A DNA stretch of 64,000 bases from Methylobacterium sp. E-045 (GTDB taxonomy: Bacteria > Pseudomonadota > Alphaproteobacteria > Rhizobiales > Beijerinckiaceae): positions 310,001 to 374,000 of the forward strand of contig NZ_JAKSYE010000125.1 of the NCBI RefSeq assembly GCF_022829685.1. The letters run 5' to 3'. A program made the position numbers and the translations under genes. The notes under the pieces are model-generated. The model worked only from the letters and a program-made list of their open reading frames with translations, was not told where the DNA came from and did not search any database. Below are positions 1-64,000 of this stretch, piece after piece (positions within the stretch are counted from its first letter, which is position 1; every line of letters starts with the position of its first letter).

Positions 1-450
1 CGCGGCGGTCTTGGCAGCCGACTTCGCGGCCTTCTCGGCCTTGCGGGCGTCCTTGTTGGCCTTCGAGGCATCGGCCTTGGCGGCCTTCTCGGCGGGACGG
101 TCGGCGCGCTCGACGATACGGGCCGACTTACCGCGACGGTCGCGCAGGTAGTACAGCTTGGCGCGACGGACCTTGCCGCGACGCACGACGGCGATCGAAT
201 CGATCATCGGCGAGTAGACCGGGAAGACGCGCTCGACGCCTTCGCCGTAGGAAATCTTGCGGACGGTGAAGCTCTCGTTGAGGCCGCCACCGGAGCGCGC
301 GATGCACACGCCTTCATAGGCCTGCACGCGGGTACGCTCGCCTTCCTTCACCTTGACGTTCACGGTCACCGTATCGCCGGGCTGGAAGTCGGGAATGGTC
401 TTGCCGAGCGCAGCGATCTGCTCCTGCTCGAGCTGCTGGATGATGTTCAT
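1..450 (-). CDS. rplS: 50S ribosomal protein L19 (3' end cut by window edge)
   Basis: L19 of the large ribosomal subunit. The product starts [11 protein letters not shown] at the ATG complementary to 448-450 and follows the L19 fold, including the conserved RVFPVYSP and [14 protein letters not shown] stretches. The 150 codons in the window are all open and no stop is reached before base 1. From about residue 118 the globular L19 core ends and a low-complexity Lys/Ala/Asp tail begins and continues off the window, so this L19 is longer than the usual ~115-130 residues. The gene is divergent from the next gene; 451-728 is the shared intergenic region and should hold the rplS promoter. Family call is secure; the true C-terminus is not visible. 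Confidence 0.95.
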
Positions 451-728
451 GGTCAAATTCCTGCCGGTGCGCGCCCGCGATCCCAGGAGGGGACTACGTG
501 CGTCAGGATTTCGGCATCCTGTTTTGAGTTGCCGCGGGCCATACAGGAAGCATCGGCTCTTGTCGACATCCCCTCACCGCGAAAGCGCGCCGGCGTGTAG
601 TCCCGCCTGGCCGTGCAGGTTGAGAAAATCCCGCGCGCGGTCCACATGGATAGAGAGGCGCGGGCCATTCCCGGCGCCCTTCCCGGCCGGCCTTGAACCG
701 GCGCAGCGGACGAGGATACGTCAAAGCC

Positions 729-1295
729 ATGTTCATCCAGACCGAAGCCACTCCGAACCCCGCGACCCTGAAGTTCCTGCCCGGCCGCGTGGTCCTGCCC
801 GAATCGACCTTCGAGGCGCGCGATGCCGACGCCGCCGCCCGCTCTCCCCTGGCGCAGCGCCTGTTCGACGTGCCCGGCGTCGCGGGGGTGTATTTCGGCC
901 ATGACTTCATCTCGGTGACGAAGATCGAGAACGAGCATGGCTGGCCGCAGGTGAAGCCCGCGATCCTCGGTGCGATCATGGAGCATTTCCAGTCCGGTGC
1001 CCCGGTCCTGGCCGAAGGCGTCGTCCTCGGCGGCGACGACGCGGAGGAGTTCTACGACGAGGCGGACCACGACACCGTCGTCACCATCAAGGACCTGCTC
1101 GAGACCCGCGTGCGCCCGGCCGTGGCCAGCGATGGCGGCGACATCACGTTCCGCGGCTTCAAGGAAGGCGTGGTCTACCTCGAGATGAAGGGGGCCTGTT
1201 CCGGCTGCCCGTCCTCCACGGCCACTCTCCGGCACGGGGTGCAGAACCTGTTCAAGCACTTCCTCCCCGAGGTGCGCGAGGTCCAGGCGGTCTGA
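729..1295 (+). CDS. NifU-family Fe-S cluster scaffold/carrier (Nfu type)
   Basis: A 188-residue protein beginning MFIQTEATPNP, typical of alphaproteobacterial and mitochondrial Nfu. An N-terminal Nfu_N domain (about residues 1-90) is followed by a C-terminal NifU-like domain with the cluster-binding CSGCPSS motif (two Cys as CxxC). Known role of the family: accepts Fe-S clusters and delivers them to apo-proteins in the cytosol. The open frame extends further upstream, but the ATG at 729 gives the conserved N-terminus. It precedes tsaB-rimI, a common Rhizobiales order. Confidence 0.93.
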   Translation: MFIQTEATPNPATLKFLPGRVVLPESTFEARDADAAARSPLAQRLFDVPGVAGVYFGHDFISVTKIENEHGWPQVKPAILGAIMEHFQSGAPVLAEGVVLGGDDAEEFYDEADHDTVVTIKDLLETRVRPAVASDGGDITFRGFKEGVVYLEMKGACSGCPSSTATLRHGVQNLFKHFLPEVREVQAV

Positions 1296-1418
1296 TCGCC
1301 GTCGCAAGCGCGCAACACCCCGCGCCCTTCGTTGCTGTCGAGGCCGCCCCGCACTGACGGGGCGGCCTTTTCCGTCGTAAACTCCCGTGCCCGACGGGCA
1401 TCCCGATCTGGAGTGACG

Positions 1419-2099
1419 TTGCGTATCCTGGCTATCGACACGGCGCTCGACGCCTGCTCCGTCTGCATCGCGACGGATCTCTCCGACGATCTCCTCGCGG
1501 AAGAATCCATGACGCTGGCACGTGGCCACGCCGAAGCGCTGCTTCCCATGCTCGAACGCGTGATGGCGCGGGTGGAGGGCGGGTTCGAGAGCCTCGACCG
1601 GGTCGCCGTCACCGTCGGCCCCGGTAGCTATACCGGTCTGCGCGTCGGCCTGTCGGCCGCCCGGGCCGTCGGCCTCGCGGCAACGATTCCGGTGGTCGGC
1701 GTCACGACCCTCTCCGCGCTCCTGGCTCCGCTCCTCGCCACAAACGGCCAGGGCCTGATCGCAGCCGCGATCGATGCCCGGCACGGCTCGGTGTATTTTC
1801 AGGCCATGAACATGGCCGAAGGCATCGTCGTGCCTCCGAGCCTGTTGCGGCTCGAGGAAGCGGCGGATCACGTCGGCCGCGACACCGCCACCCTCGTCGG
1901 GTCCGGGGCGCCCGCTCTCGCGAGCCTGCTCAGATCCCGCGGCATCGCCGCGACGGTCAGCGATGCCGGGCCGCCGCAGATCGCCTGGATCGCCTCCCTC
2001 GGCATGCTGGCCGACCCCGCCCAAGCCCTGGCTCGCCCCCTCTATCTGCGCGGACCGGACGCCACTCCCCAGGATCACGCGAGGCTGGCCCGTCGATGA
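1419..2099 (+). CDS. tsaB: tRNA threonylcarbamoyladenosine biosynthesis protein TsaB
   Basis: TsaB partners TsaD in making t6A37 on ANN-decoding tRNAs. The product (226 aa) shows the ASKHA-type start RILAIDTA and the conserved GPGSYTGLRVG segment. I chose the TTG at 1419 because a GGAG stretch lies five bases upstream and the resulting MRILAIDTA matches the family; a GTG at 1413 is the alternative. The stop overlaps the rimI ATG (ATGA), implying translational coupling. Confidence 0.93.
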   Translation: MRILAIDTALDACSVCIATDLSDDLLAEESMTLARGHAEALLPMLERVMARVEGGFESLDRVAVTVGPGSYTGLRVGLSAARAVGLAATIPVVGVTTLSALLAPLLATNGQGLIAAAIDARHGSVYFQAMNMAEGIVVPPSLLRLEEAADHVGRDTATLVGSGAPALASLLRSRGIAATVSDAGPPQIAWIASLGMLADPAQALARPLYLRGPDATPQDHARLARR

Positions 2100-2617
2100 T
2101 TCGTCCCGTCTCTCCGCTCTGGGCTCTCGATTGGTGGGTGGCCTGGTGGGACGCCTGGGGCGGCGAGCCCTATGTCGCGCCCCTGCGCGATTCCGCCTCC
2201 GCCTCCGCCCTCGCCCGCCTCCATGCCACCGCCTTCGCGCGGCCGTGGGACGCCCATGAATTCGAGCGGATGCTGTGCGAGCGCTCCACCGAGGCCCATG
2301 CCCTGTGGCGCGCCGGTGCGATCCAGGGCTTCATCCTCTCGCGCCGTGTCGCCGACGAGGCCGAGATTCTCACCGTCGTCCTGGCGCCCGCCATGCGCGG
2401 CGGGGGGCTCAGCCACAAGCTCGTGCGCGAGCATCTCGGCCATCTCGCCCTGAACGGCGTGCGGAATGTCCATCTCGAAGTCGACGAGGGCAACGCCGCC
2501 GCCCTGAAGCTTTATGCCCGGCACGGGTTCAGGCAGGTCGGCGAGCGGACGGGGTATTATGCCCGCCCCGATGGCAGCCGCGCCACCGCCTTCACCATGA
2601 CGGCGTCCCTGTCGTGA
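2096..2617 (+). CDS. rimI: Ribosomal-protein-alanine N-acetyltransferase (GNAT family, RimI-like)
   Basis: A 173-residue GNAT acetyltransferase. An acetyl-CoA binding region with an RGGGLSHKL loop replaces the classic RxxGxG/A loop, and the C-terminal part has the family pattern VDEGNAAALKLYARHGF. RimI acetylates the N-terminal Ala of ribosomal protein S18 in E. coli; position right after tsaB (shared ATGA overlap) supports the same assignment. The first ~25 residues are Trp-rich (WALDWWVAWWDAW) and precede the usual GNAT start, a small oddity. GNAT specificity cannot be proven from sequence. Confidence 0.85.
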   Translation: MIRPVSPLWALDWWVAWWDAWGGEPYVAPLRDSASASALARLHATAFARPWDAHEFERMLCERSTEAHALWRAGAIQGFILSRRVADEAEILTVVLAPAMRGGGLSHKLVREHLGHLALNGVRNVHLEVDEGNAAALKLYARHGFRQVGERTGYYARPDGSRATAFTMTASLS

Positions 2618-2644
2618 GCTGCGATCCGTGACCGGCGGCGGACG

Positions 2645-3517
2645 ATGACGCGTCTCGGCACCGTCTTCCGGCTCCTGATCTGTCTCCTCGCCTTCGGCGT
2701 GCTGGTCGGGCCGCATCTCCTCAGCCTGAAATTCGGGCGGGGGCGCATCGCCGCCCATACGCCCACCTATTTCCACCGCATCGTCCTGGCCCTGTTCTCG
2801 GTGAGGGTGACCCAGAGCGGTACGCCGCCCGCCCTGGGCGAGCCGGCCCTCGTCCTGTCCAACCATATTTCCTGGCTCGATATCCTCGTCCTCGGGTCGC
2901 TGCGGCCGCTCTCCTTCGTGGCGAAATCGGAGATTTCCGGCTGGCCCGTGGTGGGAACCCTGGCGCGGCTGCAGCGCACCGTCTTCATCGACCGGGCGCG
3001 CCGTGCCGCCACCGCCAGCGTCAACGCCACGGTGGCGAACCGGTTGACCGACGGCGATCTCATCGTCCTCTTCGCCGAAGGCACGACGGGGGACGGGACG
3101 CGGCTGCTGCCGTTCCGCTCCTCCCTCGTGGGCGCCGCCCGCGCCGCCATCGATGCCGAGGGCGGCACCCGTGACCGTATCCGGCTTCAGCCGCTCGCTC
3201 TCACCTATCCGCGCCGCAACGGCCTACCCGTGGTCCGGTCCGAGCGGCCGGGCATCGCCTGGTATGGCGACATGGAACTCGCGCCGCATCTTGCGGTCTT
3301 CCTGAGAGAGGGGCCGATCGACGTCCACGTGGTCTGGGGGGATCCCATCGGCTTCGAGGCCGGCACCGACCGCAAGCGCGCCACCGCCATGGCCCAGGCG
3401 TCGGTGCGCAGGGCGATGCAGGCTTCGGTGACGGGGCGATGGGACGGCGGGGCGGCGGGGGCTCCCGGCGCAGCGCCCGTCGTCGCGACGCTCGTTACCT
3501 CCGACATCGCGGCCTGA
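2645..3517 (+). CDS. Lysophospholipid acyltransferase (PlsC family)
   Basis: A 290-residue 1-acyl-glycerol-3-phosphate acyltransferase-like protein. It has an N-terminal hydrophobic segment, the NHISWLD box (catalytic NHxxxxD motif) and the FAEGTTGDG box (EGT motif that binds the glycerol phosphate). Expected role: adds the second acyl chain to lysophosphatidic acid or a related lysolipid at the inner membrane. It starts 27 bases after rimI and is followed by miaB, so it is probably co-transcribed. Whether the acceptor is lyso-PA or an ornithine lipid (OlsA-like) is undecided. Confidence 0.88.
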   Translation: MTRLGTVFRLLICLLAFGVLVGPHLLSLKFGRGRIAAHTPTYFHRIVLALFSVRVTQSGTPPALGEPALVLSNHISWLDILVLGSLRPLSFVAKSEISGWPVVGTLARLQRTVFIDRARRAATASVNATVANRLTDGDLIVLFAEGTTGDGTRLLPFRSSLVGAARAAIDAEGGTRDRIRLQPLALTYPRRNGLPVVRSERPGIAWYGDMELAPHLAVFLREGPIDVHVVWGDPIGFEAGTDRKRATAMAQASVRRAMQASVTGRWDGGAAGAPGAAPVVATLVTSDIAA

Positions 3518-3563
3518 GCCCCGTCAGCCGCGTGCGTAGTGTCGCAAGGAAGCGACGGGCCGG

Positions 3564-4982
3564 GTGAAACGTGCTAGCACCGCCGACAACAGAGGACGTC
3601 CGAGCGACGCCCGAGGATCCTACGGTGCTGGAACGGTCGCGTTGAAGAAAGCCTTCGTCAAATCCTACGGCTGTCAGATGAACGCCTACGATGCGGGCCG
3701 CATGTCGGACCTGCTCGCCAGCCAGGGCTATGCCGCCACGGAAAGCGTCGAGGAGGCGGATGTCGTCGTCCTCAACACCTGCCACATCCGTGAGAAGGCC
3801 GCCGACAAGGTCTATTCCGAACTCGGCCGCCTGCGCGTTCTGAAGACGGCCCGGGCCGAGGCCGGCCTCGACACCCGGATCGTGGTGGCCGGCTGCGTCG
3901 CGCAGGCCGAAGGCAAGGAAATCCTGGCGCGGGCGCCCTCGGTCGACGTCGTCGTCGGCCCGCAGAACTACCATCGCCTCCCCGATCTCCTCACCCGCTC
4001 CGCCTCGACGCGCGTGGTCGACACGGAGTTTCCCGTCGAGGACAAGTTCGATCACCTTCCCATCCGGCGGACGGCGGCGGTTTCGTCCTTCCTCACCGTG
4101 CAGGAAGGCTGCGACAAGTTCTGCGCCTTCTGCGTCGTGCCGTATACGCGCGGCGCCGAAGTCTCCCGCTCCGTGGAGGCGATCCTGGACGAGGCGCGAA
4201 AGCTCGTTCGGGGCGGGGCCCGCGAACTCACGCTGATCGGGCAGAACGTCAACGCCTATCACGGGATTGGTGCCGATGGCGTTCCGGTGACGCTTCCCGC
4301 GCTGATGCACGCCCTGGAGTCGATTCCCGGCCTCCTGCGCCTGCGCTACACCACGAGCCACCCCAACGACATGGCCGACGACCTGATCCGGGCGCATGGG
4401 GAGATCGCCGCGCTGATGCCCTACCTGCATCTACCGGTTCAGTCGGGCTCCACCCGCGTGCTGCAGGCGATGAACCGCAAGCATACGAGCGACGCGTATC
4501 GCCGGCTGATCGAGCGCGTTCGTCGGGTCCGGCCGGACATCGCCCTGTCCTCCGACTTCATCGTCGGGTTTCCCGGTGAGACCGATGTGGAGTTCGAGGA
4601 GACGATGCGCCTCGTGGCGGAGATCGGCTTCGCGTCGGCCTATTCGTTCAAGTACAGCCCGCGCCCCGGCACACCGGCCGCCGAGCGGGAGGACGCCGTG
4701 CCCGAGACGGTGAAGTCCGAGCGGCTGGCGGCGCTCCAGGCCCTGCTCGACGCCCAGCGTCACGCCTTCAACGCGTCCGCCGTGGGCCAAGTGGTCGAGG
4801 TGCTGGTGGAGAAGGCCGGACGTCATCCGGGCCAGGTCGCCGGCAAGACGCCGCATCTCCTGCCCGTCCAGTTCGATGCCCCGGCCGCCGCCATCGGTAC
4901 CGTCGTGCCCGTGCGCGTGGTCCGCGCCGGCTCGAACAGCCTGTTCGGCGAAGCCGTCACCGACGAGGCGGCGGCCGCTTGA
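3564..4982 (+). CDS. miaB: tRNA-2-methylthio-N6-dimethylallyladenosine synthase MiaB
   Basis: Radical-SAM methylthiotransferase that converts i6A37 to ms2i6A37 in tRNA. Domains in order: N-terminal UPF0004 domain ([25 protein letters not shown] cysteines for the auxiliary cluster), radical-SAM core with CDKFCAFC (CxxxCxxC), and a C-terminal TRAM domain. Start is ambiguous: the GTG at 3564 gives a 26-residue leader, whereas the TTG at 3642 gives [14 protein letters not shown] directly. Upstream of phoH-ybeY as in many proteobacteria. Confidence 0.95.
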
Positions 4983-5093
4983 GCGTGCGCATGCCCGGCA
5001 ACCCCCTTTCCACGCCGGGCGGTGGGCCGCCCGCGTCGTGCCGTCCCCGATCCATTCGCGATGCTCGCGATACCCACAGCAAGGAGCCCCGGC

Positions 5094-6203
5094 GTGCCGG
5101 CATCTGACGGTCTGAGTGGACGGGGGGCGCCCCTGCGCGGGCGTGGGCCGGCAGCGCGCATCGGAGAGATCGTGGAGACGGTGGACGTATCGCTGACCTT
5201 CGACGACAACCGGCTCGCCAGCCTTGTCTTCGGCCAGTACGACCAGAACGTGGCCCATATCGAGCGGCGCCTCGCCGTCACCGCCACGGCCCTGGGCAAC
5301 CACCTCGTGGTGAAGGGTCCGCCGGATTCCGCCGAGAAGGCGCGCAAGGTGTTCGAGCGGCTCTATGCCCGCGTGACGGCGAGCGGCACCGCCCTCACCC
5401 TCGGCGATGTCGACGGCGCCATCCAGGAGACCACGCTCCAGGGCAACCTCTTTCCCTCCGCCGAGGTGAGCGCCGAGCCGGATCGTCCCCATTTCGACCA
5501 GATCGCCACGCGCAAGCGCGGCGCCGTGCGGGCGCGCAACGCGGCCCAGGACACCTACATCAAGCTCCTGCGCAACCACGAACTCGTCTTCGCCGAAGGC
5601 CCCGCCGGCACCGGCAAGACCTGGCTCGCGGTGGGCTATGCGGTGTCCCTGCTGGAACAGGGCCATGTTGAGCGGCTGATCCTGTCCCGTCCCGCCGTCG
5701 AGGCCGGCGAACGCCTCGGCTTCCTGCCCGGCGACATGCGCGAGAAGGTAGACCCCTATCTGCGCCCGATCTACGATGCGCTCTATGACTTCATGGAGGC
5801 GCGGCACGTGGATCGCAGCCTGCAGACCGGCGTCATCGAGATCGCGCCCCTCGCCTTCATGCGCGGGCGGACCCTGACCAACGCCGTCGTCCTCCTCGAC
5901 GAGGCGCAGAACACCACCTCGATGCAGATGAAGATGTTCCTGACGCGTCTCGGCGAGAACTCGCGGATGATCATCACCGGTGATCCGAGCCAGGTGGATC
6001 TGCCGCCCGGCCAGAAATCCGGCCTCGTGGAGGCCGTGAACATCCTCGACGGCGTCGAGGGGATCGGGCGGGTGACCTTCCGCGACGTCGACGTGGTGCG
6101 CCACGACCTCGTTCGCCGCATCGTCACGGCCTATGAGACCGCCGCCCATGGCCAAGGCGATGCCGATCGCTCACCCACGTCCCGCCGCCGTCCCCTGGCC
6201 TGA
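5094..6203 (+). CDS. PhoH-like ATPase
   Basis: A 369-residue PhoH/YbeZ-family P-loop protein. After a ~25-residue basic leader comes a KH-like region, then the ATPase core with Walker A GPAGTGKTW and Walker B VVLLDEAQN. YbeZ-type PhoH proteins pair with the YbeY endoribonuclease in rRNA and ribosome quality control; here ybeY starts five bases after the phoH stop. The GTG start at 5094 is chosen because an AAGGAG ribosome-binding site (5081-5086) sits seven bases upstream. The open frame extends to 5022, but no better site is seen there. Confidence 0.92.
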   Translation: MPASDGLSGRGAPLRGRGPAARIGEIVETVDVSLTFDDNRLASLVFGQYDQNVAHIERRLAVTATALGNHLVVKGPPDSAEKARKVFERLYARVTASGTALTLGDVDGAIQETTLQGNLFPSAEVSAEPDRPHFDQIATRKRGAVRARNAAQDTYIKLLRNHELVFAEGPAGTGKTWLAVGYAVSLLEQGHVERLILSRPAVEAGERLGFLPGDMREKVDPYLRPIYDALYDFMEARHVDRSLQTGVIEIAPLAFMRGRTLTNAVVLLDEAQNTTSMQMKMFLTRLGENSRMIITGDPSQVDLPPGQKSGLVEAVNILDGVEGIGRVTFRDVDVVRHDLVRRIVTAYETAAHGQGDADRSPTSRRRPLA

Positions 6204-6208
6204 CGCCG

Positions 6209-6700
6209 ATGCCCGAGATCGAATCCGAGATCGACGTCGCCGTGGAGGACCCGCGCTGGGATTCCGTGGTCCCCGACCTCGAAGCCTTCGTCATCCGTGC
6301 GATCGAGGCGGGCCTCGCCATCGCCCCCGACGCCCCGGATCATCCGGTGGAGGTGAGCGTGCTCCTCACCACCGATGCCGTGGTCCAGGACCTGAACCGC
6401 ACCTGGCGCGGCAAGGACAAGCCCACCAACGTCCTGTCCTTTCCCGCCCCGCCGCAACCCGCCCATGCCGGTGTCGCGGTGCCCCTCGGCGATGTCGTTC
6501 TTGCGTATGACACGATGCTGCGCGAGAGTGCCGAGCAGGGAAAACCGCTTCAAGACCACCTCGCGCACCTTCTGATCCATGGCACGCTCCATCTTCTCGG
6601 CCAGGACCATGAGACCGGCGACGCGGACGCGAACGCCATGGAGGCCCTGGAGACCGAAGCCCTGCACGGCCTCGGTATTCCCGACCCTTATGCCGACTGA
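6209..6700 (+). CDS. ybeY: Endoribonuclease YbeY (rRNA maturation)
   Basis: A 163-residue single-domain metalloprotein with the zinc-binding motif HGTLHLLGQDHE (three His). YbeY is required for 16S rRNA 3'-end maturation and 70S quality control and acts with the PhoH-like partner encoded immediately upstream. The conserved substrate-region motif TNVLSFP is also present. Length is normal for the family. Confidence 0.95.
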   Translation: MPEIESEIDVAVEDPRWDSVVPDLEAFVIRAIEAGLAIAPDAPDHPVEVSVLLTTDAVVQDLNRTWRGKDKPTNVLSFPAPPQPAHAGVAVPLGDVVLAYDTMLRESAEQGKPLQDHLAHLLIHGTLHLLGQDHETGDADANAMEALETEALHGLGIPDPYAD

Positions 6701-6736
6701 GGGGCGATTCCGCCCGCAATCCCAGATCAGAGAGAC

Positions 6737-7861
6737 ATGACGAACGATCGAAGTCGCGGCGCGGCTCAGGCTGCGCCCAGTAGCGGTGATGGTGAGGTAC
6801 AGGCGCGCGAGCCCTGGTACGATCGCCTGCTGCACGCCTTCCATCTCCGACCGCGCGATTCGTTGCGCGACGACATCGAGGATGCGCTGGCCGAACCCGA
6901 TTCGGGCGAGAACGTGTTCTCCCCCCTCGAGCGGGCCATGCTCAAGAACGTCCTCGGTCTGCACAAGGTGCGGGTGGATGACGTGATGATTCCGCGCGCC
7001 GACATCGTCGCCGTCTCCATGGAGACGAGCCTCGGCGACCTGCTCAAGCTCTTCCGCACCGCCGGCCATTCGCGGCTTCCGGTCTACGGCGAGACCCTCG
7101 ACGACCCGCGCGGCATGGTCCACATCCGCGACTTCGTCGACCACATCGCCGCGAGGGCCGAAGCGACCATCCGTCGCCCGAGCGCCGCCGCCGCCAGCGC
7201 CCTCCCCGACACGTCGGGCGATGTCGTCGCCGTGGTTCCCCCGCGCCCGCGCCGGGGCACCCGCGCCTTGAAGGCGCTCAATCTCGGCAATGTCGATCTT
7301 TCCGCGACCCTCGCGTCGACCCGGATCCAGCGTCCCGTCCTGTTCGTGCCGCCGTCCATGCCCGCCATCGATCTCCTGGTGCGGATGCAGGCGACGCGCA
7401 CGCACATGGCCCTCGTCATCGACGAGTATGGCGGGACCGATGGCCTCATCTCCATCGAGGACCTCATCGAGATGGTGGTCGGCGATATCGAGGACGAGCA
7501 CGACGTGGCCGAAGGCCGCCTCGTCCAGCGCGTCGACGGCGATGCCGACGTGTTCGTGGCCGACGCCCGCGCCGGGCTCGCCGAGGTGTCGGAGGTGAGC
7601 GGCGTCGATCTCGTGGCGGCGGTGGGGGAGATGGCCGAGGAGATCGACACGATCGGCGGCCTCATCGTCACCCTGGCCGGGCGCGTGCCCTCGCGCGGCG
7701 AGCTCATCACCGGGCCGGGCGACCTCGAATTCGAGGTGCTCGATGCCGATCCGCGCCGGGTGAAACGGCTGCGGCTGCATCGCGGCCCGATGAAGATCGC
7801 CCCGCTCATTCCCCTGGCCCTGCCACCGCCGAGCAGTGGCCCCGTCGCCGAAGCCTCGTAG
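6737..7861 (+). CDS. CBS-domain hemolysin-family protein (CorC/TlyC-like)
   Basis: A 374-residue protein with a tandem CBS pair (first CBS around VMIPRADIVAV, second around RTHMALVIDEYGGTDGLI) and a C-terminal CorC_HlyC (transporter-associated) domain. There is no membrane segment, as in the soluble CorC of the ybeZ-ybeY-corC-lnt cluster. E. coli CorC was linked to Mg/Co efflux, but biochemical function is unsettled. The insertion between the CBS motifs (about residues 140-185) is Ala/Pro/Arg-rich and looks like a flexible linker. Neighbours ybeY and lnt match the classic cluster. Confidence 0.9.
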   Translation: MTNDRSRGAAQAAPSSGDGEVQAREPWYDRLLHAFHLRPRDSLRDDIEDALAEPDSGENVFSPLERAMLKNVLGLHKVRVDDVMIPRADIVAVSMETSLGDLLKLFRTAGHSRLPVYGETLDDPRGMVHIRDFVDHIAARAEATIRRPSAAAASALPDTSGDVVAVVPPRPRRGTRALKALNLGNVDLSATLASTRIQRPVLFVPPSMPAIDLLVRMQATRTHMALVIDEYGGTDGLISIEDLIEMVVGDIEDEHDVAEGRLVQRVDGDADVFVADARAGLAEVSEVSGVDLVAAVGEMAEEIDTIGGLIVTLAGRVPSRGELITGPGDLEFEVLDADPRRVKRLRLHRGPMKIAPLIPLALPPPSSGPVAEAS

Positions 7862-7978
7862 CGCCTCGCGCTCGATGGCGCGCCGCGGACATTGCGCCAG
7901 GCTTTCGTCTCCCATCAGCCTCCCCCGAGACGTGACGGATACAGCTCGGGCCGACGCTCCAGCCGGGATGACCCGAAG

Positions 7979-9670
7979 ATGAGCCACGCCTTCGACGGTG
8001 CCGGGTCGCGCCCGGCGCCCGTGCGCGGAAGCGCGACCGGGCCGCTCGCTCACCTCGCGCAGTGGATCATGCTCACCTCCGGCTGGCGCCGCATCCTCGT
8101 CGCCATCGCCGCCGGTGCCCTCGGCGCATTGGCGATGCCGCCGTTCGGCGCCCTGCCCGCCCTCGTCGTTTCGCTGAGCACCGCCGTCTGGCTGATCGAC
8201 GGGGCGGCGACGGGGCGGCGGGGAAACCGTGGTGCGGTTCTCGCTTGCGCCGTCATCGGCTGGGCCTGGGGCTTCGGCTATCTCACCGCCGGCCTGTGGT
8301 GGCTCGGTTCCGCCTTCCTGGTGGAGGCGGACGAGTTCCTGTGGGCGTTGCCCCTCGGCGTGATCGGCCTTCCCGCCGTCCTGGCGCTGTTCTACGCGGC
8401 GGGGTTCGCGCTGGCGCGCCTGCTCTGGTCCCGTGGACCCGCGCGTCTCGCCGCTCTCGCCGTCGGCCTCTCCGCCTGCGAGTGGCTGCGCGGTCACCTC
8501 TTCACCGGGTTTCCCTGGAACACGCTGGGCATGGCCCTCGGCCAGAGCCTGTGGCTGATGCAATCCGCTTCGGTGATCGGGCTCTACGGACTCACGCTTC
8601 TGGCCGTCGTGATCGCGGCCGCGCCCGCCACCCTCGCCACGGCGGAGACGGCGCGCGGGCGCTACGCGCCGGCCCTGCTGGCCTGTGTCGGATTGGCGAT
8701 GATGGCCTCGTTCGGCGCCACTCGCCTGCCGGCGAGCCCCACCGCCACCGTGCCGGGGGTGCGCCTGCGGCTGGTACAGCCGAACCTCAACCAGGACGCC
8801 AAGTTCAGGCCCGAGAACCGGGCCGACATCATCGACTGGTACATCGGTCTCAGTGATCGCGCCGCCGCTCCCGACCGGACCGGCATCGCCGACGTCACCC
8901 ATGTGATCTGGCCAGAATCGGCCTTTCCGTTCCTGATCCAGCGCGACCCGGACTCCCTGGCCCGCATCGCCGCCGCCTTTCCCGCCGGCCGCCAGCTCAT
9001 CACCGGCGCGGCCCGCGCCGAGGAGCCCTTGCCGAACGAGCGGCCGCACTTCTTCAATTCGATCCTGACGATCTCGTCCGGTCCGACGCTCGGCGATATC
9101 TACGACAAGGTTCATCTCGTTCCGTTCGGCGAGTATCTGCCGGGTCCCCTCGACGCCGCCCTGAGGGCGGTGGGGCTGCGCCAGTTCGTCTCGATCCCCG
9201 GCGGATTCACGCCCGGCACCCGCTCCGGCCAGCGCCTTCTCGACGTGACGGGGCTTCCTCCCGTCGTCGCCACCATCTGCTACGAGGCGATCTTCCCCGG
9301 TGAAATCCTGCCCGGACATGCGCCCGACGGTCCGGCGCCCGTACCGGGGCTGATCCTGAACCTCACCAACGATGCCTGGTTCGGCGATACGCCGGGGCCG
9401 CGCCAGCACTTTGCCCAGGCCCGGTTGCGGGCCGTGGAGGAGGGGCTGCCCCTGGTCCGTGACGCCAATACCGGCATCTCGGCGGTGGTCGATCCCTATG
9501 GCCGCATCACGGCCAGCCTGCCCGTGGGCGTGGAGGGCATCCTCGACGCGGATCTCCCCGTCCGGTTGCCTGGCCGCACCACCTATGCCGCCCTGCGTGA
9601 CCTGCCCTTTGCCGGGATGCTCGCCGGCCTCGGCCTCATCGCCCTCCTGGCCAAGCGTCGCTCCTCGTGA
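7979..9670 (+). CDS. lnt: Apolipoprotein N-acyltransferase
   Basis: Lnt performs the last step of lipoprotein maturation, N-acylating the diacylglyceryl cysteine at the inner membrane. The product (563 aa) has about six to seven N-terminal membrane helices, then a periplasmic nitrilase-fold domain with the Glu-Lys-Cys triad: E313 (WPES), K377 (YDKVH) and C434 (ICYEA). One more helix lies at the C-terminus. The ATG at 7979 is preferred to upstream in-frame codons. lgt, which performs the first step of the same pathway, lies about 12 kb downstream. Confidence 0.95.
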   Translation: MSHAFDGAGSRPAPVRGSATGPLAHLAQWIMLTSGWRRILVAIAAGALGALAMPPFGALPALVVSLSTAVWLIDGAATGRRGNRGAVLACAVIGWAWGFGYLTAGLWWLGSAFLVEADEFLWALPLGVIGLPAVLALFYAAGFALARLLWSRGPARLAALAVGLSACEWLRGHLFTGFPWNTLGMALGQSLWLMQSASVIGLYGLTLLAVVIAAAPATLATAETARGRYAPALLACVGLAMMASFGATRLPASPTATVPGVRLRLVQPNLNQDAKFRPENRADIIDWYIGLSDRAAAPDRTGIADVTHVIWPESAFPFLIQRDPDSLARIAAAFPAGRQLITGAARAEEPLPNERPHFFNSILTISSGPTLGDIYDKVHLVPFGEYLPGPLDAALRAVGLRQFVSIPGGFTPGTRSGQRLLDVTGLPPVVATICYEAIFPGEILPGHAPDGPAPVPGLILNLTNDAWFGDTPGPRQHFAQARLRAVEEGLPLVRDANTGISAVVDPYGRITASLPVGVEGILDADLPVRLPGRTTYAALRDLPFAGMLAGLGLIALLAKRRSS

Positions 9671-9702
9671 AAGCGTCGTCACTGGCGAAAGCGCCGCATC
9701 GC

Positions 9703-10890
9703 ATGACCGAACCGACATTCCGAAGCGCCCGCCCCGTCCTCGTCGGGCTCGGGATGATGCTGGTCGCGTTCAACATGCGCCCCGCCCTCACCTCCGTCGG
9801 CCCCCTGCTCGATGCCATCCGGGCCGAGACCGGCCTGACCGCCGCGGGAGCGGCGTTCCTGACGACCCTGCCGGTCCTGTGCCTCGGCCTCGCCTGCGTG
9901 CTCGGCCCGGTCATGGTCCGCCGGACGGGGGCGGAGCGCGGCGTGCTGGTCGCGGTCCTGGTCATCGCCCTCGGCTCGGCCCTGCGCGGGCTCGGCGGGC
10001 TCCCTCCCCTGTTCGCCGGGGCCTGTATCGCGGCCGTCGGGATCGGCCTTGCCGGCGTCTTGTTGCCGGGATTGGTGAAGCGGGATTTCTCCGGGCAGGC
10101 CGGGTTGATGACAGGCCTCTACACGATGGTCCTCTGTCTCGGCGCGGCCACGGGTGCCGGATCGGCGGTGCCCCTGGCCGATGCCTTCGGGGGCTGGACG
10201 CGGGCAATGGCGGCCTGGGCCGTGCCCGCCGTGGCGGCGGCCATCGCCTGGATCGTCTTCGTACCCCACCGGGAGAAAGGGCCGCCCCCCGCCCGCCGCC
10301 GCCCGCTCTGGCGCGATCCCCTCGCCTGGCAGGTCACCGGGTTCATGGGCCTGCAATCCTCGCTCGCCTACATCACCTTCGGCTGGCTCCCGGTCGTGCT
10401 GCAGAGCCGCGGCCTCTCGGCGGTGGAGGCCGGGTTCGTCACCTCCATCATGAGCATCGGGCAGGCACCGAGCGCCCTCCTCGTGCCGGCCTTCGCGGCA
10501 CGCCTGCGCGATCAGCGCGGAATCGCGATCGCCCTCCTCGCCCTCTCTGCGGCAAGTTTCCTCGCCCTCGTCGATGCCCCTGTGGCCTTCGTCCTCCCGT
10601 TCGGCATCGGGCTCGGGCTGGGGATCGGCGGCCTGTTCGGTCTCGCCCTCACCATCGTGGTGCTGCGCGCCCGCGACGGGGTCGGCGCGGCCGATCTCTC
10701 GGCGATGTCCCAGGCGGTGGGCTATTCCATCGCCGCCCTCGGCCCGCTGGGATTCGGACTGGCGCACGACCTGTTCGGCGGGTGGCGCGTCTCGGCCGGA
10801 CTGTTCTGCGTCATCGCCGTGGCGTCGGGACTCTTCGCCCTCGGCGCGGGCCGCGACCGGAAGGTCGGAGCGCCTTCCGCCGCCGGATGA
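9703..10890 (+). CDS. MFS transporter, CynX/NimT family
   Basis: A 395-residue, roughly 12-helix major facilitator. The start region NMRPALTSVGPLLDAIRAETG is characteristic of the cyanate/nitroimidazole (CynX/NimT/YycB) group. Substrate is unknown: no cyanase gene (cynS) is adjacent, so a cyanate role is not supported by context. A GTG at 9667 overlaps the lnt stop and is an alternative start giving 12 more residues. Other Rhizobiales often have metK or a regulator after lnt, so this gene is a local variation. It is followed by a hairpin-rich region rather than another gene. Confidence 0.85.
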   Translation: MTEPTFRSARPVLVGLGMMLVAFNMRPALTSVGPLLDAIRAETGLTAAGAAFLTTLPVLCLGLACVLGPVMVRRTGAERGVLVAVLVIALGSALRGLGGLPPLFAGACIAAVGIGLAGVLLPGLVKRDFSGQAGLMTGLYTMVLCLGAATGAGSAVPLADAFGGWTRAMAAWAVPAVAAAIAWIVFVPHREKGPPPARRRPLWRDPLAWQVTGFMGLQSSLAYITFGWLPVVLQSRGLSAVEAGFVTSIMSIGQAPSALLVPAFAARLRDQRGIAIALLALSAASFLALVDAPVAFVLPFGIGLGLGIGGLFGLALTIVVLRARDGVGAADLSAMSQAVGYSIAALGPLGFGLAHDLFGGWRVSAGLFCVIAVASGLFALGAGRDRKVGAPSAAG

Positions 10891-10896
10891 CCTCAT

Positions 10897-10929
10897 AAAA
10901 AATCCCCGCGATCACGAGGATCGCGGGGA
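10897..10929 (-). terminator. Intrinsic terminator read on the minus strand
   Basis: A perfect 10-bp stem (CCCCGCGATC at 10904-10913 with its complement at 10919-10928, five-base loop), extended by a T-A pair, is followed on the minus strand by six T (A10897-10902). The T-run is only on the minus-strand side, so it should stop leftward transcription coming from katA; it may also end the MFS transcript less efficiently. Confidence 0.8.
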
Positions 10930-10937
10930 GGTCATGG

Positions 10938-11045
10938 CTTGAAGCATTTTCCGCAATCTCCGGATCACGGAAAATTCTCTAACCTGCTGTGTAGCCGCAT
11001 TTTCTTCACGCGAGCCGGCATCCACCTCGCTTGAAAATGCTCTAG
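10938..11045 (-). repeat. Dispersed ~106-bp repeat with terminal inverted repeats, copy A
   Basis: Read on the minus strand this matches the plus-strand sequence at 56286-56391 at about 87 of 100 aligned positions, the first 38 being identical. Each copy holds two hairpins: one framed by GCATTTTC and GAAAATGC, and one framed by ATTTTCCG and CGGAAAAT in this copy. The outer ends resemble each other inverted (CTAGAGCAT...). No coding capacity. It looks like a REP or MITE-type element. Confidence 0.8.
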
Positions 11046-11067
11046 TCCGAATGACCGAAGCTTATAC

Positions 11068-11100
11068 CAGACCTCGATGAGTCTGACTCATCGAGGTCTG
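11068..11100. repeat. 33-bp perfect palindrome in katA 3' region
   Basis: CAGACCTCGATGAGTC (11068-11083) and its exact complement (11085-11100) are separated by one base. As RNA the tight centre would open into a small loop on a ~14-bp stem. No T-run follows on either strand, so it is not a standard intrinsic terminator. It sits between the repeat element and the katA stop codon. Confidence 0.75.
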
Positions 11101-11137
11101 CCCGCGCGACTGCGCGGCAGCGGTCGTCCGCCGGACC

Positions 11138-11171
11138 TCACTGCCCCTGACCTATGGGTCAGGGGCAGTGA
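11138..11171. terminator. Strong hairpin just after the katA stop
   Basis: TCACTGCCCCTGACC (11138-11152) pairs perfectly with 11157-11171, leaving a four-base loop. It begins ten bases beyond the katA stop codon on the minus strand. No T-run follows, so it may protect the katA mRNA 3' end or act with Rho rather than terminate by itself. Confidence 0.6.
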
Positions 11172-11180
11172 GACTTGGTA

Positions 11181-12770
11181 TTACTCGGCGGCGACGCGGT
11201 GGGCCTGGCTGCCATCGGTGTAGGTCTCGGCCTGGAGACGCTTGCCCGGAGCCGCGCGGCCCGGTAGCGGCGGCAGGGCCTTGGCCTTCTCCAGATCGAT
11301 GCCCGCACCCTCGGCGACGCGGCGGCCATAATCCTCGTCGGCATGCCAGAAGTGCCAGACCATCCGCAGCTGGATGGGCTCCGGGCACTGCTTCATGTCG
11401 CCGACGAGATTGGCGATCAGGTCGTCACGCTCCCAATCCTGGAACGAGCGGTAGCGCACGCCCGCCTGGGTATAGTCGTCCTCGGTGCGCGAGGTCTGAT
11501 AGCGGCCGAGCTGGCCCTGGACCGGCTGGTGGTAGTCCTTCGCCGGCTTTGGAGCCTCGCGCAGGCCTTCGGCCAGGGTCGAGGGCTCGTAGTTGATGTG
11601 ACGGTTCGGGCCGGTGCCGTCGACGCCGTAGGTCATCTGGCCGTCGCGCTGGTTCGAGTAGACCTTCACGCCGGGCTGCGGCGCGTTGATCGGCAGCTGC
11701 AGGTAGTTGGCGCCGACGCGGTAACGCTGGGTGTCCGAGTAGGACAGCGTGCGCCCCTGGAGCATCTTGTCGTCCGAGAAGTCGATGCCGTCGACCAGCA
11801 CGCCAGTGCCGAACGCCGATTGCTCGACTTCCGCGAAGAAGTTGTCCGGCACGCGGTCCAGCACCATGCGGCCCACGGGCAGCAGCGGGAAGTCTTCCAC
11901 CGGCCACAGCTTCGTGTCGTCGAGGGGATCGAACGACAGGTGGTCGTTCGGGCCGTCCGGCATGATCTGCACGCAGAACTCCCACTCGGGGAAGTTGTCC
12001 TTGGAGATGTTGTCATAGAGGTCGCGGGTGGCGTGACCGACATCCTTGGCCTGGATCTCTGCCGCCTGGGCCGAGGTGAGGTTACGGATGCCCTGCTTGG
12101 GCTCCCAGTGGAACTTGCACAGCACGGCCTCGCCCTGGTCGTTGACCAGCTTGTAGGTGTTGACGCCCGAGCCCTCCATCTCGCGGTAGTTCGCGGGGAT
12201 GCCCCAGGGCGACTTCAGGTGCGTCACCATGTGGATGGCTTCGGGGTGCTGGGCCACGAAGTCGAAGAAGCGCCACGCCTCCTGGCGGTTCGTCACCGGG
12301 TCCGGCTTGAACGCGTGGATCATGTCAGGGAACTTGATCGCGTCGCGGATGAAGAAGACCTTCAGGTTGTTGCCCACGAGGTCCCAGTTGCCGTCGACGG
12401 TCTTGAACTTCACCGCGAAGCCGCGCGGGTCGCGCTCGGTCTCAGGCGACTCCTTGGCGCCGGCCACGGTGGAGAAACGCACGAACATCGGCGTCTTCAC
12501 GCCGGTCTCGTTGAGCACCCGGGCGCGGGTGTACTTGGAGGCGGGCTCGTTGCCGATCTTGCCGTAGGCCTCGAAGTAGCCGTGCGCGCCGGCGCCGCGG
12601 GCATGCACGACCCGCTCGGGAATCCGCTCGCGGTCGAAGTGGGTGATCTTCTCGATGAACTGATAGTTCTCGAGGGTCGCAGGTCCCCGCTCGCCGACCG
12701 TGCGCGTGCTCTGGTTGTCGCGGACCGGATGGCCCTGGCGGGTGGTCAGAATCGGGCGTTGATCGCTCAT
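11181..12770 (-). CDS. katA: Monofunctional heme catalase
   Basis: A 529-residue small-subunit catalase that dismutates hydrogen peroxide to water and oxygen. Catalytic residues are visible: distal H56 (RVVHARG), N135 (LVGNN) and the proximal heme-ligand Y344 ([10 protein letters not shown]). Length suits a clade 1/3 cytosolic catalase without the C-terminal flavodoxin-like domain of large catalases. The ATG complementary to 12768-12770 gives the usual N-terminus; longer upstream frame is intergenic. It is divergent from oxyR across 148 bp, so H2O2-dependent activation by OxyR is expected. Confidence 0.95.
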
Positions 12771-12905
12771 GCGGAACTCTCTCCTGAAATGTCGGGACGA
12801 TCCAGATCGGCCATGCGGCGTCGCCACGCCATCCTGGAATCGTTCTGAGACACCCTTATGAACCGCTCCGCATCGTTTGGCTAATGCATCGTCGCAAAGG
12901 CTGCG

Positions 12906-12920
12906 ATAGATAGAGCCTAT
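12906..12920. promoter_or_regulatory. Candidate OxyR-binding site overlapping the oxyR start
   Basis: The sequence reads ATAG, seven bases, CTAT. Against the established OxyR half-motif ATAGnTnnnAnCTAT it matches every conserved position except the single A in the spacer. Its right end (CTAT, 12917-12920) runs into the oxyR ATG (12919-12921). It is suited to autorepression; its role at katA, whose ATG is about 135 bp away, is inferred. Confidence 0.5.
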
Positions 12921-13878
12921 GAACGTATCGGGTCTGTCCCTCAGGGATCTGGAATATGCCGTGGCCGTCGCCGAGGAGAACCACTTCGGCAGGGCGGCCG
13001 AACGCTGCAACGTGAGCCAGCCGACCCTGAGCGTGCAGGTCCGCAAGCTCGAAGAGGCCCTGGGCCTCGTCCTGTTCGAGCGCGGCAACCGGCGGGTCAT
13101 GCTGACACCGGCGGGGCAGAGCATCGTCCGGCAGGCGCGCACGGTGCTGGCGGAGGCGCAGCGCCTGCTGGCCCTGGCGAGCGAAGGGCGCGGCGCGCCG
13201 CTCACCGGGCGGTTGGTCCTGGCCGCGATCCAGACCCTGGGACCGTATCTCTTTCCCCTCGTGCTCCGGATGTTGAGGCAGGAATTTCCCGTCCTGTCCC
13301 TCGCGTTGAGCGAGGCGAAGACGGCGGAGATCCTGGAGGGGTTGCGCGACGGCAGGGTCGATGCGGCCTTGATCTCCCTGCCGATTCCGACCTCCGGGCT
13401 CACCGTCTCGCCCCTGTTCATCGAGCCGTTCCTGCTGGCCTGCCCCGCCGACCATGCCCTCGCCCAGGGCGGGGCGTTGCGGGCCACCGACATCGCCGGG
13501 CCGGACCTGCTTCTCCTCGACGAGGGCAATTGCCTGCGCGACCAGGCCGTTGCCGCGTGCGGTGCCGGTTCGGCGGCGGGCCGCCACGCCACCTCCCTCG
13601 AGACCCTGCGCTCCATGGTGGCGGCCGGTGCGGGCTACACCCTCCTCCCCGCCCTCGCCGTGCCGGCCGGGGCCGATGCCAGCGGGCTCACCGTGACGCG
13701 CAGCTTCGATGTGGATGGACCGGGCCGGACCATCGCGCTCGCCTGGCGCTCCAGCGACCCGCGCGCCAGCGGTTTGGCGCATCTGGCGAGCTTCTTCAGG
13801 GCGCATGCGCCCGCCGGCACCGCGGCGTTTCGCGACGATGCCCCGGCGGGCCGTGACAGCGTCGCCGATCCGGTGTAG
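12919..13878 (+). CDS. oxyR: Peroxide-sensing LysR-family regulator OxyR
   Basis: A 319-residue LysR-type regulator: N-terminal winged HTH (about residues 5-65; [14 protein letters not shown] recognition region) and a C-terminal periplasmic-binding-like sensor domain. The redox pair typical of OxyR is intact as C205 and C214 in [12 protein letters not shown], the same CxxxxxxxxC spacing that forms the disulfide on H2O2 exposure in E. coli. Divergent transcription from katA supports the role. The ATG at 12919 is the only usable start; the ribosome-binding site is weak. Confidence 0.93.
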
Positions 13879-13908
13879 CGCCGGCTGCCTTTCCAAGAAC
13901 GGTCTCCC

Positions 13909-14958
13909 GTGCCCAGCCCGCGCTCCCTCGGCCTCTGGACGGCGCTCGTCGCCGCCTCGGCAGCCATCGCCTATAGCCTCACGTTGGCGCAATTTCCGGC
14001 GGCGCTCCTTCTGGGGCCGATGCTCGTGGCCATCGCTTTCGGGGTGGGCGGGGCGAGCCTCTCCTTGGCGAGGCCCGGTTTCCAGGCTGCGCAGGCCATC
14101 ATCGGCTGCCTCGTGGCCAAATCCGTGACCGCCGACATCGTCGGGACGATCCTCGATGACGGGTTGCTGATCCTCGCCGTGGTCCTCGTGACCGTGATGG
14201 CCGGCGCCCTAGTCGGCTGGGCGCTGACCCGCCTGCGCATCCTCCCCGGCAGCACCGCCGCCTGGGGCTCCTCCCCCGGCGGTGCCGCCGCCATGACGGC
14301 CATGGCAGAAGAGTACGGTGCGGATCCGCGCCTCGTCGCCTTCATGCAATATGTCCGCGTCGCCGCCGTCGTCCTCTCGGCCTCCGTCGTCGCTCGCATC
14401 CTCACGGACACGTCGGTCCCGGCAAAGGCCGCATCCCCGACCCATGCCGGCCTCCTCCCCGTCCTCGCGACCCTCGCGGTCGCCGGGATCGGCGTCGCGC
14501 TGGCCAGGCTTCTGCGCCTGCCGGCGAGTGCGCTTATCGGGCCGATGATCCTGGGTGCTGTCCTCCATGCCATGGGCCTCGTCGCGATGGCCCTTCCCGA
14601 TCCGATCCTCGACCTCGCCTATGCCTGTATCGGCTGGTATGTCGGCCTGCGCTTTACCGCGCAGACATTGCGCGAGACCTTCGCGGCCCTGCCGGGCATC
14701 CTCACCGCGACCATCGCCGTCATTGCCCTCTGCGGCGGCTGGGCCTACGGCCTGACGTTCCTGCTTCCGGTGGACTTCCTCACCGCCTTTCTCGCCACCA
14801 GTCCGGGCGGGCTCGACTCCGTGGCGATCATCGCGGTCGGCTCGAAGGCCGACGTGTCCTTCGTCCTCGCCGTGCAGACCCTGCGCCTGTTCGTGGTGCT
14901 CCTCACAGGGCCCCTCCTCGCGAAATGGATCGCCCGCGGCGCTCCCGCGGATTTTTGA
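13909..14958 (+). CDS. AbrB-family (PF05145-type) integral membrane protein
   Basis: A 349-residue protein with about ten membrane helices arranged as two similar halves, each with a Gly/Ala-rich SPGG segment (SSPGGAAAMTAM near residue 121 and TSPGGLDSVAII near residue 300). This is the hallmark of the family annotated as AbrB, YgaA-like or putative ammonia monooxygenase; those names are historical and the transported substrate is unknown. It starts with GTG 30 bases after oxyR and ends four bases before dgkA, so the three may share a transcript. Confidence 0.8.
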   Translation: MPSPRSLGLWTALVAASAAIAYSLTLAQFPAALLLGPMLVAIAFGVGGASLSLARPGFQAAQAIIGCLVAKSVTADIVGTILDDGLLILAVVLVTVMAGALVGWALTRLRILPGSTAAWGSSPGGAAAMTAMAEEYGADPRLVAFMQYVRVAAVVLSASVVARILTDTSVPAKAASPTHAGLLPVLATLAVAGIGVALARLLRLPASALIGPMILGAVLHAMGLVAMALPDPILDLAYACIGWYVGLRFTAQTLRETFAALPGILTATIAVIALCGGWAYGLTFLLPVDFLTAFLATSPGGLDSVAIIAVGSKADVSFVLAVQTLRLFVVLLTGPLLAKWIARGAPADF

Positions 14959-14962
14959 CCCC

Positions 14963-15316
14963 ATGCGCGCGCTCTATCTCGCTTTCCTCAACTCCTGGCG
15001 GGGCCTCGTCTTCGGTGCCCGGACCGAGCGGGCCCTGCGCCTGGAACTCGTCCTGCTGGTGTTCGGCGTTCCGGCCGCGTTGGTGATGGGCACCACGCTC
15101 TGGATTCGCGTGGCGCTCCTGGCGAGCCTGCTCCTGATGCTGGCGGCGGAGTTCCTGAACACGGCGATCGAGAAGCTCTGCGACCACCTCCACCCCGCTC
15201 ACCACGCCAGGATCGGCATCGTGAAGGATCTGGCCTCCGCCGGCGCCTTCATGGCGCAAGCTCTCGCGGCCCTTGTCTGGGCCGCGTCCGTGCTGGATCG
15301 CGTCATGGGATCGTGA
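14963..15316 (+). CDS. dgkA: Diacylglycerol kinase, prokaryotic type
   Basis: A 117-residue trimeric membrane kinase with three predicted helices and the signature AEFLNTAIEKLCD, plus KDLASAGA near the third helix. It recycles diacylglycerol to phosphatidic acid at the inner membrane. The product ends 18 bases from the stop of the converging chemoreceptor gene. Family assignment is firm; an undecaprenol kinase activity is the main alternative for short DgkA homologues. Confidence 0.92.
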   Translation: MRALYLAFLNSWRGLVFGARTERALRLELVLLVFGVPAALVMGTTLWIRVALLASLLLMLAAEFLNTAIEKLCDHLHPAHHARIGIVKDLASAGAFMAQALAALVWAASVLDRVMGS

Positions 15317-15334
15317 ACCGTCCCGGATCGGCGC

Positions 15335-16801
15335 TCAGCGCGCCATCAGGAACTTCTGCACGCTGGCGTTCAGCCCCGCCGAGTGGCCGGCGAGATCCGA
15401 GGCGACGGAGCGGACCACCTCCGCGAGTTGCCCGGTCGAGGTCGCCGCCGAGGAGACGCCGCCGATATTGACCGACATGTCCTGCGTCGCCGCCGATTGC
15501 TCCTCGACGGCACTGGCCATGGCCAATGTCAGCTTGGACAACTCGTCCACGGCGCCGGCAATCGTCTCGATGGCGCCGACGGCCTGATGGGTCGAGGCCT
15601 GGATGTCGGCGATCCGGCGGGTGATGTCGTCGGTCGCTCGCGCGGTCTGCCCTGCCAGTGCCTTGACCTCGGTCGCCACCACGGCGAAGCCGCGCCCGGC
15701 TTCCCCCGCGCGCGCCGCCTCGATGGTGGCGTTGAGCGCCAGCAAATTCGTTTGGCTGGCGATGGACTTGATCATCCCGACCACCGCGTCGACCCCTCGG
15801 GCGTTGTCGGCGAGTTGCCGGACCGTGGAATCCGTCGCTGCCGCCTGGGTGGCGATCTGCTGGGCACGCTCGGAGACGAGGCTGACCTGACCGGAGATTT
15901 CCCGGATCGAGTTGTTCATCTGCTCGGACCCGGACGCCACCGAGGTCGCGCGATGCCGGGCATCGTCGGCCGAGCGCGTCAGCCCCTCGGCGGATTCCTG
16001 CATCTTCTCGACGGCGGCGCCGACGGCGCCCACGACCCGGGACACGTCGTCCGCCATGGTGACCTGGCCCGTCACGATGGACCAGGTGAGCATCGGACCC
16101 ACATACTCCCCCCTCGGCCCATTGATGGCGGAGACGCGCAACTCCAGGACCTCCGGTCCGAGCGTGATCCTGGTACGATGCGGCAGGTGGCTCGCATCCT
16201 TGAGCATCTCGCGCTGGTGGTGCGGGTTCTTGTGGAAGACGTCGATGGACGAACCGAACATCTCGGCCACTTTGATCGGCAGATGCTGTTCGATGGAGCC
16301 GAGGGTCGTGCGCGACGTCTCGTTGAGATAGTTGATCTTGAAATCGTTCGTCGGGTCTGCCGTCATGACCGCGACCGGCATGGAGTCGATCATGGTCAGC
16401 AGCTGGGCCACTTCGTTCTTCTTGACGGTGATGTCGCTGGCGAACTTCATCACGCGCTCAGGTCTGCCGCTTCGGCCCAGTACCGGATTGTAGGTCGCCT
16501 GGAGCCAGATCGACGCCCCCTGCTTGGTCACCCGCAGAACTTCGTCCGAGATGAACTCGCCCTTCCGGAGTTTTGTCCAGATAGCAGCATAGTCTTCACT
16601 TTCACGATATGCCGCCTCGCAGAACATCCGGTGATGCTTACCCACGATTTCAGCCAGGGTGTAGCCAAAGATACCAAGAAAGTTCTCGTTCGCGTCGATG
16701 ACGGTGCCATCCATATCGAACTCGATCTTCGCCATCGAACGATCGAGCGCATCAAGCTTGGATTGGGCTTCGCTGTATCTCGGGCCGGAAAACATATTCA
16801 T
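15335..16801 (-). CDS. Soluble PAS-containing methyl-accepting chemotaxis protein
   Basis: A 488-residue receptor with no membrane helix. Two N-terminal PAS domains (about residues 15-130 and 135-250; the first has the [21 protein letters not shown] pattern of heme/FAD or small-ligand PAS) precede a coiled-coil signalling domain (about 265-488). The signalling tip reads [21 protein letters not shown]. Such cytosolic receptors usually sense internal redox or energy state. No CheA/CheW/CheR/CheB gene is nearby. The start is directly preceded by a markedly AT-rich intergenic region. Confidence 0.9.
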
Positions 16802-17206
16802 CTCCGTAAGGGCACTACTAAATTATTGAAAAAAATTAATAAAAAGCTAACTGTTAAGTTTTCTCATTGATACTATGTTGGACTTGATATTATTACATGT
16901 GCTTGTTGCATCGTCTCGATGAAGATGACGGTGTGACGCCATCGGACTACTCGCGACGGTAACACTCTGCCCGGATGTTGCAGTCGTCACGGCTCGCGCA
17001 GCCGATCGTCGCGCCTCCTGCCGCCGTGAATGATGGGTGCTCGCTTCTTTGCGACGGAAGGCTTAGTTCATCGCTACGAAACCCGGCCTCCCCAGAGTGG
17101 CTCCCTGTCGTGGCACGATTGCGCGGTAGGCTGCGTCGTTCAGAAGTACCGAATTCGGCGCGGACATCATCGATCGCCGCGCCCGTCAAACCGGAGTCCT
17201 GTCTCC
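16802..17206. other. 405-bp intergenic region, AT-rich at the chemoreceptor side
   Basis: No gene is seen. The first ~120 bases (16801-16920) contain only 37 G/C, about 31%, against a window that is about two thirds G+C. It includes runs such as AAAAAAATTAATAAAAAG. The remaining ~285 bases have ordinary composition. The region separates two divergently transcribed genes and must carry both promoters. I could not identify convincing -35/-10 boxes. Confidence 0.6.
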
Positions 17207-18772
17207 TTGACCGACTACATCCGCAAGATCCTCACCGCCCGCGTCTACGACGTCGCCATCGAGAGCCCGCTCGATCCGATGCCGCGCATGTCCGCGCGCC
17301 TGGGACGCCCGGTCCTGCTCAAGCGCGAGGATCTGCAGCCGGTCTTCTCGTTCAAGCTGCGCGGCGCCTACAACAAGATGTCGGGCCTCTCGTCCGAGGT
17401 GCTGGCCCGCGGGGTCGTCTGTGCCTCCGCCGGAAACCACGCCCAGGGCGTCGCCCTGGCAGCGGCACGGCTCACCGTCCGCGCCGTCATCGTGATGCCG
17501 CGCACGACCCCCGCCATCAAGGTCGATGCCTGTCGCGCGCGCGGGGCCGAGGTGGTGTTGTTCGGCGATACGTTCGACGAGGCGCTGGGCCGTGCCCGCC
17601 AATTGGAGGTCGAACAGGGGCTGACCTTCCTCCACCCGTTCGATGATCCCGATGTGATCGCCGGACAGGGCACCATCGGCATGGAGATCCTGACCCAGCA
17701 TTCCGGGCCGATCGAGGCGATCTTCGTGCCGATCGGCGGCGGCGGCCTCGCTGCCGGCATCGCCACCTTCGTGAAATACCTGCGGCCCGAAACCAAGGTC
17801 ATCGGCGTCGAGCCCGACGATGCCGCCTGCATGGCGGCCGCTCTGGCTGCCGACGAGCGCGTGACGCTGGCCACCGTCGGCCTCTTCGCCGATGGCGTCG
17901 CCGTGCGTCAGGCCGGTGAAGAGACCTTCCGCCTCTGCCGCGAGCATCTCGACGGGGTCATCACCGTCGATACCGACGCGATGTGCGCGGCGGTCAAGGA
18001 CATCTTCGACGATACCCGCGCGGTCTCCGAGCCCTCCGGCGCGCTGGCTCTGGCCGGTGCGAAGGTCTACGCGGCGCGCGAGGGCAACTCGGCGGGGACG
18101 CTGGTGGCGATCTCGTCCGGTGCCAACCTCAACTTCGATCGCCTGCGCCACATCGCCGAGCGCGCCGAGATCGGCGAGCAGCGCGAGGCACTCCTCGGCG
18201 TCACGATCCCTGAGCAGGCGGGCTCCTATCGCGCCTTCATCCGCCATCTCGGCCCGCGCGCGATCACCGAGTTCAACTACCGCTACGCGCCCTCCGCCGA
18301 GGCGCAGATCTTCGTGGGCATCAACCTGCCCGGTGGAATCCCGGAGAAGCGCGACCTCATCGCGGGCCTTCGGGCCGACGGTTACCGCGTGGTCGATCTC
18401 AGCGACAACGAGATGGCCAAGGTGCACATCCGATACATGGTCGGCGGCCGTTCGACCGAGCTCACCGACGAGCGCATCTACCGGTTCCAGTTCCCGGAGC
18501 GTCCCGGTGCCCTCCTGCGGTTCCTCGACGGCCTGGCGGACGGGTTCAACATCACCCTGTTCCATTACCGTAACCATGGTGCCGATTACGGACGGGTGCT
18601 CGCCGGGATCAGCGTCCCGGCCGACGAGCGCCAGCGTTTCGACACCGCCCTGGACGCTCTCGGATACCCGTGTGTCGATGAGACGGACAATCTTGCCTAT
18701 CGCCTGTTCCTGGCGACGGGAGAGACCGCCCGGCCGGAAATCGCGACATCCGACGCCGCCTCCGGCCTTTGA
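17207..18772 (+). CDS. ilvA: Threonine dehydratase (threonine ammonia-lyase), biosynthetic
   Basis: A 521-residue fold-type-II PLP enzyme that converts threonine to 2-oxobutanoate, the first step to isoleucine. The PLP lysine lies in SFKLRGAYNKM and the phosphate-binding Gly loop is GGGGLAAGI. The C-terminal third contains two ACT-like regulatory domains (segments starting LLGVTIPEQAGSYRAF and YRFQFPERPGALLRF), as in feedback-inhibited IlvA rather than catabolic TdcB. The TTG at 17207 is chosen because it gives LTDYIRKILTA, which is the IlvA N-terminus, with GGAG about ten bases upstream. Confidence 0.92.
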   Translation: MTDYIRKILTARVYDVAIESPLDPMPRMSARLGRPVLLKREDLQPVFSFKLRGAYNKMSGLSSEVLARGVVCASAGNHAQGVALAAARLTVRAVIVMPRTTPAIKVDACRARGAEVVLFGDTFDEALGRARQLEVEQGLTFLHPFDDPDVIAGQGTIGMEILTQHSGPIEAIFVPIGGGGLAAGIATFVKYLRPETKVIGVEPDDAACMAAALAADERVTLATVGLFADGVAVRQAGEETFRLCREHLDGVITVDTDAMCAAVKDIFDDTRAVSEPSGALALAGAKVYAAREGNSAGTLVAISSGANLNFDRLRHIAERAEIGEQREALLGVTIPEQAGSYRAFIRHLGPRAITEFNYRYAPSAEAQIFVGINLPGGIPEKRDLIAGLRADGYRVVDLSDNEMAKVHIRYMVGGRSTELTDERIYRFQFPERPGALLRFLDGLADGFNITLFHYRNHGADYGRVLAGISVPADERQRFDTALDALGYPCVDETDNLAYRLFLATGETARPEIATSDAASGL

Positions 18773-18934
18773 GGGCTCTTCGATGACGCTCGTCCCGGGC
18801 GTCCTTCGTGGCGACCGGGAGATGACGAATCGGCATTTTTGCCGGGAGAAATACGTAGCCGCGGCTCCGGGGAACACTTTCTAAATTCGGCCGAGGATAA
18901 CGTGCGCCCAGTTTTTTCAGGGGCTCACGTCTTT

Positions 18935-21085
18935 ATGTCGATCGCCAGCAGTCTTAATGTCCGCCTCCCCGTGATGATCGTCGGTCTGGCGATGGTCAGT
19001 ACCGCCGTCATGGGAAGCCTGAGCTGGTATTCGGCGAGATCCGGCTTGACCTCTGCCGTGCAGGAACGGCTGGAATTCGCTGCCACGGCCCGCAAGACAG
19101 GTCTGGAACTGATCGCCGACCGCGCCCTCGGCGATCTTCTTGCCACCGCCGGCAACAATCAGGTCTCGAGCAATGTCGGCGATCTGGTCGAGGCTCTCGA
19201 TCCGGCGAAGGCCGAGTATGCGGGTCTCGTGCAGGCCTTCACCGGCCCGGCGACCGCGCAGGAACGTATGGCCGTCGAGGGCGCCGGCACCATGTATGGC
19301 CGTCGCCACGCCAAGGTGCAGGAAGTCGCCCGCAAGCTCTTGGAGCGCCCCGGCTATGCCGACCTCGTCTTCGTCGATGAGGGAGGTCGCATCGTCTATA
19401 CCACCACGAAGGGCGCGGATTTCGCCCATAGCCTGTCGGAACCCGATCTGCAGAAGTCCGGTCTCGCCAAGCTCTTCGAACGCCTCATGACCGCCGAACC
19501 CGATGCGGTGCTGACCCAGGATTTCGCCGCCTATCCCGCCGATTCCGGTCCTTCCGCCTTCCTGGGTCGCGCTATCTACCGGCGCGCCAACGTCGCCATG
19601 GGAACCGGGCAGGACGCCTCGCGGATCGGCTTCCTCGTTCTGCGCGTGACGCCCGCCCTCTTCGACGCCTCGTTGTCCGAGCGGAACGGCTTGGGCGCCA
19701 CGGGACAGGTGATGGCCATCGGTTCCGATGGGCTGCTGCGCGGCAATCCGCCCCTGAACCCAGCCGTGAAGGCAGGCATGCCCGTCGCGACGACGGGCCT
19801 GGACTCCGAGAGCCTCAAATCCGGCAAGCCCTTCGTCTACGGCAGCGGCGACAAGGCCCGCCTCGCCGCGACCGCCTCGATCTCGATGCTCGGGTCACCT
19901 TGGACGATCGTCGCCGAACAGGCCCAGAGCGAGGCCCTGCATTCCGTGAACAGCCTGACGCAATCGCTGCTCATGTCCGCCTTCGCGGTTCTCGCCGCCA
20001 CCGCCCTTCTCGGCCTGCTCTTCGCCCGCAGCATCGTCCGCCCCCTCGGCGCCCTCGCCCGTGCCCTCCAGGCCTTGGCCCGTCGCGAGATCCTCGACGA
20101 GGTCCCCGGTAGCCGTCGTGCCGACGAGATCGGCGAGATCGCCCGCGCCGTCGTCACCATCCGCGACATCTCGCTCGAAGACGCCGCCCAGCAGCTTCAA
20201 ACGACCGAAGCCTCCCGCATGCGCGCCGAGATCGAACGCCGGACCCTGCTCAACGAACTCGCCGACAATTTCGAGCGCTCCGTCGGTCGCATCGTCGATG
20301 GCGTGTCGTCCGCCTCCGCGAGCCTGCACGATGCGTCGAACAGCATGACCATGACGGTGGACGGCACGGTCAGCCGTTCGACGTCGGTCGCCACCACTGC
20401 CCACGAGACCGCCGGCAACGTCAACGCGGTGGCCGCGGCCGCCGAGGAACTCGGCGCCACGGTGCAGGAGATCGGCCGTCAGGTCGAGCAGGCCGCCGAC
20501 ATGTCCCGCTCCGCCGTCGAAGAGGCGAGCCGCACCGCGGACACCATGCGCACGCTGTCGGTTGCCGCCACGCGCATCGGCGACGTGGTCGGCATGGTCC
20601 AGCAGATCGCATCGCAGACCAACCTGCTGGCCCTCAACGCCACCATCGAAGCCGCGCGTGCCGGCGAAGCCGGACGCGGGTTCGCCGTCGTGGCGGCCGA
20701 GGTGAAGAGCCTCGCCGAGCAGACCTCCCGTGCCACGGCCGAGATCCACCAGCAGGTGGAAGCGATCCAGGGCGCGACCAACGGCGCATCCGGCGCGATC
20801 CAGGGCATCGTCTCGCGGATCGAGAGCATGAGCATGGTCACCAGCAGCATCGCCGCGGCCGTGGAGGAGCAGAGCCTCACCACCCAGGAGATCGTTCGCA
20901 ACATGGGGCAGGCATCGGCCGGCACCGGCGCCATGACCTTGGATATCGAGGAGGTCGCCCGCTCCGCGACCGAGGCCGGCACCTCCGCCGGCCGGGTCCT
21001 AACGGCCTCGGAAGAGCTGTCGACACAGTCCGACAGCCTGCGGTCGGAAGTCGGTCAATTCCTCGCGACGGTGCGCGCCGCCTGA
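18935..21085 (+). CDS. Membrane methyl-accepting chemotaxis protein with large periplasmic domain
   Basis: A 716-residue receptor. The first helix (about residues 10-30) is followed by a ~310-residue periplasmic region that looks like a double-Cache sensor. The second helix lies at about 345-365 ([24 protein letters not shown]), then a HAMP domain and a signalling coiled coil with the [21 protein letters not shown] tip. I chose the ATG at 18935 because it places the first helix at the N-terminus; upstream in-frame codons add 32 non-hydrophobic residues. Ligand unknown. A strong hairpin lies just past the stop. Confidence 0.9.
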
Positions 21086-21093
21086 CCCGTCAT

Positions 21094-21132
21094 GGGCCTC
21101 CCGCGTCGACCGAGGGTTGACGCGGGAGGCCC
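21094..21132. terminator. 14-bp hairpin after the chemoreceptor gene
   Basis: GGGCCTCCCGCGTC (21094-21107) pairs perfectly with 21119-21132, with an 11-base loop. It starts nine bases after the preceding stop codon. No T-run follows; termination is plausible from position and stability but not certain. Confidence 0.55.
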
Positions 21133-21171
21133 GGCGCGTCCAAAGCCGGCCCCCATCCTGGAGGCCAGCCG

Positions 21172-22056
21172 ATGCCGCCGTTGCTCGCCCTGCCCTTCCC
21201 CGCCATCGATCCGGTGGCGGTGGCGATCGGCCCGATCACCATCAAGTGGTACGCCCTGTCCTACATCGTCGGCCTCGTCGGCGGATGGTTCTATGCCCGC
21301 CGGCTGGTGGCGGCGGACAGGTTCTGGGGTGTCGTGCGGCGCCCCAGCCTCAACGACATCGACGACCTCATCGTCTGGGTCGCCCTCGGCGTCGTCCTCG
21401 GCGGCCGCATCGGCTACGTCCTGTTCTACAATCTGCCGCTCTATCTCGACGATCCCCTCGAGATCCTGGCGATCCGCAACGGCGGCATGTCGTTCCACGG
21501 CGGCTTCCTCGGCGCCGTGCTGGCGATGGTGCTGTTCGCCCGCTCGCGGAAGCTTTCGCCCTATACCCTCCTCGATCTCGCGGCCGTCGTCGTCCCCATC
21601 GGCCTGTTCTTCGGCCGTATCGCCAACTTCGTGAACGGCGAGCTCTGGGGGCGGATCGCGCCGGATTTCGCCTACGCGATCGTGTTTCCCTCCGGTGGCC
21701 CCCTGGCCCGGCATCCGAGCCAGCTCTACGAGGCGGCCACCGAAGGGGCCCTCCTCTTCGTGGTGATGGCCATCGCCGTCCGCCGCTTCGGCTTCCGCAA
21801 GCCGGGCCTGCTCGGGGGAATCTTCGTCCTCGGCTACGCCGTCGCCCGCACCTTCTGCGAGTTCTTCCGCGAGCCCGACCGGCAGCTCGGATACCTGTTC
21901 GGCACGGAAACCTGGCCCTATGGCGGCGTCACGATGGGGATGCTTCTCTGCGTGCCGATGGCCCTGATCGGCATCACCTACATCGTCCTCGCTGTCCGGG
22001 GCGTGACGCGGCCGCGCCATGAACAGGCGGAGACCGTACGGGCCGACGTCGCGTGA
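21172..22056 (+). CDS. lgt: Prolipoprotein diacylglyceryl transferase
   Basis: Lgt attaches diacylglycerol from phosphatidylglycerol to the lipobox cysteine of prolipoproteins. The 294-residue product has about seven membrane helices and the Lgt signature [13 protein letters not shown], and the conserved HGGFLGA (catalytic His region) is present. Its last four bases overlap the next gene (GTGA), a clear sign of coupled translation. Confidence 0.95.
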
Positions 22057-23147
22057 CCACGCCGCTGTTCGCCGCGATTCGCGACGAGATCGTCGAGACC
22101 GGCCCGATCGACATCGCCCGCTACATGGCGCTCTGCCTCGGACATCCGGTCCACGGCTATTACCGGACCCGCGATCCCCTCGGCGCCCGCGGCGATTTCG
22201 TCACCGCGCCCGAGATCAGCCAGATGTTCGGCGAGCTGATCGGCATCTGGATCGCCCTGACATGGGCCTCCATGGGCGGACCGAACCCTCTTGTCCTGGC
22301 GGAGCTCGGCCCCGGTCGCGGCACGCTGATGGCCGACGCCCTGCGGGCCCTGGGCCGGGCGGCGCCGGATGGGAAGCCCGCAATCCACCTCGTCGAGACC
22401 AGCCCCGTTCTTCGGGCCGCCCAGGCGTCCCGCCTCGGAGCCGCGTTCCCGACCTGGCACGACGGGATCGAGACCCTGCCCGACGGGCCGATGATCGTCA
22501 TCGCCAACGAGTTCTTCGACGCCCTCCCCGTCCGCCAGTTCCAGAGGACGGAGCGTGGCTGGTGCGAACGCCTCGTCGGGCTCTCGCCGGATGGCGGCCG
22601 TCTGGCTTTCGGCCTGGCGGCGGAGCCCGACCGGGAGATCGCGGCCCAGGCGCCCGTCGGAGCGCTGATGACCGTTCCGGGACCGGCCCTCGACATCGTC
22701 CGGACCCTGAGCCGCAGGATCGTCGCCCAGGGCGGTGCACTCCTGGCCATCGATTACGGCCATGTGCGACCGGGATTCGGCGATACGCTCCAGGCGGTCT
22801 CGGCCCATCGCTTCACCGATCCCCTGCTGGCCCCCGGCGAAGCGGATCTGACGACCCATGTCGATTTCGCCGCCCTCGGTCGGGCCGCCGCGGGCGAGGG
22901 GGCTCGTATCGATGGTCCTCTCGACCAGCAGGCGTTCCTCTTGAACCTGGGTCTGCGCCAGCGCGCGGATCGCCTGAAAGGCGCGGCGAGCCACGCTCAG
23001 GCCGAAGCCATCGATGCGGCCTTCCATCGTCTGACCGCGTCGGGAAAGAGAGGAATGGGCAGCCTGTTCCAGGCCATTGGAATCGTCGATCCAAGACTCG
23101 CCAGTCTCAGCGGCTTCAACTCGGTTGCTTCGACAATAAAGACCTAG
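22053..23147 (+). CDS. Class I SAM-dependent methyltransferase, MidA/NDUFAF7 family
   Basis: A 364-residue protein of the DUF185 family. SAM-binding motif I is [11 protein letters not shown], followed by the conserved [14 protein letters not shown] segment. Its mitochondrial relative NDUFAF7 methylates an arginine of complex I subunit NDUFS2, so a role in NADH dehydrogenase assembly is likely. Starts with GTG overlapping the lgt stop. Lgt-MidA pairing is common in Rhizobiales. Confidence 0.9.
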
Positions 23148-23326
23148 CTGAAATACTTTTTATCATTTGCTTGTATAGCATATGTTATGTTTATTGGTAC
23201 GTTGAATTTCAATCTTTTGCGACATCTTCTTCGCGATGTGGTGATTTGGAACAATTCCGGATTAACGAATTTTTCAGGGCCGCGTGTTCTGATTATTTTA
23301 TAAATATGAATATTGTGGGGGTTGGA
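23148..23326. other. AT-rich promoter region upstream of a chemoreceptor
   Basis: A 179-bp gap without a gene. The line 23161-23220 contains 17 G/C in 60 bases (28%), strongly below the surroundings. It contains several TATA-like stretches (for example GTATAGCATATGTTATG). This should hold the promoter of the following receptor; individual promoter boxes are not assignable. Confidence 0.5.
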
Positions 23327-25006
23327 ATGTTCGCGTCATTGACGATCCGCGTGCGGCTTGTCGCCCTGCTCGCTGGTCTTGCCGCCCTGATCGCCGTTGG
23401 CATCGGTGGCGGCTGGTGGGGAATCGTCGCGATGCACGACACCGTGACGACGATCCACGATGACCGCGTCGTTCCCCTGCGCGACCTGAAGTCCGTCTCG
23501 GATCTCTATGCCGTTCAGATCGTCGATGCCTCGCACAAGGTCCGCGACGGCGGCATGACCTGGCCCGCGGGCCGGAATGCGGTGGAGGCCGCTCTCGCGA
23601 CGATCCACACGCGCTGGTCCGCCTACAAGGCCACCACCATGGACGCCCGCGAGAAGGCGCTTGCCCTCGACGTCGAGGCGAGGATGCAGCGTGCCGCGCC
23701 CGCGATCGAGACATTGCTCGCCTTGCTCCGGAAGCAGGATACTCCGGCTCTCGCGGCCTTCACCGCCACGGATATCTATCCCGCACTGGACCCGATCTCG
23801 GACCTCATCGGCAAGCTCGTCGAGCTGCAGCTCGACGTCGCCGGTGCCGAGGCCGGAAAGGCCGAATGGATCTACGGCACCCTCTCCGTCGCCTTCATCG
23901 TCGTCGCGGTCATCGCGTGCCTGGCGACCGGGTTCGCCACACACACCGTCTTGCGCAAGGTCTCCGTTCCGCTCGGCCGCATCACCGGCCAGATGCAGGC
24001 GCTGGCCGGCGGCGACCTGACGATCGCGGTGAGTGACGCGGGCAAGCGCGACGAGATCGGAACCCTCGCCCGCGCGCTGCGGGTCTTCCAGGACTCTCTG
24101 ATCGCCAAGCGGGACGCGGACGAGGCGGCGGCGCGTGGGGCGGAGGACAAGATCCGGCGCGCCCAGCATCTCGACACCCTGACGCGATCGTTCGAGGCCA
24201 ACGTGTCCACCCTGAGCCAGGGCGTATCCTCGGCTGCCACGGAGATGGAGGCCACCGCCGCCGCCATGGCGGGGACGGCGAACGAGACCAATCTCCAGTC
24301 GGCCGGCGTCGCGAGCGCGGCCCAGCAGACATCGGCCAACGTGCAGACCGTGGCCGCGGCCACGGAGGAACTGTCCGCGTCCGTGCAGGAGATCGCGGGC
24401 CAGGTGACGCATTCATCCAACGCGGCCACCGCCGCGCGTCAGGAAGCGGAGCGCACGAACGCCATGATGCGCTCCCTGGCCACCGGAGCGAGGAACATCG
24501 GCGACATTGTCGGCCTGATTTCCGGGATTGCGTCCCAGACCAACCTGCTGGCTTTGAACGCCACCATCGAGGCCGCACGGGCGGGAGCGGCGGGGCGCGG
24601 CTTCGCCGTCGTCGCCACGGAGGTCAAGGCGCTGGCCGAGCAGACGACGCGGGCGACCGACGAGATCGCCGTCCAGATCGCCGCGATCCAGACCGAGACC
24701 GACGCGGCGGTGACGGCGATCGCCGGGATCGGGCGAACGATCGGAGAGATGAGCGCGATCGCCGCCGGCGTGGCTGCCGCGATCGAGGAACAGGGCGCGG
24801 CGACCCGGGAGATCGCGCGCAACGTCCAGCAAGCCGCTCAGGGCACGCAATCGGTGAGCGATACGATCCTGTCGGTGCGCGATGGCGCCAGGGGAACGGG
24901 CGAAGCAGCCGGACAGGTGCTCGACGCCGCGCAGGATCTGTCGCGGACATCCGAACGGATGCGGCGGGAGGTGGAAGCGTTCCTGGCGGATGTGCGCGCC
25001 GCCTGA
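23327..25006 (+). CDS. Membrane methyl-accepting chemotaxis protein, four-helix-bundle sensor
   Basis: A 559-residue receptor. The first helix (about residues 8-32) is followed by a ~155-residue periplasmic region resembling a 4HB_MCP sensor ([23 protein letters not shown]). The second helix is at about 190-212, then HAMP and the signalling coiled coil with tip [21 protein letters not shown]. The ATG at 23327 is chosen since a GGGGG stretch lies a few bases upstream; an ATG at 23306 would add seven residues. The open frame continues far upstream through midA in another frame, which is not real. Confidence 0.9.
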
Positions 25007-25186
25007 GCGGTTTGGCATCCGCACGCCGATGCGTTCCTTGCTCGCCCCAGTGATGGGGCCTCGGTCCCGCCCACCGGCTGGCCGCGTCGGGGCGTCGGCT
25101 CCCTTAGGGATTTGCCGTGATGACGCCTGACGCATAAGAACATTCGCCACGGGTTACAAAGTGGCGACGAAGCGAGGGCCAAGCGC

Positions 25187-25510
25187 ATGAAGGTTGTCGA
25201 TCTCGACCGGGAGACGATCAAGCGGGGGCTCGACGATCGCTCGATTCTGCTCATCGACGTGCGGGAGCCGCACGAGTATTCGGCCGGTCACATTCCCGGC
25301 TCCGTCCCGCACCCCCTGTCGACCTTCGACACCCGCGCCTTGTCGGCGCTGATCGCGGAGGACGGACGTCGCCCGGTCTTTTCCTGCGCGGCCGGTGTCC
25401 GCTCGGTCCACGCCCTTGCCGCCGCTCAATCCGCCGGCATTCCGGTGGAGGAGCATTACGTCGGCGGGTTCAAGGACTGGTATCTGGCCGGGGAAACGGT
25501 CGAGTCCTGA
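25187..25510 (+). CDS. Single-domain rhodanese-like protein
   Basis: A 107-residue rhodanese with the CDC25-like loop CAAGVRS, whose Cys would carry a persulfide. Known chemistry of the family is transfer of a sulfane sulfur to cyanide or a cellular acceptor. The protein has the family start LIDVREPHEYSAGHIPGS. It stands alone between a chemoreceptor and an RND pump. The acceptor is unknown. Confidence 0.88.
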   Translation: MKVVDLDRETIKRGLDDRSILLIDVREPHEYSAGHIPGSVPHPLSTFDTRALSALIAEDGRRPVFSCAAGVRSVHALAAAQSAGIPVEEHYVGGFKDWYLAGETVES

Positions 25511-25652
25511 ACGTTCCGCGTCCCAGATTCGGTCGAATGGCGGTCTGGCGACCGTTCCACGCCTCAATCCCATCGCTCCACGGGCTATGTGCGGCAGCGC
25601 ACGACATCACGGGAACGGTGCCTTTAGCTCGCAGGGCGCAGGGAAAAGCAAC

Positions 25653-26801
25653 ATGATCAAGCGTCCGCTCTCCGGATGGTCGTCCGCGATCCTCCTGTCC
25701 GCCGTCCTTCTCGCCTTCACCGCTCCGGTTTCCGCCCAGGCGCCCGGTGGTCCGCCCCCGAAGGTGACCACGGCCAAGCCGGTGGTGCGCGAGATCGTGG
25801 AGACCGATATGTATACGGGACGCTTCGATCCCGTGGAGATCGTCGACGTGCGGGCCCGGGTCACCGGCTATCTCGAGAAGGTCAATTTCGTGGACGGCGC
25901 CACGGTGAAGAAGGGCGACCTGCTCTTCGTCATCGACCGTCGCCCCTACAAGGCGGCCCTCGACCAGGCCAAGGCCGCCCTCACCTCCGCCCAGGCCGGA
26001 TTGACCTTCTCCCAGACCGATCTCGAGCGCGCTCAGACCCTGAGCCGGTCCGGCAACATTTCCGAGCAGGTGACGGATCAGCGCCGGCAGGCGTCGCAGA
26101 CGGCTCAGGCCAATGTGGACAGCGCCGATGCGCAGTTGCGCCAGGCGCAGCTCAACTACGATTTCACCGAGGTCCGGGCCCCGATCTCGGGCCGCATCAG
26201 CCAGCGCCTCGTCACAGAGGGCAACATCGTCATCACCGACCAGACCCAGCTGACGACGATCGTCTCCCTGGACCCGATCTATTTCGGCTTCACTGTGGAT
26301 GAGCGCTCCTTCCTGAAGTACCAGGGCAGCCTCGGCATCGGCATGGGCCAGACCCAAAAGGGCAAGGGCGTTCCGATCCTGATCGCCCTGACCAACGAGG
26401 CGAAGCCGACCCGCAAGGGCACCCTCGACTTCGTGGACAACCGCGTCGACAACGCCACCGGTACGGTGCTGCTGCGCGCCACCGTCGAGAACCCGGACGG
26501 CTTCATCAAGCCGGGCCTGTTCGGCATCGTCTCGCTGCCGGCGACGAAGCCCTTCCAGGGCATCCTTCTGCCCGACGAGGCCATCTCCGCGAACCAGGAC
26601 AAGCGCATCGTCTACATCGTGGCCGACGATGGCTCGGTGACCACCCGCGACGTGAAGCTCGGGCCGAAGGTCGATGGCTACCGCGTGATCCGCGAAGGCC
26701 TGAAGGGCGACGAGAACGTGGTCGTCAACGGCCTGTCCCGCGTCCGCCCCGGCGCCAAGGTGACGGCGGAAGCGAGCACGCTGCCGCCGAGCCGCACCTG
26801 A
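25653..26801 (+). CDS. RND efflux periplasmic adaptor (membrane fusion protein)
   Basis: A 382-residue adaptor. It begins with an N-terminal signal peptide (about residues 1-29, ending VSAQA), followed by barrel-sandwich hybrid (lipoyl) halves, an alpha-hairpin (about residues 105-165), and beta-barrel and membrane-proximal domains. No lipobox Cys is seen, so it is anchored differently from AcrA. It pairs with the HAE1-type permease 141 bases downstream, forming a drug/toxin export pump. No TolC-type gene or TetR regulator is next to it. Confidence 0.9.
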   Translation: MIKRPLSGWSSAILLSAVLLAFTAPVSAQAPGGPPPKVTTAKPVVREIVETDMYTGRFDPVEIVDVRARVTGYLEKVNFVDGATVKKGDLLFVIDRRPYKAALDQAKAALTSAQAGLTFSQTDLERAQTLSRSGNISEQVTDQRRQASQTAQANVDSADAQLRQAQLNYDFTEVRAPISGRISQRLVTEGNIVITDQTQLTTIVSLDPIYFGFTVDERSFLKYQGSLGIGMGQTQKGKGVPILIALTNEAKPTRKGTLDFVDNRVDNATGTVLLRATVENPDGFIKPGLFGIVSLPATKPFQGILLPDEAISANQDKRIVYIVADDGSVTTRDVKLGPKVDGYRVIREGLKGDENVVVNGLSRVRPGAKVTAEASTLPPSRT

Positions 26802-26823
26802 CGCGCACCCCATTCTAGACCGG

Positions 26824-26871
26824 ACCCGCCGGTTTCCGCCTTTCGTTTCAGGGGCGTGACATCCGGCGGGT
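26824..26871. repeat. Inverted repeat between adaptor and permease genes
   Basis: ACCCGCCGG (26824-26832) pairs with CCGGCGGGT (26863-26871), 30 bases apart, inside the 141-bp gap between the two pump genes. It could lower read-through or form part of the leader of the permease gene. Evidence is structural only. Confidence 0.35.
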
Positions 26872-26942
26872 TCTTGACGGCGAACGAAGAAACATTCCCG
26901 CGGAGGTGCCCGAGGGCTCCTGTGCGGCGAGAGGTTTGACCG

Positions 26943-29900
26943 ATGCGCTTTGCCCACTTCTTCGTCGATCGGCCGATCTTCGCGTCGGTGACGTCGATCA
27001 TCTTCCTGATCCTCGGCTACGTCTCCTATGAGTCGCTGCCCGTCGCGCAATATCCCGAGATCGTGCCGCCCACCGTCGTCGTGCGCGCCTCCTATCCCGG
27101 CGCCAATGCCGAGACGGTGGCGGCGACGATCGCGACGCCCATCGAGCAGGAGGTGAACGGCGTCGACAACATGCTCTACATGACGTCGCTGTCCACCAAC
27201 GACGGCAACATGCAGCTGACCGTCACCTTCAAGGTCGGCACCAACCTCGATATCGCCAACGTGCTGGTGCAGAACCGTCTCTCGGTGGCGCAGCCGCGCC
27301 TTCCGCCCGACGTGCGCAACCTCGGCGTCACCGTCCGCAAGTCCTCGCCCGATCTGATGATGGTCGTGCACCTGCTGTCACCGGACAACACCTACGACCA
27401 GAACTACCTCTCCAACTACATCTACCTGCGGATCCGCGACGAGTTGCTGCGCCTCGACGGCGTCGGCGACATCACGGTGTTCGGCGGCAGCGAATACGCC
27501 CTGCGCATCTGGCTCGACCCGAACAAGCTCTCCGCCTACGGCCTCTCGACCACCGACGTCATCTCGGCCCTCCAGGAGCAGAACGTCCAGGTCGCCTCGG
27601 GAGCTCTCGGTGCCCCGCCCGCGCCGAAGGACAATGCCTTCCAGCTCGTCGTCCAGTCCCAGGGGCGCTTCCAGACTCCGGAAGAGTTCACCGAGGTCAT
27701 CGTCAAGGCCAGCGACGGCCGCCTCGTGCGCGTGAAGGACATCGCCCGCACCGAGATGGGCCAGAAGGACTACACCACCCAGTCCTTCCTGAACTCCACC
27801 CCCGCCGTCGGCGTCGGCGTGTTCCAGCGTCCGGGGACCAACGCCCTCGAAGCCGCCACGCAGGTGCGGGCGACGATGGAGACGATCAAGAAGAGCTTCC
27901 CGCCGGGGGTCGAGTATCGGATCGCCTACAACCCGACCGAGTTCATCGAGGAATCGGTCCACGAGGTCTACAAGACCCTGTTCGAGGCCGTGGCCCTCGT
28001 GGTCGTCGTGGTCATCGTCTTCCTGCAGAGCTGGCGCACGGCGCTGATCCCGGTGATCGCGATCCCGGTCTCGCTGATCGGCACCTTCGCGGCGATGGAG
28101 GCGTTCGGCTTCTCCATCAACAACCTCACCCTGTTCGGCCTCGTCCTCGCCATCGGCATCGTCGTCGACGACGCGATCGTGGTGGTGGAGAACGTCGAAC
28201 GGAACATGGCGGAGGGGCTCTCGCCCGGAGACGCCGCGCACAAGACCATGGACGAAGTGGGCGGCGCGGTACTCGCCATCGCCCTCGTCCTGTCGGCGGT
28301 GTTCATCCCCACCGCCTTCATCCCCGGAATTTCCGGACAGTTCTACAAGCAGTTCGCGCTCACCATCGCGGCCTCGACCATCATCTCGATGTTCAACTCG
28401 CTGACGCTGTCGCCGGCGCTCTGCAAGCTGCTGCTCAAGCCCCACCACGAACATGCCAAGCCGAAGTTCTTCCTGACGCGGTTCGTCGCCTGGCTCGCCG
28501 ACCTGTTCAACCGGGGCTTCGACAGGCTGTCGCATGGCTACGCCGCCACGATCCGATTCCTCACCGGCCGCACGATCGGCCTGCTCGGCATGATGGTGGT
28601 GTACGCCGCGATCATCGCCGGCACGCTGCATGTGGCCACCACGACGCCCACGGGCTTCATTCCGCAACAGGACCAGGGCTACCTCATCGGCGTCGTCCAG
28701 CTGCCCGCAGGCTCGGCGCTGGAACGGACCACCGCCGTGGTGCGGCGGGCCGCCGACATGGCCCTCAAGGTCGACGGCGTCGCCGATGCCGTCATCATCT
28801 CGGGCTTCGACGGGGCGACCTTCACCAACACCACCAACGGCGCGGTGATGTTCCTGGTTCTGAAGGGGGCAAAGGAGCGCGCCACCACGGGCAGAACGGC
28901 GGCGGCCATCACCGGCGACGTGTTCAAGGCCACCGCCTCGATCCAGGAGGCGCGGGTCCTGTTCATTCCGCCGCCCCCGGTCCGCGGCCTCGGCACCGGC
29001 GGCGGTTTCAAGATGCAGATCGAGAGCCGCCAGAACTCGGCCATCGCCCCCCTGCTGGCCGCCACGAACGAGATCCTCGGTCAGGCGAACCAGAGCAGCG
29101 ACGTCCAGCGGGTGTTCACCACCTTCGGCAACGACACGCCCCAGCTCTTCATCGACATCGATCGCACGATGGCGCGGATGCTGAACGTGCCGCTGGCGTC
29201 GGTCTTCGCCACCCTGCAGACCAATCTCGGCGGCGCCTACGTCAACGATTTCAACACGTTCGGCCGCATCTACCAGGTGCGTGCGCAGGCCGACGCCGCC
29301 TTCCGCCTGGAGAAGGGCGACATCGAACGGCTCAAGGTCCGTTCCTCCACCGGCGCCCTGGTGCCGATGGGGACACTGGCTTCGATCCGCGAGATCAGCG
29401 GGCCGCAGATCGTGCAGCGGTTCAACCTGTTCTATTCGGTCCCGATCCAGGGCGACGCCAAGCCCGGCATATCCACCGGCCAGGCCCTCGCGGCGATGGA
29501 AAAGATCGCCCAGTCCCTGCCGGAGGGCTACGCCTACGACTGGACCGAGATCGCCTTCCAGCAGAAGGCGACGGGCAACACCGCGATCTATGTCTTCGGT
29601 CTCGGCGTGCTCCTCGTCTTCCTGGTCCTGGCGGCGCAGTACGAATCCTGGGCGCTGCCGCTGGCGATCATCCTCGTCGTCCCGACGGGGGTGCTCTCGG
29701 CCCTGGGGGCGGTCCAGTTCAGGGGGCAGGACAACAACATCCTGACCCAGATCGGACTGATCGTGCTCATCGGTCTGGCGGCGAAGAACGCGATCCTGAT
29801 CGTGGAGTTCGCCCACCAGCTCGAAGAGACGGAGAAGAAGGGGCCGGTCGCCGCCGCGGTGGAAGCCTGCCGCCTGCGCCTGCGCCCGATCCTGATGACG

Positions 29901-30152
29901 GCCTTCGCCTTCATCCTCGGTACGGTGCCCCTCGTCATCGCCACCGGACCAGGCGCCGAGATGCGTCAGGCTCTCGGCACCGCGGTCTGCTTCGGCATGA
30001 TCGGCGCAACGTTCTTCGGCCTGTTCCTCACCCCGGTCTTCTACGTGGCGATCCGCAACATCCTGATCTGGTTCGCCAAGAAGCGCGGCAAGGATCCGCA
30101 CGACACCACCCCTGACAAGCACGACCCCCACGCGACGCCTTCGCACGCGTGA
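26943..30152 (+). CDS. RND multidrug efflux permease, HAE1/AcrB family
   Basis: A 1069-residue inner-membrane proton-drug antiporter of normal family length with twelve membrane helices and two large periplasmic loops. The proton-relay acidic pair is present in VDDAIVVVEN of helix 4, and the N-terminus (FFVDRPIFASV) is typical of AcrB/MexB/BepE. The C-terminus is rich in His and Asp (KHDPHATPSHA). Likely exports dyes, detergents or aromatic compounds with the upstream adaptor and an unlinked outer-membrane channel. Confidence 0.93.
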   Translation: MRFAHFFVDRPIFASVTSIIFLILGYVSYESLPVAQYPEIVPPTVVVRASYPGANAETVAATIATPIEQEVNGVDNMLYMTSLSTNDGNMQLTVTFKVGTNLDIANVLVQNRLSVAQPRLPPDVRNLGVTVRKSSPDLMMVVHLLSPDNTYDQNYLSNYIYLRIRDELLRLDGVGDITVFGGSEYALRIWLDPNKLSAYGLSTTDVISALQEQNVQVASGALGAPPAPKDNAFQLVVQSQGRFQTPEEFTEVIVKASDGRLVRVKDIARTEMGQKDYTTQSFLNSTPAVGVGVFQRPGTNALEAATQVRATMETIKKSFPPGVEYRIAYNPTEFIEESVHEVYKTLFEAVALVVVVVIVFLQSWRTALIPVIAIPVSLIGTFAAMEAFGFSINNLTLFGLVLAIGIVVDDAIVVVENVERNMAEGLSPGDAAHKTMDEVGGAVLAIALVLSAVFIPTAFIPGISGQFYKQFALTIAASTIISMFNSLTLSPALCKLLLKPHHEHAKPKFFLTRFVAWLADLFNRGFDRLSHGYAATIRFLTGRTIGLLGMMVVYAAIIAGTLHVATTTPTGFIPQQDQGYLIGVVQLPAGSALERTTAVVRRAADMALKVDGVADAVIISGFDGATFTNTTNGAVMFLVLKGAKERATTGRTAAAITGDVFKATASIQEARVLFIPPPPVRGLGTGGGFKMQIESRQNSAIAPLLAATNEILGQANQSSDVQRVFTTFGNDTPQLFIDIDRTMARMLNVPLASVFATLQTNLGGAYVNDFNTFGRIYQVRAQADAAFRLEKGDIERLKVRSSTGALVPMGTLASIREISGPQIVQRFNLFYSVPIQGDAKPGISTGQALAAMEKIAQSLPEGYAYDWTEIAFQQKATGNTAIYVFGLGVLLVFLVLAAQYESWALPLAIILVVPTGVLSALGAVQFRGQDNNILTQIGLIVLIGLAAKNAILIVEFAHQLEETEKKGPVAAAVEACRLRLRPILMTAFAFILGTVPLVIATGPGAEMRQALGTAVCFGMIGATFFGLFLTPVFYVAIRNILIWFAKKRGKDPHDTTPDKHDPHATPSHA

Positions 30153-30157
30153 CGACA

Positions 30158-30189
30158 GGCTCCGGCGCGTGAGGTCGCGTGCCGGAGCC
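30158..30189. terminator. Hairpin after the RND permease
   Basis: GGCTCCGGC (30158-30166) pairs with GCCGGAGCC (30181-30189), starting six bases after the stop codon. The inner part can extend the stem (GCG with CGC). No T-run follows. Confidence 0.5.
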
Positions 30190-30259
30190 ACGGAAAAGGG
30201 GTTGCGCACAGGTGACCGTGAAGCTAAGACCCCTCTGCCCTTCACGGGGCGTCGACGCG

Positions 30260-30284
30260 TAGCGCGGCCCGGTCAGCGCACTGG
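30260..30284 (+). pseudogene. tRNA-like relic (D-arm and partial anticodon arm)
   Basis: This stretch repeats the D-arm of the tRNA-Pro that lies 93 bases downstream, with one inserted base and about three substitutions. It is followed by an ACTGG/CCAGT stem (30280-30295) with an eight-base loop, one base too many for a working anticodon loop. No matching acceptor or T-arm can be drawn. It is probably a decayed tRNA duplicate. Confidence 0.45.
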
Positions 30285-30345
30285 TCTCAGGGCCAGTCAC
30301 CGGAACGGCCATTGACGCGAACGACAGGTTCAGAGCGGTTCTTGA

Positions 30346-30422
30346 CGGAGTATAGCGCAGCCCGGTAGCGCACCTGTCTGGGGGACAGGGGGTCGCAGGT
30401 TCAAGTCCTGCTACTCCGACCA
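30346..30422 (+). tRNA. tRNA-Pro(GGG)
   Basis: A 77-base cloverleaf with encoded CCA (30420-30422). Acceptor CGGAGTA pairs with TACTCCG; D-stem GCGC/GCGC; anticodon stem CCTGT/ACAGG with loop CTGGGGG, anticodon GGG at 30380-30382; T-stem GCAGG/CCTGC with loop TTCAAGT. It decodes CCC/CCU proline codons. A terminator follows about 50 bases later. Confidence 0.97.
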
Positions 30423-30474
30423 TTAAAACGCGGTGACATCGGCAAGACAGCAGATGTCCTCCGCTCTGACGTTG

Positions 30475-30505
30475 AAGGCCGGGGCGCGCTGTCCCCGGCC
30501 TTTTT
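30475..30505 (+). terminator. Intrinsic terminator after tRNA-Pro
   Basis: AAGGCCGGGG (30475-30484) pairs with CCCCGGCCTT (30493-30502), with an eight-base loop and five T (30501-30505). Canonical plus-strand terminator. Its A-containing left arm makes it weakly bidirectional, facing the leftward PilZ gene. Confidence 0.88.
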
Positions 30506-30568
30506 CGTTTCCAGGTCGTGTCGGTCGGTCGGGAGCCGGGCAGCGATCATCCGGCTCGGGTACGAGCG

Positions 30569-30829
30569 TCAGGCCGACGCCCGGTTGAAGGTCGCGCCGA
30601 TGGTCTCGTCGCCCCGCCAGACCACGCGGCACACCTCGATTCCCGCGATACAGGCCGAATGCAGGATGAAGGTTTCGGGGACCAGGGCGGTCTCGGGAAG
30701 GGTGAGTCGGACGCCGGAGGCGGAGACGTCGTAGACGATGCAGGGAAGCGTCGTGTGCTCGTCTACGGCGATGAAGCCGGCCTCGTCCTGGCGCTGCCGC
30801 TCCTCGATCCGACGCTCATTCATGATCAC
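30569..30829 (-). CDS. Small stand-alone PilZ-domain protein
   Basis: An 86-residue PilZ domain. Both c-di-GMP-binding elements are recognisable: the RxxxR box (R7 and R11 in ERRIEERQ) and the D/NxSxxG box (DVSASG). It therefore probably binds cyclic di-GMP and acts as a cytosolic effector of motility or exopolysaccharide functions. It lies downstream of and in the same direction as spoVR with a 107-bp gap. Partner unknown. Confidence 0.82.
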   Translation of the reverse strand: MIMNERRIEERQRQDEAGFIAVDEHTTLPCIVYDVSASGVRLTLPETALVPETFILHSACIAGIEVCRVVWRGDETIGATFNRASA

Positions 30830-30936
30830 CTCGTTGCGAGCCTGATCCGGAGGATGGCCGGCGGTGTGCGAAAGAACCGAGAGCGCAATTCCTCAAATGC
30901 GACGGATCGGAGCTCAATTCAGCGCCCCCGGGGCCG

Positions 30937-32511
30937 TCAGAAGAAGATCGGCCGCGCTGCCGCGTGGTGTTCGGCGAGGATCGCGTCCGTGGCCGGATCG
31001 ATCTCCTTGAGCACCGCGTCGTAGCCCCAGAGATCCGCCAGATGCTGCAGGACCCGGCGGGCATCGTCGGCCTGGAGCGTGATCCGGTTCAGCGCCTTGT
31101 GATGGACGATGAGGCGGCGGTCGCCCTCCAGATCGACATCCACGACCTCGATATCGGGATCGAGCCAGGCAACGTCGTATTGCCGGGCGAACGAGCGGCG
31201 CAGCTTGCGGTAGCCGCGCTCGTCATGGATGGCCTCCACGCGCAATTCCGCCTCGTCGGGGTCGTCGACCACGTGGAACAGTCGCATGTCGCGCATGAGC
31301 TTGGGGCTCAGGAACTGCGCGATGAAGCTCTCGTCCCGGTAATTCGCCCAGATGTCCCGCAGGGTCGCCATGGCGTCGCCCGTGCCCGCGATGTCGGGGA
31401 ACCACTCGCGATCCTCCTCCGTCGGCTGCTCCACGATGCGGGCGATGTCCTGCATCATGGCAAAGCCGATGGCGTAGGGATTGTGCCCACCATAGCCGCG
31501 CTCGTTGTAGTTCGGCTGGCGGACGACGTTGGTGTGCGACTGCAGGAATTCGAGATAGGCCGCCTCGCCGATCAGCCCCTTCTCCGAGAGCGAGTTCATG
31601 ATCCGGTAGTGGCAATAGGTGGCGCAGCCCTCGTTCATCACCTTGGTCTGGCGCTGGGGATAGAAATACTGTGCCACGAGGCGGACGATCCGCAGGATCT
31701 CGCGCTGCCACGGACGCAGGCGCGGGGCCGCCTTCTCGAGGAAGTAGAGCAGGTTCTCCTGCGGCAGTTCGAGGAGGGCCTTGCGCCGCTCCAGGGCGGC
31801 GTCGGGCCGGAGCCCGGCGCTCTTCTGCGGCAGGGTGCGCCACAGGTCGTTGTAGATCTGCTCGCCGTGCTCGGCCCGCTCGCGCTCGCGCCGCTGTTCC
31901 GAGGCGAGGTCCGGCCGCTTCTTGCGCGGATAGCGGTGGACGCCCTGGCTCATCAGGGCGTGGGCGGCGTCGAGCACCTGCTCCACCGCGTGGTGACCGT
32001 AGCGCTCCTCGCAGCGGGTGATGAACCCCTTGGCGAAGTCGAGGTAATCGAGGATGCCCTCGGCATCGGTCCATTGCTTGAACAGGTAGTTGTTCTTGAA
32101 GAAATGGTTGTGACCGAAGGCGGCGTGCGCGATCACCAGGGTCTGCATCGTCGCCGTGTTCTCCTCCATGATGTAGGAGATGCACGGGTCCGAATTGATG
32201 ACGATCTCGTAGGCGAGGCCCATCATGCCGCGGCGATAGCCGGCCTCGTGCTGGGCGAAGTGCTTCCCGAACGACCAGTGCTTGTAGAACAGCGGCATGC
32301 CGATGGAGGCATAGGCGTCGAGCATCTGCTCCGCCGTGATGATCTCGATCTGGTTCGGATACCAGGATAGGCCGAGTTCCTGGCCGGCGATGGTCTCGCA
32401 GGCGTCGTGGATGCGGCGGATCGTGTCGAAATCCCAGTCGTTGCCGGTGAACAGAGGCGGCTGGCCGCCCGACATCGTCGGCGATGCGGGGAAATGGAGG
32501 TTCGTGACCAT
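30937..32511 (-). CDS. SpoVR family protein (YcgB-like)
   Basis: A 524-residue SpoVR-family protein. Conserved stretches near the N-terminus include LGLSWYPNQIEIIT, FYKHWSFGKHF and EIVINSDPCISYIMEENT. SpoVR was named for spore cortex formation in Bacillus, but in non-sporulating proteobacteria the gene forms a conserved trio with prkA and yeaH and is linked to starvation or stationary phase. Here it is the third gene of that trio. Biochemical activity is unknown. Confidence 0.93.
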   Translation of the reverse strand: MVTNLHFPASPTMSGGQPPLFTGNDWDFDTIRRIHDACETIAGQELGLSWYPNQIEIITAEQMLDAYASIGMPLFYKHWSFGKHFAQHEAGYRRGMMGLAYEIVINSDPCISYIMEENTATMQTLVIAHAAFGHNHFFKNNYLFKQWTDAEGILDYLDFAKGFITRCEERYGHHAVEQVLDAAHALMSQGVHRYPRKKRPDLASEQRRERERAEHGEQIYNDLWRTLPQKSAGLRPDAALERRKALLELPQENLLYFLEKAAPRLRPWQREILRIVRLVAQYFYPQRQTKVMNEGCATYCHYRIMNSLSEKGLIGEAAYLEFLQSHTNVVRQPNYNERGYGGHNPYAIGFAMMQDIARIVEQPTEEDREWFPDIAGTGDAMATLRDIWANYRDESFIAQFLSPKLMRDMRLFHVVDDPDEAELRVEAIHDERGYRKLRRSFARQYDVAWLDPDIEVVDVDLEGDRRLIVHHKALNRITLQADDARRVLQHLADLWGYDAVLKEIDPATDAILAEHHAAARPIFF

Positions 32512-32639
32512 CGTCGTCCTTCTCTCCGAGCGTTCCGGCTCTCCTCCCCTCCCCCGTGCGGGAGGAAGGGGTCAGCTCATTCTACCGGGACCGGTTCGTC
32601 GCGGAGCCGGCTCCCCACCCTCGGTCCGATCTCCGCGCG

Positions 32640-33941
32640 TCACGCCTCCGCTTCGGCGCGCGCGTCCTTGCGCCCGAACAGTTCGCGGAAGACCGGGTAG
32701 ATGTCGCGCCGGTGGTTGACCTTGCGCATGGCGATGGCGCCACCGGATTTGGCCAGAGCCTCGTAGGTGCGCCACAGGGTGGTGCGGTGCTCGACGAACC
32801 CGGCGCGGGGGCCGTTCTCGTCGCCGACTTCGAGATAGGCGAAGTGCTGACAGGCGGGCAGGATATGGGCACGCAGCAATTCGGTGGAGGTCGGGCCATC
32901 GCTCGACACGTTGTCCCCATCCGAGGCCTGGGCCGCGTAGATGTTCCAGTCGTTGGGGTCGTAGCGCTCGGTGATGACGCGTTTCATCTCCACCAGCGCC
33001 GACGACACCAGGGTACCGCCGGTCTCGCGCGAGCCGAAGAACGTCTCTTCGTCCACCTCCGTCGCCTTGTCGGTGTGGCGGATGAAAACGATCTCCACGT
33101 GCCGGTAGCGCCGCGTCAGAAAGATGTGGAGCAGGATGTAGAAGCGCTTGGCGAGATCCTTCATGTGCTCGGTCATCGAGCCCGACACGTCCATCAGGCA
33201 GAACATCACCGCCTGGGCGATGGGGCGCGGATAGGGCTCGAACCGGCGATAGCGCAGGTCGATCGGATCGACATAGGGGATCCGCCTGGTGCGTTCGCGC
33301 AGGGCCTCCAGGGCGAGCCTCATGTCGGGGAGAAGGGGGTCGCCGAGATCGGCCTCGTCGATGCGGCCCTCGAGCTCCGCGATCTCCTCCGGCTTCGGAC
33401 GCTTGAGGGCGATGCGCCGCGACATGGAATTGCGCAGGGTGCGGGTGAGCGCGAGGTTGGCCGGCGAGCCCGACACGGTGTAGCCGGCGCGCCGCAGGCC
33501 TTCCGTCTCCACGATCGAGAGCCGACGCTTGGCCAGATCCGGCAGTTCTAGGTCTTCGAGGAACAGTTCGAGGAACTCGTCCCGCGTCAGCACGAAGTTG
33601 AACGCATCCTCGCTGTTCTCGGAGCCCTCTCCGCCCTGGCCCGACCCCTTGCCTCCGCCGCCGCCCGGCGGGCGCTCGATGCGGTCGCCTTCCACATAGG
33701 TCTTGTTGCCGGGCAGGATGTAGTCCTGCAGGCCGGTGCCGGACTGGCGGCTGAAGCGGGGCTCGCGCACGCCGTCTCCGGGAACCGTGACGCGCCCGTC
33801 CTTGCCCAGATCCTTGATGTCCTTCTCGCGGGCGGATTCGCGCACTGCGCGCTGGGCCATGTCCTTGACCCGGCGCAGGAAGCGCTGGCGATTTGGAAGG
33901 CTCTTGCCTCCGGGATTCAACCGACGGTCAACGATGTGCAT
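32640..33941 (-). CDS. YeaH/YhbH family protein (DUF444, VWA-like)
   Basis: A 433-residue DUF444 protein. It has an N-terminal basic segment, a Gly-rich linker (about residues 92-108) and a C-terminal von Willebrand A-like domain with a MIDAS-type DVSGSM motif (residues 251-256). YeaH is encoded with the PrkA/YeaG kinase in many bacteria and contributes to nitrogen-starvation and stationary-phase adaptation in E. coli. Middle gene of the prkA-yeaH-spoVR block. The gap to spoVR holds a CCCC/GGGG imperfect hairpin (about 32547-32571). Confidence 0.92.
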   Translation of the reverse strand: MHIVDRRLNPGGKSLPNRQRFLRRVKDMAQRAVRESAREKDIKDLGKDGRVTVPGDGVREPRFSRQSGTGLQDYILPGNKTYVEGDRIERPPGGGGGKGSGQGGEGSENSEDAFNFVLTRDEFLELFLEDLELPDLAKRRLSIVETEGLRRAGYTVSGSPANLALTRTLRNSMSRRIALKRPKPEEIAELEGRIDEADLGDPLLPDMRLALEALRERTRRIPYVDPIDLRYRRFEPYPRPIAQAVMFCLMDVSGSMTEHMKDLAKRFYILLHIFLTRRYRHVEIVFIRHTDKATEVDEETFFGSRETGGTLVSSALVEMKRVITERYDPNDWNIYAAQASDGDNVSSDGPTSTELLRAHILPACQHFAYLEVGDENGPRAGFVEHRTTLWRTYEALAKSGGAIAMRKVNHRRDIYPVFRELFGRKDARAEAEA

Positions 33942-34063
33942 CCGGTGCTTTCGTCCTCGCCCTCAAGACCCTGGCCCCTGAGACCCTAGCAGGTTCGACG
34001 GTCGTGTCCGGCAGGCATCCCGATGCCCGCCGGCCTTTCGCCGCGACCGGACGTGTCGCCGTC

Positions 34064-36016
34064 CTAACCCGCCTGCTTCACCCTCATGTACCACTCCACC
34101 AGACGGCGAACCTGCCGCTCGGTATAGCCTCGCGCGATCATGCGATCGACGAACTCACCGTGCTTCTTCTCCGTCTCTCCGTCCTTCTTGGAACCAAACG
34201 AGATGACCGGAAGCAGTTCCTCCACCTGGCTGAACATCCGCCGCTCGATCACCTCGCGCAGCTTCTCGTAGGACGTCCAGGACGGATTGCGCCCGCCATG
34301 CTGAGCCCGCGAGCGGAGGGCGAACTTGACGACCTCGTTGCGGAAATCCTTCGGGTTGGCGATGCCCGCCGGCTTCTCGATCTTGGTGAGTTCCTGGTTG
34401 AGAAGCTCCCGGTTGAGGAGCTGACCCGTCTCGGAATCCTTGAAATCCTGATCCTCGATCCATGCATCGGCGTAGTCGATGTATCGGTCGAACAGGTTCT
34501 GGCCGTAATCGTGGTAGGATTCGAGATAGGCCTTCTGGATCTCGTGGCCGATGAACTCGGCGTAGCGCGGCGCGAGTTCGGTCTTGATGAACTCGAGATA
34601 GCGCTTCTCGGTCTCCGGCGGCAGCTGCTCGCGGCGCAGGGCCTGTTCCAGCGTGTACATGAGATGGACGGGGTCGGCCGAGACCTCCGTCGTGTCGTGG
34701 TTGAACGTCGCCGCCATCACCTTGAAGGCGAAGCGGGTGGAGATGCCGTCCATCCCCTCGTCGACGCCGGCGGCATCCTTGTATTCCTGCATCGAGCGGG
34801 CGCGGGGATCGACCTCGCGCAGGGACTCGCCGTCATAGACGCGCATCTTCGAGAAGGCGTTGGAATTGGCGTGCTCGCGCAGGCGGGAGAGCACGGAGAA
34901 GCGGGCCAGCATTTCCAGCGTGCCGGGGGCGCAGGCGGCCTCCGCCAGTTCGGAACCCGAGACCAGCTTCTCGTAGATCCGCTGCTCTTCCGTCACCCGC
35001 AGGCAGTAGGGCACCTTGATGACGTAGATGCGGTCGATGAAGGCTTCGTTGTTCTTGTTGGTCTTGAAGGTCTGCCACTCGGATTCGTTCGAGTGGGCGA
35101 GAATGACGCCGGTGAACGGAATCGCCCCGATATTCTCGGTGCCGACGTAATTGCCCTCCTGCGTCGCCGTGAGCAGGGGGTGCAGCATCTTGATCGGCGC
35201 CTTGAACATCTCGACGAATTCGAGGACGCCCTGGTTCGCCCGGTTGAGGCCGCCGGAATAAGAGTAGGCGTCCGGGTCCGCCTGGGACAGGGTCTCGAGA
35301 CGGCGGATGTCGACCTTGCCCACCAGGGACGAGATGTCCTGGTTGTTCTCGTCGCCGGGCTCGGTCTTGGCGATGCCGATCTGGCGCAGGCGCGACGGCC
35401 GGACCTTGATGACCTTGAACTGCGAGATATCGCCGTTGAACTCGTCGAGGCGCTTCAGGGCCCACGGGCTCATCAGGCCGGTGAGGCGACGGCGCGGAAT
35501 GCCGTAGCGTTCCTGGATCTCGGCGCCCATCACCTCGGGGTCGAACAGTCCGAGGGGGCTCTCGAAGACCGGGGAGACCTCGTTGCCGGCCTTCAGCACG
35601 TAGATGGGGTGGACCTCCATCAGGGCCTTGAGGCGCTCGGCGAGGGACGACTTGCCGCCGCCGACGGGGCCGAGGAGGTAGAGGATCTGCTTGCGCTCCT
35701 CCAACCCCTGCGCGGCGTGGCGGAAGAACGAGACGATCCGCTCGATCGTCTCCTCCATGCCGTAGAACTCGGAGAAGGCGGGATAGACCCGGATCGTCCG
35801 GTTCATGAACACGCGGCCGAGACGGGGGTCCTTGGCGGTGTCCACGAATTCCGGCTTGCCGATCGCGTCGAGGATGCGCTCGGCCGCGGTGGCGTACATG
35901 AGGGGCTCGTCCCGGCACGCCTCCATGAACTCGGACAGGCTCATTTCCGTATCGCGGCGGGCCTCGTAACCGCGGGCAAAGCTCTGGAACAGGTCGTTCG
36001 TCGATGGCATTGGCAT
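34064..36016 (-). CDS. PrkA family serine protein kinase
   Basis: A 650-residue protein with an AAA-type N-terminal half (Walker A GPVGGGKS, residues 116-123) and the C-terminal PrkA domain. E. coli YeaG is the family reference: a stationary-phase kinase partnered with YeaH. Some Bacillus data instead indicate an ATP-dependent protease activity, so kinase or protease is not settled by sequence. First gene of the leftward prkA-yeaH-spoVR block; start ATG at 36016 (or the ATG two codons in). Confidence 0.93.
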   Translation of the reverse strand: MPMPSTNDLFQSFARGYEARRDTEMSLSEFMEACRDEPLMYATAAERILDAIGKPEFVDTAKDPRLGRVFMNRTIRVYPAFSEFYGMEETIERIVSFFRHAAQGLEERKQILYLLGPVGGGKSSLAERLKALMEVHPIYVLKAGNEVSPVFESPLGLFDPEVMGAEIQERYGIPRRRLTGLMSPWALKRLDEFNGDISQFKVIKVRPSRLRQIGIAKTEPGDENNQDISSLVGKVDIRRLETLSQADPDAYSYSGGLNRANQGVLEFVEMFKAPIKMLHPLLTATQEGNYVGTENIGAIPFTGVILAHSNESEWQTFKTNKNNEAFIDRIYVIKVPYCLRVTEEQRIYEKLVSGSELAEAACAPGTLEMLARFSVLSRLREHANSNAFSKMRVYDGESLREVDPRARSMQEYKDAAGVDEGMDGISTRFAFKVMAATFNHDTTEVSADPVHLMYTLEQALRREQLPPETEKRYLEFIKTELAPRYAEFIGHEIQKAYLESYHDYGQNLFDRYIDYADAWIEDQDFKDSETGQLLNRELLNQELTKIEKPAGIANPKDFRNEVVKFALRSRAQHGGRNPSWTSYEKLREVIERRMFSQVEELLPVISFGSKKDGETEKKHGEFVDRMIARGYTERQVRRLVEWYMRVKQAG

Positions 36017-36138
36017 CCCGATCCCTTCACGACTGACACAGCTTCATCCTGTCTCGGCTCGGATGCAACTGACAGGCCCAGTTTTGTCGCAGTGCGGTCG
36101 CGACGGCAATCGAGCGTGGGAAGCATGCCACAGTGGGC

Positions 36139-36170
36139 GGCCCGGCGGCGGGAATCGCAGCCGCCGGGCC
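36139..36170. terminator. GC-rich hairpin between prkA and the secreted-protein gene
   Basis: GGCCCGGCGGC (36139-36149) pairs with GCCGCCGGGCC (36160-36170) over a ten-base loop. It lies about 30 bases beyond the stop of the leftward secreted-protein gene and before prkA. No T-run. Probably separates the two transcripts. Confidence 0.5.
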
Positions 36171-36198
36171 TCGCGTGTCGGAGGGGCTCAGGGCGGGA

Positions 36199-36648
36199 TC
36201 AGAGGTCCGTGGCGCCCTTCTTGGTGTCGTCCCCACCCTTCGTGGCCGAGCCGCCAACGGTGATGTTGATCGTCTGCGTCATGGTCTTTCCGTCGGCCTT
36301 CTTCACCTCGACCACGACTTCGTCGGTCCCGGTGAAGCCGTCCTTGCTCTGATAGAAGACGCCCGTCGCGGCGGTCTTCTTGTTCGGGCATTTGTGGCTC
36401 GCCGGGGTGGTGACGCTGCCGGTCTTGGTGATGAGAGAGCCGTTCTTGGGCGAGGTGCTGATGCGGATCTCCGGCATCGAGCCCGGCTTGCAATCGTCCT
36501 TCAGGTTGGAGGCGATGAGGATGCGGACGCTCTTGCCGGGGGCCGCGGTCTCGGTGCGGGTCGCCGTGTCCTGGGCCAGGACCGGGGCGCTGGCGATGGC
36601 GAGAAACAGGCCGGCGGCGAGGAAGGCATTCGATTTGGCGGCGTACAT
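36199..36648 (-). CDS. Small secreted protein with one Ig-like fold (unknown function)
   Basis: A 149-residue protein with a clear signal peptide (about residues 1-25, ending PVLAQD). The mature part has segments typical of bacterial Ig/cadherin-like repeats: KNGSLI, then GFTGTDEVVVEV, then a final TINITVGG strand. Two cysteines (C53 and C87 from the chosen start) could form a disulfide in the periplasm. GGAG lies eight bases upstream of the ATG complementary to 36646-36648. It is not a family I can name; function unknown. Confidence 0.75.
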   Translation of the reverse strand: MYAAKSNAFLAAGLFLAIASAPVLAQDTATRTETAAPGKSVRILIASNLKDDCKPGSMPEIRISTSPKNGSLITKTGSVTTPASHKCPNKKTAATGVFYQSKDGFTGTDEVVVEVKKADGKTMTQTINITVGGSATKGGDDTKKGATDL

Positions 36649-36805
36649 CGGGCGGTCTCCGGTGATGCCTGGCGACCTTATGGGACGAAGAGGGTGCGAC
36701 CGCCGTGGCCGGATGGATGTGGGAAGGGCGGAGCCCGCCGTCGAGGGCATCGAGGCGTTTCCTTCGAATCCCGAGCGCGCGATCGCTCCGGCCTGGATCG
36801 CCGGT

Positions 36806-37378
36806 TCAGGAGCGGATCGCGGGATCCGACGGGTCGCGGAGCTTTCTCAACGCGTCGCGGCAGGCATGGAGATCGTCGAGGACGGCCTGCAGGGTCGACC
36901 GGTCGGCACCGAGCCGGTCGTCCTCGCGTGCCGTGGCGTGACCGGCCTCGTCGTCCGCCTCGTCTTCCCCGGCTTCCAGATCCCGCGGGATCGGAGCCGC
37001 CACCTCGGCCTCGCCCCGCCCCACCGACTGGACGAAGCGGATGCCGTTCTCCTTCAGGACGCGCTGAGCGCCACGAATGGTGTAGCCCTGTTCATGCAGA
37101 AGGCGCCGGATGCCCTTGATCAGGTCCACGTCTTCCGGCCGGTAGTAGCGCCGGCCACCCGCGCGCTTTACCGGCCTGACCTGGGCGAACTTCGTCTCCC
37201 AGAACCGGAGAACGTGCTGCGGCACGTCGAGCTCGTCGGCCACTTCGCTGATCGTGCGAAAGGCGCCCGGGCGCTTCTCCACCGTGTCGCGGCCGTCAGC
37301 GGAGCCGGACAGGCTCACCTCGAACGGACCCTCTCCGCCCCGCGCCGTCTCGACCGGAACCTTGGCTGCCAACGGCAT
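36806..37378 (-). CDS. MerR family transcriptional regulator
   Basis: A 190-residue regulator. After a ~38-residue leader, the MerR winged helix runs from about [25 protein letters not shown] to the [16 protein letters not shown] segment, followed by an acidic, low-complexity tail and no metal-binding cysteines. Rhizobiales typically carry this gene right after ihfA (nine bases away here). Target and effector unknown. ATG at 37378 is preferred to a TTG four codons upstream. Confidence 0.88.
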
Positions 37379-37386
37379 GATGGACC

Positions 37387-37707
37387 TCAATCGTCGTCTT
37401 GTTCGGCGGTGCCGTTGACGCCGTTAATCCGGGACTTGAGCACGTTGGACGGCTTGAACACCATGACCTGGCGCGGCTCGATGGCCACTTCGACGCCGGT
37501 CTTGGGATTGCGGCCGACGCGCCGGCCCTTGCCGCGAACGACGAAGGATCCGAACGACGACAGCTTCACCGTTTCACCGGAGGCGAGGCAGGTGCAGATC
37601 TCCGACAGCACGGTCTCGACGAGGGCCGCCGATTCCGTCCGCGACAGGCCGACCTGCTGATAGACGGCCTCGCTCAGATCGGCGCGTGTGACCGTCTTTC
37701 CTGCCAT
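37387..37707 (-). CDS. ihfA: Integration host factor subunit alpha
   Basis: A 106-residue HU/IHF-family DNA-bending protein. The signature GRNPKTG arm (beta-ribbon with the intercalating Pro) and [11 protein letters not shown]-terminal region match IHF-alpha. IHF bends DNA at promoters and recombination sites as a heterodimer with IhfB, which is not in this window. Located downstream of plsX-fabH as in many alphaproteobacteria. Confidence 0.94.
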
Positions 37708-37836
37708 GCGTCATTCCCCAAACGAATCGTATTTTTTGACGTATCTCTATGATCGGACACGCTAATCTGCGTTGGGCCGCAGGTCAACAGGACTTCATGG
37801 TTCAGCGTCGGGACTGTGCCCGGCCACGCACTCGTC

Positions 37837-38814
37837 TCACCAGCGGATCAGCGCCGCACCCCAGGTGAAACCGCCGCCGATGGCCTCGATCATCACGAGG
37901 TCGCGGCGCTTGATCCGGCCGTCCTTCCGGGCCGCGTCGAGGGCGAGGGGGATCGAGGCCGCCGACGTGTTGCCGTGCCGGTCGACGGTGAGCACGACCT
38001 TGCTCCTGTCGATGCCGAGCTTGTCGGCGGAGGCTTCGATGATGCGCCGGTTCGCCTGATGCGGCACGAACCATGTCAGGTCGTCCGCGCTCGTCTCCGT
38101 GGCCGCGAAAGCGTCGGCGATGACATCCGTCACCGAGCCCACGGCGAAGCGGAAGACCTCCTTGCCCACCATCCGCAGGTGACCGGTGGTGCCGGTGGAG
38201 CCGGGTCCTCCATCGACGTAGAGCTTGTCGCGGTGCCGTCCGTCGGAGCGCAGATGGCTGGTGAGCACGCCGCGATCCTCGCTCGTCCCCTCCCCGTCCT
38301 GGGCCTCGAGGACGATCGCCCCGGCACCGTCGCCGAAGAGCACGCAGGTCGTACGGTCCTCCCAGTCGAGGATGCGCGAGAAGGTTTCGGCACCGACCAC
38401 GAGGGCGCGGCGCACGCTCCCGCTCGCGATGAACTTGTCGGCCGTGGAAACGCCGTAGACGAAGCCCGCGCAGACCGCCTGGATGTCGAAGGCGAAGCCG
38501 GAGCGGATGCCCAGCCCCGCCTGGATCTGGGTCGCCACCGATGGGAACGTATGGTCCGGCGTCGAGGTGGCGCAGATGACGAGATCGATATCCTCCGGCC
38601 CAAGTCCCGCATCGTCCAGGGCGGCCTTCGCGGCCGCGATCCCCAGGGTCGACGTGGTCTCGCCGTCACCCGCCAGATAGCGCTGGCGGATGCCCGTGCG
38701 CTGGACGATCCATTCGTCGGACGTGTCGACGGTCCTCGTCAACTCGTCGTTCGTCACGAGACGTGCCGGCAGGGCAGAGCCCGTCCCCACCACTACGGAG
38801 CGTGTAACCGCCAT
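37837..38814 (-). CDS. fabH: Beta-ketoacyl-ACP synthase III
   Basis: FabH condenses acetyl-CoA with malonyl-ACP to start fatty acid synthesis. The 325-residue product shows the Cys-His-Asn triad: C115 (QAVCAGF), H252 (VPHQANRR) and N282 (RHGNTSAA). It is preceded by plsX in the same direction (27-bp gap), so initiation of acyl chains and entry into phospholipid are co-ordinated. Standard length. Confidence 0.95.
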
Positions 38815-38841
38815 GTCAGATCCGATCCGGCATCGACCACC

Positions 38842-39876
38842 TCATGCGGAGGCGGCAACGGGCGTGAGTTCGAGCATGTCGCGAATGGTCCGCATCAGGT
38901 CGTGCCGCGCCATGTCGTGCGCGAGATCGACGGCGGCCGCGAAACCGTGAGCGTCCTCCGAGCCGTGGCTCTTGATGACGATACCCTCCAGACCGAGGAA
39001 GACGCCGCCATTGGCCCGGCTCGGGTTCATCTTGTCGCGCAGGGCCTTGAAGGCCTGCCGGGCGAAGAAGTAGCCGATCTTGGCCGACAGGGTCCGGCTC
39101 ATGGCCGCGCGCAGGTAGCTGGCGATCTGCTTGGCGGTGCCCTCCGCGGTCTTCAGGGCGATGTTGCCGGTAAAGCCCTCGGTGACCACCACGTCGACGG
39201 TGCCCTTGCCGAGGTCGTTGCCCTCGACGAAGCCGTGATAGGCGAGGTTCGGCAGGTCGGTCTCGCGCAGGCGCCGCGCGGCTTCCTTCACCGCCTCGTT
39301 CCCCTTCATCTCCTCGGTGCCGACATTGAGCAGGCCCACCGTCGGTTGATCGAGATCGAAGACGATCCTGGCCATGGCGGCACCCATCAGCGCCATCTCC
39401 ACCAGATGCTCTGCGTCGGTGCCGATGGTCGCCCCCACATCGAGGACGACGCTCTCGCCGCGTACGGTCGGCCACAGGCAGGCGATCGCCGGTCGCTCGA
39501 TGCCGGCCAGGGTCTTCAGGCAGATCTTCGACATGGCCATGAGCGCGCCGGTATTGCCGGCCGAGACGGCCGCATCGGCCTCCCCGTCCTTGACCGCCTG
39601 GATCGCGCGCCACATCGAGGATTTTCCGCGGCCCGAGCGGACCGCCTGGCTCGGCTTCTCGTCCATGGCGATCGCCACGGTGGTGTGGCGGATCTCCACG
39701 GCACCCTTCAGGCGCGGCTCGGCCGCCACCAGCGGGGTAAGGATGGCCTCGTCCCCGAACATCAGGAACGTCATCTCGGGATGGCGCTCGCGCGCGATGG
39801 CGGCGCCCGGCACCACGGTCGTGGGACCGTGATCGCCGCCCATGGCGTCGAGCGAGATGCACACTCTTTGAGACAT
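38842..39876 (-). CDS. plsX: Phosphate acyltransferase PlsX
   Basis: A 344-residue soluble enzyme that makes acyl-phosphate from acyl-ACP for glycerolipid synthesis via PlsY. Starts [12 protein letters not shown], the family signature, and keeps the conserved GNTGALM segment. Head of the plsX-fabH-ihfA-merR run, downstream of yceD. The 250-bp gap upstream may contain its own promoter. Confidence 0.95.
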
Positions 39877-40126
39877 GTGGTTCGGCCGGAGGCCTCTTTC
39901 AGGACGGGCAGACCCTTCTTGGCGAAGGGCCGGGCGAAGGATCGACGGGACGCCCTTCGGCGTGAAGGGATGGATGAGAGGCCTGGACCCGCATCGGCGG
40001 GCCCCTCCTCGGCGCGGCGGAAAATAGCGGTTCGAGCCCGGCGGGCAAACGAAATCTCAGTTTTTCCGGAATCCGCGGTTCGATGCCGGCTCCGTCACCC
40101 CGATCCTGCGCGGCCCGGGCCGGGCG
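39877..40126. other. 250-bp intergenic region between yceD and plsX
   Basis: No gene is seen. In many bacteria rpmF (ribosomal protein L32) lies between yceD and plsX, but no L32-like frame exists here. The region contains several GGGC/GCCC-rich partly self-complementary stretches without a T-run. It may hold a plsX promoter. Confidence 0.5.
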
Positions 40127-40633
40127 TCAGGCATCGTCGCCCTTCAACGTCTTGAGGATCGCCAGCGGCGATTCCCGCTCCTCGGCCACCGGCTCGAAGG
40201 CGATACCGGGCTTGCGCGGATAGGGATCGAGGCCGAGGGCCAGGAACTCGGCGGTGACCTGCCCCAGGTCGATCGTGCCGTTGACGATCGGATCCGGGAT
40301 ATCGGCCTCCTCGTCGCTGGCTTCCTTCTCCGGGTCGCGATCGCTGAACACGATCTCGACGGGTTCGGAGACCTCCGCCTCGAACGGTTCGAGGCTGATC
40401 GTGCAGACCTGGGTGACGACGGCCGAGACCGTACCGGTGATGACGAGGTGAGCGGACGTCCCGCTCCATTCCAGCCGGCCCACGAGGTCGCGGACGGCCG
40501 GGATGCGGAAATCCGCGGCCAGGGCCGCCTCTTCCTCCGGTGTCGCCTTGATGACGATTCCGGCCCTGTCCCTGGGCAGGCGGTCGACCCGGAATGGCCG
40601 CGACAGGGGCCCGGCCGTCGACTTTGCCGTCAT
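40127..40633 (-). CDS. YceD/DUF177 family protein (23S rRNA accumulation)
   Basis: A 168-residue DUF177 protein. The central ITGTVSAVVTQVCTISLEPF segment and acidic FSDRDPEKE stretch are typical of YceD. Plant and E. coli relatives support 23S rRNA accumulation. It starts one base after the stop of the bc1 chaperone gene, so they are translated from one message. rpmF, the usual partner, is not adjacent. Confidence 0.85.
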   Translation of the reverse strand: MTAKSTAGPLSRPFRVDRLPRDRAGIVIKATPEEEAALAADFRIPAVRDLVGRLEWSGTSAHLVITGTVSAVVTQVCTISLEPFEAEVSEPVEIVFSDRDPEKEASDEEADIPDPIVNGTIDLGQVTAEFLALGLDPYPRKPGIAFEPVAEERESPLAILKTLKGDDA

Positions 40634-40634
40634 G

Positions 40635-41189
40635 TCAGATATCTCCCGATTGGTTGAGGTTCAGCGGGGATGGGAAGCCCGGCCCGTGCGATACGAGCCG
40701 GTCGAGGTCGCGTCCATCGAGGAGATCGACGCTTCTCAGCACGTAGCGGGCGAGGCCCGCACCCGCCTCCGGCATGTCGGTGCCGATGACGTTGCGCGCC
40801 AGGGCGGCCTTGAGGCCGTCCTCGTCCCGCGCATCCAGGGCGCCGTCATAGCCCGCCGCGCGACCGTAGAAGGCCGCTCCCAGCTTCTTCATGCGCTTGG
40901 GCACGCCGAAATCCCCCACGCCGAGTTCGCGCAACGAGGCATCGAGCTGAAGGAAGACTGCGTTCACCAGATCCTGGGCGATGTCCGCCGCCGGCGGCGG
41001 CAGCTGGTTCATCCGTCGCAGGACCAGGATGACGTGGAGCGTCAGGCACTCGAAGCGGCCTTCCACGCTGTCGGGCACACCGAGACCGGTATAGAGGGCC
41101 GGCACCCGCGAGGCCTCGTTGATCCGCAGGTGCAACGCCTCGACGACGCTGGCGCGGGCGGAGCCGCGCTTGAAGAATCGCGCGATCAT
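40635..41189 (-). CDS. Ubiquinol-cytochrome c chaperone (CBP3 family)
   Basis: A 184-residue protein of the family that includes mitochondrial CBP3/UQCC1, an assembly factor for cytochrome b of the bc1 complex. The segment FECLTLHVILVLRRMNQ followed by AQDLVNAVFLQLDASLRELGVGD is typical. The ATG complementary to 41187-41189 gives MIARFFKRG, a better N-terminus than the longer open frame. The bc1 structural genes lie about 5 kb away, not in this operon. Divergent from bamE. Confidence 0.88.
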   Translation of the reverse strand: MIARFFKRGSARASVVEALHLRINEASRVPALYTGLGVPDSVEGRFECLTLHVILVLRRMNQLPPPAADIAQDLVNAVFLQLDASLRELGVGDFGVPKRMKKLGAAFYGRAAGYDGALDARDEDGLKAALARNVIGTDMPEAGAGLARYVLRSVDLLDGRDLDRLVSHGPGFPSPLNLNQSGDI

Positions 41190-41362
41190 GCCGTCCACCG
41201 GAGGCGAGAGGGGTGTGGCCGAGCTTGCCTTGTCAAAACCATAACCTCGCGGTACGGCAACCGGCAGCCACGGCGCAAGCTCCACCGGACCGTACAGGTG
41301 GGGATCAGCGCCGGGCCATGACGCTCACGCGTCGTGTTGTCTCAACGGATCAAGGGTGGCTG

Positions 41363-41860
41363 ATGTCGCGCCGTTTCGTCTCGTCGATCAGCCGTCTCGC
41401 CGTCATCGGCTTCGTCGGTGTGGGAATCTCCGGTTGCATCGGTGAAGACCTCCGCCACGGATACCAGATCGATCAGGCCGCCCTCGCCACGGTGAAGCCG
41501 GGCATGAGCGCGGAGCAGGTCCTCCAGATCCTCGGCTCCCCGTCCACGGTCTCCACCGTCGGCAACAAGACCTGGTACTACATCACCCAGAACTCGCGCC
41601 GGACGGTGCTGTTCCTCGGTGAGCGGGTGGAGGACCAGAAGGTCACCACCGTCTATTTTAACGCCGCCTTCAAGGTGGAGCGCATCGCCCTCTACGGCCT
41701 GCAGGACGGCAAGGTGTTCGACTTCATCGAGCGCACGACGCCGACCAGCGGCGCGGATCGCGCCTTCCTCGGCCAGCTGTTCCGCGGCCTCACCAAGTAC
41801 GAGCCGTTCGGCAGCGGCTCGGGCACGAGCATCGTGCCGGGTGCCAAGAACGGCCTCTAG
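41363..41860 (+). CDS. bamE: Outer membrane protein assembly factor BamE
   Basis: A 165-residue lipoprotein. Signal peptide followed by the lipobox ISGC (C25), then the SmpA/OmlA fold with GMSAEQVLQILGSPS and TVGNKTWYYI. BamE is an accessory lipoprotein of the BAM complex that inserts beta-barrel proteins in the outer membrane. ATG at 41363. Stands alone, with a bidirectional terminator directly after it. Confidence 0.93.
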   Translation: MSRRFVSSISRLAVIGFVGVGISGCIGEDLRHGYQIDQAALATVKPGMSAEQVLQILGSPSTVSTVGNKTWYYITQNSRRTVLFLGERVEDQKVTTVYFNAAFKVERIALYGLQDGKVFDFIERTTPTSGADRAFLGQLFRGLTKYEPFGSGSGTSIVPGAKNGL

Positions 41861-41885
41861 CGCAGCAGCTATTCAAGCGAATTGA

Positions 41886-41919
41886 AAAAGCCGCGCGCCC
41901 CATGGGGCGCGCGGCTTTT
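41886..41919. terminator. Bidirectional terminator between bamE and hisA
   Basis: AAAAGCCGCGCGCCCC (41886-41901) pairs perfectly with 41904-41919 around a two-base centre, giving A-run, GC-rich stem and T-run in both directions. It lies between the converging bamE (plus) and hisA (minus) genes. Confidence 0.92.
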
Positions 41920-41952
41920 CCGTGTCGATCGCGACGGTGGAACGACGAAAGC

Positions 41953-42690
41953 CTAGGCGGCCGCCTTTCGGGCGATGGCGGCGAGGGCCTCGCGCGGGTC
42001 GATGCGACCGTCATAGAGCGCCCGCCCGGTGATCGCGCCGGCCAGCATCGCGCAGTCCGGCTCCAGCAGGCGATGGACGTCCTCGATGGAGGCCAGCCCG
42101 CCCGAGGCGATGACCGGGATCGTGACGGCCTGCGCCAGGGCGAGGGTCATCTCGATGTTGAGCCCCTTGAGGATGCCGTCGCGGGCGATGTCGGTGTAGA
42201 TGATTGCGGCCACGCCGGCATCCTCGAACCGCCGTCCGAGTTCCTCGGCCGTCGTGCTGGAGGTCTTCGCCCAGCCTTCCACCGCCACGCGGCCGTCCTT
42301 GGCATCGACACCGACGGCGATCTTGCCCGGATACAGGCGGGCCGCCTCGCGCACGAAAGCCGGGTCGCGCACGGCGGCCGTGCCGATGATGACCCGGCTC
42401 ACACCCTTCTCGATCCAGGCCTCGACGGTGCGCATCTCGCGGATGCCGCCGCCGAGCTGAACCGGAAGGTTGGTGCGGGCGAGGATGGCATCGACGGCCG
42501 ACGCGTTCATCGGTGCGCCGGCGAAGGCGCCGTCGAGATCGACCACGTGAAGCCAGGAGAAGCCCTGCTCCTCGAACACGCTCGCCTGAGCGGCCGGATC
42601 GTCGCTGAACACGATGGCTTGCGCCATGTCTCCCTGGACGAGGCGAACGCAGCGCCCTTCCTTGAGATCGATCGCCGGAAACAGGATCAC
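41953..42690 (-). CDS. hisA: Phosphoribosylformimino-5-aminoimidazole carboxamide ribotide isomerase
   Basis: HisA, a 245-residue TIM barrel that performs an Amadori isomerisation in histidine synthesis. N-terminal [14 protein letters not shown] holds the catalytic Asp; the second Asp lies in the IYTDIARDG loop. GTG start. It is the last gene of the local his run: the usual hisF neighbour is missing and a terminator follows 34 bases after the stop. Confidence 0.95.
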
Positions 42691-42732
42691 GGTGGATGTC
42701 GCTTTCTGAATGTCGATGGGCCGATGGGCCGG

Positions 42733-43392
42733 TTACGGGCGCCAACGCAGGAAGTTCGCGAGGAGTGCCAGACCGAGATGCTGACTCTTCTCGGGATGGA
42801 ACTGGGTTCCGGCCACGTTGTCGCGTGCCACCAAAGCGGTGACCGGACCGCCGTATTCGCTCTCGGCGACGACATCCGTCCGGTCCACCGGATCGAGGGC
42901 GTAGCTGTGGACGAAATAGGCGTGCAGCCCATCCTCCCCCGTATGGATGCCGTCGAGGAGGGCATGCGGCCGCTCGGACCGGAGGGTGTTCCAACCCATA
43001 TGCGGGATCTTCAGGGCGGGGTCGGACGGGCGGATCTGGCGAACGTCGCCCGCGATCCAGCCCAGCCCCGGGGTGGTCTCGTATTCGAGGCCCCGGCTGG
43101 CGAGGAGCTGCATGCCGACGCAGATGCCGAGGAACGGGCGGCCTCGCTCATGTGCCGCACGCGTCATCGCCTCCACCATGCCGTCGACGGAATCGAGGCC
43201 CTTGCGGCAATCGGCATAGGCACCGACACCGGGGAGCACCACGCGGTCGGCAGAGGCCACCACCTCCGGGTCGCTGGTGACGACGATGCGGGTCGTGCTC
43301 AATCTGGCTTCCCGCCCCGCCCGCTCGAAGGCCTTCGCCGCCGAGTGCAGATTGCCCGACCCATAATCGATGATCGCTACGGTCTCGGACAT
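42733..43392 (-). CDS. hisH: Imidazole glycerol phosphate synthase, glutaminase subunit
   Basis: HisH, a 219-residue class I glutamine amidotransferase. Nucleophile C91 lies in GICVGMQ; the His-Glu dyad is in QFHPEKSQ. It feeds ammonia to HisF, which is not in the window. Its ATG shares a base with the DUF2628 stop (TGATG), implying coupling. Confidence 0.94.
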
Positions 43393-43880
43393 CACGAACG
43401 ACGGGGCTCAGCGAAGGGAAACATGCCGATGGCGGTCTCGCTCGGACGCACCGTGGCCGTGGAATAGGCGCTCGGACCCGGCCGGATCACCGCGGGCGTG
43501 GCCAGCCAGCGGTTCACGGCCTTGATTTCGGCGTCCTCGACGGACTCGGCGACGACGGCATCGCGGGCGGGGCGACCGCGCCTGGCATAGGTCCAGCGGC
43601 GCAGGCTGGACGCCTCCATCCCCACGAGGAGGAGGAGCAGGACCGTGACGAGGAAGCCCGAGACGGTGCCGAGGCCCAGAAACCGTCCGGCGAAACCGGC
43701 GGCCACCAACAGAGCCAGCACGCCGAGCCCCGCCAGCCAGAGCCGGTGGAAGAAGAACCAGAGCGGACCGAAGACGAAGGCCCGGAGCGAGAAGCCGTCC
43801 GGGACCAGGATGGCATTCTCGAGGCCGTGAGATTCGCCCGCGATGGCATCCGACGACAGATGGAACGTGTAGGTGCGCAT
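43392..43880 (-). CDS. DUF2628 small membrane protein
   Basis: A 162-residue protein with about three membrane helices (around residues 33-55 and 60-90) after a short N-terminal soluble part; the [10 protein letters not shown] segment is typical of DUF2628. In Rhizobiales it sits between hisB and hisH, as here. No role in histidine synthesis has been shown. Function unknown. Confidence 0.8.
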
Positions 43881-43913
43881 GCGTGTGTCCGCCTCTTTCC
43901 GCCCGTGAGAGCC

Positions 43914-44519
43914 CTACAGAGACCCCTTCGTCGAGGGGATGCGACCATCCTCGCGCGGATCGACCACAACGGCTTTCCGCAAGGCGCGGGCCAAGCCCTT
44001 GAAGCAGCTCTCCGCGATATGGTGCGCGTTGTCACCGTACAAGGTCTCCACATGCAGGGTGATCCCGGCATTCATGGCGAAGGCCTGGAACCACTCGCGC
44101 ACCAGCTCGGTGTCGAATTGCCCGATCTTCTCCGCCTTGAACGTGGTGCGGAAGACGAGGAACGGCCTCCCGGAAATGTCGATGGAGACCCGTGTCAGCG
44201 CTTCGTCCATGGGCAGATGGATGTCCGCGTAGCGGGCAATGCCGCGCTTGTCGCCCAGCGCCTGGGCGAAGGCCTGACCGAGGGCGATTCCGGTATCCTC
44301 GACGGTGTGGTGGTGATCCACGTGGAGGTCGCCGGTGACCTTGGCCTCCACGTCGAACAGCCCGTGCCGGGCGAAGAGCTCCAGCATATGATCGAAGAAC
44401 CCGACTCCCGTCGAAATCGTCGCCTTGCCGGTTCCATCGAGCCCGAGGGACACGCTGACGTCGGTCTCCGCCGTGCGGCGGCTGATGCTCGCGGAACGCA
44501 TCGTCGAGGGGTCGCTCAT
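43914..44519 (-). CDS. hisB: Imidazoleglycerol-phosphate dehydratase
   Basis: HisB (monofunctional), 201 residues, dehydrates imidazoleglycerol phosphate. Metal-binding motifs are present: [21 protein letters not shown] and the C-terminal [13 protein letters not shown]. First gene of the local his block and immediately upstream of DUF2628. The open frame extends to 44606, but the ATG at 44519 ([10 protein letters not shown]) matches family length. Confidence 0.95.
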
Positions 44520-44697
44520 GGTTTGACCGTCACGTGAAGGGCCGTCTTTGGAAGGATCGGCCGAAAGACCGATGGCACGGCCCGGCCCGATGCCGGACGG
44601 CGACACCGGTCCATCGATCCGGATGGGATATCGGGATCAACGCTCTAGAGGCAAATACCGTCCTCTGGAAAGGCCTCGCCATCGAATGCCGGGTCGG

Positions 44698-45573
<876 letters not shown>

Positions 45574-45633
45574 GCCGAATCTCCTGTCGTCGTCTCGATG
45601 GCGCGCCGGGCGTGCCGTCACGGTGGAAACGAA

Positions 45634-45659
45634 AACGGGCCCGCGCCAGCGAGCCCGTT
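45634..45659 (-). terminator. Terminator of the petABC operon
   Basis: On the minus strand AACGGGC pairs with GCCCGTT over a 12-base loop and is followed by a T-rich stretch (TTCGTTTCC). It starts about 25 bases after the cytochrome c1 stop. Confidence 0.7.
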
Positions 45660-45683
45660 CGTCGTGATCCGCCTTTAAGGGGC

Positions 45684-46592
45684 TCAGCTCGTCTTGTGAA
45701 GCTCCGGCTGCAGGCCGTGAGCCTCGCCGCCCACATCCGCCCAGACCTTCTTCTTCACGTAGTAGAGGAGGCCCGACAGGATGATCAGGAACAGGATCAC
45801 GCGGAAGCCCAGGGCCTTGCGGGCCTCCATGTGCGGCTCGGCGGCCCAGGACATGAAGGCCGCCACGTCGTGGGAATATTGCTCCGTCGTCTCGGGAACG
45901 ACGGGATTGCCGTCGGCGCCCTTGGCGTAGGTCACCTGCCCGTCGCTGATGGGCTTTGCCATCGCGATGAGGTGGCCGGGATAGTACTTGTTGTAGTTCG
46001 TGCCCGCCGGCACATCCATTCCCTTCGGGGCGTCCTCGTAGCCGTTCAAGAGCGCGTGGATATAGTCGACGCCCTGCTCCGAATAACCGATGAAGGGCAT
46101 CGCATCGAAGATGAAATACGGGAAGCCGCGCTCGTAGGTGCGGGCCTTGGCCAGGACCGAGAAATCGGGCGGGGCCTTGCCGCCATTGGCGGCGGCGGCG
46201 GCCTTTTCGTTCGGGAAGGGCGCCGGGAAGGCGTCGGCCGGACGGCCGGGCCGCTCGAACATGTCACCCGAATCGTTGGGGCCGTCCTTGATCTTGTACT
46301 CGGCCGCCAGAGCCTTGACCTGACCCGCCGTGAAGCCCGGCCCGCCATGCTCGGCGAGGTTGCGGAACTTCACGAGGTTCATGCTGTGGCAGTTCGAGCA
46401 GACCTCCCGGTAGATCTGGAAGCCGCGCTGGAGCTGGGCCTCGTCGAACTTTCCGAAGATTCCGGCGAAGCTCCACTTCTCGCGGGGCGGGTTCGGGGTC
46501 GAGTGGCCGTCCTCGGCGCCGGCCGAAGCCGAGCCGAGGAGGATCGCCACGAGGGTGGCGGCGAGGATGCGCGATGTGTTCATGCTGCTCAC
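45684..46592 (-). CDS. petC: Cytochrome c1 of the bc1 complex
   Basis: A ~300-residue c-type cytochrome, one of three subunits of ubiquinol-cytochrome c reductase. It has a signal peptide, the heme motif CSNCH in the RGFQIYREVCSNCHSMNL stretch, a C-terminal membrane anchor (VILFLIILSGLLYYV) and a short cytosolic tail. The GTG at 46592 is favoured by GAGGTG six bases upstream; the ATG at 46583 is the alternative. Not fused to cytochrome b, unlike the fbcH gene of Bradyrhizobium. Confidence 0.93.
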   Translation of the reverse strand: MSSMNTSRILAATLVAILLGSASAGAEDGHSTPNPPREKWSFAGIFGKFDEAQLQRGFQIYREVCSNCHSMNLVKFRNLAEHGGPGFTAGQVKALAAEYKIKDGPNDSGDMFERPGRPADAFPAPFPNEKAAAAANGGKAPPDFSVLAKARTYERGFPYFIFDAMPFIGYSEQGVDYIHALLNGYEDAPKGMDVPAGTNYNKYYPGHLIAMAKPISDGQVTYAKGADGNPVVPETTEQYSHDVAAFMSWAAEPHMEARKALGFRVILFLIILSGLLYYVKKKVWADVGGEAHGLQPELHKTS

Positions 46593-46602
46593 GATCCGCA
46601 CC

Positions 46603-47886
46603 TCAACCCTTCGACGATGGCGCGGCGGCCGCACCGGCTGGCAAGCCCGAACCGCCATATTGCGGATGCGGTCCGGTCACGCTCTCCAGGATCGATCCCG
46701 GCATGGCCTTCGGCGTCTCGAACAGCCCCACCAGCGGCATCACGATGAGGAAATGCGCAAAGTAGTAGGCGGTGCAGAGCCGCGAGGCGAGGACGTAACC
46801 GCCTTCCGGAGGCTTGGCGCCCAGCCAGCCGAGCACGACGCACACGGCCACGAACAGCCAGAAGAACTGGCGGTAGATCGGGCGGTAATTCGCCGAGCGG
46901 ACGCGGGACGTGTCGAGCCAGGGCGCGAAAGCGAGGATGATGACCGCGCTGAACATCAGGATGACGCCGCCGAGCTTGTCCGGCACCGCGCGAAGGATCG
47001 CGTAGAAGGGCAGGAAGTACCATTCCGGCACGATGTGAGCGGGAGTCACGGAGGCATTGGCGGGGACGTAATTGTCCGCATGCCCGAGGTAGTTCGGCTG
47101 GTAGAAGATCCAGTAGGCGAAGAAGACGAAGAACACGACGACGGCGAACACGTCCTTGATCGTCGCGTAGGGCGTGAACGGCACCGCGTCCTTGCCGGTC
47201 TTGATCGGGATGCCGGTCGGGTTGTTCTGGCCGGTGACGTGCAGCGCCCAGACGTGGAGGACCACGACGCCGAGGATCATGAACGGCAGGAGGTAGTGCA
47301 GCGAGAAGAAGCGGTTGATCGTCGGGTTGCCGACGGAATAGCCGCCCCAGAGCAGGCTCTGGATCGTGTCGCCGACGATCGGGATCGCGGCCAGGATGTT
47401 GGTGATGACGGTGGCGCCCCAGAAGCTCATCTGGCCCCACGGCAGGGTGTAGCCGAGGAAGGCGGTGGCCATCATCAGGAGGTAGATGATCACGCCCAGG
47501 ATATAGAGCACCTCGCGCGGGGCCTTGTACGACCCGTAATAGAGCGCGCGGAAGATGTGGACGTAGACGGCCACGAAGAACATCGAGGCGCCGTTGGCGT
47601 GCATGTAGCGCAGCAGCCAGCCGTAGTTCACGTCGCGCATGATGTGCTCGACGGAGTTGAAGGCGTTGCCGGCGGACGGGTCGTAATGCATCGCCAGCCA
47701 GATGCCGGTGACAATCTGCGACATCAGCATGGCCATCAGGATGGCGCCGAAGGTCCAGAAATAGTTGAGGTTCCGCGGGACCGGGAAGGCGATGAACGAC
47801 GAATGGACCAGCCCGACGATGGGCAGCCGCGATTCGAACCACTTGGCGATCCGACTCTTGGGGACGTAGGTGGCGTGACCGCTCAT
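46603..47886 (-). CDS. petB: Cytochrome b of the bc1 complex
   Basis: A 427-residue polytopic membrane protein that carries hemes bL and bH and the quinone sites. Features: [10 protein letters not shown] and [12 protein letters not shown] near the first heme-ligand helix, the Qo-site motif PEWYFLPFY, and eight membrane helices. The final ~25 residues form a short Gly/Ala/Pro-rich tail. Ends ten bases before cytochrome c1. Confidence 0.95.
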
Positions 47887-47983
47887 GTGGTTACCCGCTT
47901 CGAAGTCTGTTTCGCTCCGATCCGTCGCGTGCCCTCGCGCGCCGGACCTCCTCCCTCACCGCCCGAGGGCGATGGTCCCGAGA

Positions 47984-48553
47984 TCAGGCGACGGCCTTGC
48001 CGCCGTCTTCGCCGATCCGGATCTTGGTGTCGTTCAGGAACGCATAAGGGGGAACCGGCAGGTTGGTCGGCGCCGGTCCACGGCGTACGCGGCCGGACGT
48101 GTCGTAGAGCGAGCCGTGGCAGGGGCAGGACCAGCCTTCGTACTGGCCCTGATGCCCGATCGGGACGCAGCCGAGATGGGTGCAGTTGCCGTAAACCACG
48201 AGCCATTTGGCGTGGCCTTCCTTGACGCGGGCGGAGTCGGGCTGAGGGTCGATGAGCTCGCTGAGCTTCACGTCCTCCGATTCCTTGATCTCCTTCTCGG
48301 AGCGGCTCCGCACGAAGATCAGCTTGCCGCGCCAGAACACGTTGACGATCTGGCCCTCCTGGATCGGCGTGAGATCCACTTCGAGGGGGGCACCGGCGGC
48401 GATCACTTCCGCGTCGGGCGCCATCGACGCCACGAAGGGCCAGGCCAGGGCGCCGGCGCCCACGGCGAGGCCCGCACCGGTCGCCAGGAACAGAAAGTCG
48501 CGCCGGGAGCCTTCGGGGCCGGGCTCGGGAGGGGTGTTCGCCAAGATGGACAC
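47984..48553 (-). CDS. petA: Rieske iron-sulfur subunit of the bc1 complex
   Basis: A 189-residue subunit with a twin-Arg-like N-terminus (SRRDFLFLATGAG) serving as membrane anchor, and the [2Fe-2S] ligands in CTHLGC (C124, H126) and CPCHGS (C143, H146); C129 and C145 form the disulfide. First gene of petABC. GTG at 48553 starts the full frame, but a GGAG overlaps it; a TTG at 48544 is an alternative start. Promoter expected in 48554-48783. Confidence 0.95.
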   Translation of the reverse strand: MSILANTPPEPGPEGSRRDFLFLATGAGLAVGAGALAWPFVASMAPDAEVIAAGAPLEVDLTPIQEGQIVNVFWRGKLIFVRSRSEKEIKESEDVKLSELIDPQPDSARVKEGHAKWLVVYGNCTHLGCVPIGHQGQYEGWSCPCHGSLYDTSGRVRRGPAPTNLPVPPYAFLNDTKIRIGEDGGKAVA

Positions 48554-48662
48554 TCCGTCAGGGTGGCGCCGGTTCGACGACCCGCAAAGAGAGGACGCGC
48601 CGCTTCCATTCGCCGAGATTTAGAGGCGCTCGAAAGAAGCACGCAGCGCAGACGCAGACACG

Positions 48663-48682
48663 ATTGCACAGGTCTGTGCAAT
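48663..48682. promoter_or_regulatory. 20-bp perfect palindrome upstream of petA
   Basis: ATTGCACAG, two bases, then CTGTGCAAT. It lies about 110 bp upstream of the petA start within the 230-bp region between the MATE gene and petA. Size and symmetry suit a dimeric repressor or activator. It differs from the FNR/FixK box (TTGAT-N4-ATCAA). Regulator unknown. Confidence 0.45.
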
Positions 48683-48783
48683 GCGACCGGGCGTCACCCG
48701 AGGCGAGCCTTCTGAGGCGCATTTTTCTGGCACGTCAGATGCGAATTTGTCCAGGGTAGGTCCGTGACGGCAAACCGTATTCG

Positions 48784-50192
48784 TCACGGGGGCGAAACGA
48801 CGCTGCCGCTCAGCCAGAGCCAGCGCCGCACCAGCATCACCGCAACCACCGCCAATCCGGCGCAGAACCCCATCCAGATCCCCGATCCGCCGAAGCCGAG
48901 GCCCCAGGCGGCGAGGATGCCGGACGGAATGCCGACGATCCAGTAGCCGAACAGGGCGATGGCCATGGGAATGCGCGTGTCCTGCATCCCCCGCAGGGCG
49001 CCGAGGGCCACCGACTGGATGCCGTCCGCCATGGCGAAGAGCGCGGCAAAACCGATGAAGGTCACCGCATAGGGAATCACCGCGGCGTTGCCGGGGGCGT
49101 CGAGGTCGAGGAACAGCCCGATCAGCGGACGCGGCAGGGTCACCTGTGCCAGCGCGCACGCACTCATGAAGCCGAAGCCGAGGAGGATCGCGATGGTGCC
49201 GGCCCGGCGCATGGCCATGCGGTCCCCCGCCCCGAAGGCGCGGCCGACCCTCACCGTGGCGGCCTGACCGATGCCGTTGGGCACCATGAAGCAGATCGCG
49301 GCGATCTGGATCGTCACGGCATGGGCCGCGAGCGGCGCCGTGCCGAACAGACCCATGCCGAGGACGGCGGCCTCGAACAGGCTCGCCTCGGCGAGGCCCG
49401 TCGCCGCCATGGGCAGGCCGAGACGGAACATGGTCGCGAGGCGCGCGGCGTTGGGGCGCCAGACCCCGAGGAAGAGCCGCCGCCGCCGAAGGGACGGCGC
49501 CAGCGTCATTACGCCCACGAGGGCCGCGAGGGACAGGAACGCGGCCAGCGTCGTGGCGAGGCCGACGCCGACCAGGCCGAGGCCGAGAAGACCCGGCCCC
49601 TCGAAGGCGAGCCAGATCGCGAGCCCGACATTCACCGGCAGCGCCGCGAGGCTGATGGCGAGGGGCCAGCCGGGCCGCTCAAGGGCGGAAAGGCTGGCGC
49701 GCAGGGCCATGAAGGCCAGGGCCGGCCACATCGACCATTGCAGGGCCCGCATGTAGAGCCCGGCATCCTCGGCGAGCTTCGGTTGCTGCCCCATGGCCAG
49801 CAGCAGGGGTTCGGTGTGCCAGAGCGCCAGCATCACCGGGAGGACTGCGATGGTGACGGCCCAGAGGCCGGCTCCCACGATGCGGCGGACGTCGTGATCG
49901 GCGGTGTCGCCACGGCCGACCGCGCCCGCGATCAGGGGGGAGACCGCCGAGGCGAGGCCGATCCCGCAGATGAACAGGATGAAGTAGAGGCTCGTCGCCA
50001 GGGCGCCCGCCGCCAGCGGTTCCGCGCCGAGGCGGCCGAGGAGCACCACGTCGGCGGTGACGAGGCCGTGCTGCGCGAGGTTGGTGAGGATCAGCGGGGC
50101 GGCGAGCACCAGCGTCGCCCGCAACTCCGTCAGCCAGGGGCCGCGCGAGGGACGCCCCCGCTCGGCTGCCCCGGCGGTGAGATCGAGGGCGA

Positions 50193-50196
<4 letters not shown>
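48784..50196 (-). CDS. MATE family efflux transporter
   Basis: A 470-residue exporter with twelve membrane helices in two halves (starts ELRATLVLAAPLILTNLAQ; second half from MFRLGLPMAATGLAEA), typical of NorM/DinF-type MATE proteins that expel cationic compounds with Na+ or H+. Starts at a GTG that overlaps the stop of the ABC exporter gene (GTGA); the longer open frame to 52050 is the shadow of that gene. Substrate unknown. Confidence 0.9.
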
Positions 50197-52061
<1,865 letters not shown>

Positions 52062-52159
52062 GGTCTAGTCCGGTGTTGGAGGTCTGTCTCAGGTAGTCGG
52101 CCTTGACGGACCGCCAACCGTGAGGCGATGCCGCAGACGCAATGCAGCTGCCCGGTCCG

Positions 52160-52618
52160 ATGCTCCGTCTCGCCCTCTACCAGCCCGACATTCCCCAGAA
52201 TACCGGGACGATCCTGCGGATGGCGGCCTGCCTCGACGTCGCCGTCGACATCATCGAGCCGGCGGGGTTCGACGTTTCGGACCGTCACCTGCGCCGATCG
52301 GGGCTCGACTATCTCGACCATGTGGCGATCACGAGGCATCGCTCCTGGGCCGCGTTCTCACAATGGCGGACCGAGACCGGAACGCGTCTCGTCCTCGCCA
52401 CCACCGCCGGCGCCCTCCCCTACACCGCCTTCGCCTTCCTTCCCGGCGACTGCATCCTGCTCGGCCGGGAATCGGCGGGCGTCCCCGCCTCCGTCCACGA
52501 GGCGGCCGATGCCAGGATCGTCATTCCGATCCGCGAGGGAATGCGCTCGCTCAACATCGCCGTGGCGGCGGCGATGATTTTGGGCGAGGGGCTCCGGCAG
52601 GTCGGCCCGATCCCGTGA
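52160..52618 (+). CDS. trmL: tRNA (cytidine(34)-2'-O)-methyltransferase TrmL
   Basis: A 152-residue SPOUT methyltransferase (158 residues if started at the ATG at 52142). The start MLRLALYQPDIPQNTGT matches TrmL, and the knot-forming C-terminal segments GRESAGVP and IPIREGMRSLN are present. TrmL methylates the wobble base of tRNA-Leu isoacceptors. The pspA operator array begins nine bases after its stop. Confidence 0.92.
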   Translation: MLRLALYQPDIPQNTGTILRMAACLDVAVDIIEPAGFDVSDRHLRRSGLDYLDHVAITRHRSWAAFSQWRTETGTRLVLATTAGALPYTAFAFLPGDCILLGRESAGVPASVHEAADARIVIPIREGMRSLNIAVAAAMILGEGLRQVGPIP

Positions 52619-52626
52619 ACCACCGT

Positions 52627-52699
52627 TTGAACGGTGTGCAGTTCAGCACTTGAACGGTGTTCAAATATCGCCGAGACCATGAGTGTGAACAGCGTTCAA
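52627..52699. promoter_or_regulatory. Three palindromic operators (TTGAAC-N3-GTTCAA type) upstream of pspA
   Basis: Copy 1 at 52627-52641 (right half degenerate), copy 2 at 52650-52664 (perfect TTGAAC-GGT-GTTCAA), copy 3 at 52685-52699 (GTGAAC-AGC-GTTCAA). Starts are spaced 23 and 35 bases. They fill the 97-bp gap between trmL and pspA, so they should control pspA-yiaA. They are not the alphaproteobacterial LexA box (GTTC-N7-GTTC). Confidence 0.6.
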
Positions 52700-52715
52700 A
52701 CGCCGGAGGCACACC

Positions 52716-53399
52716 ATGCTCAAACTGTTTCGGCTTCTCACCCGCGGCGCGGCCGCCCGGGCCGAGGAAGAGGTGATCGATCGCCACGCCCTGCTCATCC
52801 TTGATCAGCAGATCCGCGAGACGCGGGTCTCGCTGGAGCGCAGCCGACTGGCCCTCGCCGCCGCTGTCGCCGGCGACAAGGCGGAAGAACGGCGTTTCGC
52901 CGAGGTGGAAACCCGCGCGGCAGATCTCGAAGAGCGCGCCCTGGCGGCCCTGGCGGCGGGACGCGAGGACCTGGCCACCGAGGCGGCGGAGGCCATCGCG
53001 GAGCTCGAATCCGAACGCGACGCCATCGGCGAGGCACGCCTGCGATTCGCCCGCGAGGTCGCCCGCATCCACTCCGTCGTCGCCGACGCGACCCGGCGGC
53101 AGGGCGAGTTGGAGCGCGGACGCCGAATCGCCGCCGCGGCGGAGGCGGCACGACGCCTGGGCGTTCAGGCCAACCCCGGCGAACGGGCGACACTCAAGGA
53201 GGCTGAGGCGACCCTGAGCCGGCTGCGTGCGCTCCAGACCGAGGCTGCCGACACGCAGGCCGCCCTTGCCGAGACCGAGCCCGGCCTCTCCATCGCCGAA
53301 CGGCTCGAACGCGAAGGCTTCGGCTCCAGCACCCGCTCGAGCGGCGGCGCGGTCCTCGAACGGCTCCGTCGCAAGGTCGAGGCACGCGCCGCGACCTGA
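52716..53399 (+). CDS. PspA/IM30 family protein
   Basis: A 227-residue protein that is almost entirely alpha-helical coiled coil with a short amphipathic N-terminus (MLKLFRLLTRGA) and conserved LDQQIRETR in the first hairpin, as in PspA/Vipp1 membrane-repair proteins. Ribosome-binding site GGAGG at 52705-52709. There is no pspF, pspB or pspC nearby. Located before yiaA, a pairing seen in other proteobacteria. Likely helps preserve the inner membrane under stress. Confidence 0.82.
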   Translation: MLKLFRLLTRGAAARAEEEVIDRHALLILDQQIRETRVSLERSRLALAAAVAGDKAEERRFAEVETRAADLEERALAALAAGREDLATEAAEAIAELESERDAIGEARLRFAREVARIHSVVADATRRQGELERGRRIAAAAEAARRLGVQANPGERATLKEAEATLSRLRALQTEAADTQAALAETEPGLSIAERLEREGFGSSTRSSGGAVLERLRRKVEARAAT

Positions 53400-53458
53400 A
53401 TCCCTCGCCAGTCTCACGCCACGCTTGGCTTCACCCTGTCACACCAAGGACACCAATC

Positions 53459-53731
53459 ATGACCAACGAACCCACTCAGCATTCCGGCGCCTGGGTCACC
53501 TTCACCTACGCCTCGTTCATCGGCTCGGCGGCCATGGTCGGCCTCGGAATCCTGTTCATGCCCATGGACATCTGGATCAAGGGCTACCTCGCCATGGGCA
53601 CGATCATGCTGGTCCAGTCCTGCATCACCGCCACCAAGACCATCCGCGACGTCCATGAGGGCCGCCGCATGGTCAACCGGATCGAGGATGCCAAGACCGA
53701 GCGCCTGCTCATGTCGGTGGGGAAAGATTGA
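53459..53731 (+). CDS. YiaA/YiaB family two-helix membrane protein
   Basis: A 90-residue inner-membrane protein. The first helix (FTYASFIGSAAMVGLGILFM) and second (GYLAMGTIMLVQSCITATKT) enclose a short loop, as in the YiaA/B two-helix domain. It is 59 bases after the pspA-like gene and probably co-transcribed. Role unknown; co-occurrence suggests it belongs to the envelope-stress module. Confidence 0.82.
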   Translation: MTNEPTQHSGAWVTFTYASFIGSAAMVGLGILFMPMDIWIKGYLAMGTIMLVQSCITATKTIRDVHEGRRMVNRIEDAKTERLLMSVGKD

Positions 53732-53754
53732 CCGGACCTCGATTGACGATGGGC

Positions 53755-53777
53755 GGGAGGGATGGGACATCCCTCCC
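53755..53777 (+). promoter_or_regulatory. Hairpin covering the purine-rich site before hemF
   Basis: GGGAGGGATG (53755-53764) pairs perfectly with CATCCCTCCC (53768-53777) over a three-base loop, ending two bases before the hemF ATG at 53780. The left arm contains the only Shine-Dalgarno-like sequence and the ATG at 53762. It could mask translation start or end the pspA-yiaA transcript. Confidence 0.45.
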
Positions 53778-53779
53778 CC

Positions 53780-54706
53780 ATGACGATGTCCGACACGACC
53801 CCGCCGCCGCCTCCGGCCGCCGAACTCGCCCTCCTGAAGGACGAGGTGACCACATGGTTCGCGAGCCTGCGCGACCGGATCGTGGCGGAACTGGAGGCCA
53901 TCGAGGCTGAGGCCGAAGGGCCGTTCCATCCCGATGCCCCGGCCGAGGCCGGACGTTTCGTGAAGACCCCCTGGCAACGCACCGACCATAGCGGCACGCC
54001 CGGCGGCGGCGGCACCATGGCGATGCTGCATGGCCGCTTGTTCGAGAAGGCCGGCGTCCACGTCTCGCAGGTCTTCGGCGAGTTCGCGCCGGAATTCCGT
54101 GCGCAGATGCCGGGCGCGGCGGAAGACCCGCGCTTCTACGCCACGGGCATCTCGCTCATCGTCCATCCCTGGAACCCGCATGTGCCGACGGTGCACATGA
54201 ACACCCGCTTCGTCTCCACGACGAAGACGTGGTTCGGCGGCGGGGCCGATCTGACCCCCGTCCTCGACCGGCGCCGGACGCAGGACGACCCGGACACTCT
54301 GCGATTCCACGCGGCGATGAAGGCGGCCTGCGACGCCCATGCGCCGGCGGCGGATTACGACCGCTACAAGGCGTGGTGCGAGGAGTACTTCTTTCTCAAG
54401 CACCGCAACGAGCCCCGCGGCATCGGCGGAATCTTCTACGATTATCACTGGACCGGCGATCCGAAGGCCGATCTCGCCTTCACCAGGGATGTCGGCCTCG
54501 CCTTCCTGGACGCCTATCCGGCCATCGTGCGCGCGAATCTCTCGACGCCGTGGACCGAGGCAGACCGGCTCGAGCAGCAGGTGCGGCGCGGGCGCTACGT
54601 GGAGTTCAACCTCCTTTACGACCGGGGCACCATCTTCGGACTGAAGACCGGCGGCAACGTCGCCTCGATCCTGTCCTCGCTGCCGCCCACCGTCCGCTGG
54701 CCGTGA
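53780..54706 (+). CDS. hemF: Oxygen-dependent coproporphyrinogen III oxidase
   Basis: HemF oxidatively decarboxylates coproporphyrinogen III in heme synthesis. The 308-residue product has the family motifs [18 protein letters not shown]-like [10 protein letters not shown] and [12 protein letters not shown]. Start codons at 53762, 53780 and 53786 are all possible; I take 53780. The stop overlaps the next gene's GTG. Aerobic lifestyle is implied. Confidence 0.93.
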
Positions 54707-55821
54707 GCGACGACCTACCGACGCGCTATGCGCCGCAGCAGGATGCGGCGCTGAAAGCCATCGCCGAGTGGCGCAAGGCCGGCGGTCCGCAGGTGTTCCG
54801 CCTGTTCGGCTATGCCGGCACCGGCAAGACCACCCTGGCCCGCCGCATCGCCGACGATGTGGAGGGGACGGTCGTCTTCGGTGCTTTCACGGGCAAGGCC
54901 GCCTCGGTGATGCGGTCGAAAGGCTGCCACGACGCCGCGACGATCCACAGCCTGATCTATCGCAGCAAGGAGACCGAGGAGGGAGGGCCGGCCTTCACCC
55001 TCAACCGCACCGGGCCGGTCTCCAAGGCGGAACTCGTCGTCATCGACGAATGCTCCATGGTCGATTCGGATCTCGGCAACGACCTCCTCTCTTTCGACAA
55101 GCCGGTCCTGGTCCTCGGCGACCCCGCCCAATTGCCGCCGGTGCGCGGCGGCGGGTTCTTCACCGAGGCCGAGCCCGACGTGATGCTCACCGACGTCCAC
55201 CGGCAGGCCGCCGACGACCCGATCGTGCGCATGGCGATGACGATCCGCGAGGGCGGCCGGCTCAGCATCGGCGAGTACGGCGAGAGCCGCGTCGTCTCGC
55301 GGCGCTCCCTCGACCCGTCGAGCGTGCTCGACTGCGACCAGGTGCTCGTCGGCATGAACAAGACGCGGCGGCTCTACAACAATCGCCTGCGGGAACTCGC
55401 CGGCCACACCGACCCGATGCCGGCGGTGGGCGAGAAACTGGTCTGCCTGCGCAACGACCGGACCAAGGGGCTGCTCAACGGCTCGACCTGGACGGTCCAT
55501 GCCCTTCGGGCCGCGCCCCGCGCCGATACCGTCCGCCTCGACGTGGTGCCCGAGGACGACCCGGCCCTGCGCCGGCGGCCCATCGACATCAAGGTGCTGC
55601 GGGCGGTGATGTCCGGCTCCGAGGAGGAGATCCCCGCCTTCCTCAAGCGCGAGACCGACGAGTTCACCTATGGCTACGCCCTGACGGTGCACAAGGCGCA
55701 GGGCTCGCAATGGGACAACGTCGTGCTGTTCGACGAGTCCTTCGCCTTCCGCGAGCACCGCGCCCGCTGGCTCTATACCGGCCTGACCCGCGCCGCGCGG
55801 CGGATCACCGTGGTGGTGTGA
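54703..55821 (+). CDS. Small RecD/Dda-like superfamily 1 DNA helicase
   Basis: A 372-residue ATPase with the SF1B pattern: Walker [10 protein letters not shown], Walker B VVIDECSM, motif [12 protein letters not shown] and the UvrD_C_2-type motif [13 protein letters not shown] near the C-terminus. It resembles phage T4 Dda and the short RecD2-like helicases of Rhizobiales. GTG start overlaps the hemF stop. No phage genes are near; a role in replication or repair is likely but not shown. Confidence 0.85.
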
Positions 55822-55892
55822 ACGGGGGCGCCAATGTCTTGCCCGAATCATCGTCCTCTGAGACAACGGATGAGAACGAAGGGGGAACCGAC

Positions 55893-56288
55893 ATGGTCTT
55901 GACGGGACGGTGCCGCTGCGGCGCGATTCATTACAGTGCCGAGGGCGAGCCGAGCCACTCCGCCCTGTGTCATTGCGCCGATTGCCGGCGCTCGTCGGGT
56001 GCTCCCGTGGTGGGCTTCGCCCTGTTTCCGGCCGAGCGGGTGGCGATTTCGGGCCGTCCGACCGATTACGAATCCTCGCCCGGAATCATCCGGCAGTTCT
56101 GCGGAACCTGCGGCACCGGGCTGTTCTACCGCAACGAGGCGGTCTTCCCGGGCCAGATCGACATCCACACCGCGACCCTCGACGATCCGGAGGCGCTGCC
56201 GCTCCAGGTCCGGATCCAGCTTGCGGAAGCGCCTTCATGGTTCGCCGGGTTCCAGACCCTGCCGGCCTTCGAGCGCTACCCCGCATAG
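55893..56288 (+). CDS. GFA-family zinc protein (Gfa/CENP-V fold)
   Basis: A 131-residue protein of the glutathione-dependent formaldehyde-activating enzyme fold. Zinc ligands: CRC near residues 7-9, CHCADC, and CGTC. The family name reflects early work on Gfa in Paracoccus; many members do not act on formaldehyde, though that would fit a methylotroph. GGGGGA precedes the ATG. The stop TAG lies in the edge of the dispersed repeat copy B. Confidence 0.85.
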   Translation: MVLTGRCRCGAIHYSAEGEPSHSALCHCADCRRSSGAPVVGFALFPAERVAISGRPTDYESSPGIIRQFCGTCGTGLFYRNEAVFPGQIDIHTATLDDPEALPLQVRIQLAEAPSWFAGFQTLPAFERYPA

Positions 56289-56391
56289 GGCATTTTCAAG
56301 CGAGGTGGATGCCGGCTCGCGTGAAGACAATGCGACCACACAGCAGGCTGGAGCATGTTCCGTGATCCAGAGATGACGGAACATGCTCTAG
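56286..56391 (+). repeat. Dispersed ~106-bp repeat with terminal inverted repeats, copy B
   Basis: Plus-strand counterpart of copy A at 10938-11045 (about 87% identity over 100 positions). Contains a perfect 13-bp inverted repeat, GAGCATGTTCCGT (56351-56363) with its complement (56376-56388). In copy A the matching arms change together (T to G on one side, A to C on the other), so pairing is maintained. Ends resemble CTAGAGCAT inverted. No coding capacity. Confidence 0.8.
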
Positions 56392-56472
56392 CGCGGTAAC
56401 GCCCCGGCGGTGGTTGGAGTCGGACGCCCGAACGACTACCTGACACCGGTCAGAACCAGACCGGAGCCAGCC

Positions 56473-57042
56473 TTGTCCCATTCCGAATCCGGCGGCCCGC
56501 CGCAGATGCACGCCACCACGATCCTGATGGTCCGCAAGGGCGGCAGGGTGGTCATCGGCGGCGACGGGCAGGTCAGCCTCGGCCAGACCATCGTGAAGGG
56601 CAATGCCCGCAAGGTGCGCCGCCTCGCCAAGGGATCCGTGATCGGCGGATTCGCCGGGGCGACGGCCGATGCCTTCACCCTGTTCGAGCGCCTCGAGGCC
56701 AAGCTGGAACAATATCCGGGGCAACTGACCCGCGCCTGCGTCGAGCTCACCAAGGATTGGCGCACCGACCGCTACCTGCGCCGGCTCGAAGCGATGATGC
56801 TGGTGGCGGATAAGGACGTCAGCCTGCTCCTGTCCGGCGCCGGCGATGTCCTGGAGCCGGAGGGCGGGGTCATGGCCATCGGATCGGGCGGGAACTACGC
56901 CCTGGCCGCTGCCCGCGCCCTGGAGGATGGCGAGCACGACGCGGAGGCGATCGTCCGGCGGGCGCTCGGCATCGCGGCGGAGATCTGCGTCTACACGAAC
57001 GGCAATGTCGTCATCGAGCAGCTGGAGATTTCTGCATCTTAA
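56473..57042 (+). CDS. hslV: ATP-dependent protease subunit HslV
   Basis: Peptidase of the HslUV (ClpQY) complex, 189 residues. The catalytic Thr is at residue 15, in [12 protein letters not shown]; the leader is removed on maturation. The TTG at 56473 is chosen as GGAG lies six bases upstream; an ATG at 56506 is the alternative. It is unusual that hslU does not follow directly: a chemoreceptor gene lies between. Confidence 0.93.
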
Positions 57043-57129
57043 TGCCGACCCGAAGCTCGGATTAACGTAAACTTGTCGATGTTCCCCTAGCGCTATCGCC
57101 TGTCTTTCTCGGAAAGCTGGCCGACGACG

Positions 57130-58800
57130 ATGCGCATCAGGACGAAAATTCTCGGTTTCGTGGGGCTCTGCTCGATGGTGACGCTCGTCGTCGCCACGAT
57201 TAGCATCGTGTCGTTGCAAGCCTTCAACACAGCGCTGACGGATGCCAAATTCGCGTCTCAGCGGGCCCTCGATGCCGCGAACATGAACCGGCTCGTCACC
57301 AGCGTCGTGGTCGAGTCGCGCGGCATCTATGCCGCGAAAGACACGCAGGATGCCGAGAAATACGCGGTCCGGCTGAAGAAGAACCTGGAGGCGATGAACG
57401 CCCTCATCGCCGCATGGGCTCCGAAAGTGCCTGCGAGCGAGCGTGCGCTGTTCGACAAGATCACCGCCGAGGCCGCAAGCTTCACCACCCTTCGCACGGA
57501 AACCGCACGTCTCGGCACGCAGGTTTCGCCGAAGGCCGCCGCGGACCAGGGCTTCAACGAAGTCAACCGGGCCAACCGCCAGGCTTTCCAGGACGGTATC
57601 GAGACGCTCGTGGCCCACAGTTCCGCCGAGGTGGAGGCCATCGATCGACGGGTGGACGATCTCTACGACGAGCGCCTGAACCTGCTCCTGGCCCTGGCCA
57701 TCGGCGGAACCCTCGGCAGCCTCCTCATCGGCGGTTTCGTGGGAACGCGGGAGATCGCCCGGCCCCTGGCCGGCGTCTCCGCAGCGATCCGCCGCCTGTC
57801 GGAGGGCGATCTTACCCTGCCCGAGGCGAAGGCCCGGCGGGACGAGATCGGCGAGATCTGGACCAGCATGCGGGTCTTCTCGGCGACGATGAAGGAGTCG
57901 GCGGAGCTGCGCACCAGCCAGGACCAGGCCGCCGGCATCGCGTCCCAGCGTCGCCGGGGCGAGAGAAACGAACTCGCGGATCGCTTCCAGGGCAGCGTCG
58001 GGAACCTCGTCGAGACCCTGGCCGGCTCGGCTGCCGAGATGGAGCTCACCGCCCGCTCCATGGCGGCCAACGCCGACCAGACCAACCGGCAGTCCACCGC
58101 GGTGATGAACGCGGCCAACGAGACGGCGATGAACGTTCAGGCCGTGGCGGCGGCCACCGAGGAACTCGCCGCCACCGCCAACGAGATCGGCGCACAGGTC
58201 AGTCAGACATCCGCCGCCGCGGCCGGCGCCGTGGAGAGCGCCCGCCGGACGACGGAGCGTGTCCGAATCCTCGCCGACAGCGCGTCCCGCATCGGCGACG
58301 TGGTCGCCCTGATCTCCAGCATCGCCAGCCAGACCAACCTGCTCGCCCTGAACGCCACGATCGAGGCGGCCCGCGCCGGTGAGGCCGGCCGCGGCTTCGC
58401 GGTGGTCGCCGCCGAGGTGAAGGGACTCGCCGCCCAGACCGCGAAGGCGACGGACGAGATCACGGCGCAGATCGCGACGATCCAGGACGCCACCCGCGAT
58501 ACGGTGGGCGCCATCGAGGAGATCGGCTCCACCATCGGCAGCGTGCACACGATCGCGATGGGCGTCGCGGCGGCGGTAGAACAGCAGCAGGTGGCGACGC
58601 AGGAAATCGCCCGCAGCGTCAACGATGCCGCCCGCGGAACCCAGGCTGTCACCGACACCATCGCGGACGTGCAGGTCGCGGCGGTTCAGACCGGAGCGGG
58701 CGCATCTCAGGTGCTGGCCGCGGCCGAACAGCTGACGCGCCAGTCCCTGAGCCTGGGACACGAGGTCGAGGGCTTCGTCGGCGGCATCCGGGCCGCCTGA
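57130..58800 (+). CDS. Membrane methyl-accepting chemotaxis protein between hslV and hslU
   Basis: A 556-residue receptor with a first helix (about residues 8-28), a ~155-residue periplasmic four-helix-type sensor, a second helix (about 189-211), HAMP, and the coiled-coil signalling domain with tip [21 protein letters not shown]. It starts 87 bases after hslV and ends about 205 bases before hslU, in the same orientation. Ligand unknown. Confidence 0.9.
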
Positions 58801-59005
58801 GCGCTGTCCCGATGCATCTGGAAAGGACGGCCGCCGACGCTTAGATCGGGACCGTGCACGATCCCGATCCCATGCCGGCCCGCTCACATGGCACCGCCTT
58901 CGGCTCGCCCCGGCCGCGTACGCGCGGGCGGAGCGTCGTGACGGATCGACTGCGCGCCCTCCCCGCTTTCAGGGCAGCGCCGCTGCCGCATCCGACCGGA
59001 GCGTG

Positions 59006-60319
59006 ATGACAACCTTCTCTCCCCGCGAAATCGTCTCCGAGCTCGATCGGTTCATCGTCGGCCAGCACGATGCCAAGCGCGCGGTGGCCATCGCCCTGCG
59101 CAACCGCTGGCGCCGGCAGCAGCTCGTCGGTCCCTTGCGCGAGGAGGTGGCACCCAAGAACATCCTCATGATCGGCCCCACGGGCTGCGGCAAGACGGAG
59201 ATCGCCCGCCGTCTGGCCAAGCTCGCCGGCGCGCCGTTCCTCAAGATCGAGGCGACGAAGTTCACGGAGGTCGGCTATGTCGGCCGTGACGTGGAGCAGA
59301 TCATCCGCGACCTCGTGGAGGTCGGCATCGGCCTCAAGCGCGAAGAGAAGCGTCGCTCGGTCCAGGCCAAAGCGGAGGCGGCGGCGGAATCGCGCATCCT
59401 CGACGCCCTGGTCGGGCCGACATCGGGCCAGGCCACCCGCGACAGTTTCCGCAGGAAGCTGAGGGCCAGCGAACTCGACGACAAGGAGGTCGAGATCGAG
59501 CTGTCCGGCGGATCGCCCTCCGGCCTGCCGATGTTCGAGATCCCCGGGATGCCCGGCGCGTCCATGGGGGCGGTCAATCTCGGCGACATGCTCGGCAAGG
59601 CCCTCGGCGGCCAGAAGGGCAAGCCGAAGCGCATGACCGTGCGCGAGGCCTACGCCCCCCTGCTCGCGGAGGAATCCGACAAGCTGGTGGACACGGAATC
59701 CCTCACGCAGGAGGCGATCCGCGAGGTCGAGAACAACGGCATCGTCTTCCTCGACGAGATCGACAAGATCTGCGCCAAGGAAGGCCGCTCGTCCGCCGAT
59801 GTGTCCCGAGAGGGCGTGCAGCGCGACCTGCTGCCGCTGATCGAGGGAACCACCGTGGCGACGAAGCACGGCCCGGTGAAGACCGACCACATCCTGTTCA
59901 TCGCCAGCGGCGCGTTCCACGTCTCGAAGCCGTCCGATCTCCTGCCGGAATTGCAGGGCCGACTGCCGATCCGGGTCGAGCTGCAGCCCCTCACCGTGGA
60001 GGATTTCAAGCAGATCCTCACCACCACCGAAGCGAGCCTGCTGAAACAGACCGTGGCGCTCATGGCGACGGAAGGCGTGATCCTGGATTTCACCGACGAC
60101 GCCGTGGACGCGCTGGCACGGGTCGCCGTCGAGGTGAACAACTCGGTGGAGAATATTGGCGCCCGACGGCTCCAGACCGTGCTGGAGCGGGTGATCGACG
60201 ACATCTCCTTCACCGCCACCGACCGGTCCGGGGAGACGGTGCCGATCGATGCGGCCTATGTCCGCGAGCGGGTGGAGAGCCTCGCCGCGAACGCGGATCT
60301 CAGCCGGTTCATCCTGTGA
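59006..60319 (+). CDS. hslU: ATP-dependent protease ATPase subunit HslU
   Basis: AAA+ unfoldase of the HslUV protease, 437 residues. Walker [10 protein letters not shown], Walker [10 protein letters not shown], the pore motif GYVGRD, the intermediate domain (about residues 105-230) and the C-terminal SRFIL tail that inserts into HslV are all present. ATG at 59006 follows GGAG; a GTG one codon earlier is possible. Stop is seven bases from the converging lrp stop. Confidence 0.95.
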
Positions 60320-60325
60320 TCCGCC

Positions 60326-60802
60326 TCATCCTTTCCGGCCGGCGCGGATGAGTTCACGGCCGATCGGCCGGCTCGGCTCGCTCTTCAGCACGACGGAGGT
60401 CGTGACCGGACCGAACCGGCCGATCGCGTCGACGATCGCCGCGAGGTCACCCGGCGTCGGCACGATCGCTTTCAGAATGAAGCAATCTTCGCCGGTCACG
60501 CGGTGGACCTCGCAGATATGCGGCAGGGCGGCGAAATGGGCGAGGCAGGCCCGGATATGCTCGTGGGCCGTCTTGAGCCGGATGATCGCCATCATCCCGA
60601 GCCCCAGCGCGGCATGGTCGAGCCGCGCACCGTAGCCGGCGATGATGCCGCTCTCCTCCAGTCGCTTCACCCGCTCGGACATGGCGGGTTGCGAGAGGCC
60701 GACGCGGCGGCCGAGTTCCGAGAGCGCGATCCTCCCGTCATCCTGAAGGATTTCCAGGATGGCGACATCCTTGTCGTCGAGATCGGCAGCCGGTCTTCCC
60801 AC
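60326..60802 (-). CDS. Lrp/AsnC family transcriptional regulator
   Basis: A 158-residue regulator with an N-terminal HTH (LDDKDVAILEILQDDGRIALSELG region; recognition SQPAMSERVKRLE) and a C-terminal RAM/ACT-like effector domain (HEVHRVTGEDCF-like EVHRVTGEDCFILKAI). GTG start. It is divergent from the GST gene across a 120-bp gap that holds a 7-bp inverted repeat, suggesting local control. Confidence 0.92.
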   Translation of the reverse strand: MGRPAADLDDKDVAILEILQDDGRIALSELGRRVGLSQPAMSERVKRLEESGIIAGYGARLDHAALGLGMMAIIRLKTAHEHIRACLAHFAALPHICEVHRVTGEDCFILKAIVPTPGDLAAIVDAIGRFGPVTTSVVLKSEPSRPIGRELIRAGRKG

Positions 60803-60820
60803 GCGCGTTGGACCTTCAAA

Positions 60821-60850
60821 TCATCGGCATATACCGACCGGCACCGATGA
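60821..60850. promoter_or_regulatory. Inverted repeat between lrp-type and GST genes
   Basis: TCATCGG (60821-60827) and CCGATGA (60844-60850), centre-to-centre about two helical turns apart, in the divergent gap. Compatible with a dimer site of the adjacent Lrp-family regulator, but short and unproven. Confidence 0.35.
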
Positions 60851-60922
60851 CTTGCCATAGTGCATCCGTTGCTGAACAGCCAAGCTCGTCCCCATCGATT
60901 CTCCAATCCGACGGGACGCCCC

Positions 60923-61540
60923 ATGCAATTGATCGGCATGCTCGATTCACCCTATGTGCGCCGCGTTGCGATTTCGCTGAAGCTCATGGGGATTCCGTTC
61001 GTCCACCGGCCGCTCTCGGTATTCCGACATTACGAGGCGTTCGCGGCGATCAATCCGGTGGTCAAGGCGCCGACCCTGGTCACGGATGACGGCATCGTCC
61101 TGATGGAGTCGACACTCATCCTCGACCATATGGACGGTCTCGTCGGCGCCGATCGCCGTCTTCACCCGATCGCCCTGACCGATCGTGCCCGCTCGCAACG
61201 TCTCATCGGACTGGCGCTGGCTGCCTGCGAGAAGACGGTGCAGATCGTCTACGAACGCGATCTCCGACCGGCCGAGAAGCAGCACGGCCCGTGGATCGAC
61301 CGGGTCCGCGGTCAACTCGTCGCGGCCTACGCGCTCATCGAGGACGAGATCGGCGATGGCGAAGGCTGGCTCCTCGCGGGCTCACGTCCGCTTCAGGCCG
61401 ATGTCAGCGTCGCGGTCGCCTGGAGCTTCACGCGGATGATGATACCGGACCTCGTCGATGCCGGCTCCTATCCGAAGCTCGTCGCATCGACGGCCCGGGC
61501 GGAATCGCTTCCCCAGTTCCTCGACACGCCCGCCGCCTGA
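60923..61540 (+). CDS. Glutathione S-transferase family protein
   Basis: A 205-residue GST. Thioredoxin-fold N-terminal domain starts MQLIGMLDSPYVRRVAISL (residues 1-75; VKAPTL and ESTLILDHMD hold glutathione-binding positions), followed by an all-helical C-terminal domain. The ATG at 60923 is preferred to an ATG 21 codons upstream. Substrate unknown. Divergent from the Lrp-like regulator, which may control it. Confidence 0.88.
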   Translation: MQLIGMLDSPYVRRVAISLKLMGIPFVHRPLSVFRHYEAFAAINPVVKAPTLVTDDGIVLMESTLILDHMDGLVGADRRLHPIALTDRARSQRLIGLALAACEKTVQIVYERDLRPAEKQHGPWIDRVRGQLVAAYALIEDEIGDGEGWLLAGSRPLQADVSVAVAWSFTRMMIPDLVDAGSYPKLVASTARAESLPQFLDTPAA

Positions 61541-61575
61541 AGGCGTGCGTCTCCGGGCCAGGATCCGACGCCCTC

Positions 61576-62649
61576 TCAGGGGAGATCGGGTGACCAGACC
61601 TGGCCGGGTCGCAGGGGAATGAAGCGGGCGGGGTCGATCCCTTGCGCCTCGCAGGCCGCCAGCAAGGCCTCCGCCGGCTGCTCGATCCCCTCGTCGGTGA
61701 GGCGGAACGTGCCCCAATGGTGGCCGAGCATCTGGTCGGCCCCGAGAAGACGCCCGGCCTCGACGGCATCGGCCGGGTTCATGTGCTGGCCCTTCATGAA
61801 CCAGCGCGGCTCATAGGCCCCGATCGGCAGGGTGGCGAGGCGCGGGGGACCGAAGCGTTCGCGGGCATCGCGGAAGATCGCGCCATCGCCGAATCCGGTA
61901 TCCCCGGAATGATAGACGACGCCGGACGGACCCGTCAGGACGTAGGAGCACCAGAGCGCCATGCGCTTGTCGTTGAGGCCCCTGGCCGACCAGTGGTTGG
62001 CGGGGGTCATGTGCACCGTGAGCCCGCCGCCGAGATCGACGGACTGGCCCCAGTCGCAGGTCTCCACATGCATCGTGTCGTCGAAGGACCGCAGGATGCT
62101 GTCGTTGCCCAGGGGAGCCACGATCAGGGGCTGGTGGTCCTGCCAGAGGCGGGCGACTGTGGGACCGTCGAGATGGTCGTAATGGTTGTGGGTGATCAGC
62201 ACGACGTCGATCGGCGGCAGGTCGCCGAAGGCGATGCCCGGTGGATTGACCCGCTTCGGACCCGCCACGGAAAGGGGGCTGGCGCGCTGGGCGTAGACCG
62301 GGTCGACGAGGATGTTGCGGCGGCCGACCTGAAACAGGTAGCTCGCATGGCCGATGAGCGACACCCGCAGGCCCTCCACCCGTTCGGGCGGCGTGTCGCG
62401 GAAGGGGCTCGGGAACGAGGACGGCCAACCGATCCCGGCCCGCTCCCGCTTCCAGCGCAGGATGTCGCCGAGCACCTTGTCCGCCGGCTGATTGACGCCG
62501 TGGAACTGCAGCCCGTCGAAATGGTCGGTCACCGGGCCGCTGTAATACGGGTTTCGGCCCTTGCTGCGCCGATGCGCCGCGTAGCCGACGCCGCCCAGCG
62601 TCATGACGGTGACCGCTGAGAGGGTCGCGAGAAGGCTTTGCCGTTTCAT
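61576..62649 (-). CDS. MBL-fold metallohydrolase, NAPE-PLD/UlaG-like
   Basis: A 357-residue metallo-beta-lactamase-fold protein with the dinuclear zinc motif THNHYDHLD and downstream HWSARG, HSGDTGFGDG and HHWGTF ligand segments. An N-terminal hydrophobic stretch (about residues 5-26) suggests export or a membrane anchor. Closest known fold group includes N-acyl-phosphatidylethanolamine phospholipase D. Substrate is a guess; a phosphodiester is likely. The ATG complementary to 62647-62649 gives the standard length. Confidence 0.85.
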   Translation of the reverse strand: MKRQSLLATLSAVTVMTLGGVGYAAHRRSKGRNPYYSGPVTDHFDGLQFHGVNQPADKVLGDILRWKRERAGIGWPSSFPSPFRDTPPERVEGLRVSLIGHASYLFQVGRRNILVDPVYAQRASPLSVAGPKRVNPPGIAFGDLPPIDVVLITHNHYDHLDGPTVARLWQDHQPLIVAPLGNDSILRSFDDTMHVETCDWGQSVDLGGGLTVHMTPANHWSARGLNDKRMALWCSYVLTGPSGVVYHSGDTGFGDGAIFRDARERFGPPRLATLPIGAYEPRWFMKGQHMNPADAVEAGRLLGADQMLGHHWGTFRLTDEGIEQPAEALLAACEAQGIDPARFIPLRPGQVWSPDLP

Positions 62650-62694
62650 CGTTCCGAGATGGCGGTGGCGGCCGCGCAATCAAGACGCCTTCCG

Positions 62695-62895
62695 TCAGCC
62701 TTCCGAGGCCTTGGGCATCACGGCCACCAGTTCGCCGGCGAGAGCCCGGATCTTCCGGTGCGCCTCGACCTCGACTTCCTCGCGGCTCTTATTCTCGGTG
62801 GGGACGGCGACGACGCCGGTGATACGCCCATGCGCACCGATGAGCGTGAAGTTGAATCGCCCCATGCGACTGCGGCGAACGACGTAATGCGGCAA
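62695..62895 (-). CDS. Small basic protein of unknown family
   Basis: A 66-residue protein with a basic N-terminus, a GAHGRITGVVAVP beta-like stretch and a charged helix (REEVEVEAHRKIRALAGELVAVM). TTG start with GGGACGGGA upstream; an ATG at 62865 would give 56 residues. I do not recognise the family. Codon use looks like that of its neighbours, and it lies between two genes in the same direction. Confidence 0.5.
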   Translation of the reverse strand: MPHYVVRRSRMGRFNFTLIGAHGRITGVVAVPTENKSREEVEVEAHRKIRALAGELVAVMPKASEG

Positions 62896-62962
62896 CGGTC
62901 CCGTCCCTTTCCGAAAGTATCGGTCTGAAAGGACGGGCTACGGGGTGGAGGGCGGAAAAGTT

Positions 62963-63988
62963 TCAGGACCGCCAGCGCAATTCCTGCTGCACCAGCGGAT
63001 TGCGGAAGGTCCGTGCCTCCCGCGCCGCCTGGAGAGCTTCCCGCTTGAGGCGGAAATACCATTGCGACGGGAGATCGCTCTGGCCGAACAGGACCATGGT
63101 GGGCTTGCGGTCGAGGCCAGCCTGGGCGTGCTGGAGCACCTGCTGGTCCTGGGTCAGGAACTGCCGCATGAGCGGTCGCGCCAGGGGCTTCAGCAGGTTG
63201 AGGAGCGGCATGTTCCAGTAAAGCGCGTTCGTCAGCAGGGTGCGGTTGTGCGTCAGGGGCGTTGCGAAGGTGTAGTTCGCCACGCGCTTGGCCCCGGCCT
63301 CGATCCGCTCCAGCCGGACGCCGGGCAGGCGGAATTCGATCTCCACCTCCGGCACGCCGCCGAGCAGCTTGTAGACCGGCGAGCTCGTCGTGGTGGCATG
63401 GCTCGACATGGTGAAGCCGTGCGGCGTCGGCGTGAAGGTCTTCACCTTCTCCCGCAGCTCCTTCGACGGGCGGAACCACCAGGAATCGTGGACGAAGGCC
63501 ACATGGCCGGGGTCGACGAGGCTCAATGTGGTGAGGTCGAACGACGCCTCGACCACGAGTTCGACCACGAGGGAGCCCGCCGCCTCGAACCCGAGTTCCG
63601 GCAGGGGCGGCAGGTCGCCGCCCGGCGGCCCGAGATAGGGGTTCACCCAGACGAAGCCGGCACTCTCGCGAATGGGAAAGCGCTGGACGGCGATCCGGGT
63701 GAAGTCCGCCGCATCGGCGGAGGAGAGGGTGGGCACGTCGCGGCAGCGTCCGTCCGTGCCGAAGCGCCAGCCGTGGAAGGGACAGGTCACGGCGTCGCCG
63801 TCGAACCGCCCCTTCGACAGAGCCATGCCCCGGTGCGGGCAGCGGTCGCGCATGGCGAAGGCGGCGCCGGCCGTGTCGCGGCCGAGGACGATCTGCTCTC
63901 CGTTGAGTTCGACGGCGCGCAGGCCGCCGGGTTTCAGCGTGTCGGAGCGGCCGACGCAGTAGAACGCATCCGGCAGGGGTTGGCGCAT
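62963..63988 (-). CDS. Rieske [2Fe-2S] oxygenase, alpha-subunit type
   Basis: A 341-residue aromatic-ring or O-demethylating oxygenase. N-terminal Rieske domain with CPHRG and CPFHGW (two Cys, two His), then a catalytic domain with the iron-site pattern DPGHVAFVHDSWW. Length and layout resemble the vanillate demethylase/phenylpropionate dioxygenase group. No ferredoxin or reductase gene is adjacent in the window, so the electron donor is unknown. ATG at 63988 lies 12 bases from the window edge, so its promoter is outside. Confidence 0.85.
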   Translation of the reverse strand: MRQPLPDAFYCVGRSDTLKPGGLRAVELNGEQIVLGRDTAGAAFAMRDRCPHRGMALSKGRFDGDAVTCPFHGWRFGTDGRCRDVPTLSSADAADFTRIAVQRFPIRESAGFVWVNPYLGPPGGDLPPLPELGFEAAGSLVVELVVEASFDLTTLSLVDPGHVAFVHDSWWFRPSKELREKVKTFTPTPHGFTMSSHATTTSSPVYKLLGGVPEVEIEFRLPGVRLERIEAGAKRVANYTFATPLTHNRTLLTNALYWNMPLLNLLKPLARPLMRQFLTQDQQVLQHAQAGLDRKPTMVLFGQSDLPSQWYFRLKREALQAAREARTFRNPLVQQELRWRS

Positions 63989-64000
63989 GGCATCGGGGTC

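Follow-up and report, generated by a model that had tools for sequence, protein, structure and literature searches.

The sequence that precedes the tRNA-Pro(GGG) gene of Methylobacterium sp. E-045 is very probably the remnant of the native 78-nt tRNA-Pro(GGG) gene of the locus, which was displaced by a 77-nt version (type B) and decayed beside it; it now probably forms the leader of its replacement, perhaps with a rod-like pairing retained. The type B gene, at 30346-30422, encodes the only tRNA recognized in the window (i.e., the whole 64,000-nt stretch of DNA that was analyzed). It lies downstream of the relic across a gap of 19 nt, and 115 bases separate it from the end of the promoter element at 30230. 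The features of the locus, in window coordinates, are as follows.

26943-30152, plus strand: RND efflux transporter gene (AcrB/AcrD/AcrF family; PF00873, 1142 bits), the upstream synteny neighbor
30202-30230, plus strand: probable promoter of the native tRNA gene, TTGCGC-17 bases-TAAGAC; a kindred element precedes the tRNA in all three tRNA types (78-nt, 77-nt type A, 77-nt type B)
30237-30250, plus strand: GC-rich leader with a short hairpin, GCCC..GGGC (RNAalifold, seven precursors)
30253-30326, plus strand: nearly complete relic (about 74 nt) of the native 78-nt tRNA-Pro(GGG), identified by shuffle-tested local alignment, position in relatives and covariance model
30253-30259, plus strand: remnant of the 5′ acceptor strand, CGACGCG (alignment with relatives)
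30262-30279, plus strand: D-arm remnant, stem GCGC/GCGC, its loop carrying the extra base of the 78-nt type (alignment)
30280-30297, plus strand: anticodon arm remnant, today a hairpin with an eight-base loop (relatives show two-sided pair changes)
30316-30325, plus strand: probable remnant of the 3′ acceptor strand and discriminator (end-to-end covariance model alignment; weak from the sequence alone)
30330-30338, plus strand: leader arm of the type B unit, with possible pairing to 30461-30469 (arm pairing and folds)
30346-30422, plus strand: intact tRNA-Pro(GGG), 77-nt type B (ARAGORN and the Rfam tRNA model), the sole GGG match of the genome
30461-30469, plus strand: trailer arm of the type B unit (arm pairing and folds)
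30474-30507, plus strand: intrinsic terminator of the type B unit, stem 30474-30503 plus T tail, with an equivalent in all 16 type B loci
30937-32511, minus strand: SpoVR-like gene (PF04293), the downstream synteny neighbor

A first-pass annotation of this DNA had described a decayed tRNA whose D-arm match begins at 30260. Using 30237-30345 as the query, we confirmed that starting point and found that the alignment can be extended to 30257-30292, where 32 of 36 positions are identical to the 78-nt tRNA-Pro(GGG) of relatives without a gap (local score, 26.0). The highest local scores in the controls, 18 among 5000 dinucleotide shuffles and 14 among the 19,837 other 109-base stretches of the window, were far below this value, showing that the resemblance is not due to chance. 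The match had been read as a repeat of the D-arm of the adjoining tRNA-Pro; the match is real, but the neighboring type B tRNA scored only 21.5 against the relic and needed a gap to do so, meaning that the relic is nearer to another type of tRNA-Pro than to its neighbor. In global alignments with the relic, two 78-nt forms scored 63.5 and 63.0, the 77-nt type A scored 62.5 and the type B neighbor 57.5, values that separate the types weakly, and it is position and the covariance model that decide the identity of the relic.

A covariance model was built from seven 75-nt relics of the clade to which the window belongs and was run on 31 sources. It matched the window at 30251-30325 and aligned over its whole length with the intact 78-nt tRNA at each of the 14 such loci provided (39 bits, E about 1e-7); of the type B tRNAs, which were contained in 17 of the sources, it listed not one at E-values up to 10 with default filters. 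The end-to-end alignment implies that both acceptor strands are still represented in the relic, contrary to the earlier view that no acceptor stem remains: the 5′ strand is at 30253-30259 and its 3′ counterpart at about 30316-30325. The 5′ strand reads CGACGCG in the window, CGAAGCG in five of the seven clade members and CGGAGCG in intact relatives. The anticodon-like stem noted previously is also present (30280-30284 with 30293-30297, enclosing the eight-base loop at 30285-30292). In the tRNA and covariance searches proposed as a check, neither ARAGORN nor the Rfam tRNA model, the latter even at E-values up to 10, called the relic, and the model made from the seven relics linked it to intact 78-nt tRNAs. 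Judging from the lack of a call by either program, the eight-base loop and a degenerate T-arm, the cloverleaf or a decodable anticodon arm has been lost. In a search of the leader for known Rfam families, the single match reached 7.2 bits against a cut-off of 69.

The position of the relic was then compared with that of intact genes. In several relatives (G098, G105, G095 and others), a similar promoter and leader run directly into an intact 78-nt tRNA-Pro(GGG), and when relatives were aligned on the leader, the start of the relic coincided with the start of the intact gene. Of the 16 type B genomes, 11 have the efflux gene upstream of the tRNA, as do eight genomes with an intact 78-nt tRNA, and SpoVR adjoins the tRNA in 11 type B genomes. 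In genome G108, the efflux gene and a 78-nt tRNA are found at the end of one contig, a second contig opens with the tRNA and continues with an integrase gene, and a third holds a 46-base exact 3′ fragment of the tRNA, with the end of SpoVR about 860 bases away. Across these separate contigs, the order efflux gene, 78-nt tRNA, SpoVR is that of the window except for the integrated element. SpoVR is located elsewhere in the other 78-nt genomes examined, at a distance of 10-18 kb on the same contig in G095, G124 and G001 and on another contig in G098 and G105. Since the relic sits behind the ancestral promoter, where the 78-nt gene of relatives sits, we conclude that it is the original gene and that its neighbor is the newcomer. 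The identification of the sequence as the decayed native 78-nt tRNA-Pro(GGG) of the locus, and not a copy of the downstream tRNA, is thus well supported by comparison of sequences, and the first-pass description of a decayed tRNA stands on the combined strength of alignment, position in relatives and the covariance model.

Two other origins can be weighed against these data. Given the conservation of D-arms and the GC-richness of the region, a chance similarity or a D-arm consensus alone might be suspected; the local score, however, was attained by none of the 5000 shuffles and none of the 19,837 other stretches, and relatives hold an intact gene at the exact position, making this explanation almost certainly wrong. 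The first-pass annotation had itself considered that relatives might show unrelated sequence here and the match reflect a mere D-arm consensus, which did not turn out to be the case, as they carry the intact 78-nt gene. It had favored a duplication relic, i.e., the decayed upstream copy of a tandem pair formed from the present type B tRNA. The close spacing, the shared D-arm and the global scores of 57.5 and 63.5 for type B and the 78-nt form, which are not far apart, are compatible with such a duplication. The gapless local score for the 78-nt form exceeds the gapped one for type B, though, and the D-loop of the relic has the extra base of the 78-nt type; moreover, the covariance model picks 78-nt tRNAs and not type B, and the relic occupies the position of the 78-nt gene of relatives, so that synteny largely refutes a duplicate and leaves it highly improbable. 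A profile search for the reverse arrangement, in which intact 78-nt genes would be accompanied by a decayed type B copy, covered 14 tRNA loci, locus L188 and 13 SpoVR loci, and listed only 78-nt tRNAs, three Pro-UGG genes and the 3′ fragment of G108.

It had also been proposed that the relic was possibly left by integration at the tRNA. Expressed fully, a site-specific element would have entered the tRNA gene and delivered a new tRNA, leaving the old one broken. Integration at this gene is indeed known in the genus, including at the orthologous site of G108. A tyrosine integrase (PF00589) adjoins the tRNA in 18 of 111 loci, identifying the gene as an attachment site; the distance between the tRNA and the end of the integrase match is 74-133 nt in 16 of the 18. 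In seven of the 11 integrase genomes tested, the 3′ end of type A occurs a second time, on the same contig at distances of 4.7 kb (G004), 17.7 kb (G026), 35.5 kb (G073) and 56.5 kb (G063). Type B, for its part, appears with a common unit in clades that are separate from one another. On the other hand, the integrase match within 1.5 kb downstream, which occurred in 11 of 31 type A loci, 4 of 44 78CG loci, 2 of 17 78TG loci and 1 of 3 untyped loci, was found at none of the 16 type B loci, an absence that is suggestive only (Fisher P = 0.069, phylogeny ignored). Furthermore, what integration leaves behind in relatives, as in G108, is a 3′ fragment at the far side of the element, in contrast to the relic, which is almost complete in length, is found on the side of the promoter and retains its 5′ part best; and all five IMG/VR contigs carry type A, none type B. 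The relic therefore does not have the form of a scar, and we consider an origin by integration unlikely.

Apart from the question of the relic, the tRNA-Pro(GGG) gene was seen to be a prophage attachment site of the genus, with a convergent integrase at L010, L011, L077, L116, L134, L151 and other loci and in the IMG/VR loci L317-L321. At the orthologous tRNA of G108 (loci L153, L154 and L224), an element is integrated, and the 46-base exact 3′ fragment near SpoVR marks its far end.

The sequence of the type B tRNA is identical in all 16 genomes that possess it. It is 72/77 identical to type A, matches the 78-nt forms at 63-66 of 78 columns, and is 63/77 and 59/77 identical to the Pro-CGG and Pro-UGG tRNAs of its own genome, which were considered as candidate sources. 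An exact 79-base search of the contig collection returned 12 records, all titled Methylobacterium, and in the plasmid collection a 331-base query had its best match in M. bullatum, at 90.3% identity. No donor outside the genus was apparent among 385 genomes of the class, in which the best hits outside it were 88-90% identical; of 167 phage-collection records, a single one had an identity in the 90-95% band, and the best of the 20 listed was 83.3% identical. Type B may have arrived by transfer and recombination or with a mobile element.

In all 16 genomes, a trailer arm and a GGCCTTTT terminator lie 3′ of the type B tRNA. The leader and trailer arms, which were picked by eye, are 95% paired over the 16 loci (10 distinct), with six of eight pairs changed on both sides; three of the 16 arms were shifted by one base in this count, which favors pairing. 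When folded singly, each of the 16 units showed 7-16 leader bases paired with the trailer. An unguided consensus fold of the 16 units lacked the leader-trailer helix and instead paired the trailer arm with the 5′ acceptor bases of the tRNA. As modeled from these folds, the flanking arms appear able to pair around the type B tRNA and to covary in the 16 genomes. The native downstream flank of G108 holds TTTCGGAACGG, which resembles the type B leader arm in G075 and others, and by this similarity the leader arm may be part of the old trailer. An arm sequence, CGGAGCG, is the same as the 5′ acceptor strand of the 78-nt tRNA, possibly by coincidence. At locus L038, Rfam matched the trailer to SorX with 17.9 bits, below the cut-off of 46.6.

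In the explanation we propose, type B would have arrived 19 nt downstream of the native gene with its own trailer and terminator, and the old gene would have decayed while its promoter came to drive transcription of type B. The recurrence of a TTGCG...CTA element before the tRNA in all three types makes transcription of type B from the old promoter likely, and the relic is likely to be transcribed as the 5′ leader of the type B precursor, as predicted from the arrangement of these sequences. RNase P would then remove the relic leader when making the 5′ end of the tRNA. A scan of 30140-30560 for a generic promoter consensus reported none; it also missed the conserved element and is therefore weak evidence. 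The old cloverleaf would have drifted into a long, rod-like hairpin with its pairing kept, and the rod perhaps keeps the leader from misfolding the tRNA.

Divergence along the relic was found to be uneven. Within the seven-genome clade, the mean pairwise difference was 0.134 for the 5′ acceptor strand and D-arm, 0.317 for the anticodon arm and 0.379 for the 3′ half and spacer; the reference values were 0 for the type B tRNA and 0.230 for the efflux gene (261 four-fold sites). The promoter stretch at 30201-30252 differed by 0.092, compared with the same four-fold sites. When four-fold sites were resampled, the 5′ part of the relic proved slow (P = 0.015) and the 3′ part fast (P = 0.0003).

RNAalifold folded 30251-30325 into one long hairpin with an energy, over the seven genomes, 4.2 standard deviations below that of column shuffles (1 of 1000 as low). 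In a second relic clade, consisting of four genomes, the corresponding energy with the short leader hairpin included was 5.1 standard deviations below shuffles (0 of 1000). Taken without the rest of the relic, the D-arm and anticodon part gave no significant fold, as 62 of 1000 shuffles equaled it. With a rod structure that was derived from the same sequences on which it was tested, and that is partly inherited from the tRNA, 93.1% of cells were paired in the seven relics (reached by 0 of 500 shuffles), 4 of 25 pairs changed on both sides (14 of 500 shuffles) and the covariation score was equaled by 1 of 500 shuffles; the number of further pair types was not unusual (105 of 500). At the expected place in the second clade, the relic covariance model matched one of four loci (L141, E = 0.0036). 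With moderate confidence, these models suggest that the rod-like pairing has been kept in two relic clades, and we infer that the rod may have a function in the leader of the type B precursor. There is a modest chance that the displaced tRNA has gone further and become a new RNA element, its cloverleaf refolded to a rod of roughly 75 nt, preserved in both clades, that acts inside the precursor of its successor or is set free from it; it might, for example, guide processing of the leader or be a small RNA freed by the RNase P cut at the new tRNA.

Exactly one match to the GGG anticodon-arm pattern was found in 108 of 111 genomes of the genus. G108 had two, at contig ends, and G011 and G027 had none at up to one mismatch, with Pro-CGG alone being found; these two cases may represent missing sequence, a variant or a true loss. 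Typing by full sequence, from which G014 (in which a contig end cuts the gene), the second G108 locus, G011 and G027 were excluded, assigned 61 of 108 genomes to a 78-nt form, 31 to the 77-nt type A and 16 to type B. On an rpoB tree of 107 genomes (105 labeled) with poorly supported deep nodes, parsimony required at least 12 changes of type, eight for type A and four for type B counted separately, in comparison with a minimum of 33 in 300 label shuffles. Judging from this distribution of sequences, displacement apparently recurs in the genus. Type A supplants the 78-nt form in place and without a relic, at least eight times on this tree.

A pattern permitting both D-loop lengths matched 113 of 397 genomes of the order, 17 of them, by our own count, with the shorter loop; within the order genomes, the combination of the shorter D-loop and a CCTGTC arm was listed solely in this genus. 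In G024, G032, G076 and G110, type B begins 14 bases past the GGGCGT-like end of the old leader, with no space for a relic. A long relic-like stretch is present again in G034, G075, G094 and G114. The genus offers a natural series, from the intact old gene, through a new gene with a relic, to a new gene with almost no relic, in which the replacement of a single-copy tRNA and the reuse of a dead tRNA as a structured leader can be studied. In this series, a near-universal single-copy tRNA has been swapped for another version, apparently repeatedly, and at the locus described here the loser still lies beside the winner, behind a promoter that the two probably share.

Fragments of tRNA genes left by the integration of genetic elements are described by van der Gulik et al. 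(2023; PMC9897764). Like those described there, the relic is a partial, non-canonical tRNA sequence next to or apart from a canonical one; unlike them, it derives by decay from the native gene, retains nearly the full length and is found on the promoter side, and the locus in the window is without an element. Rogers et al. (2012; PMC3399842) likewise describe the Bacillus cereus pseudo-tRNA tRNA-Other as tRNA-derived, no longer decoding and possibly contained in a longer RNA. The relic shares these properties but is located in what is presumed to be the leader of a functional tRNA, is too decayed for ARAGORN or Rfam, and is known here from its sequence. Evolution of bacterial tRNA gene sets by tandem duplication has been reported (eLife 2020; PMC7661048), and our case also concerns a change in such a set; in the present case, however, it was no copy but a different sequence type that came to serve a single-copy anticodon, and the genus apparently shows this switch more than once. 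Among the entries of a table in PMC11476347 is a tRNA-Pro GGG gene of S. meliloti. None of the titles listed in our literature searches concerned this locus.

A 131-aa open frame (MVGVAGLEPATPCPP...) was also present on the minus strand at 30028-30423 of the window, antisense to both the tRNA and the relic. The calling of frames over tRNA-Pro genes is a common annotation error, and this one is probably spurious.
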